Below are positions 1 through 64,000 of a stretch of DNA of 64,000 nucleotides, one piece after another; position 1 is the stretch's first letter; each line of letters starts with the position of its first letter. Below the pieces are notes generated by a model. The model was not told the origin of the DNA and searched no databases. It saw only the letters and a program-made list of their open reading frames with translations. The DNA is from Natrarchaeobius chitinivorans (lineage in GTDB: Archaea > Halobacteriota > Halobacteria > Halobacteriales > Natrialbaceae), in assembly GCF_003841505.1 (NCBI RefSeq), contig NZ_REGA01000014.1, positions 1 through 64,000 on the forward strand, in the 5' to 3' direction. The position numbers were made by a program, and so were the translations under genes.

Positions 1-198
1 CTCAACTACAGCGACCGAAACCACGTCGAAAAGTGGTTTCAGACCGTCTCAATGCGGATCGACCGCTTTCACTCCTTCTGGCGGGGCAGTCCGGCCAGCG
101 CAAGACGCTGGCTCAGACGCTTCAGACACCATTATAACCACGATCGACCGAATCAAGCGCTCAATGGTCGAACACCGGTCGAGGAGGTGCTGAACTAG
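1..198 (+). CDS. IS6-family transposase, C-terminal fragment (cut by window edge)
   Basis: The reading frame is open from the window edge to TAG and encodes 65 residues ending TPVEEVLN. It carries the C-terminal part of an IS6/IS26-type DDE transposase: HVEKWFQT, which should hold the catalytic glutamate, followed by the conserved YNHDRPNQAL region. Haloarchaeal IS6-like transposases end in this way. The N-terminus and the first two catalytic acidic residues lie outside the window, so it cannot be said whether the full gene is intact. The visible part has no stop codon or frameshift. Confidence 0.85.
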   Translation, partial: LNYSDRNHVEKWFQTVSMRIDRFHSFWRGSPASARRWLRRFRHHYNHDRPNQALNGRTPVEEVLN

Positions 199-206
199 AC
201 AGTGCC
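1..206 (+). mobile_element. right end of an IS6-family insertion sequence
   Basis: The transposase stop is followed at once by GACAGTGCC (198-206). This resembles the end of haloarchaeal IS6-family elements, which start with GGCACTGTC in the other orientation. The element boundary is therefore placed near 206. The left end and any target duplication are outside the window. The boundary is an inference from the family, because the opposite inverted repeat cannot be seen. Confidence 0.6.
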
Positions 207-365
207 CCGATAGAACTCTTGCCAATCAGCGCAACTCTTCAAATGGTCGTGATGAATACACAGCGCGAACGTTGCAGGACTTTCAGTCCAATTTGAATAT
301 ATGTCGCGGCAAGACTGATGACTGTAGACCAAACACCCTTCAAAACGCACAGTTCTCGGAGAGCT

Positions 366-1271
366 TCAGCCAATTTTGCTGCTCTCCTCAAGTGGCTCGG
401 AGCTTGCTCTGACCGAGGCGTAAACCCGTTCCGCCCATTCGCACGCGATCTGTGAATCCGCGTCGACGAACACCTGCATGTGTCCTGTACCCTCGTCGTA
501 CCCCCCGATCCCCACACGATTATCGAAGATAGCCAGCCCATACGGCAGCTCGTCACGCGTTCGCAACGTTAGGTGTCCGCTCTCGGTTGCTTCTCTGGCG
601 CGCTCGGGATGGGTCTCGAATAGCTTCTCGACGATGGGAGGCAGGTAGATGATTTCGCTGTCGTCTCCCTCGAATATCTGTTGGTGAAACTCGCCCAGGA
701 CGAGCGGTGCCATGTGCGTCGTGTTGAACCCGCGGAACGATTCGGACTCCCCGAGCAACGAGAGAAACCGTTCCACCGGCCGGTAGGGATCGTCTGGTTC
801 GGCGAGCGTGACATTCGCGTCCACGAACGGTTCGAGGACGAACTCCTGGTGATCCTCACAAACGGCGTCCAACAGCGGTGAGAGTCGATGGACGGTGCGC
901 ACGTTCGCCTCAAACCGGAGGACTTCGTCGGCGACGGCCTCACCGGGTCCGGTCAGCTGGAACCGGCCGTCTATCTTTTCGACGAAGCCCTGTTCGTCGA
1001 GCCACCGGGTCAATCGGTGACTGGTTGCCCGCGAGACGTCCAGACGCTCTTCGATTTCTCGCCGGTCGAGTGGTTCGTCACGAAGCGCTTCCAAAACGGG
1101 TCCATGCCGCACGATATCCCCGAGTAGGTCCGTGTCAACACGCTCGCCGGCAGCGTCGAGCCGTTGGCCGAGATACTGTTTGTTTCGAGCATTCTCCAAG
1201 ATGGCTTCCAGAACCGGTGACCCAGGCGGGGGGTGGTCGTCGGTCGAATGGTTTCCGTCGTGGAACTCCAT
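366..1271 (-). CDS. winged-helix transcriptional regulator, FilR1/DUF1724 type
   Basis: 301 residues. A winged helix-turn-helix lies at about residues 54-108 (REIEERLDVSRATSHRLT as recognition region), followed by a large C-terminal domain of the FilR1/methanogenesis-regulator type common in haloarchaeal regulators. I chose the ATG at 1271 because the longer frame upstream (to 1874) runs antisense through the neighbouring oxidoreductase. A minus-strand TATA-like box (complement of GGTATAGTATGG, about 1288-1299) sits about 25 nt before this start, which suggests a leaderless transcript. The gene is divergent from the FAD oxidoreductase, which it may control; that link is inference from arrangement only. 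Confidence 0.85.
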   Translation of the reverse strand: MEFHDGNHSTDDHPPPGSPVLEAILENARNKQYLGQRLDAAGERVDTDLLGDIVRHGPVLEALRDEPLDRREIEERLDVSRATSHRLTRWLDEQGFVEKIDGRFQLTGPGEAVADEVLRFEANVRTVHRLSPLLDAVCEDHQEFVLEPFVDANVTLAEPDDPYRPVERFLSLLGESESFRGFNTTHMAPLVLGEFHQQIFEGDDSEIIYLPPIVEKLFETHPERAREATESGHLTLRTRDELPYGLAIFDNRVGIGGYDEGTGHMQVFVDADSQIACEWAERVYASVRASSEPLEESSKIG

Positions 1272-1418
1272 GGAACTCACTGGTTTGGTATAGTATGGCA
1301 CAGACAGTAATTCTATCGTTCGCAACGCGAGAGGCATCTCACGTCCTGACACACTGTGTATCCTGTCGAATGTATCTCTGTGAATGAGGCTAACAACACC
1401 GCAGTCAACTGAGCGTAT
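1272..1418. promoter_or_regulatory. divergent intergenic control region
   Basis: 147 bp between the winged-helix regulator (leftward) and the FAD oxidoreductase (rightward). A TATA-like element for the regulator lies at about 1288-1299. The plus-strand promoter is less clear. TTCGCAACGCGAGAGG at about 1319 contains the small dyad CGCAACGCG, which might be an operator, but there is no second copy to support it. Confidence 0.45.
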
Positions 1419-2831
1419 ATGGGACGACCGACCATCGAAGACGAACAAATCGAGCAGTTCGAGGCAACGCTGCACGGCGACCTCGTTCAGCCTGGCGACG
1501 CTGACTACGACGACGCACGCGCAGTCTGGAACGGGATGATCGACAAATATCCAGCGCTGATTGCGCAGTGTCGAGGCACGGCGGACGTTATCCGGACCGT
1601 CGAATTCGCCCACGAAACCGACCTCCCTGTGGCTGTCCGGGGCGGAGGTCACAACGTCGCCGGGACGGCCGTCTGTGACGACGGCCTCGTGATCGACCTG
1701 TCGAAGATGCGCGGGGTGTGGGTCGATCCCGACGCACAGCGAGCATGGGTCCAGGGCGGTGCCACGTGGGCCGACGTCGATCACGAAACCCAGGCGTTCG
1801 GATTGGCAACACCTGGCGGCGTCGTTTCGAAGACAGGCGTAGCTGGCCTCACCCTCGGTGGCGGGATCGGCCACCTCCGCTGTAAGTACGGCTTGACCTG
1901 TGACAACCTCGTCTCAGCCGACGTTGTCACCGCAGATGGCGAGTTCCTGACCGCGAGTGAGGATGAGAATCCGGAGTTGTTCTGGGGACTTCGCGGTGGC
2001 GGCGGAAACTTCGGTATCGTCACCGGATTCGAGTTCGAGCTTCACCCCGTCGGGCCGGAGGTGGCGACGTGTTTTGTCATCTATCCGGGAGACCGGCTGG
2101 CCGAGTGCCTGCGAGCCTATCGGGACTACATCGATTCGGCACCGGTGGAAGTCAGCCTGTTTTCGTCTGCCGGTGTGATGCGCGACGAGGACCTGTTTGC
2201 CCCAGACGTACTGGACGATCTCAAGATCGGTTTCATGGGGTGTTATGCTGGGCCACCGGAAGACGGCGAGGCGGCGATAGAGCCCCTTCGGCATCTCGCC
2301 GAGCCGATCGCCGACTTCAGCGGGACGATGGCCTACACGACGTTCCAGCAGATACTCGACGGTGACTACCCGGATGGGATGCGGTATTACTGGAAGTCGC
2401 TGTATCTGGATGGCCTCTCCGAATCGGCGATCGACCGAATCACCTACTGGGCTGGCTGCGCCCCCTCCCCGTTATCGACGGTCGACGTGTGGCAACTGGG
2501 TGGTGCAATCACCGACGTCGGCTTCGAGGAGAGCGCCTTCGCCGGGCGGCACGCACCAGTACTGCTCGGCGTCGAGGCGAACTGGGAAGACCCTTCAAAC
2601 GACGAAGCGAACATTGCGTGGGTTCGGGACTGTCTGGACGACATGCGACAGTTCTCCGATGGTTCGATTTACCTGAATTTCCCTGGCTTTCTGGAGGACA
2701 ACGATAAAACCATGGAGACGACCTTCGGAGCCGCCTACGAGCGGTTAGTTGCGCTCAAGGACGAATACGACCCGACGAACGTGTTCAGCCGCAACCAGAA
2801 CATCACTCCCTCCGGGGATGCTGGAGCCTGA
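1419..2831 (+). CDS. FAD-binding oxidoreductase, berberine-bridge-enzyme type
   Basis: 470 residues, typical for this family. The N-terminal half is a PCMH-type FAD-binding domain (FAD_binding_4) with VRGGGHNVAG. His78 there is the residue that covalently binds FAD in relatives. LTLGGGIGHLRCKYGL and LRGGGGNFGIVT follow. The C-terminus has the BBE segment (YDPTNVFSRNQNI). Family members oxidise sugars, alcohols or secondary metabolites with O2 as acceptor; the substrate cannot be predicted here. The gene is divergent from a winged-helix regulator. No export signal is visible. Confidence 0.9.
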   Translation: MGRPTIEDEQIEQFEATLHGDLVQPGDADYDDARAVWNGMIDKYPALIAQCRGTADVIRTVEFAHETDLPVAVRGGGHNVAGTAVCDDGLVIDLSKMRGVWVDPDAQRAWVQGGATWADVDHETQAFGLATPGGVVSKTGVAGLTLGGGIGHLRCKYGLTCDNLVSADVVTADGEFLTASEDENPELFWGLRGGGGNFGIVTGFEFELHPVGPEVATCFVIYPGDRLAECLRAYRDYIDSAPVEVSLFSSAGVMRDEDLFAPDVLDDLKIGFMGCYAGPPEDGEAAIEPLRHLAEPIADFSGTMAYTTFQQILDGDYPDGMRYYWKSLYLDGLSESAIDRITYWAGCAPSPLSTVDVWQLGGAITDVGFEESAFAGRHAPVLLGVEANWEDPSNDEANIAWVRDCLDDMRQFSDGSIYLNFPGFLEDNDKTMETTFGAAYERLVALKDEYDPTNVFSRNQNITPSGDAGA

Positions 2832-2989
2832 ACGGGTGAGTGATACGCTCTCAAACGTTTCCGAGCACATCGAGACAGCAAAACTGAACGCACTGCATGC
2901 CGAGACGAGAGTACGCCGCTCTCTCGACTCACTCGACTCCGGGCGATTTTCAACAACTGTTAAGCGGTCCCGGTAACCACTCGAGGCAC

Positions 2990-4102
2990 ATGGCAGACGA
3001 CGGGGAGCGTCATCGGCAGAGTCGCCTGTTCACGGACGACGACGGCGAGTTCGATCCGGAACGCGCACGCGAAGAATCCCTTCCCGTCGAGGACGGCGAG
3101 GTGATCGACACCGACGACCTCGCGGACCACCAGCGATACGTCGAGGGCCGGGGAATCTACGACGAACGAAATCGGGTCAACGACCTCACCGGGAGGGAGT
3201 GGAAGTACGCGACGAAGTCGGTGATCGCACAGGGGTATCCGCCCGCGGTCCAACACGACCTCAGGAGCGAACACGGCGGCCAGAAGCCGCCCCGGCTCTG
3301 TGCGGAACTGATCGGTCGATTCAGCAAGGCCGGAGACACCGTCCTCGATCCCTTCGCCGGCGTCGGCGGGACGCTGCTCGGGGCGAGTTTCTGTGAACAC
3401 GAAGGGACCGGACTCCGCGAGGCGATCGGATTCGAACGCAACGGGCGGTGGGTCGACATCTACGAAACGGTCCTCGAGCGCGAGAACGGGGAGCGCCTCG
3501 AGCGCGGCGACCCTCCGCTCGCCGACCAGGAGATGCGCCACGGCGACTGCGCCGAGTTGATCGAGGACGTCCCCGACGACTCGGTCGACCTCCTGCTCAC
3601 CGACGTTCCGTACTGGCACATGGACGAACTCGAGCAGACGCGCAACGAGCGGGCCACGCGGGAGAGCAAGCTCGGCTCGTTCGACGACGGGGGCGACGAA
3701 GCCGACAACGGCGGTGGGAAAGACGGAGACGGCGGCCGGGAGCGTGGAGACGGTGGCCGGGAGAGCGGAGATGGCGACGTCGACGAGGATCCGGGAGCGA
3801 CCGGAACGAAAGCGGAGTGGCTCGAGGAGATGGCCGAGAAGTTCGACCGGTTTACCGATGCGGTCGCTCCGGACGGTCACCTGGTCGTCTTCATCGGCGA
3901 CATGTATCGCGAACAGTCCTACGAGTTCCTCTCGGCCGATCTCGCGCGGGCGCTCGAGTCGACGGCTCCAGTGACGCTCGCGGCGAACCTCGTCTGGTAC
4001 GATCCCAGCAAGGATCTCCACGTCTACGGCTATCCGTTCTCGTTCGTCCCGTCGATGGTCCACCAGAACGTGCTCGTTTTCCGGCCGGACGACGATCGAT
4101 GA
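2990..4102 (+). CDS. DNA methylase (N4/N6 type), orphan, with low-complexity insert
   Basis: 370 residues from the ATG at 2990; the frame is open upstream but lacks a better start. SAM-binding motif I is DPFAGVGGT (residues 120-128) and catalytic motif IV is DVPYW (205-209), a variant of DPPY. The order motif I then motif IV fits a gamma-like arrangement of the N6_N4_Mtase fold. Directly after motif IV there is an Asp/Gly/Arg-rich low-complexity insert, about residues 228-275. No restriction endonuclease or specificity subunit is adjacent, so this is an orphan methylase if it acts on DNA. An RNA substrate cannot be excluded. HMM comparison would be needed for the exact family. Confidence 0.8.
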   Translation: MADDGERHRQSRLFTDDDGEFDPERAREESLPVEDGEVIDTDDLADHQRYVEGRGIYDERNRVNDLTGREWKYATKSVIAQGYPPAVQHDLRSEHGGQKPPRLCAELIGRFSKAGDTVLDPFAGVGGTLLGASFCEHEGTGLREAIGFERNGRWVDIYETVLERENGERLERGDPPLADQEMRHGDCAELIEDVPDDSVDLLLTDVPYWHMDELEQTRNERATRESKLGSFDDGGDEADNGGGKDGDGGRERGDGGRESGDGDVDEDPGATGTKAEWLEEMAEKFDRFTDAVAPDGHLVVFIGDMYREQSYEFLSADLARALESTAPVTLAANLVWYDPSKDLHVYGYPFSFVPSMVHQNVLVFRPDDDR

Positions 4103-4525
4103 CCGCGTCTGACTGACGTCATTCGGCCGTCTGACGCGGTTTTATGGGTTCCCGACGTATCGGTACAACCGGCGCGCACCGTGTTATCACCCCCATCCCC
4201 CCGTCGCGCGCCGTTTCGAGTCACTTCCGATTTCACCCCCGCTGGTGATCGAGTGACTGCATCGAACGGGCGCTCGATACAGGGCGTCCGTTGGATATCG
4301 GATCGAATCAGTCGTCGGGATTGCTGGAGGAACAGACCGGATCGCACCTGACGCTATTTCCTGTTGTGTCTGGGAGGTCGGTGGATGTCCCGAATAATCC
4401 CGCCGAATCGAGACAGTCGCCGTCGAGTCGTGACAGTCGCCGTCGAGCCGGACAGTCGCCGTCGAGCCTCGAGCGGCGTCACCGGTATGTCCGAAACGAT
4501 CGGTGTCGGTGACTGTCGGTGTCGA
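4103..4525. other. intergenic region with short tandem repeat, no convincing gene
   Basis: 423 bp between two convergent genes. Small open frames here are rich in Arg/Ser and look non-coding. The main structure is a run of three near-identical 19-20 nt units at 4412-4469, annotated separately. Confidence 0.6.
4412..4469. repeat. tandem repeat, 3 units of 19-20 nt
   Basis: Three consecutive units beginning GACAGTCGCCGTCGAG start at 4412, 4432 and 4451 and differ only in their last 3-4 bases. The array sits between the stops of convergent genes. Confidence 0.85.
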
Positions 4526-5188
4526 TCAGCCGGCTTCCGGCAACAGGGCGGTTCGTACCTCCTCGAGACGGCTGGTTTCGGTGATGATCGCGACTTCGTC
4601 GCCGGCCTCGAGTTCCGTTCCGGGGATTGGGATCGTCAGCGACTCACGCGCCCGGCCGTGAGCGTAGATCCGGGTCGACTCCGGGAGGTCCAGTTCACTC
4701 ACCCGTTTCCCGACCGCCGGTGATCCATCCTGAATTCCGAGAACCGTCAGATGGAGGTTCGCGGCGAGATCGGTGACGACGTTGAAATCGCCCCCGAGCA
4801 TCGCGGTTTTCGCGCCGGCTGCGCCCAGACGCTCGGGATAGATGATCTCGTCGACGTCCTCGGCGTACTTCTCGTAGATGTCTTCTCGGTAGTCCTCGTC
4901 GATCCGGAGCACGGTCCGACAGCCGTAGTGTTTGCCGACCATGCAGGCCGCGAAGTTGGCGTTGAGGTCCGGCGTGAGTGCACCGATCGCGTCGGCCTCG
5001 TCGATCCCGGCGTCGACGAGGACGTCTTCGTCCGAGCCGTCCCCCTGGAGCGCGTCGAACCCCGCCGATTCGGCCCGTTCGACCCGGTCCGGATCGGTGT
5101 CGACGACGACCGGTTCGTGTCCCTCCTCGAGGAGGATCCGCGCCGTCCGCGAGCCGACTCGACCGTACCCCACGATAACGAATCTCAT
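4526..5188 (-). CDS. TrkA-type NAD-binding potassium-transport regulator
   Basis: 220 residues with two domains. Residues 1 to about 120 are a TrkA-N (RCK) Rossmann domain with the dinucleotide motif GYGRVGS and an acidic residue after strand 2 (VVVDTD). Residues about 135-215 are a TrkA-C ligand-binding domain (GIQDGSPAVGKRVSELDL). Such proteins bind NAD(H) and nucleotides and gate K+ uptake or efflux channels. No membrane subunit is adjacent; the nearest is the Kv-like channel at 6729-7538, which is a separate unit. K+ control is important for cells that balance salt with intracellular KCl. Confidence 0.88.
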   Translation of the reverse strand: MRFVIVGYGRVGSRTARILLEEGHEPVVVDTDPDRVERAESAGFDALQGDGSDEDVLVDAGIDEADAIGALTPDLNANFAACMVGKHYGCRTVLRIDEDYREDIYEKYAEDVDEIIYPERLGAAGAKTAMLGGDFNVVTDLAANLHLTVLGIQDGSPAVGKRVSELDLPESTRIYAHGRARESLTIPIPGTELEAGDEVAIITETSRLEEVRTALLPEAG

Positions 5189-5283
5189 GATACCGGGTAC
5201 ACTCCCCGAAGTGAAATACGTTGGTCCCGCCGTTCGACCGTGATCCCGGATTTCGCCGGCACTCGTGTCGACGGTTCGAAGCG

Positions 5284-5290
5284 CTTATAC
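5284..5290 (+). promoter_or_regulatory. TATA box for rpl15e
   Basis: CTTATAC, preceded by a purine-rich BRE-like CGAAGCG. With the usual spacing of about 25 nt the transcript would start near 5310-5315. That leaves an unusually long leader of about 105-110 nt before the rpl15e start codon. Confidence 0.6.
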
Positions 5291-5320
5291 CTCAACGCTG
5301 GATAGAACCGACAGACTCGC

Positions 5321-5419
5321 TGGTTCGCGGGCATCAGTGGGCACCTGCACGGCTTTGCCGCAGGTCGGGATGTGATCCCCGCTGGGGATTGAACCAGGAA
5401 ACGCCCGCGGTGATATACG
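5321..5419 (+). ncRNA. structured 5' leader of rpl15e (candidate autoregulatory element)
   Basis: Read from the sequence: a closing helix GCGGGC (5327-5332) with GCCCGC (5403-5408); a bulged hairpin 5343-5365 (ACCTG..CAGGT around CGGC TTT GCCG); and a hairpin ATCCCC GCT GGGGAT (5375-5389). TGGTTC (5321-5326) can also pair with GAACCA (5391-5396), crossing the closing helix, so the two helices form a pseudoknot or are alternative states. The 3' strand of the closing helix directly abuts the Shine-Dalgarno-like GGTGAT (5409-5414), 5 nt before the ATG. The structure is read by eye; its function as a leader switch is inference. Confidence 0.55.
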
Positions 5420-6010
5420 ATGGCAAAAAGCTTCTACTCCCACATCAAGGAGGCATGGAAGGATCCCGACGACGGTAAACTCGGGGAACTACAGTGGCAA
5501 CGAAAGCAAGAGTGGCGCAAACAGGGTGCGATCGAACGGATCGACCGCCCGACGCGACTCGACAAAGCGCGCGAACTCGGCTACAAGGCCAAACAGGGAA
5601 TCATCGTGGCTCGCGTCTCCGTCCGAAAGGGGACGGCTCGCAAGCAGCGACACAAGGCCGGTCGACGCTCGAAACGCCAGGGCGTCAACCGTATCGGCCG
5701 ACGCAAGAACATCCAGCGCATCGGTGAAGAGCGCGTCTCCCGGAAGTACCCCAACCTGCGGGTGCTCAACAGCTACTGGGTCGGTGAAGACGGCTCCCAG
5801 AAGTGGTTCGAAGTGATCCTCGTCGATCCGAACCACCCGGCGATCGAGAACGACGACGATCTAAACTGGATCTGTGACGACTCCCACACGAACCGCGCGT
5901 TCCGCGGTCTGACCAACGCCGGCACGGCCAACCGCGGACTCAACACCCGCGGAAAGGGTGCCGAGAAGGTCCGTCCGTCGAACACCGGCGGTCAGGGCCG
6001 CGCGAAGTAA
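5420..6010 (+). CDS. rpl15e: large-subunit ribosomal protein L15e
   Basis: 196 residues, full length. It starts MAKSFYSHIKEAW and has the strongly basic body of archaeal/eukaryotic L15e (GYKAKQGIIVARV, RRKNIQRIGEERVSRKYPNLRVLNSYW) and the glycine/arginine-rich tail (RGLNTRGKGAEKVRP). It binds 23S rRNA in the 50S subunit. The ATG at 5420 is preceded by GGTGAT at 5409-5414. The gene is monocistronic in appearance: convergent or unrelated genes flank it. A structured leader precedes it and a palindromic repeat element follows the stop by 24 nt. Confidence 0.97.
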   Translation: MAKSFYSHIKEAWKDPDDGKLGELQWQRKQEWRKQGAIERIDRPTRLDKARELGYKAKQGIIVARVSVRKGTARKQRHKAGRRSKRQGVNRIGRRKNIQRIGEERVSRKYPNLRVLNSYWVGEDGSQKWFEVILVDPNHPAIENDDDLNWICDDSHTNRAFRGLTNAGTANRGLNTRGKGAEKVRPSNTGGQGRAK

Positions 6011-6033
6011 GCGCCGCGATTTCTCCACGTTAC

Positions 6034-6120
6034 TCATACGGATTACTGTCCCTGTGTCCCGGCGCACCCGCCAACCGGGTCGTGGGTACGCCGGCAATGA
6101 CGGACAGTATCCCGTATCAG
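6034..6120. repeat. dispersed palindromic element (family 1), downstream of rpl15e
   Basis: Ends are TCATACGGATTACTGTCC and GGACAGTATCCCGTATCA, inverted copies with one mismatch or more. An inner inverted repeat (CCGGCGCACCCG / GGGTACGCCGG) lies between them. This is a full-length member of the family annotated at several other intergenic sites in the window. It lies 24 nt after the rpl15e stop. Confidence 0.8.
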
Positions 6121-6179
6121 TTCCCGGCTAAAGCGAATTATGGTGGGATTTTATGCGACGAACTGCCGTAGTCGGAGCT

Positions 6180-6614
6180 ATGACCAAGCACGTACTCGTC
6201 CCCATCGACGATTCGAATCGGTCGACTGACGCCCTCGAGTTCGCCTGCCGGGAGTACTCCGACGCCGAAATCACTGCCCTGAACGTGATCGACCCGGGTG
6301 ACTTCTACGCGGCAACGGGTATCGAGGGCGGCGCGATGGCGAACTACGACGAGATCCAGACACACCACGAGAACCGCGCCGAAGACATCCTCGAGCGGGC
6401 GCGCGAACGGGCCGAAGAGTTCGAACACGACCTCGAGACCGAGCGGATGATCGGCGGCGTCTCCCGATCGATCGTCGCTTACGTCGAGGAGCACGACGTC
6501 GACCACGTCGTCATCGGCAGCCACGGACGAACCGGCGCGAGTCGCATCCTGCTCGGTAGCGTCGCCGAGAACGTCGCCCGTCGCTCGCCGGTGCCCGTGA
6601 CGATCGTCCGGTAA
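6180..6614 (+). CDS. universal stress protein, UspA family
   Basis: 144 residues. Begins MTKHVLVPIDDS, the canonical Usp strand with the Asp that contacts ATP. Near the C-terminus it has GSHGRTGASRILLGSVAENVARRSPVPVTIV, split here as GSHGRTGAS (ATP loop) and SPVPVTIV. A nine-residue upstream extension is possible (ATG 6153), but TTTTAT at about 6148 lies about 27-30 nt before 6180 and favours a leaderless start at 6180. Such small stress proteins bind ATP or sense stress in the cytoplasm; the partner is unknown. Confidence 0.92.
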   Translation: MTKHVLVPIDDSNRSTDALEFACREYSDAEITALNVIDPGDFYAATGIEGGAMANYDEIQTHHENRAEDILERARERAEEFEHDLETERMIGGVSRSIVAYVEEHDVDHVVIGSHGRTGASRILLGSVAENVARRSPVPVTIVR

Positions 6615-6728
6615 CAGGCACATTCTTTCCTCGAGGGACAGTCAGTTCGTAACCGCCGGCAGTGAACCTGACGGGACGCTTGCGGTCCGATCAGAACTCT
6701 CATATCACTCTACTTGAATACCAGTCGT

Positions 6729-7538
6729 ATGAGTGCCGGCCGGTATACGGACGCCCGTCGTCGAACGCACGAGTTATTCGAACCGGAACTGGGTGGAACG
6801 ATCGGGTACTATACCGACTGGTTCATCATGGCGCTCATTACCGCCAACGTCGCGGCGGTAATCCTCGAAACAGTCGACTCCGTCGCCACCGCGTACGGTC
6901 CGTTCTTTTACTATTTCGAGCTGTTCTCGGTCGCGGTCTTTACCCTCGAGTACGTCGGACGCGTGTGGGCTGCCGTCGACGATCCAACGTTCGAGGGACC
7001 GATTTCCGGACGGGTCCGGTTTGCGAGTCGTCCCCTGCTCGTCGTGGACCTGATCGCGATTCTGCCGTTTTACCTTTCCGCTGCGGGGATGCAGACCGAC
7101 CTTCGGTTTCTCCGAGCGATCCGACTGGTGCGTCTCTTCCGGTTGCTTAAACTCGTCAGGTACTCGAGTGCCCTGCAATCGTTTGGCCTGGTGTTCTACG
7201 AGAAAAAAGAGAAACTCGTTCTCGCACTGTTTGCAAACCTGTTGCTGTTGACACTCGCCTCGAGTGTCATGTACTTCGTCGAACACCCCTATCAGCCGGA
7301 GGTTTTCTCGTCGATCCCCGCCTCGTTTTACTGGGGGTTCATCACGCTGACGACCGTCGGCTACGGCGACGTCACGCCGGTCACGCCTCTGGGACAGTTT
7401 CTGACCGGGGTAATCGCGCTACTCGGAATCGGCCTGTTCGCGCTACCGGCGTCGATCCTCGCGGCGGGATTTATGGAACAAACCGACGACGATTCGGAGT
7501 ACGAGTACTGTCCACACTGCGGTGAGCGAATCAAGTAG
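6729..7538 (+). CDS. voltage-gated-type potassium channel with C-terminal zinc ribbon
   Basis: 269 residues with six membrane segments. The S4 segment carries repeated arginines (RFLRAIRLVRLFRLLKLVRY), and the pore holds the potassium selectivity filter TTVGYGD at residues 208-214. The C-terminus is short and ends in a zinc-ribbon half motif, CPHCGERIK. I chose ATG 6729, five codons inside the longest frame, because CATATC at about 6700 would place a leaderless start there. It conducts K+ across the cytoplasmic membrane. The ribbon is an unusual place for a metal or redox site. Confidence 0.9.
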   Translation: MSAGRYTDARRRTHELFEPELGGTIGYYTDWFIMALITANVAAVILETVDSVATAYGPFFYYFELFSVAVFTLEYVGRVWAAVDDPTFEGPISGRVRFASRPLLVVDLIAILPFYLSAAGMQTDLRFLRAIRLVRLFRLLKLVRYSSALQSFGLVFYEKKEKLVLALFANLLLLTLASSVMYFVEHPYQPEVFSSIPASFYWGFITLTTVGYGDVTPVTPLGQFLTGVIALLGIGLFALPASILAAGFMEQTDDDSEYEYCPHCGERIK

Positions 7539-8007
7539 GCAGGGGTTCGACCACCTATCACCTCGAGTAGTCGTCGTCTCGAGTTCGTGAATATCGACTG
7601 CGACGCTCGGGCCCCAGCGTCGCTGTTCTCCGCTCGCTTTTGGGGTGAAGGTGGTCCTCGAGTACCCCCGTTCTACGAGGCTGTCTCGAGTGCCAGTCCT
7701 CGCGAATCGGTCGCCGCCGGGTTCGGCGAGCGGCGATATGTCGGCGGGTCGGTAGGTCACCCCGATCGAGATCCGTTTTCCCGCGACGAACTCGTCGCAT
7801 TGCACCTGGAGGCGGATGGCCAAGTCAGCGTAGGTGTCGGCGGTCGGGTGACGTCGCTGTGAGACGCTCCCGAAACCGCCGATATCGTTGTAGACGGTCC
7901 AGAGACGGCTCCCTCCCGTATAACCCGAAACGAGCGAGTGTCACAGAGGGCGGAGAATCTGTCTGCTACCGGCCGGTTGATACGTCGGCGATCCATCGAA
8001 CGAGGTG
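7539..8007. other. 469-bp spacer; possible remnant coding sequence on the minus strand
   Basis: No complete gene is evident. On the minus strand from about 7940 down to 7558 one frame has coding-like composition (G/C third positions, Trp/Tyr and acidic residues: SRLWTVYNDIGGFG, then AIRLQVQCDEFVAGKRI) but no good start after the upstream TGA, and it runs on into the channel gene. It may be the remnant of a lost gene. A plus-strand frame at 7587-7862 is also open and cannot be ruled out. Confidence 0.3.
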
Positions 8008-8460
8008 ATGAGCCAAACGGATCACACCGAGCGATTCGCGGTTTCTGCGGAGAGCGAAAGCGAGACAAAGACGGTCGTCGAGGCGCGAGACTTCGAATAC
8101 GTCGTCGACGAACCCCCATCGCTGGGCGGCACGGACGACGGTCCGAACCCCGTCGAGTACCTGCTGGGAGGGTGGGCCGGCTGTCTGAACGTCGTCGTCC
8201 ACACCGTCGCCGACGAGCGAGGGATCGATATCGACGGCGTCGACATCGACGTCGAGGGCGATCTCGACCCACGAAAGCTCCTCCAGGACGCCGACGGCGT
8301 CCGAGCCGGGTTTCAGGACCTGCGCGTGACGATCGAACTCGAGTCGAACGCCGACGAGGACGAACTCGACGCGCTGACGGCGGCCGTCGAGGAACGCTGT
8401 CCGGTCGGCGACAACATCGGCAATTCGACCCCGACGGACGTGGTCATCGAGTCGACGTAA
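8008..8460 (+). CDS. OsmC family peroxide/thiol-stress protein
   Basis: 150 residues. GPNPVEYLLGGWAGCLNVVV carries the first conserved cysteine of the OsmC/Ohr fold, and CPVGDN carries the second. Such proteins reduce organic hydroperoxides with a cysteine pair. The charged Glu/Arg pattern is of the OsmC type rather than Ohr, so the substrate is uncertain. A GTG at 8005 could add one residue; ATG 8008 overlaps GAGGTG, which would serve as ribosome-binding sequence only for an upstream start, so a short leader or leaderless start is likely. Confidence 0.88.
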   Translation: MSQTDHTERFAVSAESESETKTVVEARDFEYVVDEPPSLGGTDDGPNPVEYLLGGWAGCLNVVVHTVADERGIDIDGVDIDVEGDLDPRKLLQDADGVRAGFQDLRVTIELESNADEDELDALTAAVEERCPVGDNIGNSTPTDVVIEST

Positions 8461-8596
8461 TCGCGAGCGGACGACGAAACCGCCGAGTAGATGACAAATC
8501 GCCGAGCAGTGTAGGCGGACGACGAGGAACGATCCGCTCGAGGCTCCCCTCGAGCAGTGAGCGGTTCCACCGAGAGCGACTACTGCCACTCCGTAT

Positions 8597-9307
8597 TCAG
8601 ACGGTCGTGAGCGAGCCGACGGGGGCGTCGGTTCGCCCTCGAGCGCGCTCGATGCCGTCTTCGCCGGCCGCGATGAGCGCGAAGACGCCGGCGACGTCGG
8701 CGTCGGCCGTCTCGACGATGTCCAGCAGCAGCTCCTGCGTTTCGCCCGAGCGGATGAGGTCGTCGACGACCAGCACCGACTCGCCGGCGTCGACGGCCGA
8801 TTCGGGGAGGTAGTAGGTGAGCTGGATCCCCGACTCGAGGCGCTCGCGGGCTTCGATGAACTCCTCGACGGCGGTCTCTTTGCGCTTTTTGGCGTAGGCA
8901 CATCGGGTGCCGTAGTAGCTCGCGAGGGAGGCGGCGAGCGTGATGCCGTCGGTGGCAGCGGTGAGGACGACGTCGGGACGGCCGAAGTCGAATCCGTTCG
9001 CGACGACGGGGGCGACGAGGTCGAGAAACGGCTGGTCGAAGACGGTGGCGGTGTTGTCGACGTAGCCCTCGTCGTCGACCCGGATCCGTGCGTCGAGTTC
9101 CTCCGCCAGCGCCGTCCGACCGAGGTCCTCGACGACCTCGTGTGCACGGTCGATTCCGGGGAGGACGTGACCGTTGACGTAGCGGTTGAGGTCCCCGGCC
9201 GGAAGACCCGTCGTCTCGGCCAGTTCGTCGTAGGTTCGCGTCTCCTTTAGCATCCGTAAGACGTCGACGGCCCGCAACTGGAGGGCGGCCTTCTCGGCTC
9301 TGTTCAT
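8597..9307 (-). CDS. HTH-PRTase regulator (phosphoribosyltransferase-like)
   Basis: 236 residues. An N-terminal helix-turn-helix (LRMLKETRTYDELAETTG, then LPAGDLNRYVNG) is followed by a type-I phosphoribosyltransferase fold with the PRPP-loop motif VLVVDDLIRSGET. Haloarchaea use such HTH-PRTase fusions as regulators, for example GfcR of sugar catabolism, but this protein has a different N-terminus from the GfcR I know, so I give no symbol. It may sense PRPP or a nucleotide. ATG 9307 (MNRAEKAAL) is preferred over the ATG seven codons upstream. Confidence 0.8.
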   Translation of the reverse strand: MNRAEKAALQLRAVDVLRMLKETRTYDELAETTGLPAGDLNRYVNGHVLPGIDRAHEVVEDLGRTALAEELDARIRVDDEGYVDNTATVFDQPFLDLVAPVVANGFDFGRPDVVLTAATDGITLAASLASYYGTRCAYAKKRKETAVEEFIEARERLESGIQLTYYLPESAVDAGESVLVVDDLIRSGETQELLLDIVETADADVAGVFALIAAGEDGIERARGRTDAPVGSLTTV

Positions 9308-9373
9308 GTCTGCTGTGCAGTCTTCCACAACTATGGTGGTTTCGATGTGTGGGGGCCGGCGATCTATCCATTA

Positions 9374-9421
9374 CCCTGCATCAAACCGTCCCTGCATCAG
9401 AACGTCCCTGCATCGAAACGC
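9374..9421. repeat. tandem repeat, 3 units of 16 nt
   Basis: Three consecutive units of the form CCCTGCATCRRAMCGY at 9374, 9390 and 9406. They lie between the divergently transcribed PRTase regulator and YihY gene, so they sit in a likely control region. Confidence 0.85.
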
Positions 9422-9512
9422 CGTCTGAACGACGCTCACCGCGAGCCACCAGGGGTGCTTCACCGAGTCGTGCCGGCCCAAGCGATTTCCGTGACGGCGT
9501 CGACCTCGAGTC

Positions 9513-10367
9513 ATGGCCGACTCGGGTCCGTTCACGCTGGTGCGTGAGGTCGCGGCCGTCGCGCGCGAACACCAGATCAGCGTCAAGTCCGCGGGACTCG
9601 CCTACCACGCGTTCAACACGCTCGTTCCGTTGATCATCCTGTTGCTCGTCGGCGTTACCCTTCTGGACTCGCTCGAGCCGCTGGTCGAGGCGCTCGAGGC
9701 GGCGAGCGGGCTCGAGGGGATGGTGACGGACAGCGGGATGGACGAAGTTGCCGATGGGAGCGTCGATCGGACCCGCGCGGCGCTGCTCGCGCTCGTGGTG
9801 TTGCTGTGGAGCGCGACGCGGCTGTTTCAGGCGGTCAACAGCGCGTTCACTGACGTGTACGGCTCCCGCCGAGACGTGTCGTACGTGAGCGCGGCGACGA
9901 CCGTCACGATCGTGACGATCGTCAACACCGTACTGGTGACGGCGACGATCGCTGCCGGCGTCGCGCTGGTCAGCGTCGTCGGCGTGAGTTTCTCGGTGCT
10001 CGTCGACGGCGTTCCGGCGGCGATCGTCAGCACCGTCGGCCTCGTGGTGGTTCTGACCGTGGTTTTCGTTCCGATGTACTACCTCTTTCCCCAGCCCGAC
10101 GTCTCGCTCCGGGAGGTGATTCCGGGGACGGTTTTCGCCGCCCTCTCCTGGACCGTGCTGGCCGTCGGATTCCGGATCTACGTGGCGACCTCCGAGAGCG
10201 TCGCCCTCTTCGGAATCCTCGGCGCGGTCTTGCTCGTGTTGACGTGGGTCTACCTCGGTGGTCTCTGTCTCCTGCTCGGTGCCGTCCTGAACGCCGTTCT
10301 CGGCGGACACGTCGATCCCGAAGAGGGCTGGATTCCGATGCGGGACGTCTGGTCGAAGTACGCGTGA
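9513..10367 (+). CDS. YihY/BrkB-family inner-membrane protein
   Basis: 284 residues with about six membrane segments. Starts with VREVAAVAREHQISVKSAGLAYHAFNTLVPLI, of which VKSAGLAYHAFNTLVPLI is the signature of the YihY/virulence factor BrkB family. The central part has the family pattern SATRLFQAVNSAFTDVY, and the C-terminus has WVYLGGLCLLLGAVLNA. The old RNase BN assignment of this family is not correct; its real role is unknown. Divergent from the PRTase regulator. No partner is visible. Confidence 0.88.
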   Translation: MADSGPFTLVREVAAVAREHQISVKSAGLAYHAFNTLVPLIILLLVGVTLLDSLEPLVEALEAASGLEGMVTDSGMDEVADGSVDRTRAALLALVVLLWSATRLFQAVNSAFTDVYGSRRDVSYVSAATTVTIVTIVNTVLVTATIAAGVALVSVVGVSFSVLVDGVPAAIVSTVGLVVVLTVVFVPMYYLFPQPDVSLREVIPGTVFAALSWTVLAVGFRIYVATSESVALFGILGAVLLVLTWVYLGGLCLLLGAVLNAVLGGHVDPEEGWIPMRDVWSKYA

Positions 10368-10428
10368 CCGGATCGTTCACCGAGACGGACCGATGCTTTC
10401 TATCAGGCCGAACCCGTAGGGGCGATGA

Positions 10429-13359
10429 ATGGTCTCCGAATCGGCCATCGGAAACGGTCAGCTTCTCGTCGCGGGAGTCGACGGGCCGGACGCGGACGCT
10501 GCGCTGGCCGAGGTTTCGAGCGATCGAACCCCGAACGCCACGAATACCGACGCTGACGCGGGAACCGTGACGACCGTCTCGAGTCTGGACGCGGCGCTCG
10601 AGTGTCTCGACGACCGGTCGGTCGTGTGCGTCCTGACCGGCCAGGAACTAGCCGACGGGACCGGCCTCGAGTTGCTCGAGGCGATCCGAGAACGGGATCG
10701 AACCCTGCCGGTCGTTCTCGCGCCCGCCGACGGGGACGAATCCCTCGCGAGCGAAGCAATCGCGGCCGGTGTGACGGAGTACGTCCCCGCAGACCGGCGA
10801 CCGTCCGAACTGGCAGGGGCGCTCGAGCGAGCGCTCGACGCCGGGCGACGGCGGCGGGCCCGGCGCTCTCGAGCCCGCGGGTTCCAGGCCATCTTCGACG
10901 AGTCGGCGGCTCCGTCGTGGCTCCTCGAACCCGACGGGTGCGTTCGACGGGCCAACGAGGCTGCACTCGAGGTGGTCGACGCCGACGCCGACGGCCGCCC
11001 GTTCGAAACCCTGTCGCTGTGGGCGGGGATCGACGGCGGCCGAGCGACGATTCGCGACGCGGTCGAAACGGCGGCCGCCGGCGACGTCGTCCACCGGGAA
11101 CTGAGGCGAACAGCCGCCGAAGGCGACGTCGTCGACGGAGCCGGAACGCGTCCCCTCGAGATGACGATCCGGCCCGTTCGCGACGACGCGGGGACGATCG
11201 TTTCGCTGATCGCACGCGTCGAGGACGTCACCGAACGCGTCGGGCTCGAGGCGGAACTGCGCGAGTCCGAGGAGCTCCACCGAGTCACGCTCAATCACAT
11301 GACCGACACGGTCCTCGTGACGGACGACGACGGCGAGTTCACGTACGTCTGTCCGAACGTCCACTTCATCTTCGGTTACGACGACGAGGAGATCCACGAG
11401 ATGGGGACGATCGACGAACTGCTCGGCCCGGATCTGTTCGATCGCGACGAGCTCGCCGCGGAGGGTGTCCTGACCAACGTCGAGTGTACGGCGACCGACA
11501 AGGCCGGGCAGGAACACACGCTGCTCGTGAACGTCCGCGAAGTGTCGATTCAGGGCGGGACGGTGCTGTACAGCTGTCGCGACGTCACGAAACGAAAACA
11601 GCGCGAAGAGGCACTCACCGCTTTGCATCGGACGACCCGGAAACTGCTCTACGCCGAAACCGGCCGCGAGATCGCGGAACTCGTCGTCGAGGACACAGCG
11701 GACGTTCTCGATCTCGAGGCGAGTGCCGTCTACCGGTTCGACGCGGACGAGAACCTCCTTCGGCCGGTCACACACTCGCCGGGAATGGCGGAGTTACACG
11801 GCCCCTTGCCGGTCCACCGCGCCGGTGACGAGAGCGCCGTCGCTGGCGTGTTCGTCGAGGGAGAGAGCCGATTCGTCGGAGATGTCGCCGACTCGCCGGC
11901 GCTTTCGAATCCGACGACGGACGTACGGAGCGCGGCGTTCGTTCCGCTCGGCGACCACGGCGTGTTCGTCGCGGGCTCTGCAACGGCCGACGCGTTCGAC
12001 GAAATCGCTCGCGAGCTGGCCGACCTGCTCGCGGCGACGGTCGAGGCCGCACTCGATCGGGTGGAACGAGAGCGAACGCTTCGCGAACGCGATCGTGAAC
12101 TCAAACGACGGAACCGGCAGCTCACCCGTCTCAACGGGATCAACGAACTCATCCGCGAGATCGACGCCGCGCTGGTCCGGGCCGAAACGCGTCCGGAGAT
12201 CGAACGGGCGGTGTGTGACCGACTCACCGCCGCAGACCGGTTCTCGTTCGCCTGGATCGGTGCGTCCGACGTCGCCGGCGAACGCCTCGAGTTGCGTGCC
12301 CACGGCGGCCCACAGCGGGGACGGGAGTACCTCGAGACGATCTCGTTTTCACTCGACGGCGGATCGGCGGAGCCAGCGATGCGGGCGGTGACTGAAGACG
12401 AGGTCGTGTCCGTCCCGAACGTCGTCGACGGACTGCACGATCACGCCTGGCGCGGGGAGGCGCTCGCGGCGGAGTACCAGTCGGTTCTCGCCGTCCCGCT
12501 CTCTTACGACGAATTTACGTACGGCGTGTTGACGGTGTACGCCGACCGGCCGGACGCGTTCGACGACGTGACCCGGACCGTCTTCGAAGAACTGGCCGAG
12601 ACGATCGCCTCCGCGATCGCGGCGGTCGAACGCAAGAGCGCGCTCCTGTCGAACGCGAGCAACCGTCTCGAGTTCGCGGTTCGGGACGAAGCGTTCGTCT
12701 TTACACGCCTCGCTCGACGCGCCGACTGTTCGCTCGCGTTCGACGGCGGCGTTCGACAGCACGAGGACGGGACGACGGTGTTCGCAACCGTCGACGGGGC
12801 TTCGGCGTCCGACGTCGTCACAGCAGCCGCAGGTCTCGTCGCCGTCGAGGACGCGAAAGTCGTAAGCACCGGCCACGACGCGGGCGGAGACGCCGTTCAA
12901 GGAACCGTTCGGATCCAGCTGACGCGACCGTTTTTCGCCGTTCAACTCGCCGATCACGGCATCGTGTTACAGCGGGTCGAGGCGACGCCGTCGTCGGCAC
13001 GGCTCGTCGTGGACGTTCCGAGTTCCGTCGACGTCCAGGGGAGCGTCGACGTCGTCTCGAGCGCGTTCGAGGACGTCGAACTCCGATCGAAGCGGACGGT
13101 CGAGCGAACGACCCCGCGGGACGTTCAGATGGAGATTCTCGAGCGACTGACGGACCGCCAGCTCGAGGTCGTCCAGCTCGCGTACTACGGTGGCTATTTC
13201 GAGTCACCGCGGTCCCGGACAGGCGAAGAGATCGCAGACACGCTCGACATCTCACCGGCGGCGTTCTACCGACACGTCCGCGCAGTCCAGCGAAAACTCT
13301 TCTCGGTGGTGTTCGAGGAAGCCGACGGTCCGGCGACCGTTTCCCAGGGGGTTGAATAG
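10429..13359 (+). CDS. large bacterio-opsin-activator-like sensor/regulator
   Basis: 976 residues. Order: a receiver-like domain (about 1-145), two PAS domains (about 150-275 and 285-395), two GAF domains (about 400-545 and 575-735), a Bat/BAT-associated domain (about 745-890) and a C-terminal HTH-10 (about 900-955) with LTDRQLEVVQLAYYGGYFESPR, the signature of Bat-type regulators. In the receiver-like part the phosphorylatable Asp position reads CVLTGQELADG, with Thr where Asp is expected, so it looks like a pseudo-receiver. It should sense redox, light or small molecules in the cytoplasm and bind DNA directly. The target is unknown. Confidence 0.88.
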   Translation: MVSESAIGNGQLLVAGVDGPDADAALAEVSSDRTPNATNTDADAGTVTTVSSLDAALECLDDRSVVCVLTGQELADGTGLELLEAIRERDRTLPVVLAPADGDESLASEAIAAGVTEYVPADRRPSELAGALERALDAGRRRRARRSRARGFQAIFDESAAPSWLLEPDGCVRRANEAALEVVDADADGRPFETLSLWAGIDGGRATIRDAVETAAAGDVVHRELRRTAAEGDVVDGAGTRPLEMTIRPVRDDAGTIVSLIARVEDVTERVGLEAELRESEELHRVTLNHMTDTVLVTDDDGEFTYVCPNVHFIFGYDDEEIHEMGTIDELLGPDLFDRDELAAEGVLTNVECTATDKAGQEHTLLVNVREVSIQGGTVLYSCRDVTKRKQREEALTALHRTTRKLLYAETGREIAELVVEDTADVLDLEASAVYRFDADENLLRPVTHSPGMAELHGPLPVHRAGDESAVAGVFVEGESRFVGDVADSPALSNPTTDVRSAAFVPLGDHGVFVAGSATADAFDEIARELADLLAATVEAALDRVERERTLRERDRELKRRNRQLTRLNGINELIREIDAALVRAETRPEIERAVCDRLTAADRFSFAWIGASDVAGERLELRAHGGPQRGREYLETISFSLDGGSAEPAMRAVTEDEVVSVPNVVDGLHDHAWRGEALAAEYQSVLAVPLSYDEFTYGVLTVYADRPDAFDDVTRTVFEELAETIASAIAAVERKSALLSNASNRLEFAVRDEAFVFTRLARRADCSLAFDGGVRQHEDGTTVFATVDGASASDVVTAAAGLVAVEDAKVVSTGHDAGGDAVQGTVRIQLTRPFFAVQLADHGIVLQRVEATPSSARLVVDVPSSVDVQGSVDVVSSAFEDVELRSKRTVERTTPRDVQMEILERLTDRQLEVVQLAYYGGYFESPRSRTGEEIADTLDISPAAFYRHVRAVQRKLFSVVFEEADGPATVSQGVE

Positions 13360-13404
13360 TGAACCCCTTGCGATCGTCGACGCTAGTTATCTGACGAATA
13401 ACCT

Positions 13405-13430
13405 CATCTTAATATCCCTAATATTCCTAG
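13405..13430 (+). promoter_or_regulatory. AT-rich promoter with repeated TAATATYCC
   Basis: Two near-identical boxes, TAATATCCC (13410-13418) and TAATATTCC (13419-13427), in an otherwise GC-rich region. They probably form the TATA element for the zinc-ribbon gene at 13475 and the following glutamate dehydrogenase. Confidence 0.5.
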
Positions 13431-13474
13431 ATGCGACGACCGCTGCGATTCCGAATCGCTCGTCGTACGCACCT

Positions 13475-13615
13475 ATGAAAGACGTTCAACTCGATCCCGA
13501 GGAGGAATCGACCTACGAGTGTTTCGGTTGTGGAACCGTCGTCGACGCAGTGGCCGCCAGGACGTGTCCGAAGTGTGGCGCTGACATGCGTAATCGACGG
13601 ACACCGATCGAGTAG
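13475..13615 (+). CDS. small rubrerythrin-like zinc-ribbon protein
   Basis: 46 residues: [20 protein letters not shown] at the N-terminus, then a second CPKCG. Two CxxC pairs form a rubredoxin-like zinc ribbon. It is of the type annotated in haloarchaea as rubrerythrin-like domain protein. It stops 1 nt before the gdhB start, so the two genes are likely one transcript. Function unknown; a redox or regulatory partner of the dehydrogenase is possible but unproven. Confidence 0.85.
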
Positions 13616-13616
13616 T

Positions 13617-14927
13617 ATGGTATCTGAACAGCGTTCTTCATCCCACGACGAGCGGTCGGCATCGTCGAACACTGAACCCGAAACCGCCCTCGAGACGGCG
13701 CGACGACAGCTCGTGCGCGCCGGGTCGAACCTCGAGATCGACGACGCGATCCTCGAGCGACTTCGCCACCCGACGGCCGTCCACGAGGTGACCGTCCCGC
13801 TCGAGCGCGACGACGGTTCGGTCGACGTGTTCACCGGCTTTCGCGCCCGCCACGACAGCGTTCGAGGACCGTACAAGGGTGGCCTTCGATACCACCCGGA
13901 CGTCACCCGCGACGAGTGCGTCGGGCTGGCGATGTGGATGACCTGGAAGTGTGCGGTCATGGATCTCCCCTTCGGTGGGGCGAAAGGTGGGATCGTCGTC
14001 GATCCAAAATCGTTGAGCGCCGACGAGAAGGAGCGACTCACGCGGCGATTTACCCAGGAAGTCCGGGCGGTGATCGGTCCGACGGTCGACATCCCTGCCC
14101 CGGACATGGGAACCGACCCGCAGACGATGGCGTGGCTGATGGACGCCTACAGCATGCAGGAAGGGGAGACGATGCCCGGCGTCGTCACGGGAAAGCCGCC
14201 CGCGATCGGTGGCTCCCAGGGGAGAGAAGAAGCTCCCGGCCGGAGCGTCGCCATCGTCACGCGCGAGACGTGTGAGTACTACGAGTACCCGCTTTCGGAG
14301 ACGACGGTCGCGGTACAGGGCTTCGGTAGCGTCGGAGCCAACGCGGCCCGTCTGCTCGAGAAGTGGGGGGCGACCGTCGTCGCGGTCAGCGACGTCAACG
14401 GCGGAATTTACGATCCCGACGGTCTCGAGGTCGCGGCGATCCCCTCTCACGACGAGGAGCCGGAAGCGGTCACCCGCTATGCGGAGGAAACCGACGTCGA
14501 CCGGTTGTCGAACGCGGAACTGCTCGAACTCGACGTCGACGTGCTCGTTCCGGCTGCGGTCGGAAACGTCCTCACCGAGGACAACGCGGCCGCGGTCGAG
14601 GCCGACCTCATCGTCGAGGGAGCCAACGGTCCGACAACGTTCGCCGCCGACGCCATCCTCGAGGAACGAGGGATCGAGGTGATTCCCGACATCCTCGCCA
14701 ACGCCGGCGGCGTGACGGTGAGTTACTTCGAGTGGCTACAGGACATCAACCGCCGTCGGTGGACCCTCGACCGAGTCCACGAGGAACTCGAGGCAGAGAT
14801 GATCGCGGCCTGGGATGCGGTTCGTGAGGAGGTCGAAGATCGAGACATTACCTGGCGCGACGGTGCGTACGTCGTCGCGCTCTCCCGAATCGCCGAAGCC
14901 CACGAGATTAGAGGACTCTGGCCCTGA
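13617..14927 (+). CDS. gdhB: glutamate dehydrogenase (Glu/Leu/Phe/Val family)
   Basis: 436 residues. Glutamate-binding and catalytic core: [12 protein letters not shown], then [16 protein letters not shown] with the catalytic lysine; the NAD(P)-binding domain has [14 protein letters not shown]. It interconverts 2-oxoglutarate plus ammonia and glutamate. I chose ATG 13617 (MVSEQRSSS), because the longer frame runs through the preceding zinc-ribbon gene. The N-terminus carries a Ser/Glu-rich extension of about 20 residues. The cofactor cannot be fixed by eye. Its TGA stop lies inside a TGATACGG repeat end. Confidence 0.93.
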
Positions 14928-14951
14928 TACGGTTGTAGTCCGTTACTGTCC
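14925..14951. repeat. partial palindromic element (family 1) at gdhB stop
   Basis: Begins TGATACGG, where TGA is the gdhB stop codon, followed by TTGTAGTCCG and TTACTGTCC. It matches one end of the family with an insertion of about 10 nt. No clear right end is found, so it is a degraded or partial copy. Confidence 0.5.
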
Positions 14952-15088
14952 GTCTCGACCTGTCACGGAATCGCCGAACCGCTCTCTTTCGTCCGATTAT
15001 CGTCCGATCGGTAGGGTCGGCTTCGCGACCGTTCGACGTTGCACCGAGTGAAAGGGTGCCTTTCGGTTGAAGAGGGTCGTGAACGTAG

Positions 15089-15850
15089 GTGGGAGCCGTG
15101 TCCGCGAACGGATCGATCACCATCGTGCCCAGCGTCCACTTCTCCGTGAGCCACTGCCGCCGCGTTCGATCCGCCATCCGCGACGAGGACCCCGATCTCG
15201 TCGCGGTCGAACTCGGCGCGTCCCGGTACGAGTACGTCGACCGGGACGCCGACCCGGTGGTTTTCGATCTCGCTCGAGCGGTTGCACCGGCTCCGGCGGC
15301 CGCCTATGCCGCCGTTCGGGCGCTCCAGCGGACGGTCGTCCGCCTCTACGGGTTCGACCTCGAGACGACCGACATGGGCGTCGCGATCGAAACCGCCGCG
15401 GAACTGGACGCCAACGTCGCCCTCGTGGACGATCCGATCGAAGAGACGTTTTCCGGGATCGTCGGTGGAGTCAGCCTGACGACGCTCCCGCGGATACTCC
15501 GCCGGCTGATGCGCTCGAGGCGGGCCGAGCGGATCGAACCGTCGAACGCGACACTGCTTGCGCCGGGTGAGATCGAGTCGGGCGAAGACGTTCGGCCGAT
15601 GATCGACCGCCTCCGGCGGCTCGTCCCCAACGTCGCCGAGGTGTTGATCGACCGGCGGGATCGCGCCATGGCCGAGCGTCTCCACGCCCTCCGGCTGGAG
15701 GGGTACGACGTCGTCGCGGTCGTCGGCGTCGCCCACCACGACGGCATTCGCCGCCGCCTCGAGGGCCTCGAATCCCGGGCGGACGTGCGAGACGTCACCG
15801 TCCCGATCCGCTCGCCCTCGGGCTCTCCCGAACGGATACTAGTCGACTGA
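15089..15850 (+). CDS. TraB/PrgY-family domain protein
   Basis: 253 residues. VPSVHFSVSHCRRVRSAI at the N-terminus and RDRAMAERLHAL followed by VVAVVGVAHHDGI near the C-terminus match the TraB/PrgY fold with its GxxHxxGI motif. The family relates to bacterial pheromone-inhibition proteins and TIKI-like proteases; archaeal members have unknown substrates. The start is GTG 15089; another GTG three codons inside is possible. The usual C-terminal membrane segments of longer members are absent, so this is a short form. Confidence 0.75.
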   Translation: MGAVSANGSITIVPSVHFSVSHCRRVRSAIRDEDPDLVAVELGASRYEYVDRDADPVVFDLARAVAPAPAAAYAAVRALQRTVVRLYGFDLETTDMGVAIETAAELDANVALVDDPIEETFSGIVGGVSLTTLPRILRRLMRSRRAERIEPSNATLLAPGEIESGEDVRPMIDRLRRLVPNVAEVLIDRRDRAMAERLHALRLEGYDVVAVVGVAHHDGIRRRLEGLESRADVRDVTVPIRSPSGSPERILVD

Positions 15851-15927
15851 CCTCGGCCAGCCGAAGCAGTATCGCCCCTCGGCCAGCCGAAGCAGTATCG
15901 CCCCTCGGCCAGCCGAGCCACATCGCC
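15851..15927. repeat. tandem repeat, 3 units of 25-26 nt
   Basis: Units starting CCTCGGCCAGCCGA at 15851, 15877 and 15903. The first two 26-nt units are identical and the third has a few changes. They lie between the convergent stops of the TraB-type gene and the phosphoribosyltransferase gene. Confidence 0.9.
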
Positions 15928-15956
15928 CCTCGAGCACTGGAAGGGGCCGTGGCGAG

Positions 15957-16586
15957 TCACCGATCGCCGTCGAGATATTCGATCGCCTCCCGATCGCTCA
16001 CCTGCCCGAAATCGCGGTAGTACTGGCCGACCGCGCGGAAGTCCGCCGGCGTCCGGAGGGCGATCACCGCGTCCGCCTCGGACTCGAGCGAGTCGACGGT
16101 TCCGGGAGAGCCGACCGGGACCGCGAGCATCACGTGATCGGCTCCCCTCTCTCGAACCTCTCGAAGACAGGCCGTCGCAGTCGCGCCGGTGGCCACGCCG
16201 TCGTCGACGACGACCACTCGCGTTCCCTCGAGATCGGGCATGCCGTCGGAGTCGCGATACCGATCCGCCTTCTTTCGCGCGTTTTCGGACTCTTCTGCCC
16301 GGCTATCCTCGAGGTAGGAATCGGAGACTCCCAGCCGATCGACGAGGTCGTCGTTGAGCCAGACGGTGCCGTCGCTTCCGACCGCGCCCAGCGCGAGTTC
16401 GGGGTTGTTCGGCGCGCCCATCTTCCGTGCGACCACGACGTCGAGTTCCGCTCCGAGGGCGTCCGCGACCGGCCGGGCGACCGGCAACGCCCCTCGAGGG
16501 ATACCGAGGACGACGTCGGCCGCGACGCCGCGGCGCTCGAGTTCCGCTGCGAGTCGTTCGCCCGCGTCGGATCTGTCCGCGAACAT
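15957..16586 (-). CDS. phosphoribosyltransferase
   Basis: 209 residues. Has the PRPP-binding motif VVVVDDGVATGAT and an upstream core GIPRGALPVARPVADALG typical of small predicted phosphoribosyltransferases of the ComF/PRTase-like family found next to hydrolases. A 30-residue insert (VSDSYLEDSRAEESENA) is the flexible hood. The acceptor base is not predictable from the motif. Its start lies 174 nt from the divergent NAD(P)HX dehydratase gene. Confidence 0.82.
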   Translation of the reverse strand: MFADRSDAGERLAAELERRGVAADVVLGIPRGALPVARPVADALGAELDVVVARKMGAPNNPELALGAVGSDGTVWLNDDLVDRLGVSDSYLEDSRAEESENARKKADRYRDSDGMPDLEGTRVVVVDDGVATGATATACLREVRERGADHVMLAVPVGSPGTVDSLESEADAVIALRTPADFRAVGQYYRDFGQVSDREAIEYLDGDR

Positions 16587-16760
16587 AGTCCGACGGAGCT
16601 ACGACGGCCAGCCACTATACTGTTGGCAGTCGACGAGGGCGGACGGGCACACTCGAGTCCGGACGGCGCTGATATCGCCTATCGGATTCCGTCAGGTTCG
16701 CCGACTCGGGCAGGAGTACGCCAGCCGAACGTCTACCGGCGATCGGTCGCGACGGTTCCT

Positions 16761-17537
16761 ATGGCACGCCTCCAGCGAACGCTCTCGAACGTCGCCGAGG
16801 AAACGGGACAGGACAACGGACGCGTCGGCATCGTCGGCGGAAGTATCGCGTATCCGAACCAGCCCGCGCTCGTCGGACGTGCTGCACTCCGGACGGGATC
16901 CGATCACGTCCGGGCGCTCGTTTCCGAGCCGATCCACGGTATCGTCGCGAGCCAGTCGCCGAACCTGCTGGTGGATCGGTACCCCGGCGAACGGTTCGGG
17001 GAGAGTGCCCTCGAGCGTACCCGCGAGATGGCCGAGTGGGCCGACGCGTTCGCGATCGGCCCGGGACTCACCGACGCCGACGGCGAAGCCGTCCGCGAGG
17101 CCATCGACGCCGCCGCCGTTCCGACCGTCGTCGACGCGCTCGCGATCGAACCCGGACTCGAGGCAGATCTCACGAACGCGATACTCACCCCGAGTGGCTC
17201 GGAGGACGGGCCGATATACGACGCCTACGGCTCGCTCGAGTCGTTTTCGACGGAAACGGGGGCGGTCATCACGCTGACCGGAGACGTCGACGAAATCGTC
17301 GCCGGTGGCGAGCGACTGCACAACGAAACGGGAACCTCGGCGCTTTCGGTCGCCGGAACGGGCGATACGCTCGTCGGGATCGTCGCATCGTTGCTCGGCC
17401 AGGGGATGAGTCGGCGCGAGGCCGCCGAACTCGGGGCGTGGATCCTCGGCAAGACCGGCGAACTCGCGACGGCCGAGTACGGCCCCGGCGTCATCGCGAC
17501 GGACGTGATCGAGCGAATCCCGGACACGATCAGGTAG
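16761..17537 (+). CDS. nnrD: ADP-dependent NAD(P)H-hydrate dehydratase
   Basis: 258 residues, ribokinase-like YjeF C-terminal fold. GRVGIVGGSIAYPNQPALVG is the N-terminal phosphate loop region; AGTGDTLVGI holds the catalytic Asp. It repairs damaged NADHX/NADPHX using ADP. The usual epimerase half (YjeF N-terminal, NnrE) is not fused. The ATG at 16761 is used, because the longer upstream frame crosses the neighbouring gene. Length is slightly below the usual 270-290. Confidence 0.87.
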   Translation: MARLQRTLSNVAEETGQDNGRVGIVGGSIAYPNQPALVGRAALRTGSDHVRALVSEPIHGIVASQSPNLLVDRYPGERFGESALERTREMAEWADAFAIGPGLTDADGEAVREAIDAAAVPTVVDALAIEPGLEADLTNAILTPSGSEDGPIYDAYGSLESFSTETGAVITLTGDVDEIVAGGERLHNETGTSALSVAGTGDTLVGIVASLLGQGMSRREAAELGAWILGKTGELATAEYGPGVIATDVIERIPDTIR

Positions 17538-17638
17538 CCGACTGTACGTCACTCCTTTCCGTCACGATCCGGTGGAAGTGACACTGTCTGCTGGTTGTCC
17601 GCTCCTTATCCACTCCGCAGTAATTAGATGTAATTAGC

Positions 17639-17851
17639 ATGATCGACCGTCCCGACGCCGTTCTGGCAGCGGTTCCCGCGCTCGCGGTCAGCGGGCTCGT
17701 GATTCGCTCGATCATTACAGCAACGGGGCTCGCGACCGGACTCCTCGCCGTTCCGCTCGCACCGCTTGGGTACCTCTCGGCGCTCGCGTTGATCTTCGGG
17801 GAACTGCTCGCCGGTCCCGTCGCCCAGCGGACGGACGGCGGATCGACGTGA
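17639..17851 (+). CDS. small hydrophobic membrane protein
   Basis: 70 residues, with two membrane segments (about 8-30 and 32-60) and a short hydrophilic tail. Begins MIDRPDAVLAAVPALAVSG. It precedes rpl37ae by about 40 bp and may share its transcript or be independent. No homologous domain is recognised; function unknown. Codon use is like its neighbours. Confidence 0.65.
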   Translation: MIDRPDAVLAAVPALAVSGLVIRSIITATGLATGLLAVPLAPLGYLSALALIFGELLAGPVAQRTDGGST

Positions 17852-17860
17852 CTCAACAGC

Positions 17861-17866
17861 TTTATG
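17861..17866 (+). promoter_or_regulatory. TATA-like box for rpl37ae
   Basis: TTTATG lies about 28-33 nt before the rpl37ae ATG at 17894, the spacing of a leaderless haloarchaeal promoter. Confidence 0.5.
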
Positions 17867-17893
17867 AAGCCGCTGGCGATAGGTACCACTACT

Positions 17894-18157
17894 ATGGCCG
17901 AGAAAGGAAAAGTCGGTAGCGCGGGTCGCTTCGGCGCACGCTACGGGCGGGTCGCACGACGCCGCGTCAGCGAGATCGAAGACGACATGCAAAACGCTCA
18001 GGTCGACGGCGACGACGTCACCCGCGTCGGAACCGGCATCTGGAAGAACGAAGAGACCGGCGAAGTGTTCACGGGCGGGGCCTACCGCCCGGAGACGCCA
18101 GCCGGCCGGACCGTCAAACGCTCGATCCGCGCAGCGCTCTCCGAAGACGACGAGTAA
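17894..18157 (+). CDS. rpl37ae: large-subunit ribosomal protein L37Ae, zinc site lost
   Basis: 87 residues. Recognised from [19 protein letters not shown] at the start, TGIWK in the middle, and [13 protein letters not shown] followed by RSIRAAL. It is a 50S subunit protein. Typical family members carry two CxxC pairs flanking the TGIW motif; here they are replaced (NAQVDGD in place of the first pair, KNEETG in place of the second). The protein contains no cysteine. The gene opens a compact cluster with rpoP and pcc1 (gaps of 17 and 6 nt). Confidence 0.93.
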
Positions 18158-18174
18158 TCCCGACTACGTTACGA

Positions 18175-18309
18175 ATGAGTTACAAATGCTCTCGCTGTAA
18201 ACGCGACGTCCAGCTCGACGAGTACGGCGGCGTCCGCTGTCCGTACTGCGGACACCGCGTGTTGCTGAAAGAACGCAGCCGCGACGTCAAGGAAGTCGGC
18301 GTCCAGTAA
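18175..18309 (+). CDS. rpoP: DNA-directed RNA polymerase subunit P (Rpb12/RPABC4)
   Basis: 44 residues: [19 protein letters not shown], then [21 protein letters not shown]. Two CxxC pairs bind one zinc and the C-terminal basic tail ([10 protein letters not shown]) is the family signature. It is a small subunit of archaeal RNA polymerase that stabilises the assembly. It lies between rpl37ae (17 nt) and pcc1 (6 nt). It retains its zinc cysteines, unlike the neighbouring L37Ae. Confidence 0.95.
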
Positions 18310-18315
18310 CGGGCC

Positions 18316-18576
18316 GTGAATTCTCACGACGCGACCCTCGTGTTCGACTACGAGTCCGCGTCGACCGCGCGCATCGTCGCCGAGAGCGTCGTCCGCGAGA
18401 TCGGCGAAATCGACGACGAGCGATCCCGAACGACGATCGACCGAGACGGGAGATGTGTCCGTCTCGAGATCGATGCAGACGACGTCGTCGCGCTTCGAGC
18501 CGCGTTGAACACCTGGTTCTCGTTGATCGACGTCGCCGAACGAACGATGGCGGTCGGTGGGGAGCGTCCCGAGTAG
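18316..18576 (+). CDS. pcc1: KEOPS complex subunit Pcc1
   Basis: 86 residues starting at GTG 18316. ATLVFDYESASTARIVAESV is the Pcc1 fold, and the segment ALRAALNTWFSLIDVAERTM is the family C-terminal helix. It dimerises and supports Kae1 in making the t6A37 modification of tRNA. The gene lies immediately after rpoP, a common archaeal arrangement. Confidence 0.9.
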   Translation: MNSHDATLVFDYESASTARIVAESVVREIGEIDDERSRTTIDRDGRCVRLEIDADDVVALRAALNTWFSLIDVAERTMAVGGERPE

Positions 18577-18753
18577 GGCTGACCTGATTCGATCGCCCCG
18601 TCGGCTCACGGTGTGAATTCCCTCGAGCGGTCGGATCACGTCGCGGGTCCCCCCCGTCCCGCTCGAGTCCGCTCGAACCGACTGCGCAGCTCCGATGCCG
18701 TTCGCGGCAGTTGCCGGTTCCGGACTTTTGAACACCGGCCGAAAAGAGTGCGT

Positions 18754-19227
18754 ATGGCGACAGACACCGGCGGGGGTCGGCGGCTCCTCCTCTCGGCCGG
18801 GACGATCGGGTTCGGGTTCGGTGCCGTCGTCGACACCGTGGTCTTCCACCTGACGTTACAGACCCATCACCTCCTGTCCGGGTTTTACGACCCGTACAGC
18901 CTCGACGGCTACCGGACGAACGTCATGTTCGACGGGCTGTTCCTCATGGCCATGCTCGCGGTTATGGCGGTCGGGTTCGGACTCCTCTGGCGGCTCGTCA
19001 ACGGGTCCGACGATCGGTTCTCGACGCGATACCTCGTCGGTTCGATCGTCGTCGGAATGGCCGTCTTCAACGTCGTCGACGGCGTCGTCAGCCACTACGT
19101 GCTCGACTTGCACAACGTCGTCCACGGTACCGAAGCGTGGAACCTCCACTGGCTCGTCGTGAGCGCCCTTCTACTCGTGGTCGGCCTCGTCATCCTCCGG
19201 GCGGCCGACGGGCACACGACCGACTGA
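18754..19227 (+). CDS. DUF2243-family membrane protein
   Basis: 157 residues with four membrane segments. GFGFGAVVDTVVFHLTLQTHHLLSGF has the family motif with paired histidines (THHLLS). FNVVDGVVSHYVLDLHNVVHG carries further conserved histidines and Asp. Function is unknown; the histidines suggest a metal site within the membrane. ATG 18754 is preferred to the longer frame from 18613, which lacks a coding-like extension. Confidence 0.82.
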   Translation: MATDTGGGRRLLLSAGTIGFGFGAVVDTVVFHLTLQTHHLLSGFYDPYSLDGYRTNVMFDGLFLMAMLAVMAVGFGLLWRLVNGSDDRFSTRYLVGSIVVGMAVFNVVDGVVSHYVLDLHNVVHGTEAWNLHWLVVSALLLVVGLVILRAADGHTTD

Positions 19228-19271
19228 TCACGCAGCGAGGTCCGCTCCTCGATCACATCGGTCCGATTCGG

Positions 19272-20354
19272 TCACGCCTCTCGTTTCGCGAGCGACAACG
19301 TCGTCTCACCCTCGAGAAACGCGGTTTCGTACCCCTCGTGACGAGCCACCTGTGGGGGCGTATCGAGGCTGATCGCGAGTTCGTCCCCCCGTTCGAGAAC
19401 GTCGGGTTCGACGCGGGTTCCGTAGCGGTGGCCGTGGCGTGGATCGATCGTCTCCCGAGGGGAGCCGGTCGCGATCCGATCGTTCTCTCGGAAGACGTCC
19501 GCGGAAACCGCGGCGAACGGGAGCGGATATCGGTTGTGCGGCGTCAGCAACGCGACGGCGAGCACGGGCGACTCCCTTCCGCTTCGATCAGCCCCGCCGA
19601 AGAGCGCCGCGACGAAGACGACGTCGCCGGTCGTACCGGAACCGATTCGCACCGCATCCGGCCCGTCGAACGCCGGTTCGTCGCGCCCGTCGCCGCAACA
19701 CCCCATCGGCTCGAGGGCAGCGGGGTCTCCGCGGTCCTCGTCCTCGTCGATCAGACGGCGTTCGAGCCCCTCGATCGCGGCCGGCTCGTACTCGAACTCG
19801 AGACCGACGGTCGTCGGCTCCGCCAGTTTCCCTGCAGGCGTTTCGGTCGTGTTCACATCCGCGCTCGTCGGTCCGACCCGTACCGTCACCGTATAGGTCC
19901 CACCGTCCTCGATCGGGACGTTGTCCCCGTAGTGGACGCCCATTCGCTGTGAAAGCATCGGCCAGAGGTCCCGTCGATCGACTCGCTCGCCGTCGCTTCC
20001 CCGTCGGAGCGTCGTCGTCACCGGCGCTGGGACCACCGTGCCCGTCTCCCCGTCGCGGACGTCGACCATCAGGTGAAGCGCGTGTCTCGAGCGAACGTCG
20101 GACCGACTCAGTTCCTCGTCGGTGACGGTCCAGAACGAGTGGGGTCGGGTCGCTCCGATCGAAATCTCTCGTCCGGCCGCGGTCGTCGTCCCGTAACTCA
20201 GCATCTCGTCGGCGTGTGACGGCACGTAAACGCCGTCGGGCGGGTCGACGACGAGTTCGCGCCAGGCGTCCTCCCGCCGGAGCGATTCGAGGCAACCGGC
20301 CGATACCCCTGCGAGCAGGCCGCCTCCGGTTGCGAGCGCCTCGCGCCGTCGCAT
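19272..20354 (-). CDS. Tat-exported lipoprotein, hypothetical
   Basis: 360 residues. N-terminus [20 protein letters not shown] followed by Cys is a twin-arginine type signal with lipobox, so the protein is likely translocated folded and attached to lipid at Cys. The mature part has beta-rich segments ([20 protein letters not shown], then [15 protein letters not shown]) and may be of the DUF7350/iron-transporter-like family in haloarchaea; that name is tentative. CCGDGRD may bind metal. The start is the ATG at 20354; GTG 20357 would add one residue. Confidence 0.7.
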
Positions 20355-20431
20355 CACGTCCGTTCACATCGATCGCCGAGAAAGGCGTGTGGCCTGCCGT
20401 CGACGGCCCGACCGTCCGACGTCAAAGCTTG

Positions 20432-20439
20432 GCTTTATC
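20432..20439 (+). promoter_or_regulatory. TATA-like box for pfdB
   Basis: GCTTTATC, about 25-30 nt before the pfdB ATG at 20464. It suggests a leaderless start. Confidence 0.45.
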
Positions 20440-20463
20440 AGTCCGGAGGGCGACGGTCGAGAT

Positions 20464-20862
20464 ATGCAAGGAAATCTGCCGCCGGAGGCCCAGGAAAAGA
20501 TCGAACAGCTTCAGGACCTTCAGGAGACCGCACAGCAGGTCGCCGTCCAGAAGCAAGAAGCCGAGTCGAGCCTCACAGAGGCCGAAAACGCCCTCGAGGA
20601 ACTCGAGAACATCGACGACGATACGGCGATGTACCGACAGGTCGGCGAACTTCTCGTCGAGACGGAGTACGACGAAGCCGAAGAGGAACTCGACGACAAA
20701 GTGAACTCACTCGAGATTCGCCTCGAGACGCTCGAGAAACAGGAAGACCGCGTGCAGGACCAGTTCGAGAGCCTGCAGGAAGAACTGGAGGGGCTGCTCG
20801 GCGGAGGCGGCGGAATGGGCGGCCCGGCCGGTCCCGGCGGCCCCGGTGCCGGCGGCGCGTAG
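20464..20862 (+). CDS. pfdB: prefoldin subunit beta
   Basis: 132 residues: [20 protein letters not shown] at the start and a long coiled coil on both sides of the beta hairpin region ([21 protein letters not shown]). The C-terminal tail is a Gly/Pro-rich stretch ([16 protein letters not shown]). Prefoldin hands unfolded proteins to the thermosome. The stop TAG is followed directly by the ATG of the DUF3194-type gene, so both are one operon. Confidence 0.92.
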
Positions 20863-21114
20863 ATGAGCCAGGACGAACCGACGGACGAGGCGGTCGTCCA
20901 GACCGCTTCCGACGCCGCGGAGGGACTGATCTTCTCGCGGTACAAACAGTCTGACGTCCGCGACTGCGACGTCACCGTCACGTTCGAAGAAGGCGTCCTC
21001 GAGGTCGACGTCTACCTCAACGCACCCGAGACGGACGACCTCGACCCCGAGCAGGTCGCCGACGACGCCGCACTGGCCGCACGCGAGGCGGTCGACGACC
21101 TGTTCGAGGAGTGA
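20863..21114 (+). CDS. DUF3194-type small protein
   Basis: 83 residues, acidic. Starts MSQDEPTDEAVVQTASDAAE and has VTVTFEEGVLEVDVYLNAP. It follows pfdB with zero spacing, an arrangement seen in many archaea where a DUF3194 protein follows prefoldin beta. Function unknown; its conserved position suggests a folding-related role, which is inference. Confidence 0.78.
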   Translation: MSQDEPTDEAVVQTASDAAEGLIFSRYKQSDVRDCDVTVTFEEGVLEVDVYLNAPETDDLDPEQVADDAALAAREAVDDLFEE

Positions 21115-21232
21115 CGACCGCCGCTCTTTGCGACGCGAACGCGATTGACCCTCTCCGAATAGATTAACCCCTCGAGGAGCTTTTTCGCCGCCGAAACGGT
21201 TCTCGAGGGGCGAACGCGTCGAAACGGTTCCG

Positions 21233-21296
21233 GGCCGGCGGCGCAGCGGGAGTTGAGGCCGGCGGCGGAGCGGGAACTGGGGCCGGCGGCGGAGCC
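21233..21296. repeat. tandem repeat, 2 full and 1 partial 24-nt units
   Basis: Units starting GGCCGGCGGCG at 21233, 21257 and 21281 (the third is truncated at 16 nt). They lie in the spacer between the convergent DUF3194-type gene and the lactate-utilisation operon. Confidence 0.85.
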
Positions 21297-21317
21297 CGAA
21301 GATTACCATCCCGCCAG

Positions 21318-23693
21318 TCACGGGTCCGGTGCCAGCACCTCGATCGGGTGCGGAACTGGCCGCTCTAACAGCGCCTCGAGCTGGTCGCCACACGACGTAC
21401 CGGAGGCGACGACGAACTCGTCTTCGTCGAACTCGGCGGCCAGCCGTCCGCCCACGTCCATACTTAACTCGTAATATTCGCGCTTGTAGCCGAACGAGCC
21501 GGCCATGCCACAGCACTCGGCGTTCGTGGTCCGCGGCGCGTATCCACAGCGCTCGAGCACCGCGACCGTCGGGGCCTCGAGGTCGAGCGTCCGCTGCTGG
21601 CAGTGGGAGTGATACGCGATCGGCTCCTCGCCCGCCCCCGTCGAGAGCGCGGCGTGATCGGCCCCGTTCTCGAGCAATCCGTAGACGTACTCAGAGATTT
21701 CGTAGCTGTTCTCCCGGAGACGCCGGTACGATCGCTCCGGCAGGAACCGCTCGTACTCTCGCCGGAACGCGGCGAGATCGGACGGCTCGACGACCACCAA
21801 ATCGCGACCGGCGTCGAGATGTTCGGCGACCCCGGCGTACACACGGCTCGCCTGTCGATCCGCCGTGGCGATCATCCCCTGGGAGAGGGGGGCGCGACCG
21901 CTCTCGGGGAGCGACGGGACGACGACGGGGACGCCGAGGGCCTCGAGCGTCCGAACCGCGGCCTTTCCACGGGCGGTGTCGACGTAGTTCGTGTAGACGT
22001 CGGGGTAGAGGACGGCCTCCCGGTCGACGTCGCCGCCGGAACCGGCGGTCCGCTCCGATCGTCGTCGCGAGGCGTCCGCTCCCCCTCGAGTTTCGAACCA
22101 GTCCACGAGCGTCTCCCGTCGGAACGTCGGCAGGTCGCGGCGACGGTCGATGCCGAGAGCGCGTTCGAGCAACGCGCGAACGGGCGACGCGTCGGCGAGC
22201 CAGTTCGAGACTGGTGCCGTCGCTGATCCCAGTTTCGCGAGGGTTGCCACGTTGCCGAAGGCGCGCTTTCCGAGGTCGAACCCGCCTTCCTCGGCGTCCG
22301 GCGCGAGTCCGTCGACGAGGAAGTCGTACGCCTCGGGGTCGGCCCCGCGGTTGATGCGGTCCCTGACGACGGTGTTGATCCACGGGACGTCGATCTCGAC
22401 CGGACAGGCGTCGACACAGCGCGTACAGCCGGTACAGAGGTCGTTGAACCCGGCCGCAGAGTCCCGGCCGTGGACGCCGGCCTCCCAGCCGGTCGCGATC
22501 CCGCCGGAGTAGGTTTCGCCGCCGAAACCGTGGCCGCCGACGGAGTGGAAGTTCACACAGGAGTTCGAACACGCGCCACAGCGGATGCAATACAGCGTCT
22601 CGCGAAGCTGGTCGTCCTCGCGCATCGCCGTCCGGCCGTTGTCGAGCAAGACGAGGTGGAACTCGCGGTCGCTCGAGCCGTCGTCGCTCGCCACGCTCGA
22701 GTCCGCGGGTTCGTCCGGCTCGCCCGAGTCGCTGCCAGTGGGTTTCGCGTCAGTTCCGCGTTCCGCGATCGGTTCGTCGGGGGTATCGAAGTCGATCGTC
22801 GGCGAGTCCGTCGGCGGCGTGAGCATCGTGACGTACTGGGAGATGGGCTGGCCGGTCGCACTCTTCGCGATGAGTTCGACGAACGGCTCGAGATCCGCCA
22901 CGGACGGAATCAGTTTCTCGATGCCGGCGACGGCGACGTGAGTGTCGGGAGTGACCGCACACTTGCGCGCGTTGCCCTCGTTCGTCACGAGCGCGATCGT
23001 TCCCGTCTCGGCGACGACGAAGTTCGCACCCGTCACCCCCACGTCCGCCTCGCGAATCCGCTCGCCCAGGTAGTCCCGTGCGAACCTGGTGAGATCGGTC
23101 GCCGTCTCGAGTTCCTCCTCGGGGTCGAACCGTTCGGTGACGAGGTTGGCGATCTCCTCGCGGCTGAGGTGCATCGCCGGACCGACGATGTGTGAGGGCG
23201 TGTCGTCGGCGACCTGGAGCACCCACTCGCCGAGGTCGGTCTCGTAGACGTCGATCCCCTCCCGTGCCAGCGCGTCGTTGAGGTCGATCTCCTCGGTCGT
23301 CATCGACTTGCTCTTGACGACCGACGGCGACGGATCGCCGCTGGCGTCGCTCGCGGCGTCCGCGGAACCGGCCTCGGCAACGACGTCGGCGACGTACGCG
23401 TTCGCGTCTGCCGCGTCCGTCGCGACGTAGACCGAACCACCGTTTTCCTCGACCGCCTCGCGGACGGTCTCGATCAGGCCGGGAAGCCGATCGATCGCGG
23501 TTTCTTTAATCACTCGCGCTTCGGTTCGCAGATCCTCGAGATCCGTCGTCCCCGCGTAGGCCTGGTACCGGTGGTCGTTGTCCGCGGATGCCTGTGCGTG
23601 AACCGCAGTTCCCTCGGTTTCCATCAGGTGCCGGAGCCGGGCCGCCGTCCGTTCGCGCGTTGCGGCGGTGTGTCGCTCGACCATCGCCGTCAC
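21318..23693 (-). CDS. lutB: fused LutB-LutA lactate-oxidation protein
   Basis: 791 residues. The N-terminal LUD domain (about 60-330) contains VGVTGANFVVAETGTIALVT. Two 4Fe-4S clusters follow: CIRCGACSNSC near residue 368 and CTGCTRCVDACP near residue 420. The C-terminal CCG (heterodisulfide-reductase-like) domain has HSHCQQ near 696 and ECCGMAGSFG near 724. LutB and LutA are separate proteins in Bacillus; here they are one chain. With LutC it should oxidise lactate to pyruvate. The GTG start at 23693 overlaps the lutC stop by 4 nt; ATG 23684 is an alternative. Confidence 0.87.
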   Translation of the reverse strand: MTAMVERHTAATRERTAARLRHLMETEGTAVHAQASADNDHRYQAYAGTTDLEDLRTEARVIKETAIDRLPGLIETVREAVEENGGSVYVATDAADANAYVADVVAEAGSADAASDASGDPSPSVVKSKSMTTEEIDLNDALAREGIDVYETDLGEWVLQVADDTPSHIVGPAMHLSREEIANLVTERFDPEEELETATDLTRFARDYLGERIREADVGVTGANFVVAETGTIALVTNEGNARKCAVTPDTHVAVAGIEKLIPSVADLEPFVELIAKSATGQPISQYVTMLTPPTDSPTIDFDTPDEPIAERGTDAKPTGSDSGEPDEPADSSVASDDGSSDREFHLVLLDNGRTAMREDDQLRETLYCIRCGACSNSCVNFHSVGGHGFGGETYSGGIATGWEAGVHGRDSAAGFNDLCTGCTRCVDACPVEIDVPWINTVVRDRINRGADPEAYDFLVDGLAPDAEEGGFDLGKRAFGNVATLAKLGSATAPVSNWLADASPVRALLERALGIDRRRDLPTFRRETLVDWFETRGGADASRRRSERTAGSGGDVDREAVLYPDVYTNYVDTARGKAAVRTLEALGVPVVVPSLPESGRAPLSQGMIATADRQASRVYAGVAEHLDAGRDLVVVEPSDLAAFRREYERFLPERSYRRLRENSYEISEYVYGLLENGADHAALSTGAGEEPIAYHSHCQQRTLDLEAPTVAVLERCGYAPRTTNAECCGMAGSFGYKREYYELSMDVGGRLAAEFDEDEFVVASGTSCGDQLEALLERPVPHPIEVLAPDP

Positions 23694-24196
23694 CGATCCT
23701 CCAGGACGATCACGTGCACCTCGCCGGGACCGTGGACGCCGTGAACGAGGTCGCCCATGTCGGCGGTCGCGCTCCGGCCGGTCGCGAAGACGAGACTGTC
23801 CTCGCCCGCCGCGAACGCGTCGGCGATCCTGCCGAAGCCGGCGCTCAGGTCAGATACGACGTCGCTCTCGGCGACGACGGCGACGTGGCGCTCCGGGTAG
23901 AGGCTAACCGGTTCGTCGCCCGCTGTCCTCGACTCGATGGCGACGGTTCCGTACTCCGCGATCGCGAACCGGGCGGGCGTGACGCCGGTCCGGGCGTCGA
24001 TCAGATCGGCCGGGGTCGGTTCCGTCTCCACTTCCGCCGGCAACGAGACGCCGTCGAAGGGTAGTCCGACGCCGATCGATGGGTTCTCGAGCACCGTTTC
24101 GATCGCCCTGCGAGCGTCGACGGCTCGAGCCCGTGACAGTCCGACGTCGAGGCTCTCGAGTTCGCGTTCGAATCGGCCGACCGTGTCGGTCGTCAT
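23690..24196 (-). CDS. lutC: LutC-type LUD-domain protein
   Basis: 168 residues. LUD/YkgG-type domain with FAIAEYGTVAIESRT and the C-terminal strand VHGPGEVHVIVLEDR. It is the third subunit of the lactate-utilisation complex. Start MTTDTVGRFERE at 24196 is preferred over the longer frame beginning at 24250. It overlaps the fused lutAB gene by 4 nt, so the two are translationally coupled. Confidence 0.85.
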   Translation of the reverse strand: MTTDTVGRFERELESLDVGLSRARAVDARRAIETVLENPSIGVGLPFDGVSLPAEVETEPTPADLIDARTGVTPARFAIAEYGTVAIESRTAGDEPVSLYPERHVAVVAESDVVSDLSAGFGRIADAFAAGEDSLVFATGRSATADMGDLVHGVHGPGEVHVIVLEDR

Positions 24197-24244
24197 CGTG
24201 AAGGGGGGTTCGGCCGACGGATCAATAGCTTCTGGGGTCGGTAT

Positions 24245-24374
24245 CGACACGGATTGCTGTACCGATTTTCCGACGCACCCGCCGCCCGGGTCGCGGGTGC
24301 GCCGGACGTGACTACAGTAAATCGTACGGTGCTGACAGTTAACCGTCTGATGCCGACAGTAAACCGTCTGATAC
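24245..24374. repeat. compound palindromic element (family 1) upstream of lutC
   Basis: A full unit, CGACACGGATTGCTGT (24245-24260) to ACAGTAAATCGTACGG (24314-24329), surrounds an inner palindrome of CGACGCACCCGC / GCGGGTGCGCCG. Two further right-end half copies follow in tandem: GACAGTTAACCGTCTGATG at 24334 and GACAGTAAACCGTCTGATAC at 24355. This is the only multi-end copy in the window. Confidence 0.75.
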
Positions 24375-24391
24375 GCTCGGCGGCGAAAACG

Positions 24392-24928
24392 CTACAGCGC
24401 CCGGTCGTGTTCGCTCTCGAAGTCCCGCTGGGCGCGGTACTGGTCGACGAACTCGCTGACGTCGAACTCGAGCATCTGTGACTCGAACTGGCCGATCGAC
24501 TCCTCGTCCTCGGCGTGGCTGATCGCGTGCTCCATCAGTTCGACGACGAGTTCGACGACGATCTCGTGGAGTCGGCGGGCGTCGAAGTCGGTGATCCACA
24601 CCAGTGCGTAGCCGACGGCACCGTCGTCGCTCGCGTCGTGGACGACCACCTTCTCGGGGAACTCCTCGAGCACGACGCCCATGAGATGCGGGGTTCCGAA
24701 CTGTTCGAACTCGTCCGCGGTGTCGATCGTCTCCCGGAGGACGCCGACGAGCGATTCGGGGAAAAAGCGCGAGGGCGGGTGGACGTCGGTGACGACGGCG
24801 TGGCGCGTTCCACAAGAACAGGTGTACTCGCGCATCCCGATGTCGACGTCGTGGGGATCGATCGTCTCCCCACACGGAAGCTCGAGTCGCCGATCGGGGT
24901 CGGATCCCGGGACCCGGGGTTCTGCCAT
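24392..24928 (-). CDS. DUF5815-family protein
   Basis: 178 residues, acidic. RRLELPCGETIDPHDVDIGM followed by TCSCGTRH near residue 45 forms a probable metal site of three Cys residues. FGTPHLMGVVLEEFPEKVV and RRLHEIVVELVVELMEHAI match the haloarchaeal DUF5815 family. Function unknown. The ATG at 24928 (MAEPRVPGS) is used; a start nine codons upstream is possible. Confidence 0.8.
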   Translation of the reverse strand: MAEPRVPGSDPDRRLELPCGETIDPHDVDIGMREYTCSCGTRHAVVTDVHPPSRFFPESLVGVLRETIDTADEFEQFGTPHLMGVVLEEFPEKVVVHDASDDGAVGYALVWITDFDARRLHEIVVELVVELMEHAISHAEDEESIGQFESQMLEFDVSEFVDQYRAQRDFESEHDRAL

Positions 24929-25125
24929 TACTCGTCGTTCGGCGGGCGAAGTCATAAGGTCGGCGACTCGAGAGCGGGCGACGGATCGAACCGAAATCGG
25001 AAGGAGCGAATCGAGCCGAAGAGAGAAGTGGTGGATCGAAACGGAGAGAAAAGAGGCGGATCGAAGCGGAGAGGAAAAGGGGAGACCGAGACGGGGGAAG
25101 GCGGGAAACCCGTCGTCGGTCGGTC
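24929..25125. other. purine-rich plus-strand spacer
   Basis: About 197 bp between two minus-strand genes. From about 24975 to 25110 the plus strand is strongly purine-biased (AGAGAGAAGTGG, GAGAGGAAAAGGGGAGACCG). The transcript strand is therefore a long pyrimidine-rich run. No gene is seen. Confidence 0.55.
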
Positions 25126-25536
25126 CTACGGCCAGTCGTCCCGGACCGGTTCGCTGTCCTCTTCGTCCAGGTCGCCGGTCGTCGCCAGCACCCAGTCAGC
25201 CGCCTCGGCGGCGTCCTCGACGGCGAGGTACTCCCAGCCGACGTCGTCCGCCAGCGTCTCGTCCTCGTCGTCGGCACCCACGAAGACGTACCGCTCGGTG
25301 TCGAATTGGTTTTTGACGCCCTGGAGGCTCTCGGCTTTGCCCCGGGGTCCCGAGAAGAAGTCCTGGCGAATCCGGTTTTTGCGCGTGAAGTTCGTCACGA
25401 CGTACGTCGGTTTCTCGGAGACGACGCCGATGTATTCGGTCCACCCTCTGGCGTCTTCGAACACCGACTCGGGCGAGGCGAGTTCCTTCAGGGCCTCGAG
25501 TTCGAACGCCAGGGTCATGTCGCTGCCGCCGTTCAT
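25126..25536 (-). CDS. haloarchaeal conserved protein (DUF7124-like)
   Basis: 136 residues. Starts MNGGSDMTLAFELEALKEL, contains GWTEYIGVVSEKPTYVVTNF and RYVFVGADDEDETLADDVGW, and ends with an acidic tail. No catalytic motif is recognised. The family name is tentative. Compact length and codon use support a real gene. Confidence 0.72.
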   Translation of the reverse strand: MNGGSDMTLAFELEALKELASPESVFEDARGWTEYIGVVSEKPTYVVTNFTRKNRIRQDFFSGPRGKAESLQGVKNQFDTERYVFVGADDEDETLADDVGWEYLAVEDAAEAADWVLATTGDLDEEDSEPVRDDWP

Positions 25537-25848
25537 ACGCGATCGAACGGCCGCACCGGGGAAAACGGCTTCGATACGTCCCCCGTGACGGCGACTCCGG
25601 TCGGGGCGAACTCAGCCCGTCAGATCCGCGTCGCTCGAGCGGGGACCGCTCCGACCGGTCGATCGCTGAAGGGCGTGTGTATTGGTATCAATGTCGTGGT
25701 CCAGTCTATCCGTTTCGTCGTTCAGCTCGATTTCGGCCGGAGGACACGCGACGCGGAGGACACTTCGGGGGGCGTGACGAGGCGTCACCTCGGGGGCTGC
25801 GACGAGGCGTCAAGTTGATAGCGCGAGAGTGTTTCGTTCAGCGTGAAT
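25537..25848. other. spacer with direct repeat upstream of artA
   Basis: 312 bp between the divergently oriented DUF7124-like gene and artA. GACGAGGCGTCA occurs at 25776 and again at 25801 (spacing 25 nt), close to the artA start at 25849, and may be a regulator site. A TTGATA-like element at about 25815 could be the artA promoter. No gene is seen. Confidence 0.45.
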
Positions 25849-26862
25849 ATGTCGTCCCCACCAGCCGGGACCGGGTCGATCCCGGCCATCGGCCTCGAGA
25901 CCGCTGGCTCCTCACCGATCGTGCCGGCGCTTCTCGAATCGGGCCTGACGGACGCGCTCGCGTGGGTCGCGATCGGTGCGTTCTTCCTCGCTATCGTCCT
26001 CCAGTGGCGCGGTGCCGTCGACCCGGCTCGCGTCCTCGCCGCGGCCGCCTGGCTCGTCTTCGGCGTCTTCTGGCTGACGATGGTGCCGTACTACTACTAC
26101 GATGCACAGAGCCCGCTCCAGACGGTGCTGGCTCTCGCCGCGTTACCCCTCTGTGCGTACACCGGCTACCTCCTGTACGGCGGGCGGGAGTCGTTGCTAT
26201 TGCTCTCGAAAGCCGTCGCGATCATGGGGCTGATCTACCTCCCGGCCGAGACGATTCCGTTCGTCCGCCAGTGGCTCATCGAGACGACCGCCGCCCAGAC
26301 TCACTACGGGATGGAACTGCTCGGATACAGCCCAGGTATCAACGAGGGGGTAAACGGCTACCAGAGCCGCTTTAACTTCGATCCGGACGAGACGGTCACC
26401 GGACGAACGACGTACATCGTCCTCGCTTGCACCGGCATCGGCAGCATGGCCATCTTCGGCGGCCTGATCGCCGCCGTGAAAGCGCCCATAGAGCGCAAGG
26501 TCGCCGGTATCGCACTCGCCGTGGGGATCATCTGGCTGCTCAACCTCGTTCGCAACGTCTTCATCGGCCTGGCCTCTCCGTGGGGCTGGTTCCAGCAGGA
26601 GTGGCTGGTCTCGTTCATGACGACGTACATGGGCGCACAGCCGAACCGCGTCTCCTTTCTCGTGGCGCACAATTACATCGCCCAGCTCCTCTCGGTCGTC
26701 GCGCTGGTCGGAATCACCTACCTGGTCATCAAGATCGTCCCCGAGGTCCTCGAGCCCCTGGAGGACGTCCTGTTCGTCCTGACGGGCAACGAGTACGACC
26801 TCTTCGAAGCGCTCGGAAAAGAGGAGATCCGCGCCGACGGCGGATCCGAGTCGGAACGGTGA
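25849..26862 (+). CDS. artA: archaeosortase A
   Basis: 337 residues with about eight membrane segments. The exosortase-type triad is visible: Cys194 in LACTGIGS, Arg235 in NLVRNVFIGL, and a third basic position at His274 in VAHNYIAQ. Spacings of 41 and 39 residues match the Cys-Arg-Arg spacing of Haloferax ArtA, with His in the third place here. It cleaves PGF-CTERM proteins such as the S-layer glycoprotein and anchors them to lipid. A GTG two codons upstream is an alternative. It overlaps the next gene by 4 nt (GTGA). Confidence 0.93.
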   Translation: MSSPPAGTGSIPAIGLETAGSSPIVPALLESGLTDALAWVAIGAFFLAIVLQWRGAVDPARVLAAAAWLVFGVFWLTMVPYYYYDAQSPLQTVLALAALPLCAYTGYLLYGGRESLLLLSKAVAIMGLIYLPAETIPFVRQWLIETTAAQTHYGMELLGYSPGINEGVNGYQSRFNFDPDETVTGRTTYIVLACTGIGSMAIFGGLIAAVKAPIERKVAGIALAVGIIWLLNLVRNVFIGLASPWGWFQQEWLVSFMTTYMGAQPNRVSFLVAHNYIAQLLSVVALVGITYLVIKIVPEVLEPLEDVLFVLTGNEYDLFEALGKEEIRADGGSESER

Positions 26863-27572
26863 CCGCGGCGAACGTCGACCTCGGCCTCGGCTTCGAGGAG
26901 CGGGCGATCGTCGTCCCCGAGGCCGACACCCTGGTCGTCGCAGACGTCCACCTCGGACGCGGAGTCGCCTCGAACGTCGACGCCCCGATCGGCGACGGCG
27001 CGGACGTCCACCACCGACTCGCCGGGTTGCTCGAGCGAACCGAGCCGGCGACCGTCGTCGTCGCCGGCGATCTGTTACACTCCTTTAGGTACGTTCCCCG
27101 TGGCGTCGAGGAGGATCTGGACGAACTCGAGGCGCTCGTCGACGACGCCGACGCGTCGCTGGTCGTCACGCCCGGCAATCACGATACGATGCTCGAGGAA
27201 GTATTCGACGGCACGACGACCACCGAGTTCCGTCTCCCCGACGACGAGACGGTCGTCTGCCACGGCCACGAGCCGCCGGAGACCGACGCGTCCCGGTACG
27301 TCGTCGGTCACGACCACCCGGCGCTCTCGGTCGACGGTCGGAAACGCCCGTGTTTTCTCTACGGCCCGGAGGCGTACGACGGCGCAGACGTGCTGGTCCT
27401 TCCGGCGTTCACCCGGGCCGCGGCGGGTGCGACCGTCAACGGGATGCGTAGCCGCGACTTCCAGTCACCGCTGGTCGCCGACGCGGACGCGTTCCATCCG
27501 GCCGTCCGGGACGCCTCGAGCGGGGAACCGCTGTGGTTCCCACCGCTGGGAGAGTGCCGAAACCTGTTGTGA
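26859..27572 (+). CDS. metallophosphoesterase, calcineurin-like
   Basis: 237 residues from GTG 26859, overlapping the artA stop by 4 nt. Metal-binding motifs in order: VVADVHLGRG, VVVAGDLLHS (D), VTPGNHD, and VCHGHEP and VVGHDHP as the histidine sites. The fold is the small phosphatase/phosphodiesterase type of the YfcE/SbcD-related group. The overlap with artA suggests coupling, but a functional link between the two is not established. ATG-based longer frame upstream belongs to the artA frame shadow. Confidence 0.88.
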   Translation: MTAANVDLGLGFEERAIVVPEADTLVVADVHLGRGVASNVDAPIGDGADVHHRLAGLLERTEPATVVVAGDLLHSFRYVPRGVEEDLDELEALVDDADASLVVTPGNHDTMLEEVFDGTTTTEFRLPDDETVVCHGHEPPETDASRYVVGHDHPALSVDGRKRPCFLYGPEAYDGADVLVLPAFTRAAAGATVNGMRSRDFQSPLVADADAFHPAVRDASSGEPLWFPPLGECRNLL

Positions 27573-27578
27573 CAGCGT

Positions 27579-28874
27579 TCACTTCGATAGATCTCTGACG
27601 ACCGCTGCCGCCGCGTCGCGGCCGCTTTCCATCGCGCCCTGTATCGATGACCAGTGGGTGTACTCACCGGCCAGATAGACGCTCCCGGCTGGATCGCGAA
27701 CGTTCGGGAGCCCGTCGTGCACGCCTGGGGGCTGTGCGAACTGAGCGAACTCGATGCGATCCGTGCGGAGTCGTTCGAGGCCGTCGAACGGTCGACCGGG
27801 GAACCACGACTCGAGCGTCTGCCGCGTCGTCTCGGTCAGTTCCTCGTCCGTCTCCGCGGGGGTTCCGAGGTACGTCGCGCTGAGCAGCGTCCGCCCCTCC
27901 GGCGCGTGCGAGGGCGCGACGGCGCTGTGTGGAACGACGTGGTTCGGCTCGTCGTCGGCCGCGTTCAACAAGAGTCGCTTCTCGCCGCCCAGCGCCGATT
28001 CCCCCGGCAGCCCGTAGTACTGCGTGAGACACGACCGGGCGTCGGTCGGTACGTCGCTCACGCCGGTCAGCGCTCGGGCGGTCGGCGGGTCCGTCGCGAC
28101 GACGACCGCGTCCGCGTCGATCGTTCGATCCTCGGCGACGACGCTCACAGCCGAAGAATTCCCGTCGTCGCCCCCGTCGCTCGAGACCGACTCGACCGCC
28201 ACGCCGGTTTCGATCGTCGCACCCGCATCCTCGACCCGGCCGGCCAACTGCCTCGGGATCGCCCCCATCCCAGCCGCCGGAACCGCGATGTCGCCCGTCG
28301 CGAGCGCCCGGAACGTGTACTCGAACACCCGACTCGAGGTCGATAACGACCGATCGAGGGTTATCCCTCCGTAGAACGGACGGGCGAAGTTCTCGAGGAA
28401 CCGCTCGGAAAACCCCCGCTCGCGCAGGTACCGTTCGATCGACTCGTCCTCGCCGGCGAAGATCGCCTCGGGATCGGTCCGACCGAGTCGCCACCAAAGC
28501 GCCGCGAGCCGGAGCTTGTCGATCGTCGATACCTCCGACGATGTCACCGTCTCCGGCGTCGCTCGCGGTCGACGGAGCGGATCGGCGAGCACCGAGCGCC
28601 GTCCCGGCCGGGCGACCGTCGCCCCCGGATCGAACCGGCACAGCTCCAGCGACTCGAGGTCGAGTTCCCGACGGACCGCAGGATACGCGGTGAACAGAAC
28701 CTGAAATCCGCGGTCGAAGCGGTATCCGTCGCGTTCGCGCGTCTGAACCCGTCCGCCGACCGCGTCTCGGCGCTCAAGAAGCGTGACCTCGAGACCGGCG
28801 GCGGCGAGGTGACGGGCGGCGACGAGCCCGGCCAGTCCGCCGCCGACGACGACGGCTCGCGGCGTTTTCGTCAT
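27579..28874 (-). CDS. FAD-dependent amine-oxidase-family protein
   Basis: 431 residues. Starts MTKTPRAVVVGGGLAGLVAARHLA with the GGGLAGL dinucleotide motif and the second FAD motif GGRVQTRE. It matches the flavin amine oxidase/phytoene desaturase superfamily, with the C-terminal FAD motif VYLAGEYTHWSSIQGAMESG. Likely a desaturase or oxidase of a lipid or carotenoid, but the substrate is not predictable. Stop lies 6 nt from the convergent phosphoesterase. Confidence 0.85.
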   Translation of the reverse strand: MTKTPRAVVVGGGLAGLVAARHLAAAGLEVTLLERRDAVGGRVQTRERDGYRFDRGFQVLFTAYPAVRRELDLESLELCRFDPGATVARPGRRSVLADPLRRPRATPETVTSSEVSTIDKLRLAALWWRLGRTDPEAIFAGEDESIERYLRERGFSERFLENFARPFYGGITLDRSLSTSSRVFEYTFRALATGDIAVPAAGMGAIPRQLAGRVEDAGATIETGVAVESVSSDGGDDGNSSAVSVVAEDRTIDADAVVVATDPPTARALTGVSDVPTDARSCLTQYYGLPGESALGGEKRLLLNAADDEPNHVVPHSAVAPSHAPEGRTLLSATYLGTPAETDEELTETTRQTLESWFPGRPFDGLERLRTDRIEFAQFAQPPGVHDGLPNVRDPAGSVYLAGEYTHWSSIQGAMESGRDAAAAVVRDLSK

Positions 28875-28968
28875 GATGGGTCGTTCGGACCGATGTGGTT
28901 AAAATCGAGGGCCTAACGGCAGCCAGCACGACGCGTTCGACGTTCGAATCAGTTCGATCGCGTGGCGA

Positions 28969-30021
28969 TCAGTCGAAGTGGATGAGCGGTTTGATGATGC
29001 CGTTTGCTTTCTCGTCCATCATCTCGAACGCCTCCTCGATCTCTGTGAAATCGAACTCGTGGGTCGTCATATGGGTCGGATCGACGCGGCCGGTCTCGAG
29101 CAATCGCAACAGCCGCTCGATGCGCAGCCGTCCGCCCGGACACAGGTCGGTCACGATGTCGATCTCGGCCATTCCGACGCCCCACTCCTCACGGGGAATG
29201 TGACGAAACTCGCCGTCGCCGTGGTAGCCGACGTTCGAGACGGTCCCTCCCGGTTTCACGACCTTGATACAGTCCTGTAACGTCCGGTCCGTGCCCAGCG
29301 CCTCGATGGCCGCGTCGACGCCCTCTCCGTCGGTCAGTTCCATGATCTGCTCGACCGGATCACCCTCCTGGAAATCGACCACGTGATCCGCGCCGTACTC
29401 CACGGCGAGTTCCTGTCGCGCGTCGACGGTTTCGACCGCGATAATCTCGCCGGCACCCTGCAACGCCGCACCCTTGGTTGCCATCAACCCGACCGGCCCC
29501 TGGGCGAAGACGACAACTCGACCGCCAACCGGGACGTCCGCGTTCTCTGCGGCGGCGAATCCGGTGGACATCATGTCAGCGGTGTACGCCGCCTCGTGGT
29601 CGCTGACGTCGTCTGGGATGTGTGCGAGGTTCCCGTCCGCGTCGTTTACGTGGGCGTATTCCGCGAACGTCCCGTCTTTGACGTTCGCGAACTTCCACCC
29701 GCCCAGCGCCTGATTGGACTGGGACGGGTGGCCGTCCTGTGCGGCTTTCGAGTGCCAGTCGGGAGTGATCGCGCCGACCGCGACGCGGTCGCCGGCGTCG
29801 AAGTCGGTGACGGATTCACCCACCTCGTCCACGACGCCGACGATTTCGTGGCCGAGCGTGAGGTCTTCGCGGTCGCCGATCGCACCGTGGACGGTGTGAC
29901 AATCCGACGTACAGATCAACCCCTTCGTCGGTTTCAAAATCGCATCCGCCGGCCCCGGCTCGGGACGCGTTTTCTCCGTGATTCCCGTCTCACCGACCCC
30001 TTCCATGACGAAGGCCTTCAT
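28969..30021 (-). CDS. zinc-containing secondary-alcohol-type dehydrogenase
   Basis: 350 residues. MKAFVMEGVGETGITEK, ILKPTKGLICTSDCHTVHGAIGD (read in two parts), DLTLGHEIVG and ITPDWHSKAAQ match the NADP-dependent secondary alcohol dehydrogenase of Thermoanaerobacter/Clostridium. Zn ligands are Cys in CTSD, His-Glu in GHE, and Asp in YTADMMSTG. The Rossmann motif is VFAQGPVGLMA. The ATG at 30021 removes a 50-residue extension of the open frame. Physiological substrate unknown. Confidence 0.9.
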   Translation of the reverse strand: MKAFVMEGVGETGITEKTRPEPGPADAILKPTKGLICTSDCHTVHGAIGDREDLTLGHEIVGVVDEVGESVTDFDAGDRVAVGAITPDWHSKAAQDGHPSQSNQALGGWKFANVKDGTFAEYAHVNDADGNLAHIPDDVSDHEAAYTADMMSTGFAAAENADVPVGGRVVVFAQGPVGLMATKGAALQGAGEIIAVETVDARQELAVEYGADHVVDFQEGDPVEQIMELTDGEGVDAAIEALGTDRTLQDCIKVVKPGGTVSNVGYHGDGEFRHIPREEWGVGMAEIDIVTDLCPGGRLRIERLLRLLETGRVDPTHMTTHEFDFTEIEEAFEMMDEKANGIIKPLIHFD

Positions 30022-30323
30022 GGTTCGTTCTCCCCACACCTGCGGACTTGATAAAGGATCCACACGATTGACGGCCCCAGTGACTTTTAATTCGAACTCA
30101 CTGACAGGGTACCCGACGGCTCCTGCCGCCAGAAGGTCGATGTCGAACTCCACACTGTCCGTATCGAACTCCACGCTGTCGGATCACACCGCACACGGCG
30201 TTCGAAAGCGGGCGGTCCCCACTCTCTACGGGTCGGTTGCTTCCCGCTCGAGCGGGGCCGAGACACGAGCTGCTTCCGAACCTGGCGAACGCCGAAACCG
30301 CCTTTCCGTGTCCGACGTCGATC

Positions 30324-30458
30324 TCACAGATCGGTAAGGAGTCTGAGACCGATACCGGCGACGATCGTCAGGACGCCGAGAATCGTCGCGACCGGCGGAA
30401 TAGGGACGAACAACAACGCGATTCCTGCGAGGATCACGACCGTCGAGGCTCTGACCAT
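30324..30458 (-). CDS. 44-residue hydrophobic membrane microprotein
   Basis: 44 residues: MVRASTVVILAGIALLFVP, then IPPVATILGVLTIVAGIGLR, ending LLTDL. Two short hydrophobic stretches separated by PIPPVAT. Proteins of this size and pattern recur in haloarchaeal genomes, often labelled only as hypothetical or transporter. The sequence is coding-like in its G/C third-position preference. It was found by reading the strand, as it is short. Confidence 0.6.
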   Translation of the reverse strand: MVRASTVVILAGIALLFVPIPPVATILGVLTIVAGIGLRLLTDL

Positions 30459-30683
30459 ATCGATCCGTCAACGGGCCCACGGGTATCGTTGTGCCCGGCA
30501 TTACCAACGGCCACGATGGGTGCTCGATCGAATGCGTTCCGGACCGGGTCGACGGGCAGGCCGAAGCTTCGTACGAACTATCGCTCCATACGAACTTTTG
30601 CCTCGTACGAACGTTTGTACGTCGTTGTCGGTGAGACTGCGGACGGGTCGCGGGAAACCGGCAAGTCAACACAGTAGGCCGTA
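30459..30683. other. intergenic region with repeated TACGAAC motif
   Basis: 225 bp. TCGTACGAACTATCG, CCATACGAACTTTTG and CTCGTACGAACGTTTGTACG occur within about 55 bp (30570-30621). The last includes the palindrome CGTACGAACGTTTGTACG (30604-30621). These may be operator sites for a regulator. No gene is supported. Confidence 0.5.
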
Positions 30684-30687
30684 TCAG
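30669..30687. repeat. half copy of palindromic element (family 1) at MBL stop
   Basis: ACACAGTAGGCCGTATCAG, right end only. Its TATCA gives TCA at 30684-30686, the complement of the stop codon TGA of the MBL-fold gene on the minus strand. No left end is visible. Confidence 0.55.
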
Positions 30688-31703
30688 CCCGTCTCGGACA
30701 CGAGTTCCTCGAGGTCGACGTCGTCCACGACGAGCCGGTACTCGTCGTTCTCGAGGTCGACGATTCCCTCGTGGCGGAGGTGGTCGAGGTGGGCGTACGC
30801 TTCGCCCGGCCCGTGGACGATGTGGATCCCCTCGAGGTCGCCGAAGAGGTGGGCGCTGACCGTCCAGGCGTCGGCGGGGCCGTGTTCCCGGAGAACGTCG
30901 AGGACGTTGCCGGTCCGCTCGCGGTGGTGCTCGAGGATCGTCATCGCACGGCCGGCGGGGTCGTCGATCGGATCGCGGTGGCCCGGCCAGACGCGGTCGT
31001 ACTCGCGCCCGGCGATCAGCCGGAGCGTCTCGAGGTACTTCTCGAGCGGTCGATCGACCCGGACGTCCGCCCCGCCCACGTTCGGCGTGTATACCGGGAG
31101 GATCGCATCGCCCACGAACGCCTCCGTGCCCGATTCGTTCCCACTCTCGGCCGCCCGGTCGTCCGCACCGTCTCGAATCTCGAAACAGCAGAGGCCCGCG
31201 GCGTGTCCCGGCGCGTGGATCGTCTCGAGCGTCGTTCCGCCGACCTCGAGGACCGTTCCGTCCTCGATCGGCGTCGCGTCCGCCGGGTCCCCTTCGATCG
31301 CCCGCACACCTCCGAGTAACGTCAGCAGTTCGTCCTTCGGCTCGTCGGGAACCCCCCACGTCTCGAGGAGGTCGCGTCGGCGCTGCTCGAGTGCAGCGAC
31401 GGCGTCAGAATCTCCCTCGATCAGCGGCGCGTCGGCTTCGTGGACGTAGACCGTCGCGTCGCTTTCGGCCTGGATCTCGCCGGAAAGCCCCGCGTGGTCG
31501 ACGTGAAAGTGGGTGAGGACGATGTCGTCGACGTCCGCGAACTCGTAGCCCCGCGCCGCGAGCCCCTCCTCGAGATCCGAGCGAATGTCGGGGGTCGAGA
31601 CGCCGGTGTCGACGAGCGCGAGGTCGTCTGTCTCCTCGTCTGTGAGGACGTACGCGTTGTTGCGTCCTTCGAACTCCTCGTTTCCCAGTACGATTCGGTC
31701 CAC
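30684..31703 (-). CDS. MBL-fold metallohydrolase
   Basis: 339 residues from GTG 31703. VLTHFHVDHAGLSGE holds the HxHxDH zinc motif; later HAPGHAAGL and GHRDPIDDP are the histidine ligands. A C-terminal winged-helix-like part (EGIVDLENDEYRLVVDD) resembles the helical domain of RNase Z-like or glyoxalase II-like haloarchaeal proteins. The substrate is not identified. The start is 1 nt from the gatB stop, so gatB and this gene are likely cotranscribed. Confidence 0.86.
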   Translation of the reverse strand: MDRIVLGNEEFEGRNNAYVLTDEETDDLALVDTGVSTPDIRSDLEEGLAARGYEFADVDDIVLTHFHVDHAGLSGEIQAESDATVYVHEADAPLIEGDSDAVAALEQRRRDLLETWGVPDEPKDELLTLLGGVRAIEGDPADATPIEDGTVLEVGGTTLETIHAPGHAAGLCCFEIRDGADDRAAESGNESGTEAFVGDAILPVYTPNVGGADVRVDRPLEKYLETLRLIAGREYDRVWPGHRDPIDDPAGRAMTILEHHRERTGNVLDVLREHGPADAWTVSAHLFGDLEGIHIVHGPGEAYAHLDHLRHEGIVDLENDEYRLVVDDVDLEELVSETG

Positions 31704-31704
31704 G

Positions 31705-33195
31705 TTACCCCTCGAGTTCGCCCTGCAGCAACTGGTTGACGTCGCCCGGATCGGCGCTGCCACCGGTCTTTTGCATGACCTGTCCGACGAGGAAGTTGAT
31801 CGCGCCGTCCTCGCCGGCCTCGTAGTCGTCGACTGCGTCGGGGTTCTCGTCGATCGCCTCGATGACGGCCTGCTTCACTTCGTCTTCGTCCGTCTTTCCG
31901 AGCCCCTCCTCGCTGACGATCTCGTCGGGCGTCCGACCGTCGTCGAGCATCGACCGGAGGACCGTCTCGCGGGCGTTTTTCGCCGTAATCTCGTCGGTCG
32001 CGACGAGTTCGACGAGCCGGGTAACCTCCTCGAGTCGGCCTTCGATCTCGGTGATGTCGATGTCGCGGTAGTTGAGTTCGCCAAGCAGGTTGTCCGCGAC
32101 CCACGTCGCCGCGAGGTCGGGATCGAACTCGCTTGCGACGTCCTCGTAGAAGTCCGCGACCTGCTTCGTCGACGTGAGTTTCGAGGCGGCCTCCTCGTCC
32201 AGCCCGTACTCGTCGCCGAAGCGCTCGCGACGGGCGGAGGGGAGTTCGGGGATCGCGATCTTCTCCTTCCAGCCCGACACCCGAAGCGGCGGGAGATCCG
32301 CCTCTTCGAAGTAGCGGTAATCTTTCTCCTCTTCTTTCGAGCGCATCGAGACCGTGATGCCGCGGGCCTCGTCCCAGTGTCGCGTCTCCTGTTCGACCGC
32401 CCGTCCGCGCTGGATCGCGTTCTTCTGGCGCGTCTCCTCGTAAGCCAGGGCCTTTTCGGCCCCCTTGTGACTCGAGATGTTTTTGACCTCGGTTCGGTTG
32501 GCCGCCGCGAGCGCGTCGGGACCGATCTCGTCGACGTCGTCGCCGTCGATCTCTTCGTGCGATATGATCGAGAGGTTGGCGTCGATTCGCAGGCTCCCGT
32601 CGCGTTCGGCATCGAAGACGCCCAGATACTCGAGCACTTCCTCGAGTTCCGAGAGGAACGCTCGGACCTCGCTGGGGCTGCGGAAGTCGGGGGCCGTGAC
32701 GATCTCCATCAGCGGCGTGCCGGCGCGATTGTAGTCGACGAGGGTGTAGTCGGCAGTGTCGATCCCGCCGCCGACGTGCTGGAGGCTGCCCGGATCCTCC
32801 TCCAGGTGGGCGCGTTCGATCGTAATCGTCCGCCGGTTCCCCTCGACCGCGACCTCGAGTTCGCCGTCGGCACAGATCGGTTCGTCGTACTGGGTGATCT
32901 GGAAGTTCTTCGGCAGGTCGGGGTAGTAGTAGTTCTTGCGGTGGAACCGGGTCTCTTCGGGAATGTCGGCGTCGATCGCTTTACCGATCTTGACGGCGGC
33001 CTCGACGGCACCTTCGTTCAACACCGGCAGCGCACCCGGCAAGCCGAGACAGACTGGACAGACGTTCTCGTTCGGCTCGTCGGTCTGCTCGGTCGAACAG
33101 CCACAGAAGATCTTCGTGTCGGTCTCCAGCTGGACGTGGACCTCGAGGCCGATGACGGTCACGAGGTCGCCCTGCTGGACGGTCTGGGCAGTCAT
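31705..33195 (-). CDS. gatB: aspartyl/glutamyl-tRNA amidotransferase subunit B
   Basis: 496 residues. Starts MTAQTVQQGDLVTVIGLEVH and has VQLETDTKIFCGCSTEQTDEPNENVCPVCLG in two short parts (zinc-binding CGCS and CPVCLG). RFHRKNYYYPDLPKNFQITQY is the family core. The C-terminal YqeY-like domain (about 350-496) ends ILVG. Together with GatA/GatC it converts misacylated Asp-/Glu-tRNA to Asn-/Gln-tRNA. gatA and gatC are not next to it. Confidence 0.95.
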   Translation of the reverse strand: MTAQTVQQGDLVTVIGLEVHVQLETDTKIFCGCSTEQTDEPNENVCPVCLGLPGALPVLNEGAVEAAVKIGKAIDADIPEETRFHRKNYYYPDLPKNFQITQYDEPICADGELEVAVEGNRRTITIERAHLEEDPGSLQHVGGGIDTADYTLVDYNRAGTPLMEIVTAPDFRSPSEVRAFLSELEEVLEYLGVFDAERDGSLRIDANLSIISHEEIDGDDVDEIGPDALAAANRTEVKNISSHKGAEKALAYEETRQKNAIQRGRAVEQETRHWDEARGITVSMRSKEEEKDYRYFEEADLPPLRVSGWKEKIAIPELPSARRERFGDEYGLDEEAASKLTSTKQVADFYEDVASEFDPDLAATWVADNLLGELNYRDIDITEIEGRLEEVTRLVELVATDEITAKNARETVLRSMLDDGRTPDEIVSEEGLGKTDEDEVKQAVIEAIDENPDAVDDYEAGEDGAINFLVGQVMQKTGGSADPGDVNQLLQGELEG

Positions 33196-33278
33196 TGAAC
33201 CACGATTCGGGCCCGGCCGGGTAAAACGTAACGGGATCCGAACGACGGTGTCAGGGAGGCGGCCATCACTCGACAGTT

Positions 33279-33361
33279 ATAGTCACAACTGGAACTATTC
33301 ACACACTGATCGCACAACCATCGTGCGATCAGGTGTGCATTGACTTCCAGTGGCTACTATA
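33279..33361. repeat. long imperfect hairpin (repeat family 2), copy A
   Basis: Left arm ATAGTCACAACTGGAA...CACACTGATCGCAC pairs with right arm GTGCGATCAGGTGTGCA...TTCCAGTGGCTACTAT. The arms are about 38 nt with mismatches, around a short loop near 33318. The same arm sequence is found again at 44646-44845. The hairpin lies in the spacer between gatB and the decayed gene. Confidence 0.7.
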
Positions 33362-33425
33362 GCCGACGAGGAAAGACACGAAAATGATCAAAAAGTAATA
33401 CTTCAGTCGGCGTCGTCTGTAGAGT

Positions 33426-33937
33426 ATGGAGTTCTCCGCGTGGTATCGCAACCTGCCGACGTGGACAGCCGTCGTGAGCGCACCTCTCGGCGCTCTCGCC
33501 GGGTTGACGGCTCTGTCGATGGTTCTCAGCGTCGTCTTCGCCGGTACCGCGTTCGGTATCGAACTCGGAAGCACCACCGTCGGAGTCGTCGCTGCACGCC
33601 TCGAGATGACGACCGTGGTCGTCCCAGCCGTCCTCGGTATTCTGGCTCTCACGAGCGTCGTGAACGGACCGACGAACCTGTCGTCGAGAGCGATTCGATC
33701 TATTCCCTTCGACAGCAACGTCCGGCCGGTGAATTCGATGAATAACTGTCCGACAGACGGATCGACGCCCTGCTCGCCGTCCAGAACGGTGCGAAGAGAT
33801 CCGACCGTTCTTCGAGCAGCGACTCGACGACCGACGGGACGCGTTTGGACGTGCGGAGTGGTACCGCCGCAGTCGGCCATCTCCTCATTGCGGGTGAGGA
33901 TGCGCGACGACTGGCGACCGTTTTGCAACTGCGCTAA
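33426..33937 (+). pseudogene. decayed membrane-protein gene with frameshift and stop
   Basis: The first 80 residues (MEFSAWYRNLPTWTAVVSAP, then LTALSMVLSVVFAGTAFGIE) look like a genuine membrane protein with two to three segments. After about 33665 that frame becomes Arg/Ser/Pro-rich and non-coding in character. A different frame there gives acidic, coding-like residues (ERTDEPVVESDS, then RQQRPAGEFDE), stops at TAA 33743, and continues in the same frame to 33937 (LLAVQNGAKRSDR, then AAVGHLLIAGEDARRLATVL). One frameshift plus one nonsense change explain the pattern. Family not identified. Confidence 0.55.
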
Positions 33938-34072
33938 GACGGGACGGCTCGAGTCGAATCAGGTCGTTCGACGCCGCACGGGCGACGTTCCGGACTCACG
34001 GTTGCCGGCAGACGTCCTAACCTGTATGGACTCTCGTTCACCTCCACCGGACACAAACGTAATACCATAGTC

Positions 34073-34927
34073 ATGAACTCGACCGGATTCCTGGGAGCCG
34101 CCACACGCGACATCGTCCTGCAGACACCGGAGACGCAGCGGGAGATTTTCGAATTCGTGTTCGAGGACACGCTACTCGCACTCTCGTTCGTCGCGAACAT
34201 CGCCCTCGCGGGTCTGACGATCCTCTTTATCCTCGCGATGGCCCGCGGGATTACCGATCCGCGCACGAAACTCATCGTCGTCGCGACGATGCTGATATCG
34301 ATCGTTTCGATCTCGAGTTACACCGGACTCGCGTCGGGGTTGACGTTGAGTTTCGTCGAGATGCCGGCGGGACACCCGCTCGCGGGCGAGGAGGTCCTCA
34401 CGATGTGGGGGCGCTACCTCACCTGGACGTTCTCGACGCCGTTCATCCTGATCGTTCTCGGGATGATCGCCGGCTCGAACCTGACGAAAATCACGACCAC
34501 AGTCGCGATGACGATCGCGATGTGCGTCACCGGCCTGGCCGCTGCACTAACGACCTCCTCGTATCTCATGCGCTGGTGGTGGTTCGTGCTCAGTTCGAGT
34601 TTCTTCCTGGTGATCGTCTACGTCATCCTGGTCGACTGGTCCCGTGAGGCCGACCGAGCAGGCACCTCGGACCTGTTCACGAAGCTGAAGATACTGACAG
34701 TCGTCGGCTGGTTCGGCTACCCGATCCTTTGGGCGCTCGGCGTCGAGGGCTTCGCCCTGCTCGAGGTCTGGATGACCTCCTGGGGCTACAGCGTCCTCGA
34801 CATCATCACCAAGTACATCGTCACGGTGTTGATCGTGCTGTACGTCGTCGAGGAGCCCGAAACGATCACTGCCGATACCGATTACGGCTCTACGTTGAAA
34901 GGCGTCAGCGCCCCCGCCGACGACTGA
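34073..34927 (+). CDS. hop: halorhodopsin (light-driven chloride pump)
   Basis: 284 residues, seven membrane helices. Helix C: MWGRYLTWTFSTPFILIVLG with Arg114, Thr117, Ser121 and Val128, equivalent to the T-S-A chloride-pump motif but with Val in the third place. CVTGLAAALTTSS is the conserved D-E region and WGYSVLDIITKY carries the retinal lysine Lys247. Other matches: EMPAGH in the B-C loop, LKILTVVGWFGYPILWALGV. It pumps Cl- inward with light. Retinal synthesis genes are not in this window. Confidence 0.95.
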   Translation: MNSTGFLGAATRDIVLQTPETQREIFEFVFEDTLLALSFVANIALAGLTILFILAMARGITDPRTKLIVVATMLISIVSISSYTGLASGLTLSFVEMPAGHPLAGEEVLTMWGRYLTWTFSTPFILIVLGMIAGSNLTKITTTVAMTIAMCVTGLAAALTTSSYLMRWWWFVLSSSFFLVIVYVILVDWSREADRAGTSDLFTKLKILTVVGWFGYPILWALGVEGFALLEVWMTSWGYSVLDIITKYIVTVLIVLYVVEEPETITADTDYGSTLKGVSAPADD

Positions 34928-34982
34928 TACCGACGAATCGAGAGCGATCGGTACTGTCGTCCCCGTACTCACCGATCGAATC

Positions 34983-37001
34983 TCACCGGGCCTCCTCGAG
35001 GGTCTCGATGGCGTCGGGGTTTTCGATGCTCGAGAGGTCGCCGAGTTCGTCGCCGGTGTAGGCGGCTTCGACGACCCGGCGGACGATCTTGCCCGACTGG
35101 GTCTTGGGGAACTCGTCGACGAACATCAGCTCCCGGGGCCGGAACGGCTTGCCGAGTTCTTCGCCCACCTGCTCACGCAACGCCTCGCGGAGGTCGTCGC
35201 TTTCCTCGTAATCGTGCTCGAGGACGACGTAGGCGACGACGGCGGTGCCGGTGGTTTCGTCGGGTGCGCCGACGGCGGCGGCCTGGTTGACCGCCTCGTG
35301 GTCGATGAGCGCGCCCTCGACTTCGGCGGGCCCGACCTTGCGGCCGGCGACGTTGAGCGCGTCGTCGGCCCGTCCGTGGAGGAACCAGAAGCCGTCGGCG
35401 TCCTTCTGAGCCCAGTCGCCGTGGTCCCACACGTTCTCCCAGGTCGACCAGTACTCCTCGAGGTAGCGTTCGTCGCCCGACCACAGCGATTTCGTCATCG
35501 AGGGACAGGAGTCGCGGGCGACGAGATATCCGCGCTCGTTGGCGTCGGCGACGGAGTCCCCGGAGGCGTCGACGATATCGATATCCATGCCGAGTCCGGG
35601 GCCGCCGAGGGTACAGGGTTTCATCGGCTGGTTGGGCATCGGCATGAGGAAACAGCCACAGATTTCGGTGCCGCCGGAGATGTTGATGATCGGGCACTCG
35701 CCGCCGCCGACGTTCTCGTAGAACCAGCGCCAGGATTCGGGATCCCAGGGCTCGCCGGTCGATCCCAGAATCCGCAATGAGGAGAGGTCGTGTCCCTCGA
35801 GCCACTCGTCGCCGTGTTTGCGCAACGCTCGGATCGCGGTCGGGGAGATGCCGAACTGGGTGAGGCCGTGTCGGTCGATCATCTCCCAGAACCGGTCGGG
35901 GTCTGGATAATCGGGCGCACCCTCGTACATGAAGACGGTGCCACCGAAGGTGTGGGTACCGATCAGGGTCCAGGGACCCATCATCCAGCCGATATCGGAA
36001 ACCCAGAAAAACCGGTCCGCGGGCTGTAGATCGAAGCCGAAGTAGATTTCCTTGGCACACTGAATCTGGACGCCCGCGTGGGTGTGGACGATTCCCTTCG
36101 GTTTTCCCGTCGTCCCCGACGAGTACAGCAGCATCGACTCCTGGCTCGAGGGCAGCGATTTCGTCTCGTACTGGTCTGAGCAGGACTCGACGGCATCGGC
36201 CCACCACTCGTCGCGGTCGTCGGTCCAGGGGATCTCGTGTTCGTTCTTCGGATCGCTCGAGCCGAGTCGGTCGAAGACGATCGTGTGCTCGACGTGTCCC
36301 GCCTGGTCGATAGCCTCGTCGGCCGAGGATTTGAGGAAGATCGGGTCGCCGCGGCGGTAGAAACCGTCGCCGGTGAAAAGTACGGAGCACTCGGCGTCTT
36401 CGAGGCGGGTGGCGACGGCGTCGACGCCGAACCCGGAGAAGATCGGAACCGCGATCGCGCCGACCTCGAAACAGCCGTAGAGAATCGAGACGACTTCCGG
36501 CACCATCGGCATGTAGAGGCCGACCGTGTCGCCGGTCTCGATCCCGCGCTCCTCGAGTGCGTTCGCCACCCGGTTCGACTTGCGCTCGAGTTCGTGGTAG
36601 GTGAGTTCCCGAACATCGCCGTCTTCGCCCTCCCAGATGGTCGCGACGGCGTTGCGGCGGGGGTCGTCGACGGCGGCGTGGCGATCGACGACGTTGTGAG
36701 CGATGTTGAGTTTTCCGCCGGGGTACCAGTCGGTGAACTGGGGCCCCTCGGTGTCGTCCCGGACGGCGTCGTAGGGCTCGTCGAACTCGATGTCGAGGTA
36801 GTCGACGACCTCGTCCCAGAACCACTCGAGGCCCGACTCCGCGAGGTCCTCGCGGTCGGTGGTCGTCCGCTCGATCAACGCGTCGTAGTCGTCGATATCG
36901 TATTCGTGCATGAACGCGGCGACGTTGGTCGACTCGGCGAACCGGTCGTCCGGTTCGTGGACGATTTCGTCGACGTCCTCGAGACCAGGGCGTTCCGACA
37001 T
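34983..37001 (-). CDS. AMP-forming acyl-CoA synthetase, acetyl-CoA-synthetase-like
   Basis: 672 residues, the length of Acs. P-loop-like motif LYSSGTTGKPKGIVHTHAG near residue 295, core STGEPWDPESWRWFYENVGG, and the C-terminal KTQSGKIVRRV with the adenylate-forming lysine. It activates a short-chain acid to acyl-CoA via an acyl-adenylate. The acid (acetate, propionate or other) is not predictable by eye. It stands alone between halorhodopsin and the methionine synthase pair. Confidence 0.88.
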   Translation of the reverse strand: MSERPGLEDVDEIVHEPDDRFAESTNVAAFMHEYDIDDYDALIERTTTDREDLAESGLEWFWDEVVDYLDIEFDEPYDAVRDDTEGPQFTDWYPGGKLNIAHNVVDRHAAVDDPRRNAVATIWEGEDGDVRELTYHELERKSNRVANALEERGIETGDTVGLYMPMVPEVVSILYGCFEVGAIAVPIFSGFGVDAVATRLEDAECSVLFTGDGFYRRGDPIFLKSSADEAIDQAGHVEHTIVFDRLGSSDPKNEHEIPWTDDRDEWWADAVESCSDQYETKSLPSSQESMLLYSSGTTGKPKGIVHTHAGVQIQCAKEIYFGFDLQPADRFFWVSDIGWMMGPWTLIGTHTFGGTVFMYEGAPDYPDPDRFWEMIDRHGLTQFGISPTAIRALRKHGDEWLEGHDLSSLRILGSTGEPWDPESWRWFYENVGGGECPIINISGGTEICGCFLMPMPNQPMKPCTLGGPGLGMDIDIVDASGDSVADANERGYLVARDSCPSMTKSLWSGDERYLEEYWSTWENVWDHGDWAQKDADGFWFLHGRADDALNVAGRKVGPAEVEGALIDHEAVNQAAAVGAPDETTGTAVVAYVVLEHDYEESDDLREALREQVGEELGKPFRPRELMFVDEFPKTQSGKIVRRVVEAAYTGDELGDLSSIENPDAIETLEEAR

Positions 37002-37132
37002 AGCCGGCAGTTAGTGGCGTGTCACCATCAATCATGAGAACGAACGAGCGCGAAAGAACCTGCAAGAATTACTGGCGCGTATGAGAGTGGATGGAAAATA
37101 TTAAGCGTCGGTATAGCCTAGCCGGACCTACG

Positions 37133-38134
37133 ATGACTGAGTACGTGTCGACTACGACGGGACTCTTTCCGCTTCCCGACTGGGCGAAAGACGACCTCTC
37201 GGACCTCAAAGGCCACCAGAAGCACGATCTCATCAGCGGCGACGAAGGTGGGGAGATCACCGCGGCCTACGAGGAAGCTCGCGAGGAAGTAATCGACGTC
37301 CAGCGAGAGGCAGGCCTCGATCGCGTCGTCGAGGGCCAGCTCCGGTGGGACGATATGCTCGCCCACCCGCTCGCGGTCCACGACGCCGTCGAAACCCACG
37401 GCATCGTTCGGTACTACGACAACAACAACTTCTATCGAGAGCCGGTCGTCACCGACGATCTGGACTTTTCTGGCGACGTCGCATCGGAACTCGAGGCCAC
37501 GACCGAACTGGTAGACGACGACCTTCAGGCCGTCCTTCCCGGCCCGTACTCGCTCGCCGAACTCGCGACGGACGAGCACTACGGCGACGAGGTCGAATTC
37601 CTCGGCGCGGTCGCCGACTTCCTCGCCGGCGAACTCGAGGCGTTTCCCGCCCACGAGACCCTGTACCTTCTCGAGCCCTCTCTCGTGGAGGACGCTCCCG
37701 GTGACGGACTCGACGAACGCGCGAGCGAAGCGATCGACCGCGTGGCGAACGCGACGGACGCCGACGTCGTCGTCCAGCCCTACTGGGGCGCACTCGAGGA
37801 GAAGGTGTACGCTCACCTGCTCGACGCCGATATCGACGCGGTCGGTTTCGACTTCGTCGCGAATCAGGAGGATAACCTCTACAACGTACAGGAGTACGGC
37901 GCGACCGACGACGTCTCGCTCGGACTCGTCGATGGGCAGAGCACGCTCGTCGAGGACGCGGACGCGGTCCGCGATCGGGTCGACTGGGTCACCGAACGGG
38001 TTCCGGTCTCGGAGTTCGAAACGATCTATCTGACGACCAACACGGAGACGTTCTACCTTCCGTACGCGAAATACGAGGAGAAACTCGCCGTCCTGGCGGA
38101 CGCCGCGGAGCTCGCGGAGGTGAAAGCAGCATGA
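37133..38134 (+). CDS. MetE-like protein (N-terminal-type half of split methionine synthase)
   Basis: 333 residues. Resembles the MetE-type barrel fold (QREAGLDRVVEGQLRWDDML, VLPGPYSLAELATDEHYGDE, YLLEPSLVEDAPG) but lacks the zinc Cys cluster seen in its downstream partner. The ATG at 37133 is chosen over the in-frame ATG 42 nt upstream. It overlaps the next gene by 4 nt (ATGA), so the pair is translationally coupled and probably functions as one enzyme. Confidence 0.82.
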   Translation: MTEYVSTTTGLFPLPDWAKDDLSDLKGHQKHDLISGDEGGEITAAYEEAREEVIDVQREAGLDRVVEGQLRWDDMLAHPLAVHDAVETHGIVRYYDNNNFYREPVVTDDLDFSGDVASELEATTELVDDDLQAVLPGPYSLAELATDEHYGDEVEFLGAVADFLAGELEAFPAHETLYLLEPSLVEDAPGDGLDERASEAIDRVANATDADVVVQPYWGALEEKVYAHLLDADIDAVGFDFVANQEDNLYNVQEYGATDDVSLGLVDGQSTLVEDADAVRDRVDWVTERVPVSEFETIYLTTNTETFYLPYAKYEEKLAVLADAAELAEVKAA

Positions 38135-39207
38135 CCACGAACGAGAACAAAGACCAGTTCCGACCGACCGATCACGAGAACGACCACTTCCTGCTGACGA
38201 CCGTCGTCGGCTCCTACCCGAAGCCGAAGTGGTTGAACCGCGCGAAAGAACTGTACGAGGACCCCGACCACGGCTTCGACGAGGACGACTATCGGGAAGC
38301 CAAAGACGACGCCGCCCGCCTGATCACGAACGAGCACGAACGCGCGGGCCTGGACGTCGTCGTCGACGGCGAGATGCGCCGCAACGAGATGGTCGAGTTC
38401 TTCGCTCACCGGATCGAGGGCTACGAGTTCAACGGCCCCGTCAAGGTCTGGGGGCACAACTACTTCGACAAGCCGAGCGTCGTCACCGACGTCGAGTACG
38501 ACGAAAGCTGGCTCGTCGACGAGTACGAGTTCACCGCCGCCGCGACCGATCGGCCGGTCAAGGTCCCCATCACGGGACCGTACACGCTCGCGAGCTGGTC
38601 GTTCAACGAAGCCTACGAGGACGATGCCGAACTCGCATACGACCTCGCGGACCTCGTCAACGAGGAGATCGAAAAGCTAGTCGAGGCCGGCGCACGCTAC
38701 ATCCAGATCGACGAACCCGCGCTCGCGACGACCCCGGACGACCACGCCATCGTCGGCGAAGCGCTCGAGCACATCGTCGCGGACATCCCCGAGGACGTCA
38801 GGATCGGCCTCCACGTTTGTTACGGCGATTACTCCCGGATCTACCCCGAAATCCTCGAGTTCCCCGTCGACGAGTTCGACCTCGAGCTCGCCAACGGCGA
38901 CTACGACCAGCTCGACGTCTTCAAAGACCCCGAGTTCACCAAAGACCTTGCGCTCGGCGTCACCGACGTCCACGTCGGCGAGGCCGAGTCTGTCGAGCAG
39001 ATCGAGCGGAACATCCTGAAAGGACTCGAGGTCGTTCCCCCGGAACAGCTGGTTCTCTCGCCGGACTGCGGCGTCAAGCTTCTGGACCGCGAGGTCGCCT
39101 ACGGCAAGATGGCGAACATGGTCGAGGCCGCTCGCAACGTTGAGGCGAAACTCGACGCCGGCGAAATCGACGTCGAGCGCGGTGCGCCGACGCCGGCCGA
39201 CGACTGA
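38131..39207 (+). CDS. metE: MetE-like catalytic methionine synthase subunit
   Basis: 358 residues. Starts after a short acidic tail with LLTTVVGSYPKPKWLNRAKE. Catalytic zinc ligands appear in order: His and Cys in LHVCYGDY, Glu between them and Cys in LSPDCGVK near the C-terminus. It transfers a methyl group to homocysteine to make methionine; the methyl donor in archaea is unclear. It is the shorter C-terminal form of MetE, with the partner gene encoded immediately upstream. Confidence 0.9.
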   Translation: MTTNENKDQFRPTDHENDHFLLTTVVGSYPKPKWLNRAKELYEDPDHGFDEDDYREAKDDAARLITNEHERAGLDVVVDGEMRRNEMVEFFAHRIEGYEFNGPVKVWGHNYFDKPSVVTDVEYDESWLVDEYEFTAAATDRPVKVPITGPYTLASWSFNEAYEDDAELAYDLADLVNEEIEKLVEAGARYIQIDEPALATTPDDHAIVGEALEHIVADIPEDVRIGLHVCYGDYSRIYPEILEFPVDEFDLELANGDYDQLDVFKDPEFTKDLALGVTDVHVGEAESVEQIERNILKGLEVVPPEQLVLSPDCGVKLLDREVAYGKMANMVEAARNVEAKLDAGEIDVERGAPTPADD

Positions 39208-39228
39208 TCCCGGAACGATCGAGTCGAC

Positions 39229-39313
39229 GAGAGGACGCGACTCGAACCGGAGAGGACGCGACTCGAATCGGAGAGGACGCGACTCGAGTTAACGAAAGAG
39301 CGCGACTCGAGCC
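39229..39313. repeat. tandem repeat, about 4 units of 21 nt
   Basis: Three units of the form GAGAGGACGCGACTCGARYCG start at 39229, 39250 and 39271. A fourth, degenerate unit is at 39293-39313. They lie between the methionine synthase pair and the PfkB gene. Confidence 0.9.
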
Positions 39314-39389
39314 GGCGGGAAATACCAGAGCACGCGACGTCGCGACCGCGAGTCCGGACGCGACGCGAGCGATCACGGGAACCTGATAG

Positions 39390-40346
39390 ATGAGCCACGA
39401 TATCCTCGTCGCCGGCGAAGCGCTCGTCGACTTCATTCCCGTTCGGCCCGGACCGATCTCATCGGTCGAGGGCTTTCGCCGTCGCGCCGGCGGTGCGCCG
39501 GCGAACGTCGCCGTTGCGCTCGCTCGCCTCGAGCACGCGCCGGCGTTCTGGACTCGAGTCGGCGACGATCCGTTCGGGCGATTCCTTCGAGACACGCTCG
39601 CGGAGCGTGGCCTTCCCGATCGCTTTCTCGAGATGGATCAGGAGGCGAAGACGGCGCTCGCGTTCGTCACTCACGACGACTCGGGCGACCGCAGTTTCTC
39701 GTTTTACCGCGACGATACCGCAGATACCCGCCTCGAGCCCGGTCGGATCGGAGACTCGACGCTCGAGGATCTCGAGTGGATCCACGCGGGTGGCGTCACG
39801 CTCTCGAGCGGCAGGTCGCGCGAGGCGACGTTCGATCTGCTCGATCGGGGCACAAAGCGGGGCTGTACGACGTCGTTCGATCCGAACGCCAGGCCGGAAC
39901 TGTGGCCGGACGGGCGGACGTTCCGGCGGTTCGTTCTCGACGCGCTTGCGGACGTCGACGTGCTGAAGGCCACCCGCGCGGAACTCGAGGCGCTTGGCTT
40001 CGACGGCGAGTCAGTCGCCTCCCTCGCTCGAGACGCTCTCGACGCCGGCCCGCATACGGTGTTCGCGACGCGGGGTTCGGCCGGCTCGGTCGCGGTCGCG
40101 GTCGCGGCGGCGGAGTCACCGTGGTCGAAGGCGAAGGCCCTCCACGCCGGCTACGAGGTCGACGTCGTCGACGCGACGGGAGCGGGGGACGCGTTCGTCG
40201 CCGGCGCTATCGCCGGGATGCGCGAGGACCGGAACCTCGAGGAGACGCTCGCGTTCGCCAACGCGGTCGGCGCGGCGGCGACGACCGCATCCGGAGCGAT
40301 GACGGCCCTTCCGGACAGGAGCGATCTCGAGTCGATGCTCGAGTGA
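39390..40346 (+). CDS. PfkB-family sugar kinase
   Basis: 318 residues. Starts MSHDILVAGEALVDFIPVRP, and has the ribokinase-type GGAPANVAVALARL and the C-terminal anion hole DATGAGDAFVAGAIAG with catalytic Asp. Most similar in outline to fructokinase-type kinases, but the sugar is not fixed. It is the first of three sugar-metabolism genes in the same direction. Its TGA stop is also the first three bases of a TGATACGG repeat end. Confidence 0.88.
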   Translation: MSHDILVAGEALVDFIPVRPGPISSVEGFRRRAGGAPANVAVALARLEHAPAFWTRVGDDPFGRFLRDTLAERGLPDRFLEMDQEAKTALAFVTHDDSGDRSFSFYRDDTADTRLEPGRIGDSTLEDLEWIHAGGVTLSSGRSREATFDLLDRGTKRGCTTSFDPNARPELWPDGRTFRRFVLDALADVDVLKATRAELEALGFDGESVASLARDALDAGPHTVFATRGSAGSVAVAVAAAESPWSKAKALHAGYEVDVVDATGAGDAFVAGAIAGMREDRNLEETLAFANAVGAAATTASGAMTALPDRSDLESMLE

Positions 40347-40427
40347 TACGGTCTGCTACGACTGATTGCCGGTCGACCGCGCGCCGTTCTGCGACCGACC
40401 GGTACAGACTCATAGTAGACCGTATGG
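40344..40427. repeat. palindromic element (family 1) at PfkB stop
   Basis: Left end TGATACGGTCTGCTACGACTG (21 nt; the first 20 nt are the family end), right end CATAGTAGACCGTATGG. TGA at 40344 is the stop codon of the PfkB gene. The ends are more diverged from each other than in other copies. Confidence 0.7.
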
Positions 40428-40510
40428 AGCCAGCCGCATTGTCACTCGCCGAACTGTCGGTCGAACCGACGGAAGGAATCACTTAGTCGATGGCTCGTGT
40501 AGCCCGTCCC

Positions 40511-41479
40511 ATGGAGATCGGTGTTCACACGCCACCGCTTTCGGACGAATCGCTCGAGGGCGCGCTCTCGTACCTCTCTGAGCACGGCGTCGGCGCGATC
40601 GAACCGGGCGTCGGCGGCCACCCCGGCGACGACCACCTCGTCCGGGCGGAGTACCTGGACGACGACGACGCCCAGGCGGAACTGCACGAACTGCTCGAGA
40701 CCTACGAGATGCGGATCAGCGCGCTCGCGACGCACAACAACCCCCTTCATCCGGACGACGAGCGAGCATCGGCGGCCGACACCGAACTCAGGGAGGCGAT
40801 CGAACTCGCCTCCCAGCTCGATATCGGAACGGTCACCTGTTTCTCCGGCCTCCCCGCGGGCGGTCCGGACGACGAGGTTCCGAACTGGATCACGGCTCCG
40901 TGGCCGCCCGAACACGCCGACGCGCTCGAGTACCAGTGGGAGGTAGCCCTCGAGTACTGGGGGGATCTCGCCGAGTTCGCCGCAGATCACGGCGTCGACG
41001 TGGCGATCGAGATGCACCCCAACATGCTGGTCTACGAGCCAAGCGGGATGGCACGCCTGCGCGAGGAGACGAACGACCGAATTGGCGCGAACTTCGACCC
41101 TTCGCATCTCTACTGGCAGGGAATCTCCGTCACCGACGCGATCCGGTTTCTCGGCGGGCGAGACGCGATCCACCACTTCCACGCCAAGGACACCCGCGTC
41201 TACGAGGAGCAAGCGCGGCTGAAGGGGGTGCTCGATACGACGGCCTACGACGACGAGATCGATCGATCGTGGCTGTTTCGCTCCGTCGGCTACGGCCACG
41301 ACGAGTCCCACTGGAAGGACCTCGTCTCGACGCTGCGGATGGTCGGCTACGACGACGTCCTGAGCATCGAACACGAGGACTCGCTGACGAGTTCCCGCGA
41401 GGGCCTCGAGAAGGCGATCGAACTGCTCCACCGGGCAGTGTTCGAAACCGAGCCGGGTGAGGCCTACTGGACGGATTGA
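40511..41479 (+). CDS. sugar phosphate isomerase/epimerase (TIM barrel)
   Basis: 322 residues, xylose-isomerase-like TIM barrel. Metal ligands visible: Glu in VAIEMHPN, Asp-His in NFDPSHLYW, His in HFHAKDTR and Glu in LSIEHED. Similar to IolE/IolI or hydroxypyruvate-isomerase families. The start is ATG 40511 (MEIGVHTPPL). It is followed by a Gfo/Idh/MocA oxidoreductase and preceded by PfkB, an arrangement typical of inositol or rare-sugar catabolism; the substrate is inference. Confidence 0.86.
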   Translation: MEIGVHTPPLSDESLEGALSYLSEHGVGAIEPGVGGHPGDDHLVRAEYLDDDDAQAELHELLETYEMRISALATHNNPLHPDDERASAADTELREAIELASQLDIGTVTCFSGLPAGGPDDEVPNWITAPWPPEHADALEYQWEVALEYWGDLAEFAADHGVDVAIEMHPNMLVYEPSGMARLREETNDRIGANFDPSHLYWQGISVTDAIRFLGGRDAIHHFHAKDTRVYEEQARLKGVLDTTAYDDEIDRSWLFRSVGYGHDESHWKDLVSTLRMVGYDDVLSIEHEDSLTSSREGLEKAIELLHRAVFETEPGEAYWTD

Positions 41480-41553
41480 TACGGATTACTGTACCGGAGC
41501 GACCGCGTGACGGTGCCCGGTCTTCGGAAGCATCGTACAGCAATCCGTATCAG
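41477..41553. repeat. palindromic element (family 1) at epimerase stop
   Basis: Left end TGATACGGATTACTGTACCGG, where TGA (41477-41479) is the stop of the epimerase; right end GTACAGCAATCCGTATCAG. A near-perfect inverted pair with one difference. Inner part CGGTGCCCGG. Confidence 0.8.
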
Positions 41554-41626
41554 CGCACCGGTGTGAGAATATCGACGTGCGTCCCGGGGCGGTGGTACTT
41601 TATCGATCGCTGTTGGGAGTGTCCAC

Positions 41627-42784
41627 ATGACGCTGTCAGTCGGCGTTCTCGGCTACCGGTTCATGGGCAAGGCACACGCGAACGCGATGGCGCGGCTCCC
41701 GATGTTCTTTCCGGACGCGCCGGACGTCGAACGGAGCGTGCTCGTCGGCCGAGACGAGGAGGCGCTGTCGGAAGCGGCCGGCCGTCTCGGGTTCGAATCG
41801 ACCTCGACTGACTGGGAGTCCGTCGTCGACGAAGTCGATGTCTTCTACAACCTCGGCCCGAACCACGTCCACGCCGAACCGTCGATAGCCGCCCTCGAGG
41901 CGGGGACGCCAGTGTTCTGCGAGAAACCGCTCGCGCCGACGCTCGAGGAGGCCGAACAAATGACCGAGGCGGCGCGCGAAGCCGGCGACGACGTCCCCGC
42001 GGGCTGTGCGTTCAACTACCGGTTCGTCCCCGCGATCCGGTACGCAAAGGGGCTGCTCGAGGCGGGCGAACTCGGCGAGATCCACCACGTTCGGGGGCGA
42101 TACCTCCAGGACTGGCTCGTCGATCCAGACGCGCCGTGGTCGTGGCGCAACGACGAGGAACTGGCCGGCTCGGGGGCGCTCGGCGATCTGGGCTCGCACA
42201 CGGTGGATCTCGTCCGGTTTCTGGTCGGAAGCGACGAGCTGGCCGGCGAGATCGAACGCATCAGCGGCCACCTGCGGACGTTCGTCGAGGAGCGGCCGGT
42301 CGAAGGGAGCGAAAGCGGAGTCGACGACGCCGAAACTCGAACAGTAACCGTCGACGACGCCTACTCCGCCCAGCTCGCGTTCGAAAACGGCGCGATGGGA
42401 ACGCTCGAGGCCTCCCGGTTCGCGACGGGACACAAGAACGATCACACGATCGAGATTCACGGCTCCGAGGGGAGCCTGCGGTTCTCCCTCGAGCGGCTGA
42501 ACGAACTCGAGGTGCTCCGCGGAGACGACCGTGGGTACGAGACGATCCTGGTCACCGACGAGGACGACCCGTACGTCGATCACTGGTGGCCGCCGGGGCA
42601 CGTCCTCGGCTGGGAGCACACGTTCGTCCACGAGAACGCCGAGTTCCTGCGGGCGGTCGCGGGCGACCGCGAGGACGGGGAGTTCAGACCGAACTTCGAG
42701 GACGGTCTGGCCGCCCAGCGCGTCCTCTCGGCGATCGAGGAGAGCGACGACCGTGGCGAGTGGGTTTCGCCATCGGTGATCTGA
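41627..42784 (+). CDS. Gfo/Idh/MocA-family oxidoreductase
   Basis: 385 residues. Starts MTLSVGVLGYRFMGKAHANA, with the NAD(P) motif GYRFMGKAHA, then NLGPNHVHAEPSIAALEAGT and the catalytic EKPLAPT (Lys). The C-terminal half carries GALGDLGSHTVDLVRFLVG. It oxidises a sugar or polyol such as inositol. Together with PfkB and the epimerase it forms a carbohydrate run; the substrate is not identified. Confidence 0.88.
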   Translation: MTLSVGVLGYRFMGKAHANAMARLPMFFPDAPDVERSVLVGRDEEALSEAAGRLGFESTSTDWESVVDEVDVFYNLGPNHVHAEPSIAALEAGTPVFCEKPLAPTLEEAEQMTEAAREAGDDVPAGCAFNYRFVPAIRYAKGLLEAGELGEIHHVRGRYLQDWLVDPDAPWSWRNDEELAGSGALGDLGSHTVDLVRFLVGSDELAGEIERISGHLRTFVEERPVEGSESGVDDAETRTVTVDDAYSAQLAFENGAMGTLEASRFATGHKNDHTIEIHGSEGSLRFSLERLNELEVLRGDDRGYETILVTDEDDPYVDHWWPPGHVLGWEHTFVHENAEFLRAVAGDREDGEFRPNFEDGLAAQRVLSAIEESDDRGEWVSPSVI

Positions 42785-42884
42785 ATCGGATTTTCGAGGG
42801 GACCGCTCCCGCCGACGAGGGAGCGACGTCGAATCGAGCGAACGCCCTGGAATGCGATCGGCGAAGCCGGTCGCTCGGGCGGAG

Positions 42885-43139
42885 TTACTCGGACTCGAGC
42901 CTGACGACGGTGTGGATCTCGTCGTAGCGAACGCTCCCTTCGTTGAGCGGCTGTCCGTCGAGCTCGAGGTAGCCGGGTTCGATTCCGGTCACCTCGCCGG
43001 TAATCTCCGGGTCGCCGCTTCCGGTGCGCTCGGCCTCGCGAATCTCGACTCTGTCGCCGACCTCGACGTGCTCCTGGACGAGTTCCGCCGCGCGAGTCCC
43101 GTCGGTGTCCTGTGGAATCGTGAGTTCGGTCACGTACAA
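42885..43139 (-). CDS. small conserved haloarchaeal protein
   Basis: 84 residues: MYVTELTIPQDTDGTRAAEL, VQEHVEVGDRVEIREAERTG and GEVTGIEPGYLELDGQPLNE. A small beta-rich domain of the type seen in hypothetical regulatory or RNA-binding proteins. No motif is recognised. A compact coding-like sequence with high acidic content. Confidence 0.72.
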   Translation of the reverse strand: MYVTELTIPQDTDGTRAAELVQEHVEVGDRVEIREAERTGSGDPEITGEVTGIEPGYLELDGQPLNEGSVRYDEIHTVVRLESE

Positions 43140-43193
43140 CGAGACGGACGCGAGGAAAGTAAACGGGGACGCGTCAGGTGACGGTGGCTTATA

Positions 43194-43286
43194 TTACTCC
43201 CACTGGGTCGAGATGTACAGCAGGGCGATCAGACAGAGGATGACGATCACGAACAGCGCAACCGTCATGAGCCAGGGGGTGGTCAT
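43194..43286 (-). CDS. 30-residue single-span membrane microprotein
   Basis: 30 residues: MTTPWLMTVALFVIVILCLI then ALLYISTQWE. One membrane helix with a conserved-looking short C-terminal tail. The longer open frame upstream (to 43505) is not coding-like. Size alone makes this uncertain; it was noted because its composition is that of a single-span peptide and it is placed between two well-supported genes. Confidence 0.4.
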   Translation of the reverse strand: MTTPWLMTVALFVIVILCLIALLYISTQWE

Positions 43287-43392
43287 AGCGGTCGTTCGGA
43301 CGCACCGATAAAGTCGATACCGGTTTTCGGCGGGGATCGACGGCTGGTAGGCCGTCCGACGGTTTTTGTACGAACCGGTCGAAACGCCGGCA

Positions 43393-44619
43393 ATGAAAGT
43401 CATCAAAGACAGCGTCCACGACCACATCCAGGTCGACGGTGTCGCGCGCGATCTCATCGATACGCCCGAACTCCAGCGGCTTCGGCGCATCAGCCAGCTC
43501 GGCACCGTCTCGCTCGTCTATCCCTCCGCCAATCACACCCGCTTCGAACACAGCCTGGGCGTCTATCATCTCGCCTGTAAGGCCCTCGAGCAACTCGGCG
43601 TCGACGGCCGGCAAGCGAAACGCGTCCAGGCGGCCGCGTTGCTCCACGACGTCGGTCACGGGCCGTTTAGCCACAACCTCGAGTCGCTGACCCACCGGCG
43701 GACTGGACGGTACCACGACGACGTTCACGACCTCCTGACCGACGGTGCGGTCGGAACGGTCCTCGAAGACCACGGCCTCGAGCCGGAGCGCATCGCAGAC
43801 CTGATCGCCGGAGAGGGGCGGTTTGGACAACTGGTGTCCGGGGAACTCGACGTCGACCGGATGGACTACCTCGTTCGGGACGCCCACCACACTGGCGTTC
43901 CGTACGGAACGATCGACCACGGCCGGCTCGTCCGGGAACTCACGTTCGTCGACGGCGAACTGGTCCTCGGCGAGGGAAACGTCCAGTCCGCCGAGAGTTT
44001 GCTGGTCGCACGAGCGCTGATGAACCCGACAGTCTACAGCCACAGCGTCGCCCGAATCAGCAAGGCGATGCTCCGCCGAGGTGCCGAACAGCTCCTCGAG
44101 TCGACCGATATCGATGCACACACTCTCCAGCGGATGGACGATGCGGACCTGCTCGTCGCGTTGCGGTCGGCCGAGGAGACGGCAGAGTTCTCGCGGCGTC
44201 TCGATCATCGGGATCTGTTCAAGCGGGCCGTCTGGGCCGAAATCGACGACGTCCCTGGTGGTATCATCGAAGCCGACCACGGGTCGATCCGCGAGTTCGA
44301 AAAAGAGATCGGGGCCGAAGCGGGGGTCGGTCCCGACGACGTGATTCTCGACGTCCCACGACGACCGAAGATGACCGAATCGTCCTCACGCGTCGTAGTC
44401 AATGGAGATATCCGACGCCTCGAGCAGCAATCACCGCTGGTCGAAGCGCTCCGAACTGCCCAGTACTCCCAGTGGCGACTTGGGGTGTACTCACCGCCGG
44501 AACTGCTCGAGCGCGTCGGTCGGGCTGCCGTCGACGTTCTCGATCTCGATATCGACGGTGCGCTGGTACGCGAGGTCCGAAACGGGTTGGATACGACGTT
44601 AGATCAGTTCACTGAGTAG
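43393..44619 (+). CDS. HD-domain phosphohydrolase (SAMHD1/dGTPase-like)
   Basis: 408 residues. N-terminus MKVIKDSVHDHIQVDGVARD; the HD motifs are HTRFEHSLGVYHLACKALE, ALLHDVGHGPFSHNLES, and GELDVDRMDYLVRDAHHTG. It matches the SAMHD1/dNTP triphosphohydrolase-like branch (HD ... D). The substrate may be dNTPs or a signalling nucleotide. ATG 43393 is preferred over the start 27 nt upstream. It stands alone. Confidence 0.88.
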   Translation: MKVIKDSVHDHIQVDGVARDLIDTPELQRLRRISQLGTVSLVYPSANHTRFEHSLGVYHLACKALEQLGVDGRQAKRVQAAALLHDVGHGPFSHNLESLTHRRTGRYHDDVHDLLTDGAVGTVLEDHGLEPERIADLIAGEGRFGQLVSGELDVDRMDYLVRDAHHTGVPYGTIDHGRLVRELTFVDGELVLGEGNVQSAESLLVARALMNPTVYSHSVARISKAMLRRGAEQLLESTDIDAHTLQRMDDADLLVALRSAEETAEFSRRLDHRDLFKRAVWAEIDDVPGGIIEADHGSIREFEKEIGAEAGVGPDDVILDVPRRPKMTESSSRVVVNGDIRRLEQQSPLVEALRTAQYSQWRLGVYSPPELLERVGRAAVDVLDLDIDGALVREVRNGLDTTLDQFTE

Positions 44620-44645
44620 TGGACGAACACGTCTATTTTCATATC

Positions 44646-44845
44646 TATCGTAGCCACTGGACGTCACTGCACACCTGATCGCACGAGGTGTACGCGGTTC
44701 TCGCTCGAGCGAGAACCGCGAAACAGCGAACGGGGAGGAACGACCCGTGAGCGACCGAAGTGAGCGAGAACCGCGGAATGGCGAGCGGGGAGGAACGGCC
44801 CGTGAGCGAACGGACGTGCAGTGACGTTCAGTGGCGGCTGTCGCT
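44646..44845. repeat. long hairpin (repeat family 2), copy B with internal tandem
   Basis: Left arm TAGCCACTGGACGTCACTGC followed by ACACCTGATCGCACGA, right arm CGTGCAGTGACGTTCAGTGGC. Between them is a nearly exact doubling of about 57 nt, each starting GAGCGAGAACCGCG and ending CCCGTGAGCG. The arm sequence is also present at 33279-33361. Confidence 0.7.
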
Positions 44846-45299
44846 CCCGTATCTCCTCTTCTTGTGAAAGCGCGAGGAACCGGCGACCTCGTCCTCCCAC
44901 GGACAATCAACTTTCGCCGTGGTCGTCACTATTTCGAAAATCTGGACACCCGGAAAGAAATCCGGTGGGGGCCGTGTCCGTCGCCTCGAGATCTCCCCGA
45001 TGCTGGCATCCGTAACTTTGCAGTGGAATCCGAAAATATCAGATTTAAAAGTTGATCTAGTGGTATACATAACCGCATATCGAACTGTTCGATCGTTTCA
45101 TACGGGCCGTTAGATGACACCACTGCTCCCTGTTTCTCGAGTCGACGAGGCGGTCTCGGTTCCGGTCGACCGCCTCATCACCGTTTTGCGACCTCGAGTA
45201 CGGTTATCGTGTTGGCCCATCAGCGATCAGCGTGGGCTCGGCTGAGTTCATCGATAGCCGTCTCTCGAGGAAACAGATCTCCCGCCAACTCTCTACTGT

Positions 45300-45315
45300 G
45301 AAACGATATCGTTTC
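45300..45315. promoter_or_regulatory. perfect 16-bp palindrome
   Basis: GAAACGATATCGTTTC is a perfect palindrome, an operator-like site. It lies 435 nt upstream of the rdfA start. Confidence 0.45.
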
Positions 45316-45354
45316 TTTTGGAATGATTCCATTGTAGCGACAACTAACACGAGA

Positions 45355-45394
45355 TATATACCGATCGCGCAGCCTATATACTGATCTCACAGCC
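45355..45394. repeat. 20-nt direct repeat, 2 copies in tandem
   Basis: TATATACCGATCGCGCAGCC at 45355 and TATATACTGATCTCACAGCC at 45375. Each begins with a TATA-like string, so they may be duplicated promoters or regulator sites. Confidence 0.7.
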
Positions 45395-45749
45395 ACAGGC
45401 GATCGGGAGTGTGGTGACGGTCGAGAACTGCGTCTCAGATCCACACTGGACTGATCGTTCGACCGGTGGGTTCTCCTCGTACGATCGGTCAACCGATCGG
45501 CAAAAAACACCGTTGTCACCTGTGATTACGTTCATATGGTTGTAAACGAATCCCGCATCCTTACGGCCAACTGACCCGAAATTCGGGGTGCGATCCTGTT
45601 GACGAACCGAACGGTGCTGATGGATCAGACGGCTCCCCTTTCGTGCGTAGCGCAGTCCAGTCGCGTCGTCTGTTCTCCCGCAATCACCACGTGAGACGAC
45701 CGTGTGGTGGTCCGGAACGTTTTTGGGCTCGAACCGGCTACGTCAATCA

Positions 45750-46370
45750 GTGAGCGAATCAAGCACCAAAGAGTCCGAGATGACGTGTGGGTGCAAGGTC
45801 GGCCGGATCTCCCAGCGATACGAACTCGCCGACCTCGACGGCGAACTCGTCCGCTACTGGACCGATAGGACCGATCAACGCTACAGTACTCGTGATCTCG
45901 CAGAGCACGTCAATCAGCGCGTTCTCGAGGCCGCGCTCGACGACGCCGGATTACAGTACAAAGACGGCGAAGTCGAGAACACGTACCGGCTGCTCACCGG
46001 CGAAGACGTCAGCAGCGGGACGCAGGTGCAGACACGGAAAGAACTCGAGCGCGATTCCGTTCCGGTCGAAGACGTCGAAAGCGACTTCGTCTCCCACCAG
46101 ACCGTCTACAACCACCTGACGAACTGTCTCGAGGCGTCCCTCGAGTCGCCGAGCGACGAGGAACGACTCGAGCGAAGCCGGGACAAACTCGGTGCCCTTC
46201 GAAATCGAACCGCCGTGGTTACCGAGGACACGATCGCGCAACTCGCCCGCAACGACGTTCTCGACGTCGGCGAATTCGACGTCCTCGTCAACGTGACGGT
46301 CTCGTGTAAGGACTGCCGTCAGCAGTACACTGTCAGAGACCTCCTCGAACAGGGCGGGTGCGATTGTTGA
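45750..46370 (+). CDS. rdfA: rod-determining factor RdfA
   Basis: 206 residues from GTG 45750. CKVGRISQRYELADLDGELV, the motif GEVENTYRLLTGEDVSSG, and C-terminal CKDCRQQYTVRDLLEQGGCDC (in two parts) match RdfA, the factor needed for rod shape in Haloferax. The C-terminal CxxC and CxC suggest metal binding. An internal ATG at 45780 is an alternative start. A palindromic element begins 8 nt after the stop. Confidence 0.87.
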   Translation: MSESSTKESEMTCGCKVGRISQRYELADLDGELVRYWTDRTDQRYSTRDLAEHVNQRVLEAALDDAGLQYKDGEVENTYRLLTGEDVSSGTQVQTRKELERDSVPVEDVESDFVSHQTVYNHLTNCLEASLESPSDEERLERSRDKLGALRNRTAVVTEDTIAQLARNDVLDVGEFDVLVNVTVSCKDCRQQYTVRDLLEQGGCDC

Positions 46371-46377
46371 CCTCGAT

Positions 46378-46462
46378 TCATACGGATTGCTGTCACTGTG
46401 TACCGGGGCGACCGGGTGCCGTCCTGCGGTCCTCGGAAATAACTCACAGTAAACCGTCTCAG
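46378..46462. repeat. palindromic element (family 1) after rdfA
   Basis: Left end TCATACGGATTGCTGTCAC, right end CACAGTAAACCGTCTCAG. The inner part is CGGGGCGACCGGGTGCC. Located between rdfA and the HTH-10 regulator, which are convergent; its right end reaches into the regulator's stop region (46459). Confidence 0.75.
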
Positions 46463-47136
46463 GAGATGTGCGTGGCGAGGGACGTGATGAGTTTCCGTTC
46501 CGCTCGTCGTAGGTGGTCTTCGGCCGTCCGACGGCTGATACCGAGTTCGGCGGCCAGCGCGTCCGTCGTCGTCTCCCTGGGCAGTTCGTAGTAACCGTTT
46601 TCGACGGCCGAAAGAAGCGTCTCTCGCTGGCGGGACGTGAGGTCTGGAACGACGTCCTCGAGGCCGAACAGTTGTGAGGACGACGTCGGAAACCGAATCT
46701 CGCCTTTCGAACGGACGTCGACGTCGAGTTCGTCGGCGTGAAGTCCCTCGTAGACGTCCGTGAGCGCGCGCGAGTCGAGTGCGAGGATGCGACAGATCTT
46801 CCGGCCGTTTTCGTATCGGATCGGTGGTAAAAGGAGGCAATTGTTCCGTCGCATATACGTTTCGATGGTCGCCTCGTCGTTCGCTTTCAGACACGAACTC
46901 GTCACAAGCAACGTTTCGTCCGTCCCGTCGAGTCGCTCCTCGAGGCCGACCTCCGACTCGACCCGGTCGGTGACGGGGTCGACGGCCGGTCCGCTCACGT
47001 AGAGGAGGTCGGCGTGCTCGTTACACCACAGTTCGATTCGACAGTCCGCCTCTCTCGTCGACTCGGTGTACGGCCCCGAGTCACGAATGCTGAACGTGGC
47101 CTCGTACACGTGCCAGCGATAGACGGGATCGCACAT
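46459..47136 (-). CDS. HTH-10/bacterio-opsin-activator-type regulator
   Basis: 225 residues from the ATG at 47136 (a GTG three codons upstream is possible). The C-terminal HTH-10 domain has LTSRQRETLLSAVENGYYELP and ELGISRRTAEDHLRRAERKL, the signature of Bat-like regulators. The N-terminal half is a small sensor domain without recognised PAS or GAF signatures. It is divergent from hutU with 57 bp between start codons, so it likely regulates the hut operon. Confidence 0.85.
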   Translation of the reverse strand: MCDPVYRWHVYEATFSIRDSGPYTESTREADCRIELWCNEHADLLYVSGPAVDPVTDRVESEVGLEERLDGTDETLLVTSSCLKANDEATIETYMRRNNCLLLPPIRYENGRKICRILALDSRALTDVYEGLHADELDVDVRSKGEIRFPTSSSQLFGLEDVVPDLTSRQRETLLSAVENGYYELPRETTTDALAAELGISRRTAEDHLRRAERKLITSLATHIS

Positions 47137-47193
47137 AAACCCCACTCCGAACGGAGCCGTCCCCGTCTTGAGTAGAGACGTCGTCTACTGCCT
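47137..47193. promoter_or_regulatory. short divergent promoter region of regulator and hut operon
   Basis: 57 bp between the two start codons. It must hold both promoters or their operators. No clear TATA box is visible on either strand. It is a candidate site for binding by the HTH-10 regulator. Confidence 0.5.
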
Positions 47194-48963
47194 ATGGCAA
47201 CCGAATCGAACCGCGACGACTCCACCGCGCCGAGCGAACAGTGGCGCGAGTATCAGGGTGCTCCCACGGGGACGGATCGTGAGTGTCGGGGCTGGCGACA
47301 GGAAGCCGCGTTCCGCCTGCTCAACAACAACCTCGACCCGGAGGTCGCCGAGAAACCCGAAGAGTTGATCGTCTACGGTGGCACCGGTCGTGCGGCGCGA
47401 TCGTGGGACGCATACGACGCGATCCTCGAGGAGCTTCGGGAACTCGCCGCCGACGAAACGTTGCTGGTCCAGTCGGGCAAGCCCGTCGGTCGGTTTCGAA
47501 CCCACGAACGCGCACCGCGGGTACTGATCGCCAACTCCAACCTCGTCGGCAACTGGGACACCTGGGAGCACTTCCACGAACTCGAAGCCGAGGGGCTGAT
47601 CATGTACGGGCAGATGACCGCCGGATCGTGGGCGTACATCGGCACACAGGGGATCCTCCAGGGGACCTTCGAGACGCTCGCGGAACTGGCTCGCCAGGAG
47701 TTCGACGGGGATCTCGAGGGGCGGATCGTCGTCACCGGCGGGCTCGGCGGAATGGGGGGTGCACAACCGCTCGCGGTCACGATGAATCGCGGCGTCTGTC
47801 TCGCCGCCGAAGTCGACGGAGACCGGATCGATCGGCGGGTGGAAACCGGCTACTGCATGGAGCGGATCGACGATCTCGCCGAGGCGATAGACCGGTGTCA
47901 GGCGGCCGCCGCTGCGAGTGAGCCCTACAGCGTCGGCGTCCGGATCAACGCCGCCGATCTGCTCGAGGGGCTGCTCGAACGCGGGTTCGTCCCGGACGTG
48001 GTTACCGATCAGACGAGCGCCCACGACGCCCTCGAGGGGTACTATCCGTCGGGATACGCAGTCGAAGAGGCCGATCGGCTCCGTGAGCAAGACCCCGAGC
48101 GCTACGTCGGGGAGTCCCTCGAGACGATGGAGCGCCACGTCGACGGGATCCTCTCGTTGCAGGATCGGGGAGCGATCGCCTTCGAGTACGGCAACAACAT
48201 CCGCGGGCAAGTACGCGAGGAGCGCGGAATGGAGTCGGCGTTCGACTTCCCCGGATTCGTCCCCGCGTACATCCGCCCGCAGTTCTGTCGAGGGAAGGGC
48301 CCGTTCCGGTGGCTCGCACTGTCGGGCGACCCCGAAGACATCCACCGGACCGACGAGGCGGTTCTCGAACTGTTTCCCGAGAAGGATCACCTTCGCCGCT
48401 GGATCGAACTCGCCCAGGAGCGGGTCCAGTTCCAGGGGCTGCCGAGTCGGGTCTGCTGGCTCGGGTACGAAACGGACGACTCCGATGGGCGGTACGAACG
48501 GCCGGACGACCAGCGGGGGGAACTGACCGAACGCGCGCGCTTTGCCCTCCGGATCAACGACCTCGTCGCCGACGGCGAGATCACTGCGCCGATCGTCGTC
48601 ACTCGAGACCACCTCGATGCGGGAAGCGTCGCCAGCCCGAACCGCGAGACCGAGGACATGAAAGACGGGACGGACGCCGTCGCGGACTGGCCGATACTCA
48701 ATGCCCTGCTCAACTGCGCCGCCGGGGCGGACATCGTCAGCGTTCACGACGGCGGCGGCGTCGGTATCGGTAACGCGGTCCACGCGAACAACCACGTCGT
48801 GCTGGACGGGACCGACCTCGCAGCCGAGAAGGCGGCCGCGGTGTTCACCACCGACCCAGGGAGCGGCGTAATCCGTCACGCCGACGCCGGCTACGAGGAC
48901 GCACTCGAGGAAGCCGAGCGATCGGGCGTTCGGATTCCCATGCGGGAGGCGAGCGGAGAATGA
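47194..48963 (+). CDS. hutU: urocanate hydratase
   Basis: 589 residues. Starts [20 protein letters not shown]; contains [20 protein letters not shown], the NAD-binding core [18 protein letters not shown], and [18 protein letters not shown] near the C-terminus. It converts urocanate to 4-imidazolone-5-propanoate with bound NAD. Length fits the family (about 555-680). It overlaps hutG by 4 nt. Confidence 0.96.
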
Positions 48964-49979
48964 ACCCTCCATCCACCAACCGCGGACTCGACGGCGAGCG
49001 TGGGGAGGAACCCGCGTTCAGCCGTCCCGACTGGGAGGGGTGGCGCGGCTCCTCGAGCGATCCGAACGACAGACAGTTCGGCGACGGTATCGAGGCCGTC
49101 GATCCCGGGAGAGCCGACGACTGCGACGTCGTCCTCGTCGGCGAACCCTACGACGGTGCCGTGATCGGCCGACGGGGGGCACGCGAAGGACCCGCCGCGA
49201 TTCGTCGCTCGCTCGCCGGCGTGAAGACCGCCCACCTGACCGCGGGAGATCCGACTCTCGACGCGAACGGCGACGGGGAACCATCGCAAGTCCGAATCGG
49301 CGACCTGGGCGACCTCGAGTTGCCCGACGGGAGCGTTTCCGAGGTCCACGACTGGATCCGCGACGTCGCCAAATGGGTTCACGATTCGAGTGCAGTTCCG
49401 GTATTCCTCGGCGGCGACAACTCGCTTTCCGCACCCAACGTCTCGCCGCTGCTCTCGACGGGGAACGTCGCGGTCGTCAACCTCGACGCACATCTCGACT
49501 GTCGCGAACTCCGCGACGGGCCGACCAGCGGGACGCCCTACCGGCAACTGCTCGAGGCCGGCCTCGAGACGTACGTCCCCGTCGGTGTGCGCCACTTCGA
49601 GACCTCGAGTCCGTACGTCGAGTTCGTCCAGGAGCGGGGCGGGACGATCGTTCCCGCCGACGCGTTCGAGGGTGGCGTCGACGACGTTGCGGCAACCGTC
49701 AGGGACGCGGTCGGCAATATCGATCACCTCTACCTGAGCGTCGACTGTGACGTCCTGGACGCGACGGCTGCACCCGGGGTCAGCGCCCCCACGCCTGGTG
49801 GCCTCTCGACCCGCGAACTGTTCGCGCTGGTATCCGCGCTCGCGGCGAACGATCGACTCGCCGGACTCGAGGTCGTCGAGTGTGCACCGCCGCTCGAGAC
49901 GGGCGGACGTACCGTCGACGCGGCGGCGCGGACGATCGCACACGGAGTGGCCGGTTATCTGGGTGATCGCGATGACTGA
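48960..49979 (+). CDS. hutG: formimidoylglutamase
   Basis: 339 residues. Arginase-like fold with the manganese ligands in FLGGDNSLS (Asp), [10 protein letters not shown] (DxHxD), and [18 protein letters not shown] (DxD). It hydrolyses N-formimidoyl-glutamate to glutamate and formamide. The ATG overlaps the hutU stop by 4 nt, and the end overlaps hutI by 8 nt, so the three are one operon. Confidence 0.93.
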
Positions 49980-51246
49980 GTCGCAGTACGGCATCGTCTA
50001 CGGTGCGAACGAACTGGTCGTCGGGCCGGACGAGACGGTGACGACTTCCGGCGACGGCCCAAGGGACGAACTCGCGGCGACCGAACCCGGCCCGCTGCGA
50101 CTCGAGGGCGAGGGCGCGGTCGTCTTCGAGGACGGGCGCGTCGTTGCGGTCGGGGACGGCGACGAACTCGCCCGGGAGTATCCACCCGAAAACGCGGAAA
50201 CTGCCGTCGACGCGGACGGTGGCTGTGTCCTCCCCGGCTTCGTCGATCCACACACGCACGCGGTATTCGCGGGGGATCGGTCGGACGAGTTCGCGGCGAA
50301 GCTCAGGGGAAAGAGCTACCAGAAGATTCTCGCCGAGGGCGGCGGCATTCTGCGGACGGTTCGGGCGGTTCGAGAGACGCCCGAGGACGACCTCGTCGCG
50401 GACCTGTGTGAGCGCCTCGACGCAATGCTCGCACGCGGAACGACGACGGTAGAGGTCAAATCGGGCTACGGCCTCGACGTCGAGACCGAACTAAAAACTC
50501 TCTCGGCGATCGACCGCGCCGATCGGAGCCACCCCGTCGACGTCGTCCCGACGTTTATGGGTGCTCACGCGGTCCCGGGCGGGAGCGACGCCGAGCGCTA
50601 CACCGACCGCGTGATCGAGGAGCAACTGCCAGCAGTCGCCGACCAGGGAATCGCCGAGTTCTGCGACGTCTTCTGTGAGGAGGACGTGTTCTCGGTCGAG
50701 CAATCCCGTCGGATCCTCGAGGCCGGCACCGAGTACGGACTGACGCCGAAGATCCACACCGACGAGTTCGCGAACCTCGGCGGGACGCGACTCGCCGCTG
50801 ACGTCTCGGCCGCGAGCGCCGATCACCTCCTCCAGTCGACGGACGCGGATATCGATGCGCTCCTCTCCGAGGACGTCACACCGGTACTGCTGCCCGGCAC
50901 TGCCTTCGGACTCGGCGGCGAGTACCCGGATCTCGAGCCCTACCGCGAGCGCGATGCGGTCCCCGCGATCGGGACTGACTTCAACCCGAACTGCTACGCG
51001 CTGAGCATGGGCTTTGCCGCGACGCTGGCCTGCGTCGGGGTCGGTATGACTCCGGCAGAGGCGGTCCTCGGGATCACCGCCCACGGTGCCGCCGCGCTCG
51101 ATCGTGAGGGGGGGCTCGGGACCCTCGAGGTCGGATCACCGGCCGATCTCGTCGTTCTCGACGCGCCGACGCACGCGCATCTCCCTTACAGGTACGACGT
51201 CGACGCGGTCGAGTCGGTACTCAAAGGCGGTGACGTCGTGAGCTGA
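49972..51246 (+). CDS. hutI: imidazolonepropionase
   Basis: 424 residues. Starts [20 protein letters not shown]; amidohydrolase motifs [13 protein letters not shown] (HxH), [24 protein letters not shown] (His and metal), and [20 protein letters not shown] (Asp). It hydrolyses imidazolone-propanoate to formimino-glutamate. The ATG at 49972 overlaps the hutG end by 8 nt. The next gene in the usual haloarchaeal order would be hutH, which is not found here. Confidence 0.93.
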
Positions 51247-51532
51247 TGGCGGCAATCGCCAGCGCTGCCGGATTCGCGGTCGGGGCGACCGAAGTCGTCT
51301 CGGTCGGTGAGTTGCCACCCTCGACTGATAGGGATTATCGTAGGAGTTCATAGTTTCCCGCTGAAGAACCGAGACACAGTGTCGAGGGCCCGGTTCCGAG
51401 ACCTCCGGGAGGCTACGATAATCCCTATGAAACCTCCGGTCGACGACGACCGTCGGACGGAGTCGACGTCGATATCCGCCCCCGGCTGTTGCAGGCAGTA
51501 GCTGCTTGCCTCGAGTGCTGGAACCGGAGCGT
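51247..51532. other. spacer downstream of hutI, no hutH
   Basis: 286 bp. A short open frame ([16 protein letters not shown]...) starts at 51246 but stops after about 35 residues inside the inverted-repeat element. It shows no hutH similarity. The region is dominated by the 51325-51430 inverted repeat. Confidence 0.55.
51325..51430. repeat. inverted repeat element, diverged member of family 1
   Basis: TGATAGGGATTATCGTAG (51325-51342) and CTACGATAATCCCTATGA (51413-51430) form a 16-bp perfect inverted pair plus flank. The ends resemble the family-1 end (TGATACGGATTACTGT) in register. The inner part has a shorter inverted pair, CCCTCGACACT-like, and differs from other copies. Confidence 0.65.
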
Positions 51533-52063
51533 ATGGCTCCCAGGTTTTCACTGGAGGATCGTGGCAAATCCGTCGTGAACGCGACCGGCGAACTGATCGG
51601 AACGATCACGGCCGTCGACGAGGACGTTGCCCACGTTCGGCCGGCGGAGGGAATCGTCGACACGATCAAATCCTCGCTCGGCTGGGACAGCAACGCGGAC
51701 GTGACGATGCCGCTCGAGCGCGAGTGGGTCGCCGAGATCACCGACGAGACGGTTCGACTCGAGGGAGAACACCTCTCGGGAAACCGGGCGGAGACGGATC
51801 CGAAAACGGGCGAGACCGACCACGATCGGATCGACGACGCGACATCCGACGAGGCCACGAATCGCGGTCTCGAGGGCGACCCGACCGAATTGACCGAGGA
51901 CGACTCCGGGTTCGAACTGCATCCCGACGATGTGGACGGGCGGACGGACGCCGAAGTCGACCCGGAGGACGCGAGCGCTCGAGCCGACGCCGAAGTCGAT
52001 CCGATCCCGGAATCGTCCGGATCGACCGCTGACGAGCGATCCGGTTCGGAAAACGACCGATAG
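51533..52063 (+). CDS. PRC-barrel-like acidic protein
   Basis: 176 residues. The first 85 residues (FSLEDRGKSVVNATGELIGT, EDVAHVRPAEG, WDSNADVTMPLEREW) have the PRC-barrel-like pattern. The remainder is acidic, low in structure (ETDHDRIDDATSDEATNRG and following), with repeats of DAEVDP. Function unknown; PRC barrels often bind partners in RNA or photosynthetic proteins. ATG 51533 chosen over a frame start 27 nt upstream. Confidence 0.72.
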   Translation: MAPRFSLEDRGKSVVNATGELIGTITAVDEDVAHVRPAEGIVDTIKSSLGWDSNADVTMPLEREWVAEITDETVRLEGEHLSGNRAETDPKTGETDHDRIDDATSDEATNRGLEGDPTELTEDDSGFELHPDDVDGRTDAEVDPEDASARADAEVDPIPESSGSTADERSGSENDR

Positions 52064-52146
52064 CTCTTTCTCTGACATCTCCCGTGGCGAGCCGTCGGCC
52101 ACGACCCCGTCGCCAAATTTACTACGCCGGTCCGAATAGCTATGCC

Positions 52147-53271
52147 ATGGAACGGTCAGGAGAGCGAGAACTCGTTCGGGAGACGGTCCGCGAGTTCGTA
52201 CAGCGGGAGGTCGAACCCGCCGTCTCGGCGGCCGACGAGACTCAGACGTTCCCGGAAGACGTCTGGGACGGACTCGCCGAAATCGGCATTACCGGGCTGA
52301 CGATTCCCGAGGAGTACGGCGGCTTCGACGCCGACCGGGTGACCGAAAGCGTCGTCAACGAGGAACTCGCCGCCGGCCACCTCTCGGTCGCGACGGCGCT
52401 GTCGGTCCACTGTCTCGCCACGTCGTGTATCAGGGAGTTCGGCTCCGAGCGCCACCGGGAGGAGTGGCTGCCCGCGATGGCCGAGGGCCGACCGGTCGGC
52501 GCGTTCGCCCTCTCGGAGGCCGACGCCGGCTCGAACCCCGCCGAGATGACCACGGAGGCCCGCCTCGAGGGCGACGAGTACGTCATCGACGGGCAAAAAC
52601 AGTGGATCACGAACGGCGAGCGATCGGGTGTGGTGATCCTCTTTGCGAAGGTCGACCGGGACGAGTCAGACACCATCACCCAGTTTCTCGTTCCGAAAGA
52701 CGCCGACGGCCTCGAGGTGGGCAAGAAGGAGGACAAACTCGGGCTCCGAGCGAGCGACACGACATCGCTGATCCTCGAGGGGGTACGAATTCCCGAGGAG
52801 AACCGACTGACCGACGTCGGCGACGGTCTGAAGGCGGCGTTCTCGACGTTGACTGGCGGCCGGATCGCGATCGCGAGTCAGGCAGTCGGCGTGGCGCGGG
52901 CCGCTCTCGAGGACGCACTCGCATACGCCGAGGAGCGCGAGCAGTTCGGCCGGCCGATCGGCGACCACCAGGCGATCGCGCACAAACTCGCCGACATGGG
53001 GACGAACGTGCAGGCGGCGCGGTTGCTCGCCCGGGACGCCGCCCGAAAGAACGAGGACGACGTCGATCCGATGGCCGCGAGCATGGCGAAGTACTTCGCG
53101 AGCGAGGCGGCCGTCGACGTCGCCAACGAGGCGGTCCAGATCCACGGCGGCTACGGCTACACGACCGACTTCGACGTCGAGCGCTACTACCGCGACGCAA
53201 AGATTACGACGATCTACGAGGGAACCACGGAGATCCAGAAAGAGGTCATCGCGCGGCATCTGAAATCCTGA
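52147..53271 (+). CDS. acyl-CoA dehydrogenase
   Basis: 374 residues. FAD-binding ALSEADAGSNPAEMTTEARL, substrate-binding QKQWITNGERSG, the C-terminal AEEREQFGRPIGDHQAIAHK and VQIHGGYGYTTDFDVERYYRDAK, and a catalytic Glu in IYEGTTEIQKEVIAR. It oxidises acyl-CoA to enoyl-CoA with electron transfer to ETF. The ATG at 52147 is used, removing a 21-residue extension. It lies just before methylmalonyl-CoA mutase. Confidence 0.93.
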   Translation: MERSGERELVRETVREFVQREVEPAVSAADETQTFPEDVWDGLAEIGITGLTIPEEYGGFDADRVTESVVNEELAAGHLSVATALSVHCLATSCIREFGSERHREEWLPAMAEGRPVGAFALSEADAGSNPAEMTTEARLEGDEYVIDGQKQWITNGERSGVVILFAKVDRDESDTITQFLVPKDADGLEVGKKEDKLGLRASDTTSLILEGVRIPEENRLTDVGDGLKAAFSTLTGGRIAIASQAVGVARAALEDALAYAEEREQFGRPIGDHQAIAHKLADMGTNVQAARLLARDAARKNEDDVDPMAASMAKYFASEAAVDVANEAVQIHGGYGYTTDFDVERYYRDAKITTIYEGTTEIQKEVIARHLKS

Positions 53272-53273
53272 GA

Positions 53274-53315
53274 CGGAGTCTTCCTGTCTCCTCTCGGAGT
53301 CTTCCTGTCCCCTCT
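53274..53315. repeat. tandem repeat, 2 units of 21 nt
   Basis: CGGAGTCTTCCTGTCTCCTCT and CGGAGTCTTCCTGTCCCCTCT (21 nt each; shown as units), differing at one base, directly after the acyl-CoA dehydrogenase stop and before the mutase promoter. Confidence 0.85.
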
Positions 53316-53373
53316 CTTTGATATATTGAATCTGGCACGAAGACTTTAGACTGCCGACGCCGATACTCGTGAC

Positions 53374-55074
53374 ATGTTCGATCAGGACGACCTCGAGGGG
53401 ATCCGCAACCGGCGCGAGCAGTGGGAAGCGGAGACGCTCGAGCCGTTTCTGGAGCGCCACGGCGAGCGCAAAGAGCGGTTCGCGACGGTGTCGAACCACG
53501 AGGTCGATCGGCTCTACACGCCCGAGGACGTCTCGGACCTCGAGTACGAGGAGGACCTCGGGTTCCCCGGCGAGCCGCCGTACACGCGGGGGCCGTATCC
53601 GACGATGTACCGCGGGCGGACGTGGACGATGCGCCAGTTCGCCGGTTTCGGGACCGCAGAGGAGACCAACGAGCGCTTTCACTACCTCATCGATCAGGGA
53701 CAGACCGGCCTCTCGACGGCGTTCGACATGCCCTCGCTGATGGGGATCGACTCCGATCACCGGATGAGCGAGGGCGAAGTCGGCAAGGAGGGCGTCGCCG
53801 TCGACACGCTTCGGGACATGGAAATCCTCTTCGAGGGCATCGACCTGGGCGAGGTGTCGACGTCGTTTACGATCAATCCCTCCGCACCGGTCGTCTACGC
53901 GATGTACATCGCGCTGGCCGACCAGCAAGGGGTTCCCCGCGAGGAGATCCGGGGGACCCTCCAGAACGATATGCTCAAGGAGTTCATCGCCCAGAAGGAG
54001 TGGGTGATTCCGCCCGGCCCCTCCCTCGACGTTGTCACGGACACCATCGAGTTCGCCGTCGAGGAGACGCCGAAGTTCCACCCGATCTCGATCTCGGGAT
54101 ACCACATCCGGGAGGCGGGGTCGACCGCCGCACAGGAAGCCGCCTTCACGCTCGCCGACGGCTTCGCCTACGTCGAGGACTGCCTCGAGCGCGGCCTCGA
54201 GATCGACGAGTTCGCGCCGCTGCTGTCGTTTTTCTTCAACTCGCACAACTCGATCTTCGAGGAAATCGCGAAGTTCCGGGCGGCCCGGCGCGTCTACGCC
54301 ACCGTCATGGAGGATCGCTACGACGCGGCGGCCCCGGAGTCGAGACGGATGAAGTTCCACACGCAGACGGCCGGCCAGTCGCTGACCGCCCAGCAGCCGC
54401 TTACCAACGTCGTTCGCGTCACCATCCAGGCGCTGGCCGGCGTCCTCGGCGGAACGCAGTCGCTTCACACCAACAGCTTCGACGAGGCGCTCGCGCTCCC
54501 GACCGAGAAGGCGGTCCGCGTCGCGCTCCGGACCCAGCAGATCATCGCGGAGGAGTCCGGCGCGGCGGACATCGTCGATCCGATGGGTGGGAGTTTCGCG
54601 ATCGAGTCCCTGACGAACGAGATGGAAGCATCGATCATGGAGTACCTCGCGGAAATCGAGGAGATGGGCGACGGCTCGATCCGCGACGGCGTACTCGAGG
54701 GGATCGAGCAGGGCTACTTCCACCGCGAGATCCAGGACGCGAGCTACGAGTACCAACGGCGGGTCGAACGCGGCGAGGAGGTCGTCGTCGGCGTCAACCG
54801 GTACACGATCGAGGAAGACACCTCGCCGGAGATCCTCGAGATCGACGAGACGACCCGCGACCGCCAGCTCGATCGCCTCGAGCGCGTCAAGGCCGAACGC
54901 GACGACGGCGCGGTCGAGGCGGCCCTCGACGCGCTGTCTGCAGCCGTCGAGGCGGAGGAAAACGTGATGCCGTCGATCGTCGACGCGGTGAAAGCCTACG
55001 CCACGATGGGCGAGATCATGCAGGTCCTCGAGGACCACCACGGAACGTACCAGGAGACGATCAGCCCGGTCTGA
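53374..55074 (+). CDS. mutA: methylmalonyl-CoA mutase large (substrate-binding) subunit
   Basis: 566 residues. Starts MFDQDDLEGIRNRREQWEAE; contains the family motif YTRGPYPTMYRGRTWTMRQF (20 residues) and NEMEASIMEYLAEIEEMGDG. The B12-binding domain is absent, as in archaeal two-part mutases with a separate small subunit; that subunit gene is not in the window. Converts methylmalonyl-CoA to succinyl-CoA. Its TGA stop coincides with a TGATGCGG repeat end. Confidence 0.95.
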   Translation: MFDQDDLEGIRNRREQWEAETLEPFLERHGERKERFATVSNHEVDRLYTPEDVSDLEYEEDLGFPGEPPYTRGPYPTMYRGRTWTMRQFAGFGTAEETNERFHYLIDQGQTGLSTAFDMPSLMGIDSDHRMSEGEVGKEGVAVDTLRDMEILFEGIDLGEVSTSFTINPSAPVVYAMYIALADQQGVPREEIRGTLQNDMLKEFIAQKEWVIPPGPSLDVVTDTIEFAVEETPKFHPISISGYHIREAGSTAAQEAAFTLADGFAYVEDCLERGLEIDEFAPLLSFFFNSHNSIFEEIAKFRAARRVYATVMEDRYDAAAPESRRMKFHTQTAGQSLTAQQPLTNVVRVTIQALAGVLGGTQSLHTNSFDEALALPTEKAVRVALRTQQIIAEESGAADIVDPMGGSFAIESLTNEMEASIMEYLAEIEEMGDGSIRDGVLEGIEQGYFHREIQDASYEYQRRVERGEEVVVGVNRYTIEEDTSPEILEIDETTRDRQLDRLERVKAERDDGAVEAALDALSAAVEAEENVMPSIVDAVKAYATMGEIMQVLEDHHGTYQETISPV

Positions 55075-55090
55075 TGCGGTCTGCTGTCAG
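55072..55090. repeat. half copy of palindromic element (family 1) at mutase stop
   Basis: TGATGCGGTCTGCTGTCAG; TGA at 55072 is the stop of the mutase gene. No right end is found, so it is a half copy. Confidence 0.5.
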
Positions 55091-55260
55091 TCGTGCCGAT
55101 GAAACCGCGAACCGTCTGCGATTGTGCTGGGAGACCGGTACACCAGCCCGTGTGAGCGTCGACTGGGCGTGAGCCATCGTCGTCTTTCCCATCCGCCCGA
55201 TCCGGAACGAATTGCCGCCATGGAGATCTTTTGGACCATTCAGCCGGGAGTAGAGACGAG

Positions 55261-56049
55261 ATGGATCTCGGAATCGACGGCAACGCGGCGCTCGTAACGG
55301 CATCCTCGAGTGGACTCGGGAAAGCCGCGGCGACGGCGCTCGCCCGCGAAGGCGCGAACGTCGTCGTCAACGGGAGAGACGAGGATCGGCTCGCGGCGGC
55401 GAAAGCGGATATCGAGAAGGTGGCGACCGGCGAGGTACTCGCCCTGCAAGGCGATATCACGGAGGCGGACGACGTCGAACGACTGGTCGAGACGACCGTC
55501 GACGAGTTCGGCGGCCTCGATCACCTCGTCACCAGCGCCGGCGGTCCGCCGTCGGGCCCGTTCCTCGAAACCGACGACGAGGACTGGTACGACGCGTACG
55601 ACCTGCTGGTGATGAGCGTGGTCCGCCTCGCGCGGGAGGCTGAACCCCACTTGCGCGAGGGCGACGGCGGATCGATCGTGACGATCACCTCCCTGAGCGT
55701 GAAGGAGGCCGTCGACAGCCTCGTACTGTCGAACTCGGTTCGAATGGGCGTCATCGGGCTCGAAAAGACGATTTCTCGAGAGTTCGCACCCGACGTGCGA
55801 GCGAACGCGGTGTTGCCCGGCTCCCACGAGACCAGCCGGATCAGCGAACTCGTCGATCAGGCGGTCGACCGCGGCGAGTACGACTCCTACGAGGCGGGTC
55901 TCGAGGACTGGGTGGACAACCCACTCGGGCGAATCGGCGACCCGATGGAACTCGGTAACACCGTGGCGTTTCTCTGTTCACCGGCGGCCGGGTTCGTAAA
56001 CGGCGAGAGCGTCGTGGTCGACGGCGGAGCGGCGGGATCGAACCTCTGA
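55261..56049 (+). CDS. SDR-family oxidoreductase, atypical catalytic site
   Basis: 262 residues. NAD(P) motif ASSSGLGKAA and downstream HLVTSAGGPPSGPF fit the classical SDR fold. The usual active-site YxxxK is not present: the region reads TSLSVKEAVDSLVLSNSVRMGVIGLEK in two parts, with Ser-Asn-x-x-Arg where Tyr-x-x-x-Lys is expected. A subgroup of SDRs has this feature. Its TGA stop is in a TGATACGG element end. ATG 55261 chosen. Confidence 0.85.
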   Translation: MDLGIDGNAALVTASSSGLGKAAATALAREGANVVVNGRDEDRLAAAKADIEKVATGEVLALQGDITEADDVERLVETTVDEFGGLDHLVTSAGGPPSGPFLETDDEDWYDAYDLLVMSVVRLAREAEPHLREGDGGSIVTITSLSVKEAVDSLVLSNSVRMGVIGLEKTISREFAPDVRANAVLPGSHETSRISELVDQAVDRGEYDSYEAGLEDWVDNPLGRIGDPMELGNTVAFLCSPAAGFVNGESVVVDGGAAGSNL

Positions 56050-56132
56050 TACGGATCGGTATACCGATTTCCGGTGGGGCCGCGACTCGTCTCGGGTTCT
56101 ATCGGAAAAGACAGCCAGCGGACCGTGTGATA
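56047..56132. repeat. degraded palindromic element (family 1) at SDR stop
   Basis: Left end TGATACGGATCGGTATACCG, with TGA as the SDR stop; right end GACAGCCAGCGGACCGTGTGA is degenerate. Directly followed by another copy at 56153. Confidence 0.5.
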
Positions 56133-56152
56133 CGGTCGATTCGTGATCCCCT

Positions 56153-56239
56153 TCATACGGTTTACTGTCAGTCCTTACCGGCGCATCCGCGACCAGAGCG
56201 GCGGGTGCGCCGGTAAACAGTGACAGTAATCCGTATCAG
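56153..56239. repeat. palindromic element (family 1) with perfect inner palindrome
   Basis: Ends TCATACGGTTTACTGTCAGT and GTGACAGTAATCCGTATCAG. Inner arms TTACCGGCGCATCCGC and GCGGGTGCGCCGGTAA are almost perfectly complementary. The TCA within the right end is the complement of the stop of the minus-strand gene ending at 56236. Confidence 0.8.
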
Positions 56240-56724
56240 GACGGCGTTCCGATCTCGAAGATCTCCTCGTGCAGACTCTCGGCGAGGTGGTCGAGGTTCT
56301 CCTCCGCTTCGGACGCGTCCATCGAGTCGCCGACGCCCTGCCACTGTACGGAGAGGCGAGCGATCGGAACGAGCGCGACGCCGCCGACGGTGACCGTTCC
56401 GGCGGACGTTCGGATCTCCCACTCGGTTCGCATCCCCTCGGACGTTCTCGTGACGTCGTCGATCTCGACGCCGGCCTCGATCCACCGCTCGAGGAGTCCG
56501 TCGGTGATCCGGCGCAGTTTCCGCTCGCCGAGAGCGTGGACGACGACGCCGGCTCCCGCGAGAACGACGAACGCGACGGCGGCAAACGCGACGCCGCCGT
56601 AGGGAACGTTCACCGACGCCGCGAGAGCTGCGATCACGCCGACGAATCCGAGAATCCGGATATCGAACGCGTTTGGCACCGTTCCGTTCCAGTTTGTCTC
56701 CCGGGACGGCTGCTCGAGTTGCAT
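56236..56724 (-). CDS. two-span membrane protein, hypothetical
   Basis: 162 residues. Starts MQLEQPSRETNWNGTVPNAF, followed by two membrane segments (FDIRILGFVGVIAALAASV and VAFAAVAFVVLAGAGVVVHA) and a soluble C-terminal part (GERKLRRITDGLLERWIEAG, then EIRTSAGTVTVGGVALVPIA). No known family recognised. Its stop lies within a repeat end. ATG 56724 chosen in a longer open frame. Confidence 0.7.
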   Translation of the reverse strand: MQLEQPSRETNWNGTVPNAFDIRILGFVGVIAALAASVNVPYGGVAFAAVAFVVLAGAGVVVHALGERKLRRITDGLLERWIEAGVEIDDVTRTSEGMRTEWEIRTSAGTVTVGGVALVPIARLSVQWQGVGDSMDASEAEENLDHLAESLHEEIFEIGTPS

Positions 56725-56819
56725 ACGTTGCGGTTCAGTCCAGGATCGGGGTAGAAGTTCCCCTGTCCAGATGTTCCCTTTAAGAGAGAGCGATCGGCGA
56801 TCGCGTCCGGCGGTCGTCG

Positions 56820-56901
56820 TACGGACCGTTGGAAGTCGTTGCCGGTGGGATCGCAAGACGGTCGCGGGTGCGCCGGCAACGACGTAAAGCAATCCGTATC
56901 A
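56820..56901. repeat. palindromic element (family 1), right part conserved
   Basis: Right end GTAAAGCAATCCGTATCAG (56884-56902) and an inner GTCGCGGGTGCGCCGGCAACG with partner GTTGCCGGTGGGATCGC. The left end TACGGACCGTTGG is weak. TCA at 56899-56901 is the complement of the stop of the minus-strand E1-alpha gene. Confidence 0.6.
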
Positions 56902-58026
56902 GTCGTCTTCGAGCAGTTCTCCGTCGCCGTGGTCCTCCCGGAGCGACGCCAGGTACGCCCGTTGGTCCTCGAGTCGCGGCGTCGGGTTATCGTACGTGTG
57001 TTCGAACATCTCCCGTGGGTCGGGATCGGCCGATTCGGCCCGCTCGATCAGTTTCGAGAGCGTCTCCTCGAGGTCGGCTTCCATCGTCTCGATCCACTCG
57101 TCGTCGACGATCCAGCGATCACGGAGGTAGGATTCGAAGCGGTCGATCGGATCCCGATCGCGCCAGCGCTCGAGTTCCGCCTCGTCGCGGTAGACCGACG
57201 GATCGTCGGCGGTCGTGTGGGCACCGAACCGATACTGGACCGCCTCGACGAGCGTGGGCCGGAGTCGATCGCCGCCGGGATCGAGAGCCTTCGCTCGAGC
57301 GCCTTTCGTGACCGCGTACGTCGCGAGCGGATCCATGCCATCGACCTGAACGCCCTCGAACCCGTAAGCGCGGGCTTTCTGGGCGAACGTCGCGCTCGCG
57401 GTCTGGCGCTCGCTCGGTACCGAAATCGCCCACTGGTTGTTGTGACAGAAGAAGATCGTCGGCGTGTCGAAGACGCCGGCGAAGTTCATCGCCTCGTGGA
57501 AGTCACCTTCGGAGGTCGCGCCGTCGCCGAAGTGGACGACGGTCGCGTTCTCGCCGCCGTCGAGCTTTTCGGCCCAGGACCAGCCGACGGCGTGTGGGAG
57601 GTGGCTGCCGATCGAGATGTTAAGCGGGAAGACGTTGACGTCGGCGAGTCCGGCGTTTCCCGATTCGTGCCCCATCCAGTACGCCAGATACTCCCACGGA
57701 AGGCCCCGAGAGACGACCGCGCCGTGCTCGCGGTACTGGTAGGAGATCGTATCGTCGTCGGCGAGCGCGTACGTCGATCCGATCTGGGATCCCTCCTGAC
57801 CCGCGAGAGAGGCGTACGTCCCCATCCGACCCTGTCGCTGGAGGCTGATCATCCGCTCGTCGAACCGACGAGAGAAACGCATATCGCGGTACATCGAGCG
57901 CAGCGTCTCCGGCTCGAGGTCGGGTTCGAGCTCCGGCGACACGACGTTTCCCTCGGCGTCGAGCACCTGGATCCGGTCGTCAGGATCTCGGCCGACGAGG
58001 TCGAACTCGAGGGCGTCTCGTGACAT
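56899..58026 (-). CDS. thiamine-diphosphate 2-oxoacid dehydrogenase E1, alpha subunit
   Basis: 375 residues. The ThDP motif is FGDGATSEGDFHEAMNFAGV to CHNNQWAISVP (GDG ... NN). ISLQRQGRMGTYASLAGQEG matches the alpha-subunit N-terminus. It should decarboxylate pyruvate or a branched-chain 2-oxoacid with its beta, E2 and E3 partners. None of these is adjacent, so this copy stands alone. ATG 58026 chosen (MSRDALEFD); the open frame extends nine codons upstream. Confidence 0.88.
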   Translation of the reverse strand: MSRDALEFDLVGRDPDDRIQVLDAEGNVVSPELEPDLEPETLRSMYRDMRFSRRFDERMISLQRQGRMGTYASLAGQEGSQIGSTYALADDDTISYQYREHGAVVSRGLPWEYLAYWMGHESGNAGLADVNVFPLNISIGSHLPHAVGWSWAEKLDGGENATVVHFGDGATSEGDFHEAMNFAGVFDTPTIFFCHNNQWAISVPSERQTASATFAQKARAYGFEGVQVDGMDPLATYAVTKGARAKALDPGGDRLRPTLVEAVQYRFGAHTTADDPSVYRDEAELERWRDRDPIDRFESYLRDRWIVDDEWIETMEADLEETLSKLIERAESADPDPREMFEHTYDNPTPRLEDQRAYLASLREDHGDGELLEDD

Positions 58027-58284
58027 GCGTGGTTTCTCGGACGCACAACACATAACTATAGCTGTCGACAGATCGCGACCTCCGACAGGGATCGTGAAGC
58101 GTCTCTGTACACATCGACATCGTCGCCGATACTACAGGAGCGATCGTGGCTCGAGGGAGGACGAATTGGCAGCGTTTTCCGTAACCGAAGCGGCATCTCT
58201 GTGTGTCTGGGTACAAAGACCGCTCCGTTGATGGATCGGGTGAGCGAAATATGTCTGCTGGTCACTCAGGACTTCGGGGTAGTC
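58027..58284. other. intergenic region, no gene seen
   Basis: 258 bp between two minus-strand genes, upstream of the E1-alpha gene. It probably holds the E1-alpha promoter. No repeat or clear operator is visible. Confidence 0.45.
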
Positions 58285-59232
58285 TCACTCGAGTAATCCC
58301 TTCATGTACCCGGCGGCGAAGAGTTTTCCAGTGATGTGGTAGCCGGGGATCGAGTTGTCCTCGCCTTCCATCGTGGGAACGTGGTCCGGACGGATGGGGC
58401 CGTCGAATCCGACGTCGCGGTAGGCGTCGATCGCGGCCTGCATGTCGGTCGGCCCGTCGTCGTGCCACGTTTCGACGAAGGAGTCGCCGTCGCCCTCGAC
58501 GTCCCGGAAGTGGACGAAGTTGATTCGATCCCCGAAGTGGCGAATCGTCTCCGGAATATCGACCCCCATCGCCGCGAAGTTTCCCTGACAGAACGTCAGG
58601 CCGTTAGACGGCGAATCGACGATCTCGAGGACGCGATCGTACGCCTCGACGCTGCCGACGATCCGGGGCATTCCGCGCACTTCCTCGCGGGGTGGATCGT
58701 CGGGGTGAAGACCGAGTTTGACCCCCGCTTCCTCGGCGACGGGAACGACCCGTTCGAGGAAGTACTCCAGGTTCTTCCAGAGGTCGTCCGCGGTCGTCGT
58801 CTCGGCCGCAGCTGGGGTCGATCCCCGCCGCATCAGGTCGTCGTCGTACGAGCTCGTCAGCGATCCGCCCCGAGCAGGCGTCGTCGTCGACGTTCGAGCC
58901 CAGCGGATCCCGGCCATCCAGTCGTAACAGACGACGTCGACGCCCAGTTCGCCGAGGTTACGAAGCAGACGGCAAAACTCCTCGATCTCCTCGTCGCGAC
59001 CGTCGAGTGCGAGTCTGGTCGTGTCCGTAAGCGGGACGCTTCCCTCGAACGCCGCGGGTTCGAGGCCGTAATCTCGGTATCTCGAGGTCAACGCCAGCAG
59101 TTCGTCGAACCTCGAGGGGCGGGTCCCGTCTCCGATCTCGAGGGAGTGGAACACGGCGTGGTCGACGCCGGCCTGTCTGGCGAGCGCCCACCGGTCGTCC
59201 GGTTCGGGAGGGAGAACTAACGAGATGTCCAT
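58285..59232 (-). CDS. uxuA: mannonate dehydratase
   Basis: 315 residues. KLGLHPDDPPREEVRGMPRI (family signature HPDDPP), FCQGNFAAMGVDIPE, NFVHFRDVEG and FDGPIRPDHVPTMEGE carry the metal-binding residues (His, Cys, Asp). It converts D-mannonate to 2-keto-3-deoxygluconate. Shorter than bacterial UxuA (about 394), as in archaea. It is not clustered with other uronate genes here. Confidence 0.9.
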   Translation of the reverse strand: MDISLVLPPEPDDRWALARQAGVDHAVFHSLEIGDGTRPSRFDELLALTSRYRDYGLEPAAFEGSVPLTDTTRLALDGRDEEIEEFCRLLRNLGELGVDVVCYDWMAGIRWARTSTTTPARGGSLTSSYDDDLMRRGSTPAAAETTTADDLWKNLEYFLERVVPVAEEAGVKLGLHPDDPPREEVRGMPRIVGSVEAYDRVLEIVDSPSNGLTFCQGNFAAMGVDIPETIRHFGDRINFVHFRDVEGDGDSFVETWHDDGPTDMQAAIDAYRDVGFDGPIRPDHVPTMEGEDNSIPGYHITGKLFAAGYMKGLLE

Positions 59233-59518
59233 CTGGTGCTCGAGAGTGGGTTTGCGATCTCTTAGACCTTTTCTTCGGCGGCCATCGTCCGGGCCGGCTG
59301 CGTCGTCGGGCGTTACCGACGTCGGCGACGTATCGGCTTCTCGAGAACGGAGAGTCGACAGCCTGGTGTATGGAAGGATGGTCGGGGCAGTTGGGGATAC
59401 AGTGGATGGCCGAGCATCAAATCGTATATCGTTTCACTCCACGTATGATTTAAAGCCCCAATCGATGAAGCGGGAGATACATCCCTCGAGAACGGTACAG
59501 TATCGGCATCGAGACTGT
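59233..59518. other. AT-rich promoter region of zinc-ribbon gene
   Basis: 286 bp between the divergent uxuA and zinc-ribbon genes. GATTTAAAGCCCC near 59447 is TATA-like and would give a transcript start near 59475-59480, ahead of ATG 59519. No other gene is seen. Confidence 0.4.
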
Positions 59519-59734
59519 ATGACTCGAGAAAACGTCGGTGATACGCGGTGGGGATGGTGTTGTCCGCACTGTAACAGGGACGTGGACGTCGTCAAAGACC
59601 CCTCGACCGACACGTTCCGGTGGGAGTGTCCCGGAGAGGCGTGTCGTGCCGTCGGGTTCGGGTTTTCGTCCCGTCGGCAGGCCAGAATCGCGCTGTTGAG
59701 CTACCGAAAACGGTACGAGAACACGTACCGGTGA
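59519..59734 (+). CDS. small zinc-ribbon protein
   Basis: 71 residues. Two metal pairs, CCPHC and CPGEAC, within WGWCCPHCNRDVDVVKDPST and TFRWECPGEACRAVGFGFSS. The basic C-terminal helix is RRQARIALLSYRKRY. Start ATG 59519 fits the TATA-like box and is shorter than a possible start at 59465. The function is unknown; such small ribbons are common in haloarchaea. Confidence 0.6.
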   Translation: MTRENVGDTRWGWCCPHCNRDVDVVKDPSTDTFRWECPGEACRAVGFGFSSRRQARIALLSYRKRYENTYR

Positions 59735-59737
59735 TCG

Positions 59738-61390
59738 TTACGCTCGCCGAGCGAGGGACGGACGGTCCGGTCCGGGAGTCGTTGCCGGAGCAGAATCCGC
59801 CTCGAGCACCGGTTCGGGGTCCGGTTCGTCGGAACTAGCTGGTTCCCCGTCGGGGGTTTCTTCGATGACGTACCGCTGGCCGAGCATCGGATCGAGGAGT
59901 CCGTCGACGCCGCCCCTGTCGTCGCGAAGAACCGGCGCGTCACTCGTGTCGGGATCGCTCATGTAGTTGTCGACCGCCCCCTCGAGATTGACCCCGAGGT
60001 CACGCTCGGCGTTCCGTTCCGCGAAATCGGCCCGAGTGAAGTCGGTTTCGGATTTCGTCGCGACGAGTTGTACGTTCTGGACGCTGTTGGCGTCTGACGT
60101 GCGGAAACTGTAGACGTCGGGGAACGTCGTCTCCATGGTCCGGTACTGGGCGTGGTAGAACTCCGATCCCGAACCGCTCGGCGAGGAGACGACGTTCGCG
60201 TACAGGACGCCGTCGTCGCTCAGTCGATCCGACGCGAGTTCCATGAACTCCGTCGTCGTGAGGTGAAACGGGACCTGGTCCTGTTTGTAGGCGTCGAGGA
60301 CGATCACGTCGTACGTCTGGTCGTTGTCTCTGAGAAACTGTCTCCCATCCTCGGCGTGAACGTTCAGGTCCTCTCCACGCTCGAGGCCGAAGTACTCCTC
60401 GGCGGCGTCGGTCACCGCCGGATCGATCTCGACGACGTCGACCGTCGCGTCGTAGCGCTGAGCGAAGTCCTGGGGACCGGTGTACCCGCCACCCCCCACG
60501 AACAGAACCCGATCTACGTCTTCGTGATCGTCGACCGCGAGCATCGAGAGGTGAAAGTACTTCGTGTACGTGAAGACGTGTCGGTCGGGATTCGTGAGGT
60601 CTGTCGCGCTGTGGCGAGAGCCGTCGAGGTACATCGTTCGGACGTCGCCGTCGTCGACGATCTCGAGGTGCTGGTGGGCGGTGTCGGCCTCGTAGACGAC
60701 GTCGCCGCGGTGATCGAGCGCGACCGGACCGGCCCCGGCCGCGACGACGAGCATGGCGGCGACGAGGACGCTCGCAACCGTCGGTCCGCGGGGAAACGCG
60801 GGGAACATGAGCCCGAGGGCCGTCGCGACGAGGATCAGTCCGAACAACAGTCCGATCGTATCGATCGTCATCGCGGGAATGAGGACGAACGTCGTCGCTC
60901 CGGAGCCGACGATGCTGCCGATCGTGCCGAGGGCGTAGACGTGGCCCGACGCTTCACCGGTTCCCTGTTTGTCCGAGAGTTCGGCCGCGTACGGGCTGAC
61001 AAATCCGAGCAAATAGGTTGGCGGCCCGAACAGTACGATGACTGCCGGCAGTGAGGCGTACCGTGGGGGTAACGCGAGCGTCGACGTGGTCGAGAGCAGG
61101 AGATCGCTCGCGTAGATTACGACACCAACGTAAACGGCGGTCGCGAGCATGATCCAGCTCATCTGTCGGTTCGTTGCCAGCGCCGCGCGTTTCCCGCCCT
61201 GCCAGTAGCCGAGGCTCAGTGCGATCAGAAAGACCGTCAGAATGCCGCCGACCGTGTAGATGTGGCTGCCGAACTGGGGTGCGACGATCCGGACGGCCAG
61301 AATCTCGAGGCCCATACTGGTGACCCCGGAGACGAACACCGCGAGTTCCGGTTTCGTAGGCCGATACGTCGCGAGCGACCGTCCGTCCAT
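59738..61390 (-). CDS. membrane-fused spermidine-synthase-like protein
   Basis: 550 residues. N-terminal half with about seven membrane segments of the MFS-like type (GLEILAVRIVAPQFGSHIYT). C-terminal half is a SAM/dcSAM-binding synthase domain: VLFVGGGGYTGPQDFAQRYD (glycine loop), VVEIDPAVTDAAEEYFGL, and VIVLDAYKQDQVPFHLTTTE with catalytic Asp. The C-terminus is an acidic, disordered tail. The polyamine product is not established for haloarchaea. Confidence 0.88.
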   Translation of the reverse strand: MDGRSLATYRPTKPELAVFVSGVTSMGLEILAVRIVAPQFGSHIYTVGGILTVFLIALSLGYWQGGKRAALATNRQMSWIMLATAVYVGVVIYASDLLLSTTSTLALPPRYASLPAVIVLFGPPTYLLGFVSPYAAELSDKQGTGEASGHVYALGTIGSIVGSGATTFVLIPAMTIDTIGLLFGLILVATALGLMFPAFPRGPTVASVLVAAMLVVAAGAGPVALDHRGDVVYEADTAHQHLEIVDDGDVRTMYLDGSRHSATDLTNPDRHVFTYTKYFHLSMLAVDDHEDVDRVLFVGGGGYTGPQDFAQRYDATVDVVEIDPAVTDAAEEYFGLERGEDLNVHAEDGRQFLRDNDQTYDVIVLDAYKQDQVPFHLTTTEFMELASDRLSDDGVLYANVVSSPSGSGSEFYHAQYRTMETTFPDVYSFRTSDANSVQNVQLVATKSETDFTRADFAERNAERDLGVNLEGAVDNYMSDPDTSDAPVLRDDRGGVDGLLDPMLGQRYVIEETPDGEPASSDEPDPEPVLEADSAPATTPGPDRPSLARRA

Positions 61391-61457
61391 ACCGTACCAA
61401 ACCAGTCTTCGGTTGAGTACCTGTTGTTTCGACGTGCTCTGCAGGTGCCGGATCGAC

Positions 61458-61542
61458 TGATACGGATTGCTGTTACTGTGTGCCGGAGTGACCGAGCGTC
61501 GCCCCGCGGCGCTCCGGTACTAACGTACAGTAAACCGTATGA
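61458..61542. repeat. palindromic element (family 1) upstream of the spermidine-synthase-like gene
   Basis: Left end TGATACGGATTGCTGTTAC, right end TACAGTAAACCGTATGA. Inner GCCGGAGTGACCG and CGGCGCTCCGGT form a partial inner palindrome. It lies between genes, 68 nt from the spermidine-synthase-like start, and does not overlap a stop codon. Confidence 0.8.
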
Positions 61543-61775
61543 CGCCCGGTCGAATCAGCACGACCACCGGCGCTCGTGCCGATATCGTCGTGTTACCTGC
61601 TCTCTCGGAAGATCACAGCACCGCCCGTACGACCGGGCTGACCTCGCTATCCACGCCTTCCCGATTTCGACCCTGCGGCGCTGTAGCACGAGTACGGTCG
61701 TCGGCGTCTCTCGTCGGGACTCGACGCGTTCGCTCATCGGCTCATCTATAGATGACAGTTGACTGCCAGTACAGA

Positions 61776-62507
61776 TCAGATTCCGAGCCGATCGCCGAAC
61801 CGACGAAACCGACCGCCCGACGGCTCGACGTCTTCCGTCTCCCAGTGGACGAACACCGGTTCGAGTTCCGCCCCCGGACTCGAGACGAACGCTTTTCGTT
61901 CCGGCGCGGCGACCGCGACGCGGATCGTGTACCTGCCGTTGTATCCGAGCTTCAACAGGCGTCGCTCGGAGAACCGCTCGACGAACGTCGTGACGTTTTC
62001 GGGAAGATCGGGTGCGATCACGACGAACGTAAACGTCGTGCTGTAGTGATCCGCGTTCGCGTCGATCCACTCGACGGCGAGTTCGTGGCCGAGCGTGATC
62101 AGCGACTCGAGTCGATCCTGGGTCACCCGCGGCTCTCGAGTCACGAACAGGTGTTCGTACGCTTCGTGGTGAGCGTCGGTCACCACGGGGTGGAGAACAT
62201 GTTTCGAACTCTCGATCTGTGACTTCCCGTAGAGATCGAACCGCTCGGCACCGACGACCCTGTCTCTCTCGAGATCGTAGTTTGTAGACAGGCGGTCGGC
62301 GACCCGATCGACGTACTCACCCTCCCAGTCGGAGAGGTCCTCTGCCCCACCGAGACTGGCCTCGTCGGTCACGTCGTCTCCATCCGTAGAGACCGGTTCG
62401 TCGACCCCCTCGCTCGGTCCGGCGTCTTCGGCCGGTTCTCGAGAGAACCGGTCGGCCACGCTCCCGTTCGGTTCGGTATCGGTCCCGTCGGCAGGTCGGT
62501 CGGTCAT
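61776..62507 (-). CDS. hypothetical acidic protein
   Basis: 243 residues. The first 75 are acidic and disordered-looking (TDRPADGTDTEPNGS and ADLS-type repeats). The rest is folded: SKHVLHPVVTDAHHEAYEHL, SLITLGHELAVEWIDANADH, STTFTFVVIAPDLPENVTTF. No motif recognised. A start at 62507 is used. It is separated from moeA by about 210 bp. Confidence 0.72.
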   Translation of the reverse strand: MTDRPADGTDTEPNGSVADRFSREPAEDAGPSEGVDEPVSTDGDDVTDEASLGGAEDLSDWEGEYVDRVADRLSTNYDLERDRVVGAERFDLYGKSQIESSKHVLHPVVTDAHHEAYEHLFVTREPRVTQDRLESLITLGHELAVEWIDANADHYSTTFTFVVIAPDLPENVTTFVERFSERRLLKLGYNGRYTIRVAVAAPERKAFVSSPGAELEPVFVHWETEDVEPSGGRFRRFGDRLGI

Positions 62508-62720
62508 GGTACGATCTCGCTGCCGTTGGGTTTCGAGCAAGAGCACTTAAAGCGTGCGCCGCTTGCGCGAAGAATCGGTCGTCCGAATCGGCGGTCAGAC
62601 GAACGGCAGTACCGGCTGCCACTGGTGGCACACTACTCGCAATCCGGGACCCCCGTTCCCGACGTTTCGCTCACGGCTCCCGCTGATCGCCGTTCGATGG
62701 ACGGGATCGAAACCGGATCG

Positions 62721-63947
62721 TTACTCGAGGACGGGATACGGGATGACCGACACCGTTTCCCCCTGCTCGAGGGGGGATTTCGTGACGACGACGCCGTCGG
62801 CGTTGCTCGCCCGTGTGCTCGAAGAGAGGACGCTCGGATCGAACTGGCGGTCGTAGACGGAAAGCGGCGAGTCGGCGTGGCCGAGCCCGGTGGCCACAGA
62901 GCCGTCGTCCTCCCCCTCGAGCAGGACGGGAATGACGTACTCGAATCCCTCGGGCCCGAGTTCGACGTCGTGGGTCATCGTCGCGTCGACCGTCGCCAGC
63001 GCGGTCTCGCCCCTGAAAAACGGCCGCATCACGAGCGTCGAGATCGTGTGCGCGCCGATGGGTTTGCCCGGAATCGCGAACGCGACGGCGTCGTGGTCGG
63101 GCATGGTCGCCATCGCGATGGGCTTGCCGGGGCGGATGCGAACGCGGTGAAACGAGACCTCGCCGAGCGAGTCGAGAGCGCGGACGACGTGATCCTTGTG
63201 GCCGACGCTCGTCCCGCCGGTCGTCACCACGACGTCGTACTCGCTCGCGAGGCGATCGATGGCGGACTCGACGCGGTCGTACTCGTCGGGGACGCTTCCC
63301 TCGTAGGTGGCCTCGTGGCCCCACGAGCGCACCAGTCCGGCGAGCATGTCCGAATCGAGATCGGCGATCCGGCCCTCGTGGATCTCCGTACCGGTCGCGA
63401 GTACACCCGTCGAAAACCGCTCGTAGACGGGGACGGTCTCGCGTCCCAGGTCGCCCAGCAGGATCGCGTCCTTGGGCGACAGTCGTTCACCCCGTTCGAA
63501 CAGCGTCTCCCCCGCCGAAAGGTTGCTCCCGCGCTCGTAGGTGTACGTTCCTGGCTCGAGTTCTACGCCCCGAAGCAGGCCGTCCTCGACCGACGATTCT
63601 TCGCGTTTGAGCACCGCGTTCGCCTCCGGCGGGAGCGGTGCGCCGGTCGCGATCGCCACCGCCTCCCCGGAGTCGATGGAGGGCGGTTCGTCCTCCGGAA
63701 ACACCTCTTCGTCGACGAGCGCTAGGGGGTAGTCGTCCGTCGCGTCGAAGGCGTAGCCGTCCATCGTCGCACGATCGTGTGCCGGAACGTCGTAGTCGGC
63801 GACGATCGGTTCCGCGAGTGTCCGGCCACCGATCGCGTCGAGGGAGACCGATTCGGCCCTGTGTGACGAGAGGACGGCCGACCGCCGCTCCAGCACGAGT
63901 TCCGTCGCCTCGCTGCGCCAACGCATCTCGTCGTGTCCGTGGTCCAT
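62721..63947 (-). CDS. moeA: molybdopterin molybdotransferase
   Basis: 408 residues. Domains in order: N-terminal part RTLAEPIVADYDVPAHDRATMDGYAF (split here as RTLAEPIVADYDVPAHDRA and TMDGYAF), the MoCF-like GTP/molybdopterin-binding core VVTTGGTSVGHKDHVVRAL, and the C-terminal beta domain. GKPIAMATM and AIPGKPIGAHTIS are typical MoeA motifs. It inserts molybdenum (or tungsten) into molybdopterin. Only the moaA-type genes would be partners; none is visible in the window. Confidence 0.93.
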   Translation of the reverse strand: MDHGHDEMRWRSEATELVLERRSAVLSSHRAESVSLDAIGGRTLAEPIVADYDVPAHDRATMDGYAFDATDDYPLALVDEEVFPEDEPPSIDSGEAVAIATGAPLPPEANAVLKREESSVEDGLLRGVELEPGTYTYERGSNLSAGETLFERGERLSPKDAILLGDLGRETVPVYERFSTGVLATGTEIHEGRIADLDSDMLAGLVRSWGHEATYEGSVPDEYDRVESAIDRLASEYDVVVTTGGTSVGHKDHVVRALDSLGEVSFHRVRIRPGKPIAMATMPDHDAVAFAIPGKPIGAHTISTLVMRPFFRGETALATVDATMTHDVELGPEGFEYVIPVLLEGEDDGSVATGLGHADSPLSVYDRQFDPSVLSSSTRASNADGVVVTKSPLEQGETVSVIPYPVLE

Positions 63948-64000
63948 AGCGGCGTATTGGTCGGACCGTCAGTTGAATCATGCGGTGTGTGGACCCGGGA

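Follow-up and report, generated by a model that had tools for sequence, protein, structure and literature searches.

A Covariation-Supported Pseudoknot Predicted in the eL15 Ribosomal Protein Leader of Haloarchaea

Introduction

Some ribosomal protein mRNAs carry leaders that form a pseudoknot at the translation start site, including the rpsO/S15 and alpha operon/S4 leaders of Escherichia coli, in which the knot is presumably held by the ribosomal protein. In these leaders, as in the haloarchaeal eL15 leader described here, the loop of a hairpin base-pairs to the ribosome-binding site or to the sequence before it. The haloarchaeal leader was likewise found to have a pseudoknot at its ribosome-binding site that is supported by covariation. 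The host is archaeal here, and both the protein and the core are different; the likeness would be one of mode of action and not of membership.

Two archaeal studies provide further points of comparison. Archaeal L7Ae autoregulates via a k-turn located in the 5′ UTR of its mRNA, as established by experiment (PMC5539422). This is also a case of an archaeal ribosomal protein acting on its own mRNA leader, a relationship that is only inferred for eL15, but the ligand there is a k-turn, and no pseudoknot is seen in the available text of that report. In Halobacterium salinarum, salt-dependent alternative structures have been proposed for the 5′ UTR of rpl15e itself (PMC9786353). The gene and the notion of alternative 5′ UTR structures are shared with the present work, whereas the published model is salt-driven and based on single-sequence prediction, with no covariation analysis seen in the available text.

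The family that includes the leader examined here is RF03144, the eL15-Euryarchaeota ribosomal protein leader, which was predicted from covariation in 2020 (Eckert and Weinberg, PMC7247131). In that paper, eL15 is given as the likely ligand, a prediction that follows from rpl15e being the sole gene behind the leader, and resemblance of the leader to an rRNA binding site is graded as unclear. The Rfam model comprises 48 positions forming two hairpins, P1 and P2. A pseudoknot is not mentioned in the main text of PMC7247131, and a search of open papers found no earlier description of one.

Leader Set and Counting

A total of 193 haloarchaeal regions before eL15 were parsed, and the 153 distinct leaders among them were counted. 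Some families are overrepresented in it, since the first 80 loci were chosen as close relatives of the eL15 protein of the window. The motif in the P0 loop was placed by likeness to a fixed consensus, blind to its complement, in order to avoid circularity; anchoring of this kind was used because the MAFFT alignment misplaced the motif in leaders with longer loops. Manual placement was used for the loop register of one leader (L069) and for the 5′ strand of P0 in three others (L187, L201, and L202). Seven deep lineages were excluded from the counts for indels, although complementarity between loop and tail is readable in them. Event counts come from parsimony on a single gene tree (FastTree, 135 eL15 genes).

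The rpl15e Locus

The window is a 64,000-nt stretch of DNA from Natrarchaeobius chitinivorans, and the features of interest within it are listed in Table 1. Directly upstream of rpl15e is a match to the RF03144 covariance model that spans its full length (1–48), scores above the gathering threshold, and stops 19 nt short of the eL15 start codon; it is the single copy in the genome. The leader is a member of RF03144, and the locus itself was already known. It shares core and gene with the family, with a score above the curated threshold, and differs in extent: the model covers only P1 and P2 and ends at 5400, which leaves out P0, the pseudoknot formed by its loop, and the strand adjoining the Shine-Dalgarno sequence.

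Table 1. Features of the rpl15e leader and gene in the window.
Feature	Position	Strand	Basis or remark
BRE/TATA promoter element, CGAAGCGCTTATAC	5277–5290	+	First T of TTATA at 5285
Inferred mRNA leader, ~106 nt, start ~G5314	5314–5419	+	TATA spacing
P0, predicted 5′-terminal hairpin (5318–5323 with 5334–5339)	5318–5339	+	Pairing, compensatory changes
P0 loop strand of predicted pseudoknot, GCGGGC (consensus RCGGGC)	5327–5332	+	Covariation
Alternative partner of 5403–5408, GUGGGC; closing helix around core	5337–5342	+	97.8% paired; mutually exclusive with pseudoknot
P1 hairpin of RF03144 core	5343–5365	+	Rfam structure
Rfam RF03144 match	5344–5400	+	42.8 bits (gathering score 33.7)
P2 of RF03144 core, internal loop GAUGU/GAA, presumed eL15 site	5366–5396	+	Rfam structure; conserved in methanogens
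3′ strand of predicted pseudoknot, GCCCGC (consensus GCCCGY)	5403–5408	+	Covariation; directly before Shine-Dalgarno
Shine-Dalgarno, GGUGAU	5409–5414	+	Complementary to 16S rRNA 3′ end, GGATCACCTCC
rpl15e (ribosomal protein eL15)	5420–6010	+	PF00827, E 2.7e-81

An initial annotation, made from the window sequence, had likened the leader to an autogenous control element for a ribosomal protein. This reading fits RF03144, a family for which control by eL15 itself is predicted. Of the two hairpins that the annotation placed in the leader, that at 5343–5365 is P1; the pairing at 5375–5389 is also present but amounts to only the inner stem of P2.

The conserved AUGUG of the core reads AUG-UGA at 5370–5375 in the window, so that a stop comes directly after a start codon. 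This is probably incidental, since AUGUGG occurs in many other leaders.

A TATA-like box was found in 185 of the 193 haloarchaeal leaders searched, and its first T lies 28–30 nt before RACUCG in 177 of those 185, a spacing seen in 12% of shuffled flanks. Applied to the window, this spacing places the transcription start at about G5314, 4 nt before P0, so that P0 would form the very 5′ end of the mRNA. Promoter spacing thus supports an rpl15e transcript with a leader of approximately 106 nt, and together with the RF03144 match it agrees with the annotated leader of over 100 nt. Leader predictions of the family are reported to agree with mapped transcription starts (PMC7247131).

The GGTGAT at 5409–5414 is complementary to AUCACC in the 3′ terminus of the 16S rRNA from the same genome. 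As had been annotated, it is directly abutted by the strand at 5403–5408, with no spacer. GGUG occurs right after the pseudoknot 3′ strand in 116 of the 193 leaders, and approximately 40% are without it.

Beyond rpl15e lies a near-palindrome of ~88 bp (6032–6120; fold z −3.3). It is a dispersed repeat, present in at least 40 places in the genome at 83–90% identity, and is suggestive of a MITE- or REP-like element.

Covariation of P0 and the Loop Pseudoknot

Haloarchaeal leaders (n = 193) share, with variations, a common order of elements: RACUCGCUGG, a loop with RCGGGC, CCAGCG, GGCACC, P1, P2, GCCCGY, the Shine-Dalgarno sequence, and AUG. CGCUGG and CCAGCG form hairpin P0, whose loop can pair through RCGGGC with GCCCGY. 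The initial annotation had recognized the resulting helix (5327–5332 with 5403–5408) as a closing helix around the two hairpins. The helix is present as GCGGGC with GCCCGC, and is itself a pseudoknot because its 5′ strand sits in the hairpin loop of P0. P0 and the pseudoknot are also present in L049 and L050, close relatives of Haloferax volcanii.

Across the 153 distinct leaders, pairing in the pseudoknot helix amounts to 97.2%; shuffles give 91.6%, and slid registers do not exceed 45%. Double-change cells, in which both sides differ from the commonest pair, number 81 (shuffle mean 27, maximum 43). Both measures exceed those of all 500 shuffles and all slid registers. The pair 5327–5408 is A-U in 67 of the leaders, G-C in 65, and U-A in two. 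For P0, 96.3% pairing was observed over the same leaders, with 23 double-change cells against a shuffle maximum of 11.

When changes were mapped onto the tree, the alignment of upstream regions that the initial annotation had proposed as a check showed that compensatory double changes arose independently at least 13 times in the pseudoknot, ten of these at 5327–5408, and 11 times in P0. In an unbiased scan of 1176 column pairs for same-branch changes, 5327–5408 ranked first, and all eight of its changes were compensatory. Four other column pairs had at least three same-branch changes: two of them belong to P0, and the remaining two involve adjacent columns and were attributed to the alignment. 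On the strength of this covariation, the predicted pseudoknot can be regarded as established in haloarchaeal eL15 leaders. Together with P0, it constitutes a haloarchaeal extension that is absent from the database model of RF03144.

The annotated leader had also been described as pseudoknot-capable, which it is, although through other strands than those named. The proposed crossing pair, TGGTTC (5321–5326) with GAACCA (5391–5396), is 60.8% paired, no better than in shuffles, and both strands are engaged elsewhere: UGG is part of P0, and the CC at 5394–5395 closes P2 in the Rfam structure. Minimum-energy folding was tried as a separate line of evidence and rejected (z = −0.59; 47 of 200 shuffles fold equally well).

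Distribution and Comparison with Methanogens

Of 393 genomes in the phylum, 205 gave an RF03144 match; these include haloarchaea and methanogens, with one copy per genome among the matches listed. In eight haloarchaeal genomes the leader is present before eL15 though missed by this strict search. Only one of the haloarchaeal leaders examined has plainly been lost. In that small genome, the region before eL15 is A+T-rich and carries a TATA-like box, TTTTAAATA, ~50 nt before the start codon.

Methanogen leaders have the same core as those of haloarchaea and a different link to the ribosome-binding site. For example, Methanosarcinaceae-like leaders possess a closing helix, GUUUCAUU/AxUGAAAC, while in two other methanogen families the core runs directly into GGUG. 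Two further methanogen leaders have GUUUCG/CGAAAC and GUUUCA/UGAAAC, respectively, around the core, a compensated closing helix of the Methanosarcinaceae-like kind. Such a distribution suggests a constant sensor core with lineage-dependent outputs, and would fit a core that binds protein. As regards likeness to the eL15 site of 23S rRNA, a bulged-G module, a short-motif search found AUGUGG...CUGA in haloarchaeal 23S rRNA and no clear counterpart in the methanogen 23S rRNAs examined; support for rRNA mimicry by the core from this approach is weak.

Proposed Mechanism

In the haloarchaeal eL15 leader, the core lies between P0 and the ribosome-binding site. The leader is proposed to exert autogenous translational control via the pseudoknot, a reading to which a probability of roughly 0.6 is assigned. 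By pairing across the core, the pseudoknot links the ribosome-binding site to the predicted 5′ end of the mRNA. When eL15 is in excess of free 23S rRNA, it would bind the core and stabilise the pseudoknot, and the closed fold adjoining GGUGAU would prevent initiation by the small subunit on rpl15e. With eL15 in short supply, the knot would open and rpl15e would be translated. Autogenous control by eL15 is a prediction here, as it is in the available text of PMC7247131. Blocking of the Shine-Dalgarno sequence cannot be the mechanism in all leaders, since ~40% are without GGUG right after the knot.

Data from Halobacterium salinarum bear on the level of control. At low salt, rpl15e mRNA is reported to rise more than two-fold and the protein to fall to under a third (PMC9786353). 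Post-transcriptional control of rpl15e in this species is likely, since mRNA rises while protein falls.

Competing Helix and Alternative Explanations

The 3′ strand of the pseudoknot has a second potential partner. GGGC (5339–5342), part of a conserved GGGCACC, is also complementary to GCCC (5403–5406), and a closing helix of 5337–5342 with 5403–5408 is the minimum-energy fold in the window, where it extends over GGUG, as it does in several other leaders. Energies do not rank this helix against the pseudoknot, because the folding program cannot model pseudoknots. A two-state switch could operate by exchange of GCCCGY, just before the Shine-Dalgarno sequence, between these partners. In one state the P0 loop would hold GCCCGY and leave the ribosome-binding site free; in the other, GCCCGY would be held by CAYC(A)GYGGGC (5332–5342) in a helix of ~10 bp that includes GGUG and hides the ribosome-binding site, and eL15 on the core would favour this second state. 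The low mean unpaired probability of the Shine-Dalgarno sequence (0.08) in the minimum-energy fold and the 97.8–99.2% pairing of the closing helix are in keeping with such an exchange, as is the position of the helix, which occupies the place of the Methanosarcinaceae closing helix. Moreover, GGGC is replaced by GAGC only where GCCC is replaced by GCUC, in L069 and L176 (2/2 vs. 0/151; chance ~9e-5). However, double changes occur in only one pair of the closing helix, and with two compensated lineages the support for 5339–5342 with 5403–5406 is weaker than that for the pseudoknot. The closing helix is also broken, and the pseudoknot kept, in L187, L201, and L202, while in Halorubrum-type leaders the loop and the 3′ strand change jointly and GGGC is left as G-U. 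The CACC/GGUG extension tracks lineages, with no clear covariation, and was rejected as proof of Shine-Dalgarno sequestration on those grounds. Strand exchange with these assigned states is considered rather unlikely. Somewhat more credence, if still tentative, is given to the general proposal that the haloarchaeal leader may be a conserved two-state switch, in which two near-identical GGGC strands, one in the P0 loop and one flanking the core, compete for the strand on the Shine-Dalgarno side, with both pairings under selection.

Other explanations dispense with eL15 or with RNA structure. The leader might mainly sense salt or temperature, or serve to recruit SmAP1 or a processing nuclease, given that SmAP1 binding and a processing site are reported for the H. 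salinarum rpl15e transcript, for which two structures are also predicted at a 56:44 proportion (PMC9786353). Those structures come from single-sequence tools, however, and the main text of that paper names neither Rfam nor a leader. The core, moreover, is common to methanogens, with the same gene downstream wherever examined. This suggests that the ligand is the gene product and makes a leader unconnected with eL15 improbable. A DNA-level element, such as a promoter-proximal operator in which pairing is incidental, would account for conserved sequence just downstream of a promoter, but is very hard to reconcile with covariation that spans ~76 nt across hairpins of variable length. It is further disfavoured by the repeated replacement of G-C by G-U within P0 (15 events on the tree at 5319–5338), which points to RNA, as G-U keeps a pair only there.

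Significance

Very few archaeal cis-regulatory RNAs are known in detail. For the eL15 leader, the published model says nothing of how binding would lead to control, because it stops short of the ribosome-binding site. Autogenous control through the covarying pseudoknot would offer a definite output mechanism, and one that is easily tested in the genetically tractable Haloferax.

Follow-up and report, generated by a model that had tools for sequence, protein, structure and literature searches.

Among archaeal MITEs assigned to the IS5 family, one from Methanosarcina acetivorans is listed with ISMma12, with a length of 140 bp, 24 copies, an inverted repeat (IR) of 16, and a direct repeat (DR) of 3 (PMC3852290). 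For the IS1031 group of the IS5 family, the sections of PMC12016507 consulted describe a preference for the target 5′-TNA-3′ and an exclusive 3-bp direct repeat. MITEs that lack a functional partner are known from Haloquadratum (PMC3119063). The relevant sections of that publication present SMR-A as an element of about 110 bp with prominent terminal repeats and many copies, without a recognised mobiliser, that inserts into palindromes of other elements; the Haloquadratum SMRs are reported to lack target duplications.

Here, an element located downstream of the imidazolonepropionase gene hutI of Natrarchaeobius chitinivorans is compared with these systems. It lies within the 64,000-nucleotide stretch of DNA that was analyzed, referred to as the window, and is very probably a MITE, i.e., a 99-bp gene-less copy of a non-autonomous DNA transposon. 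We assign it to this class because it has terminal repeats, 3-bp target-site duplications, and many copies, and because it takes part in nested insertions that can be emptied.

Results

The inverted repeat on which the original prediction was based is present with both arms as claimed: positions 51328 to 51343 pair with positions 51413 to 51428 in a perfect stem of 16 bp. When the window was searched with the 15-mer at up to 3 mismatches, for which 0.44 matches are expected by chance, only the two exact arms were recovered. In the whole genome, the 16-mer (up to 3 mismatches) gave 33 forward and 34 reverse matches, compared to 3 and 1 for a reversed control. The ends of the unit were set by alignment of the copies, resulting in a non-coding sequence of 99 bp at positions 51329 to 51427 (TAGGGATTATCGTAG...CTACGATAATCCCTA). 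Specifically, the left terminal inverted repeat TAGGGATTATCGTAG (51329 to 51343, plus strand) matches the right one, its reverse complement (51413 to 51427, minus strand), perfectly over 15 bp, and such repeats recur in other genomes. The intervening core of 69 bp (51344 to 51412, minus strand) is likewise non-coding and was compared with copies from other genera, in which the subterminal motifs CTATGAAC and CCnnCCGGA, read on the minus strand of the window, recur as judged by eye. The triplet TGA flanks the unit on the left (51326 to 51328) and on the right (51428 to 51430) as a 3-bp repeat without strand, forming a direct duplication outside the palindrome, and the 16th base pair of the stem consists of one base of this repeat from each side. 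Of the earlier description, in which the TGA ends were part of the stem, the 15-bp terminal repeat therefore stands, whereas the TGA ends are a target-site duplication. Target duplication, and not pairing, also accounts for the way in which the outermost base of the stem co-varies (A..T or T..A).

A covariance model built from 21 copies of the N. chitinivorans genome gave 30 matches in that genome (32 candidates scored, 21 copies inspected singly), so that the search for further copies suggested in the original prediction was productive. The weakest of these matches may be copies of sister families; one match, for example, C16:31407-31504, overlaps a terminus like that of family 1, a family described below. 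Model matches were present in 34 of 125 genomes and 13 of 29 genera of the family (E ≤ 0.01), and, across the order, in 64 of the 392 genomes sampled and 26 of 95 genera (E ≤ 0.001, with scoring limited to 10 candidates per genome). The copies carry no transposase gene and are dispersed; 49 of 50 measure 95 to 101 bp and one measures 90 bp, a uniformity that is partly the result of selection, as full-length copies had been picked. Core identity between copies of the own genome and those of other genomes has a median of 67%, compared to 42% for shuffled cores. The window copy looks recent, because among nine own copies with which it was compared, the nearest, at C5:121361-121459, differs from it at only 1 of 99 positions.

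Thirteen copies were picked from named records among the matches listed in a scan of a contig collection, many of the listed matches being single 15-mers in bacteria; 11 of the 13 have identical 3-bp flanks. Copies with identical flanks include those of Natrialba sp. SSL1, Natronosalvus hydrolyticus, Halalkalirubrum salinum, Haloferax larsenii, and Salinadaptatus halalkaliphilus, and Halobium salinum has a 77-bp form with identical 3-bp flanks; the flanks in stretch L339 (TCA/TAG) do not match. One plasmid record, NZ_CP101160 of Natronosalvus amylolyticus, contains the element (L326:2499-2600). The first base of this match is also the last base of an annotated methyl-accepting chemotaxis gene, whose stop codon thus seems to be formed by the triplet flanking the element on the left. 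Phage records gave no match to the element. Forty-nine stretches of viral contigs contain an exact 15-mer, which we take as chance: in the viral stretches searched, the best second arm within 60 to 140 bp has 5 mismatches (L280, L285, and L324), and none has matching 3-bp flanks.

For the analysis of target sites, 30 stretches of the own genome were fetched, of which nine (L015, L030 to L032, and L034 to L038) were set aside as having one arm, being decayed, or being coding; three of these nine were in a first alignment, and identical 3-bp flanks were found in 0 of the 3. The remaining copies were combined with the best match of each of 29 other genomes. Identical 3-bp flanks occur in 33 of these 50 full-length copies (14 of 21 from the own genome and 19 of 29 from other genomes), compared to 560 of 2,450 (23%) in a control in which the left flank of one copy was paired with the right flank of another. 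The 33 duplications consist of 15 TGA, 14 TCA, 3 ACT, and 1 AGT, i.e., 29 are of the TNA type. C precedes 21 and G follows 22 of these 29 TNA duplications, and the full context CTGAG or CTCAG is found in 14 of the 33. The triplets are non-identical in 17 of the 50 copies. In four of these 17 (L025, L093, L095, and L099) the flanks are reverse-complementary (AGT/ACT or TGA/TCA), possibly as marks of an inversion between two inverted copies. Separately, 100-bp copies in L164, L189, L258, and at L234:757-856 show TA...TA flanks in place of TNA...TNA, which suggests a 2-bp duplication in some hosts.

The element had originally been proposed as a possible second subfamily next to family 1, and this view was supported: the termini TACGGATTACTGTA (family 1) and TAGGGATTATCGTA (element) agree at 11 of 14 bases, both families make 3-bp duplications that are mostly TCA or TGA, and each is found inserted in the other. 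Family-1 elements lie in the window at positions 6037 to 6116, 41480 to 41549, 46381 to 46458, 56156 to 56235, and 61461 to 61539, and elsewhere. Sixteen distinct paired copies were considered, six from the window and ten from other stretches of the same genome; the flanks are identical in 11 of the 16 (4 of the 6 in the window), in every case TCA or TGA. G follows in 9 of these 11 duplications, and the full CTNAG is present in 4 only. Genome-wide, 297 family-1 termini were counted in forward and 307 in reverse orientation, with 0 and 0 in the control, which corresponds to about 300 copies, compared to about 30 of the element. Family 1 further differs from the element in being mostly 70 to 80 bp long and near-palindromic throughout. 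Its members appear to be a sister MITE family of very high abundance, with no known mobiliser. At positions 24248 to 24370 of the window, one forward and three reverse family-1 termini are clustered within about 120 bp, apparently as a nested or composite structure.

Among the 21 own copies, four (L012, L019, L022, and L023) sit within family-1 elements, and removal of 99 plus 3 bp from these nested copies restores a family-1 sequence. The emptied sites of L019 and L023 align to family-1 copies of the window over 80 bp with 90 and 85% identity, respectively; that of L012 gives a family-1 alignment of 82 bp (82%) and that of L022, with the flanks TGA/TGC, one of 52 bp (85%). The reverse nesting is seen in Salinadaptatus halalkaliphilus (L233:1548-1730), where a family-1 copy flanked by TCA/TCA lies within an element copy of 183 bp flanked by ACT/ACT. 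The simplest reading of the two families would be that they use a shared or related transposase.

An autonomous partner was sought among transposase genes. For PF01609, the commonest transposase domain searched, the N. chitinivorans genome has 18 matches, compared to about 300 copies of family 1. No PF01609 locus bounded by the element terminus was found among 49 of the 123 matches in seven genomes (30 loci and 19 further stretches); the filter demanded GG at terminus positions 4 and 5 together with a duplication of the form TNA or ANT, and would therefore miss a partner alike only at the last few bases. What the scan did bring up were two short elements paired with each other or weak matches attributable to chance. 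PF13359 was absent from all seven genomes searched (0 of 7), PF13586 gave only two sub-threshold matches in 10 genomes, and PF13340, a domain typical of IS1031-type transposases, was matched once in 125 genomes, below threshold.

Two insertion sequences (IS) were considered as partners and rejected. An IS of about 1,064 bp with the terminus GAGGGTGTCATAGAAC was dismissed on the basis of nine copies in genome G079, which show other, longer flanking repeats, and an IS5-like element next to a truncated copy in L037 has a different terminus. Note that the nine G079 copies (L327 to L335; about 1,064 bp, terminus GGGTGTCATAGAA) are near-identical and that their flanks suggest a longer duplication; in one of them, L329, the left flank is family-1-like.

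The element might also be a Haloquadratum-type SMR, moved by an unrecognised enzyme and not by an IS5-type transposase, a reading that is compatible with a MITE in the wide sense and that we regard as possible but somewhat unlikely. Its length of about 99 bp, the failure to find a partner, and the four own copies nested in near-palindromic family-1 elements are consistent with it. What argues against it are the target duplications of the element copies, as SMRs are described in PMC3119063 as having none.

A conserved structured RNA or a transcription terminator of the hut operon, in which the stem would matter as folded RNA, was considered as well. The position just after hutI would suit such a function, and the 107-nucleotide stretch folds better than its shuffled versions (z of -3.3; none of 200 shuffles did as well). 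Complementary double changes in the terminal stem are more frequent than expected under independence (15 compared to 5.6), an excess that shared ancestry within sub-groups can cause. However, among the 750 pair cells of the 50 copies, 107 are changed in one arm only (15 of them to G-U), and where both arms are changed, non-complementary cells are as numerous as complementary ones (15 each). Moreover, the element has no match in Rfam, and its copies are found at many unrelated sites with target duplications. An RNA function is thus disfavored and appears very unlikely. The Rfam search returned one weak miRNA hit outside the element, taken as chance.

At the hut locus, hutI is intact (49978 to 51246, plus strand; translation may actually start a few codons before 49978), and the element begins 82 bases past its stop codon, in agreement with the placement right after hutI given in the original prediction. 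The genes hutU, hutG, and hutI lie upstream of the element; downstream follow a gene for a protein of 173 amino acids without a Pfam match (51542 to 52063, plus strand) and then an acyl-CoA dehydrogenase gene. The search for hutH elsewhere in the genome, as had been proposed, revealed a single, intact gene on another contig (C12:29399-30889). Among 125 genomes of the family, hutH is present in 72 and hutI in 71. With adjacency defined as location on the same strand within 1 kb, 74 HutI rows including that of the window were compared: hutH directly follows hutI in none of the nine rows nearest to that of the window (70 to 73% identity) and in 54 of the 64 others. In a HutI tree of 30 loci taken from the 74 rows, the window and its nine nearest relatives form one group with a support of 100/100. 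The element was not found within 1.5 kb of hutI in any of these nine loci, and three of the nine genomes (G011, G095, and G096) have model matches elsewhere. A single unpaired match with 4 mismatches near hutI in L057 was taken as chance. Six HutH sequences, four of them partial, revealed no HutH remnant at positions 51201 to 51560 (E ≤ 10). A frame overlapping the hutI stop codon was considered as the start of an interrupted gene and dropped, having no convincing relative in the nine loci of the group (best E of 0.24).

It had been proposed that the element replaced or displaced hutH, with the provision that the link would be a coincidence if related genomes lacked both hutH and the element at this site; the nine nearest loci lack both, and as no HutH remnant was detected either, we conclude that the association is coincidental. 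Replacement or displacement of hutH by insertion or recombination, as might be surmised from the 54 loci with adjacent hutH and from the location of hutH on another contig here, is exceedingly improbable in view of the well-supported group whose nine other members lack both hutH directly after hutI and the element there, the simple TGA/TGA flanks, and the lack of HutH similarity around the element. The hutUGI cluster of the window (47194 to 51246) belongs to the HutI clade without adjacent hutH, and the same-genus genomes G038 and G039 have the hutI-hutH type, which suggests that the cluster of the window was replaced or transferred. As to the MITE copy itself, its insertion point was the intergenic region following hutI, where it has no established role.

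Discussion

An apparent oddity of an operon has become a family of mobile elements whose ends, target, and length are defined and to which model matches occur in 64 of the sampled genomes of the order, and the interpretation as a MITE accounts for the TGA...TGA sequences around the stem. The element itself is an ordinary kind of thing. In the literature searched, which excludes most subscription journals, so that an earlier description is possible, no description of its family was found, and four 14-base segments taken from the termini were absent.

The terminal repeats, the 3-bp duplication, and the uniform copies lead us to infer a DDE-type transposase acting in trans, which may be IS5/IS1031-like and may also serve family 1. 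Such an enzyme would recognise the terminal repeats of 15 bp, possibly along with the subterminal motifs that recur, and would make a cut staggered by 3 bases in the target, usually around TNA and less often around ACT/AGT; the element would then be joined to the target, and repair of the gaps would double the three bases. The family also makes it possible to ask concretely what moves the abundant gene-less repeats of haloarchaea, for which the scan gave no enzyme with matching ends. It is conceivable, though rather doubtful, that the element and family 1, possibly together with the SMRs of Haloquadratum, constitute a single order-wide superfamily of orphan elements of about 70 to 110 bp in the Halobacteriales, whose length and motifs would be kept through a still unrecognised transposase with the target TNA (often C-TNA-G) and a 3-bp stagger.

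Compared by description and not by sequence, the element resembles the archaeal IS5-family MITEs as presented in the part of PMC3852290 considered in being short, gene-less, and multicopy, with terminal repeats of 15 to 16 bp and 3-bp direct repeats; unlike these, it is shorter, occurs in the Halobacteriales, and has no partner among those sought. With the IS1031 group it shares the 3-bp TNA duplication and the target TGA, whereas it has no transposase and its terminus is unlike the one quoted in the sections of PMC12016507 consulted. We do not file it as an IS1031 derivative because no IS1031-type transposase with matching termini was found among the loci and genomes scanned. The likeness to SMR-A of Haloquadratum walsbyi, again by description, comprises a length of about 100 bp, conspicuous repeats at the termini, a high copy number, insertion into palindromic mobile elements, and the lack of a recognised mobiliser; the element differs in making 3-bp target duplications, of which SMRs reportedly have none in the portion of PMC3119063 concerned. 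Accordingly, the element is filed as a MITE and neither as an IS1031 derivative nor as an SMR.
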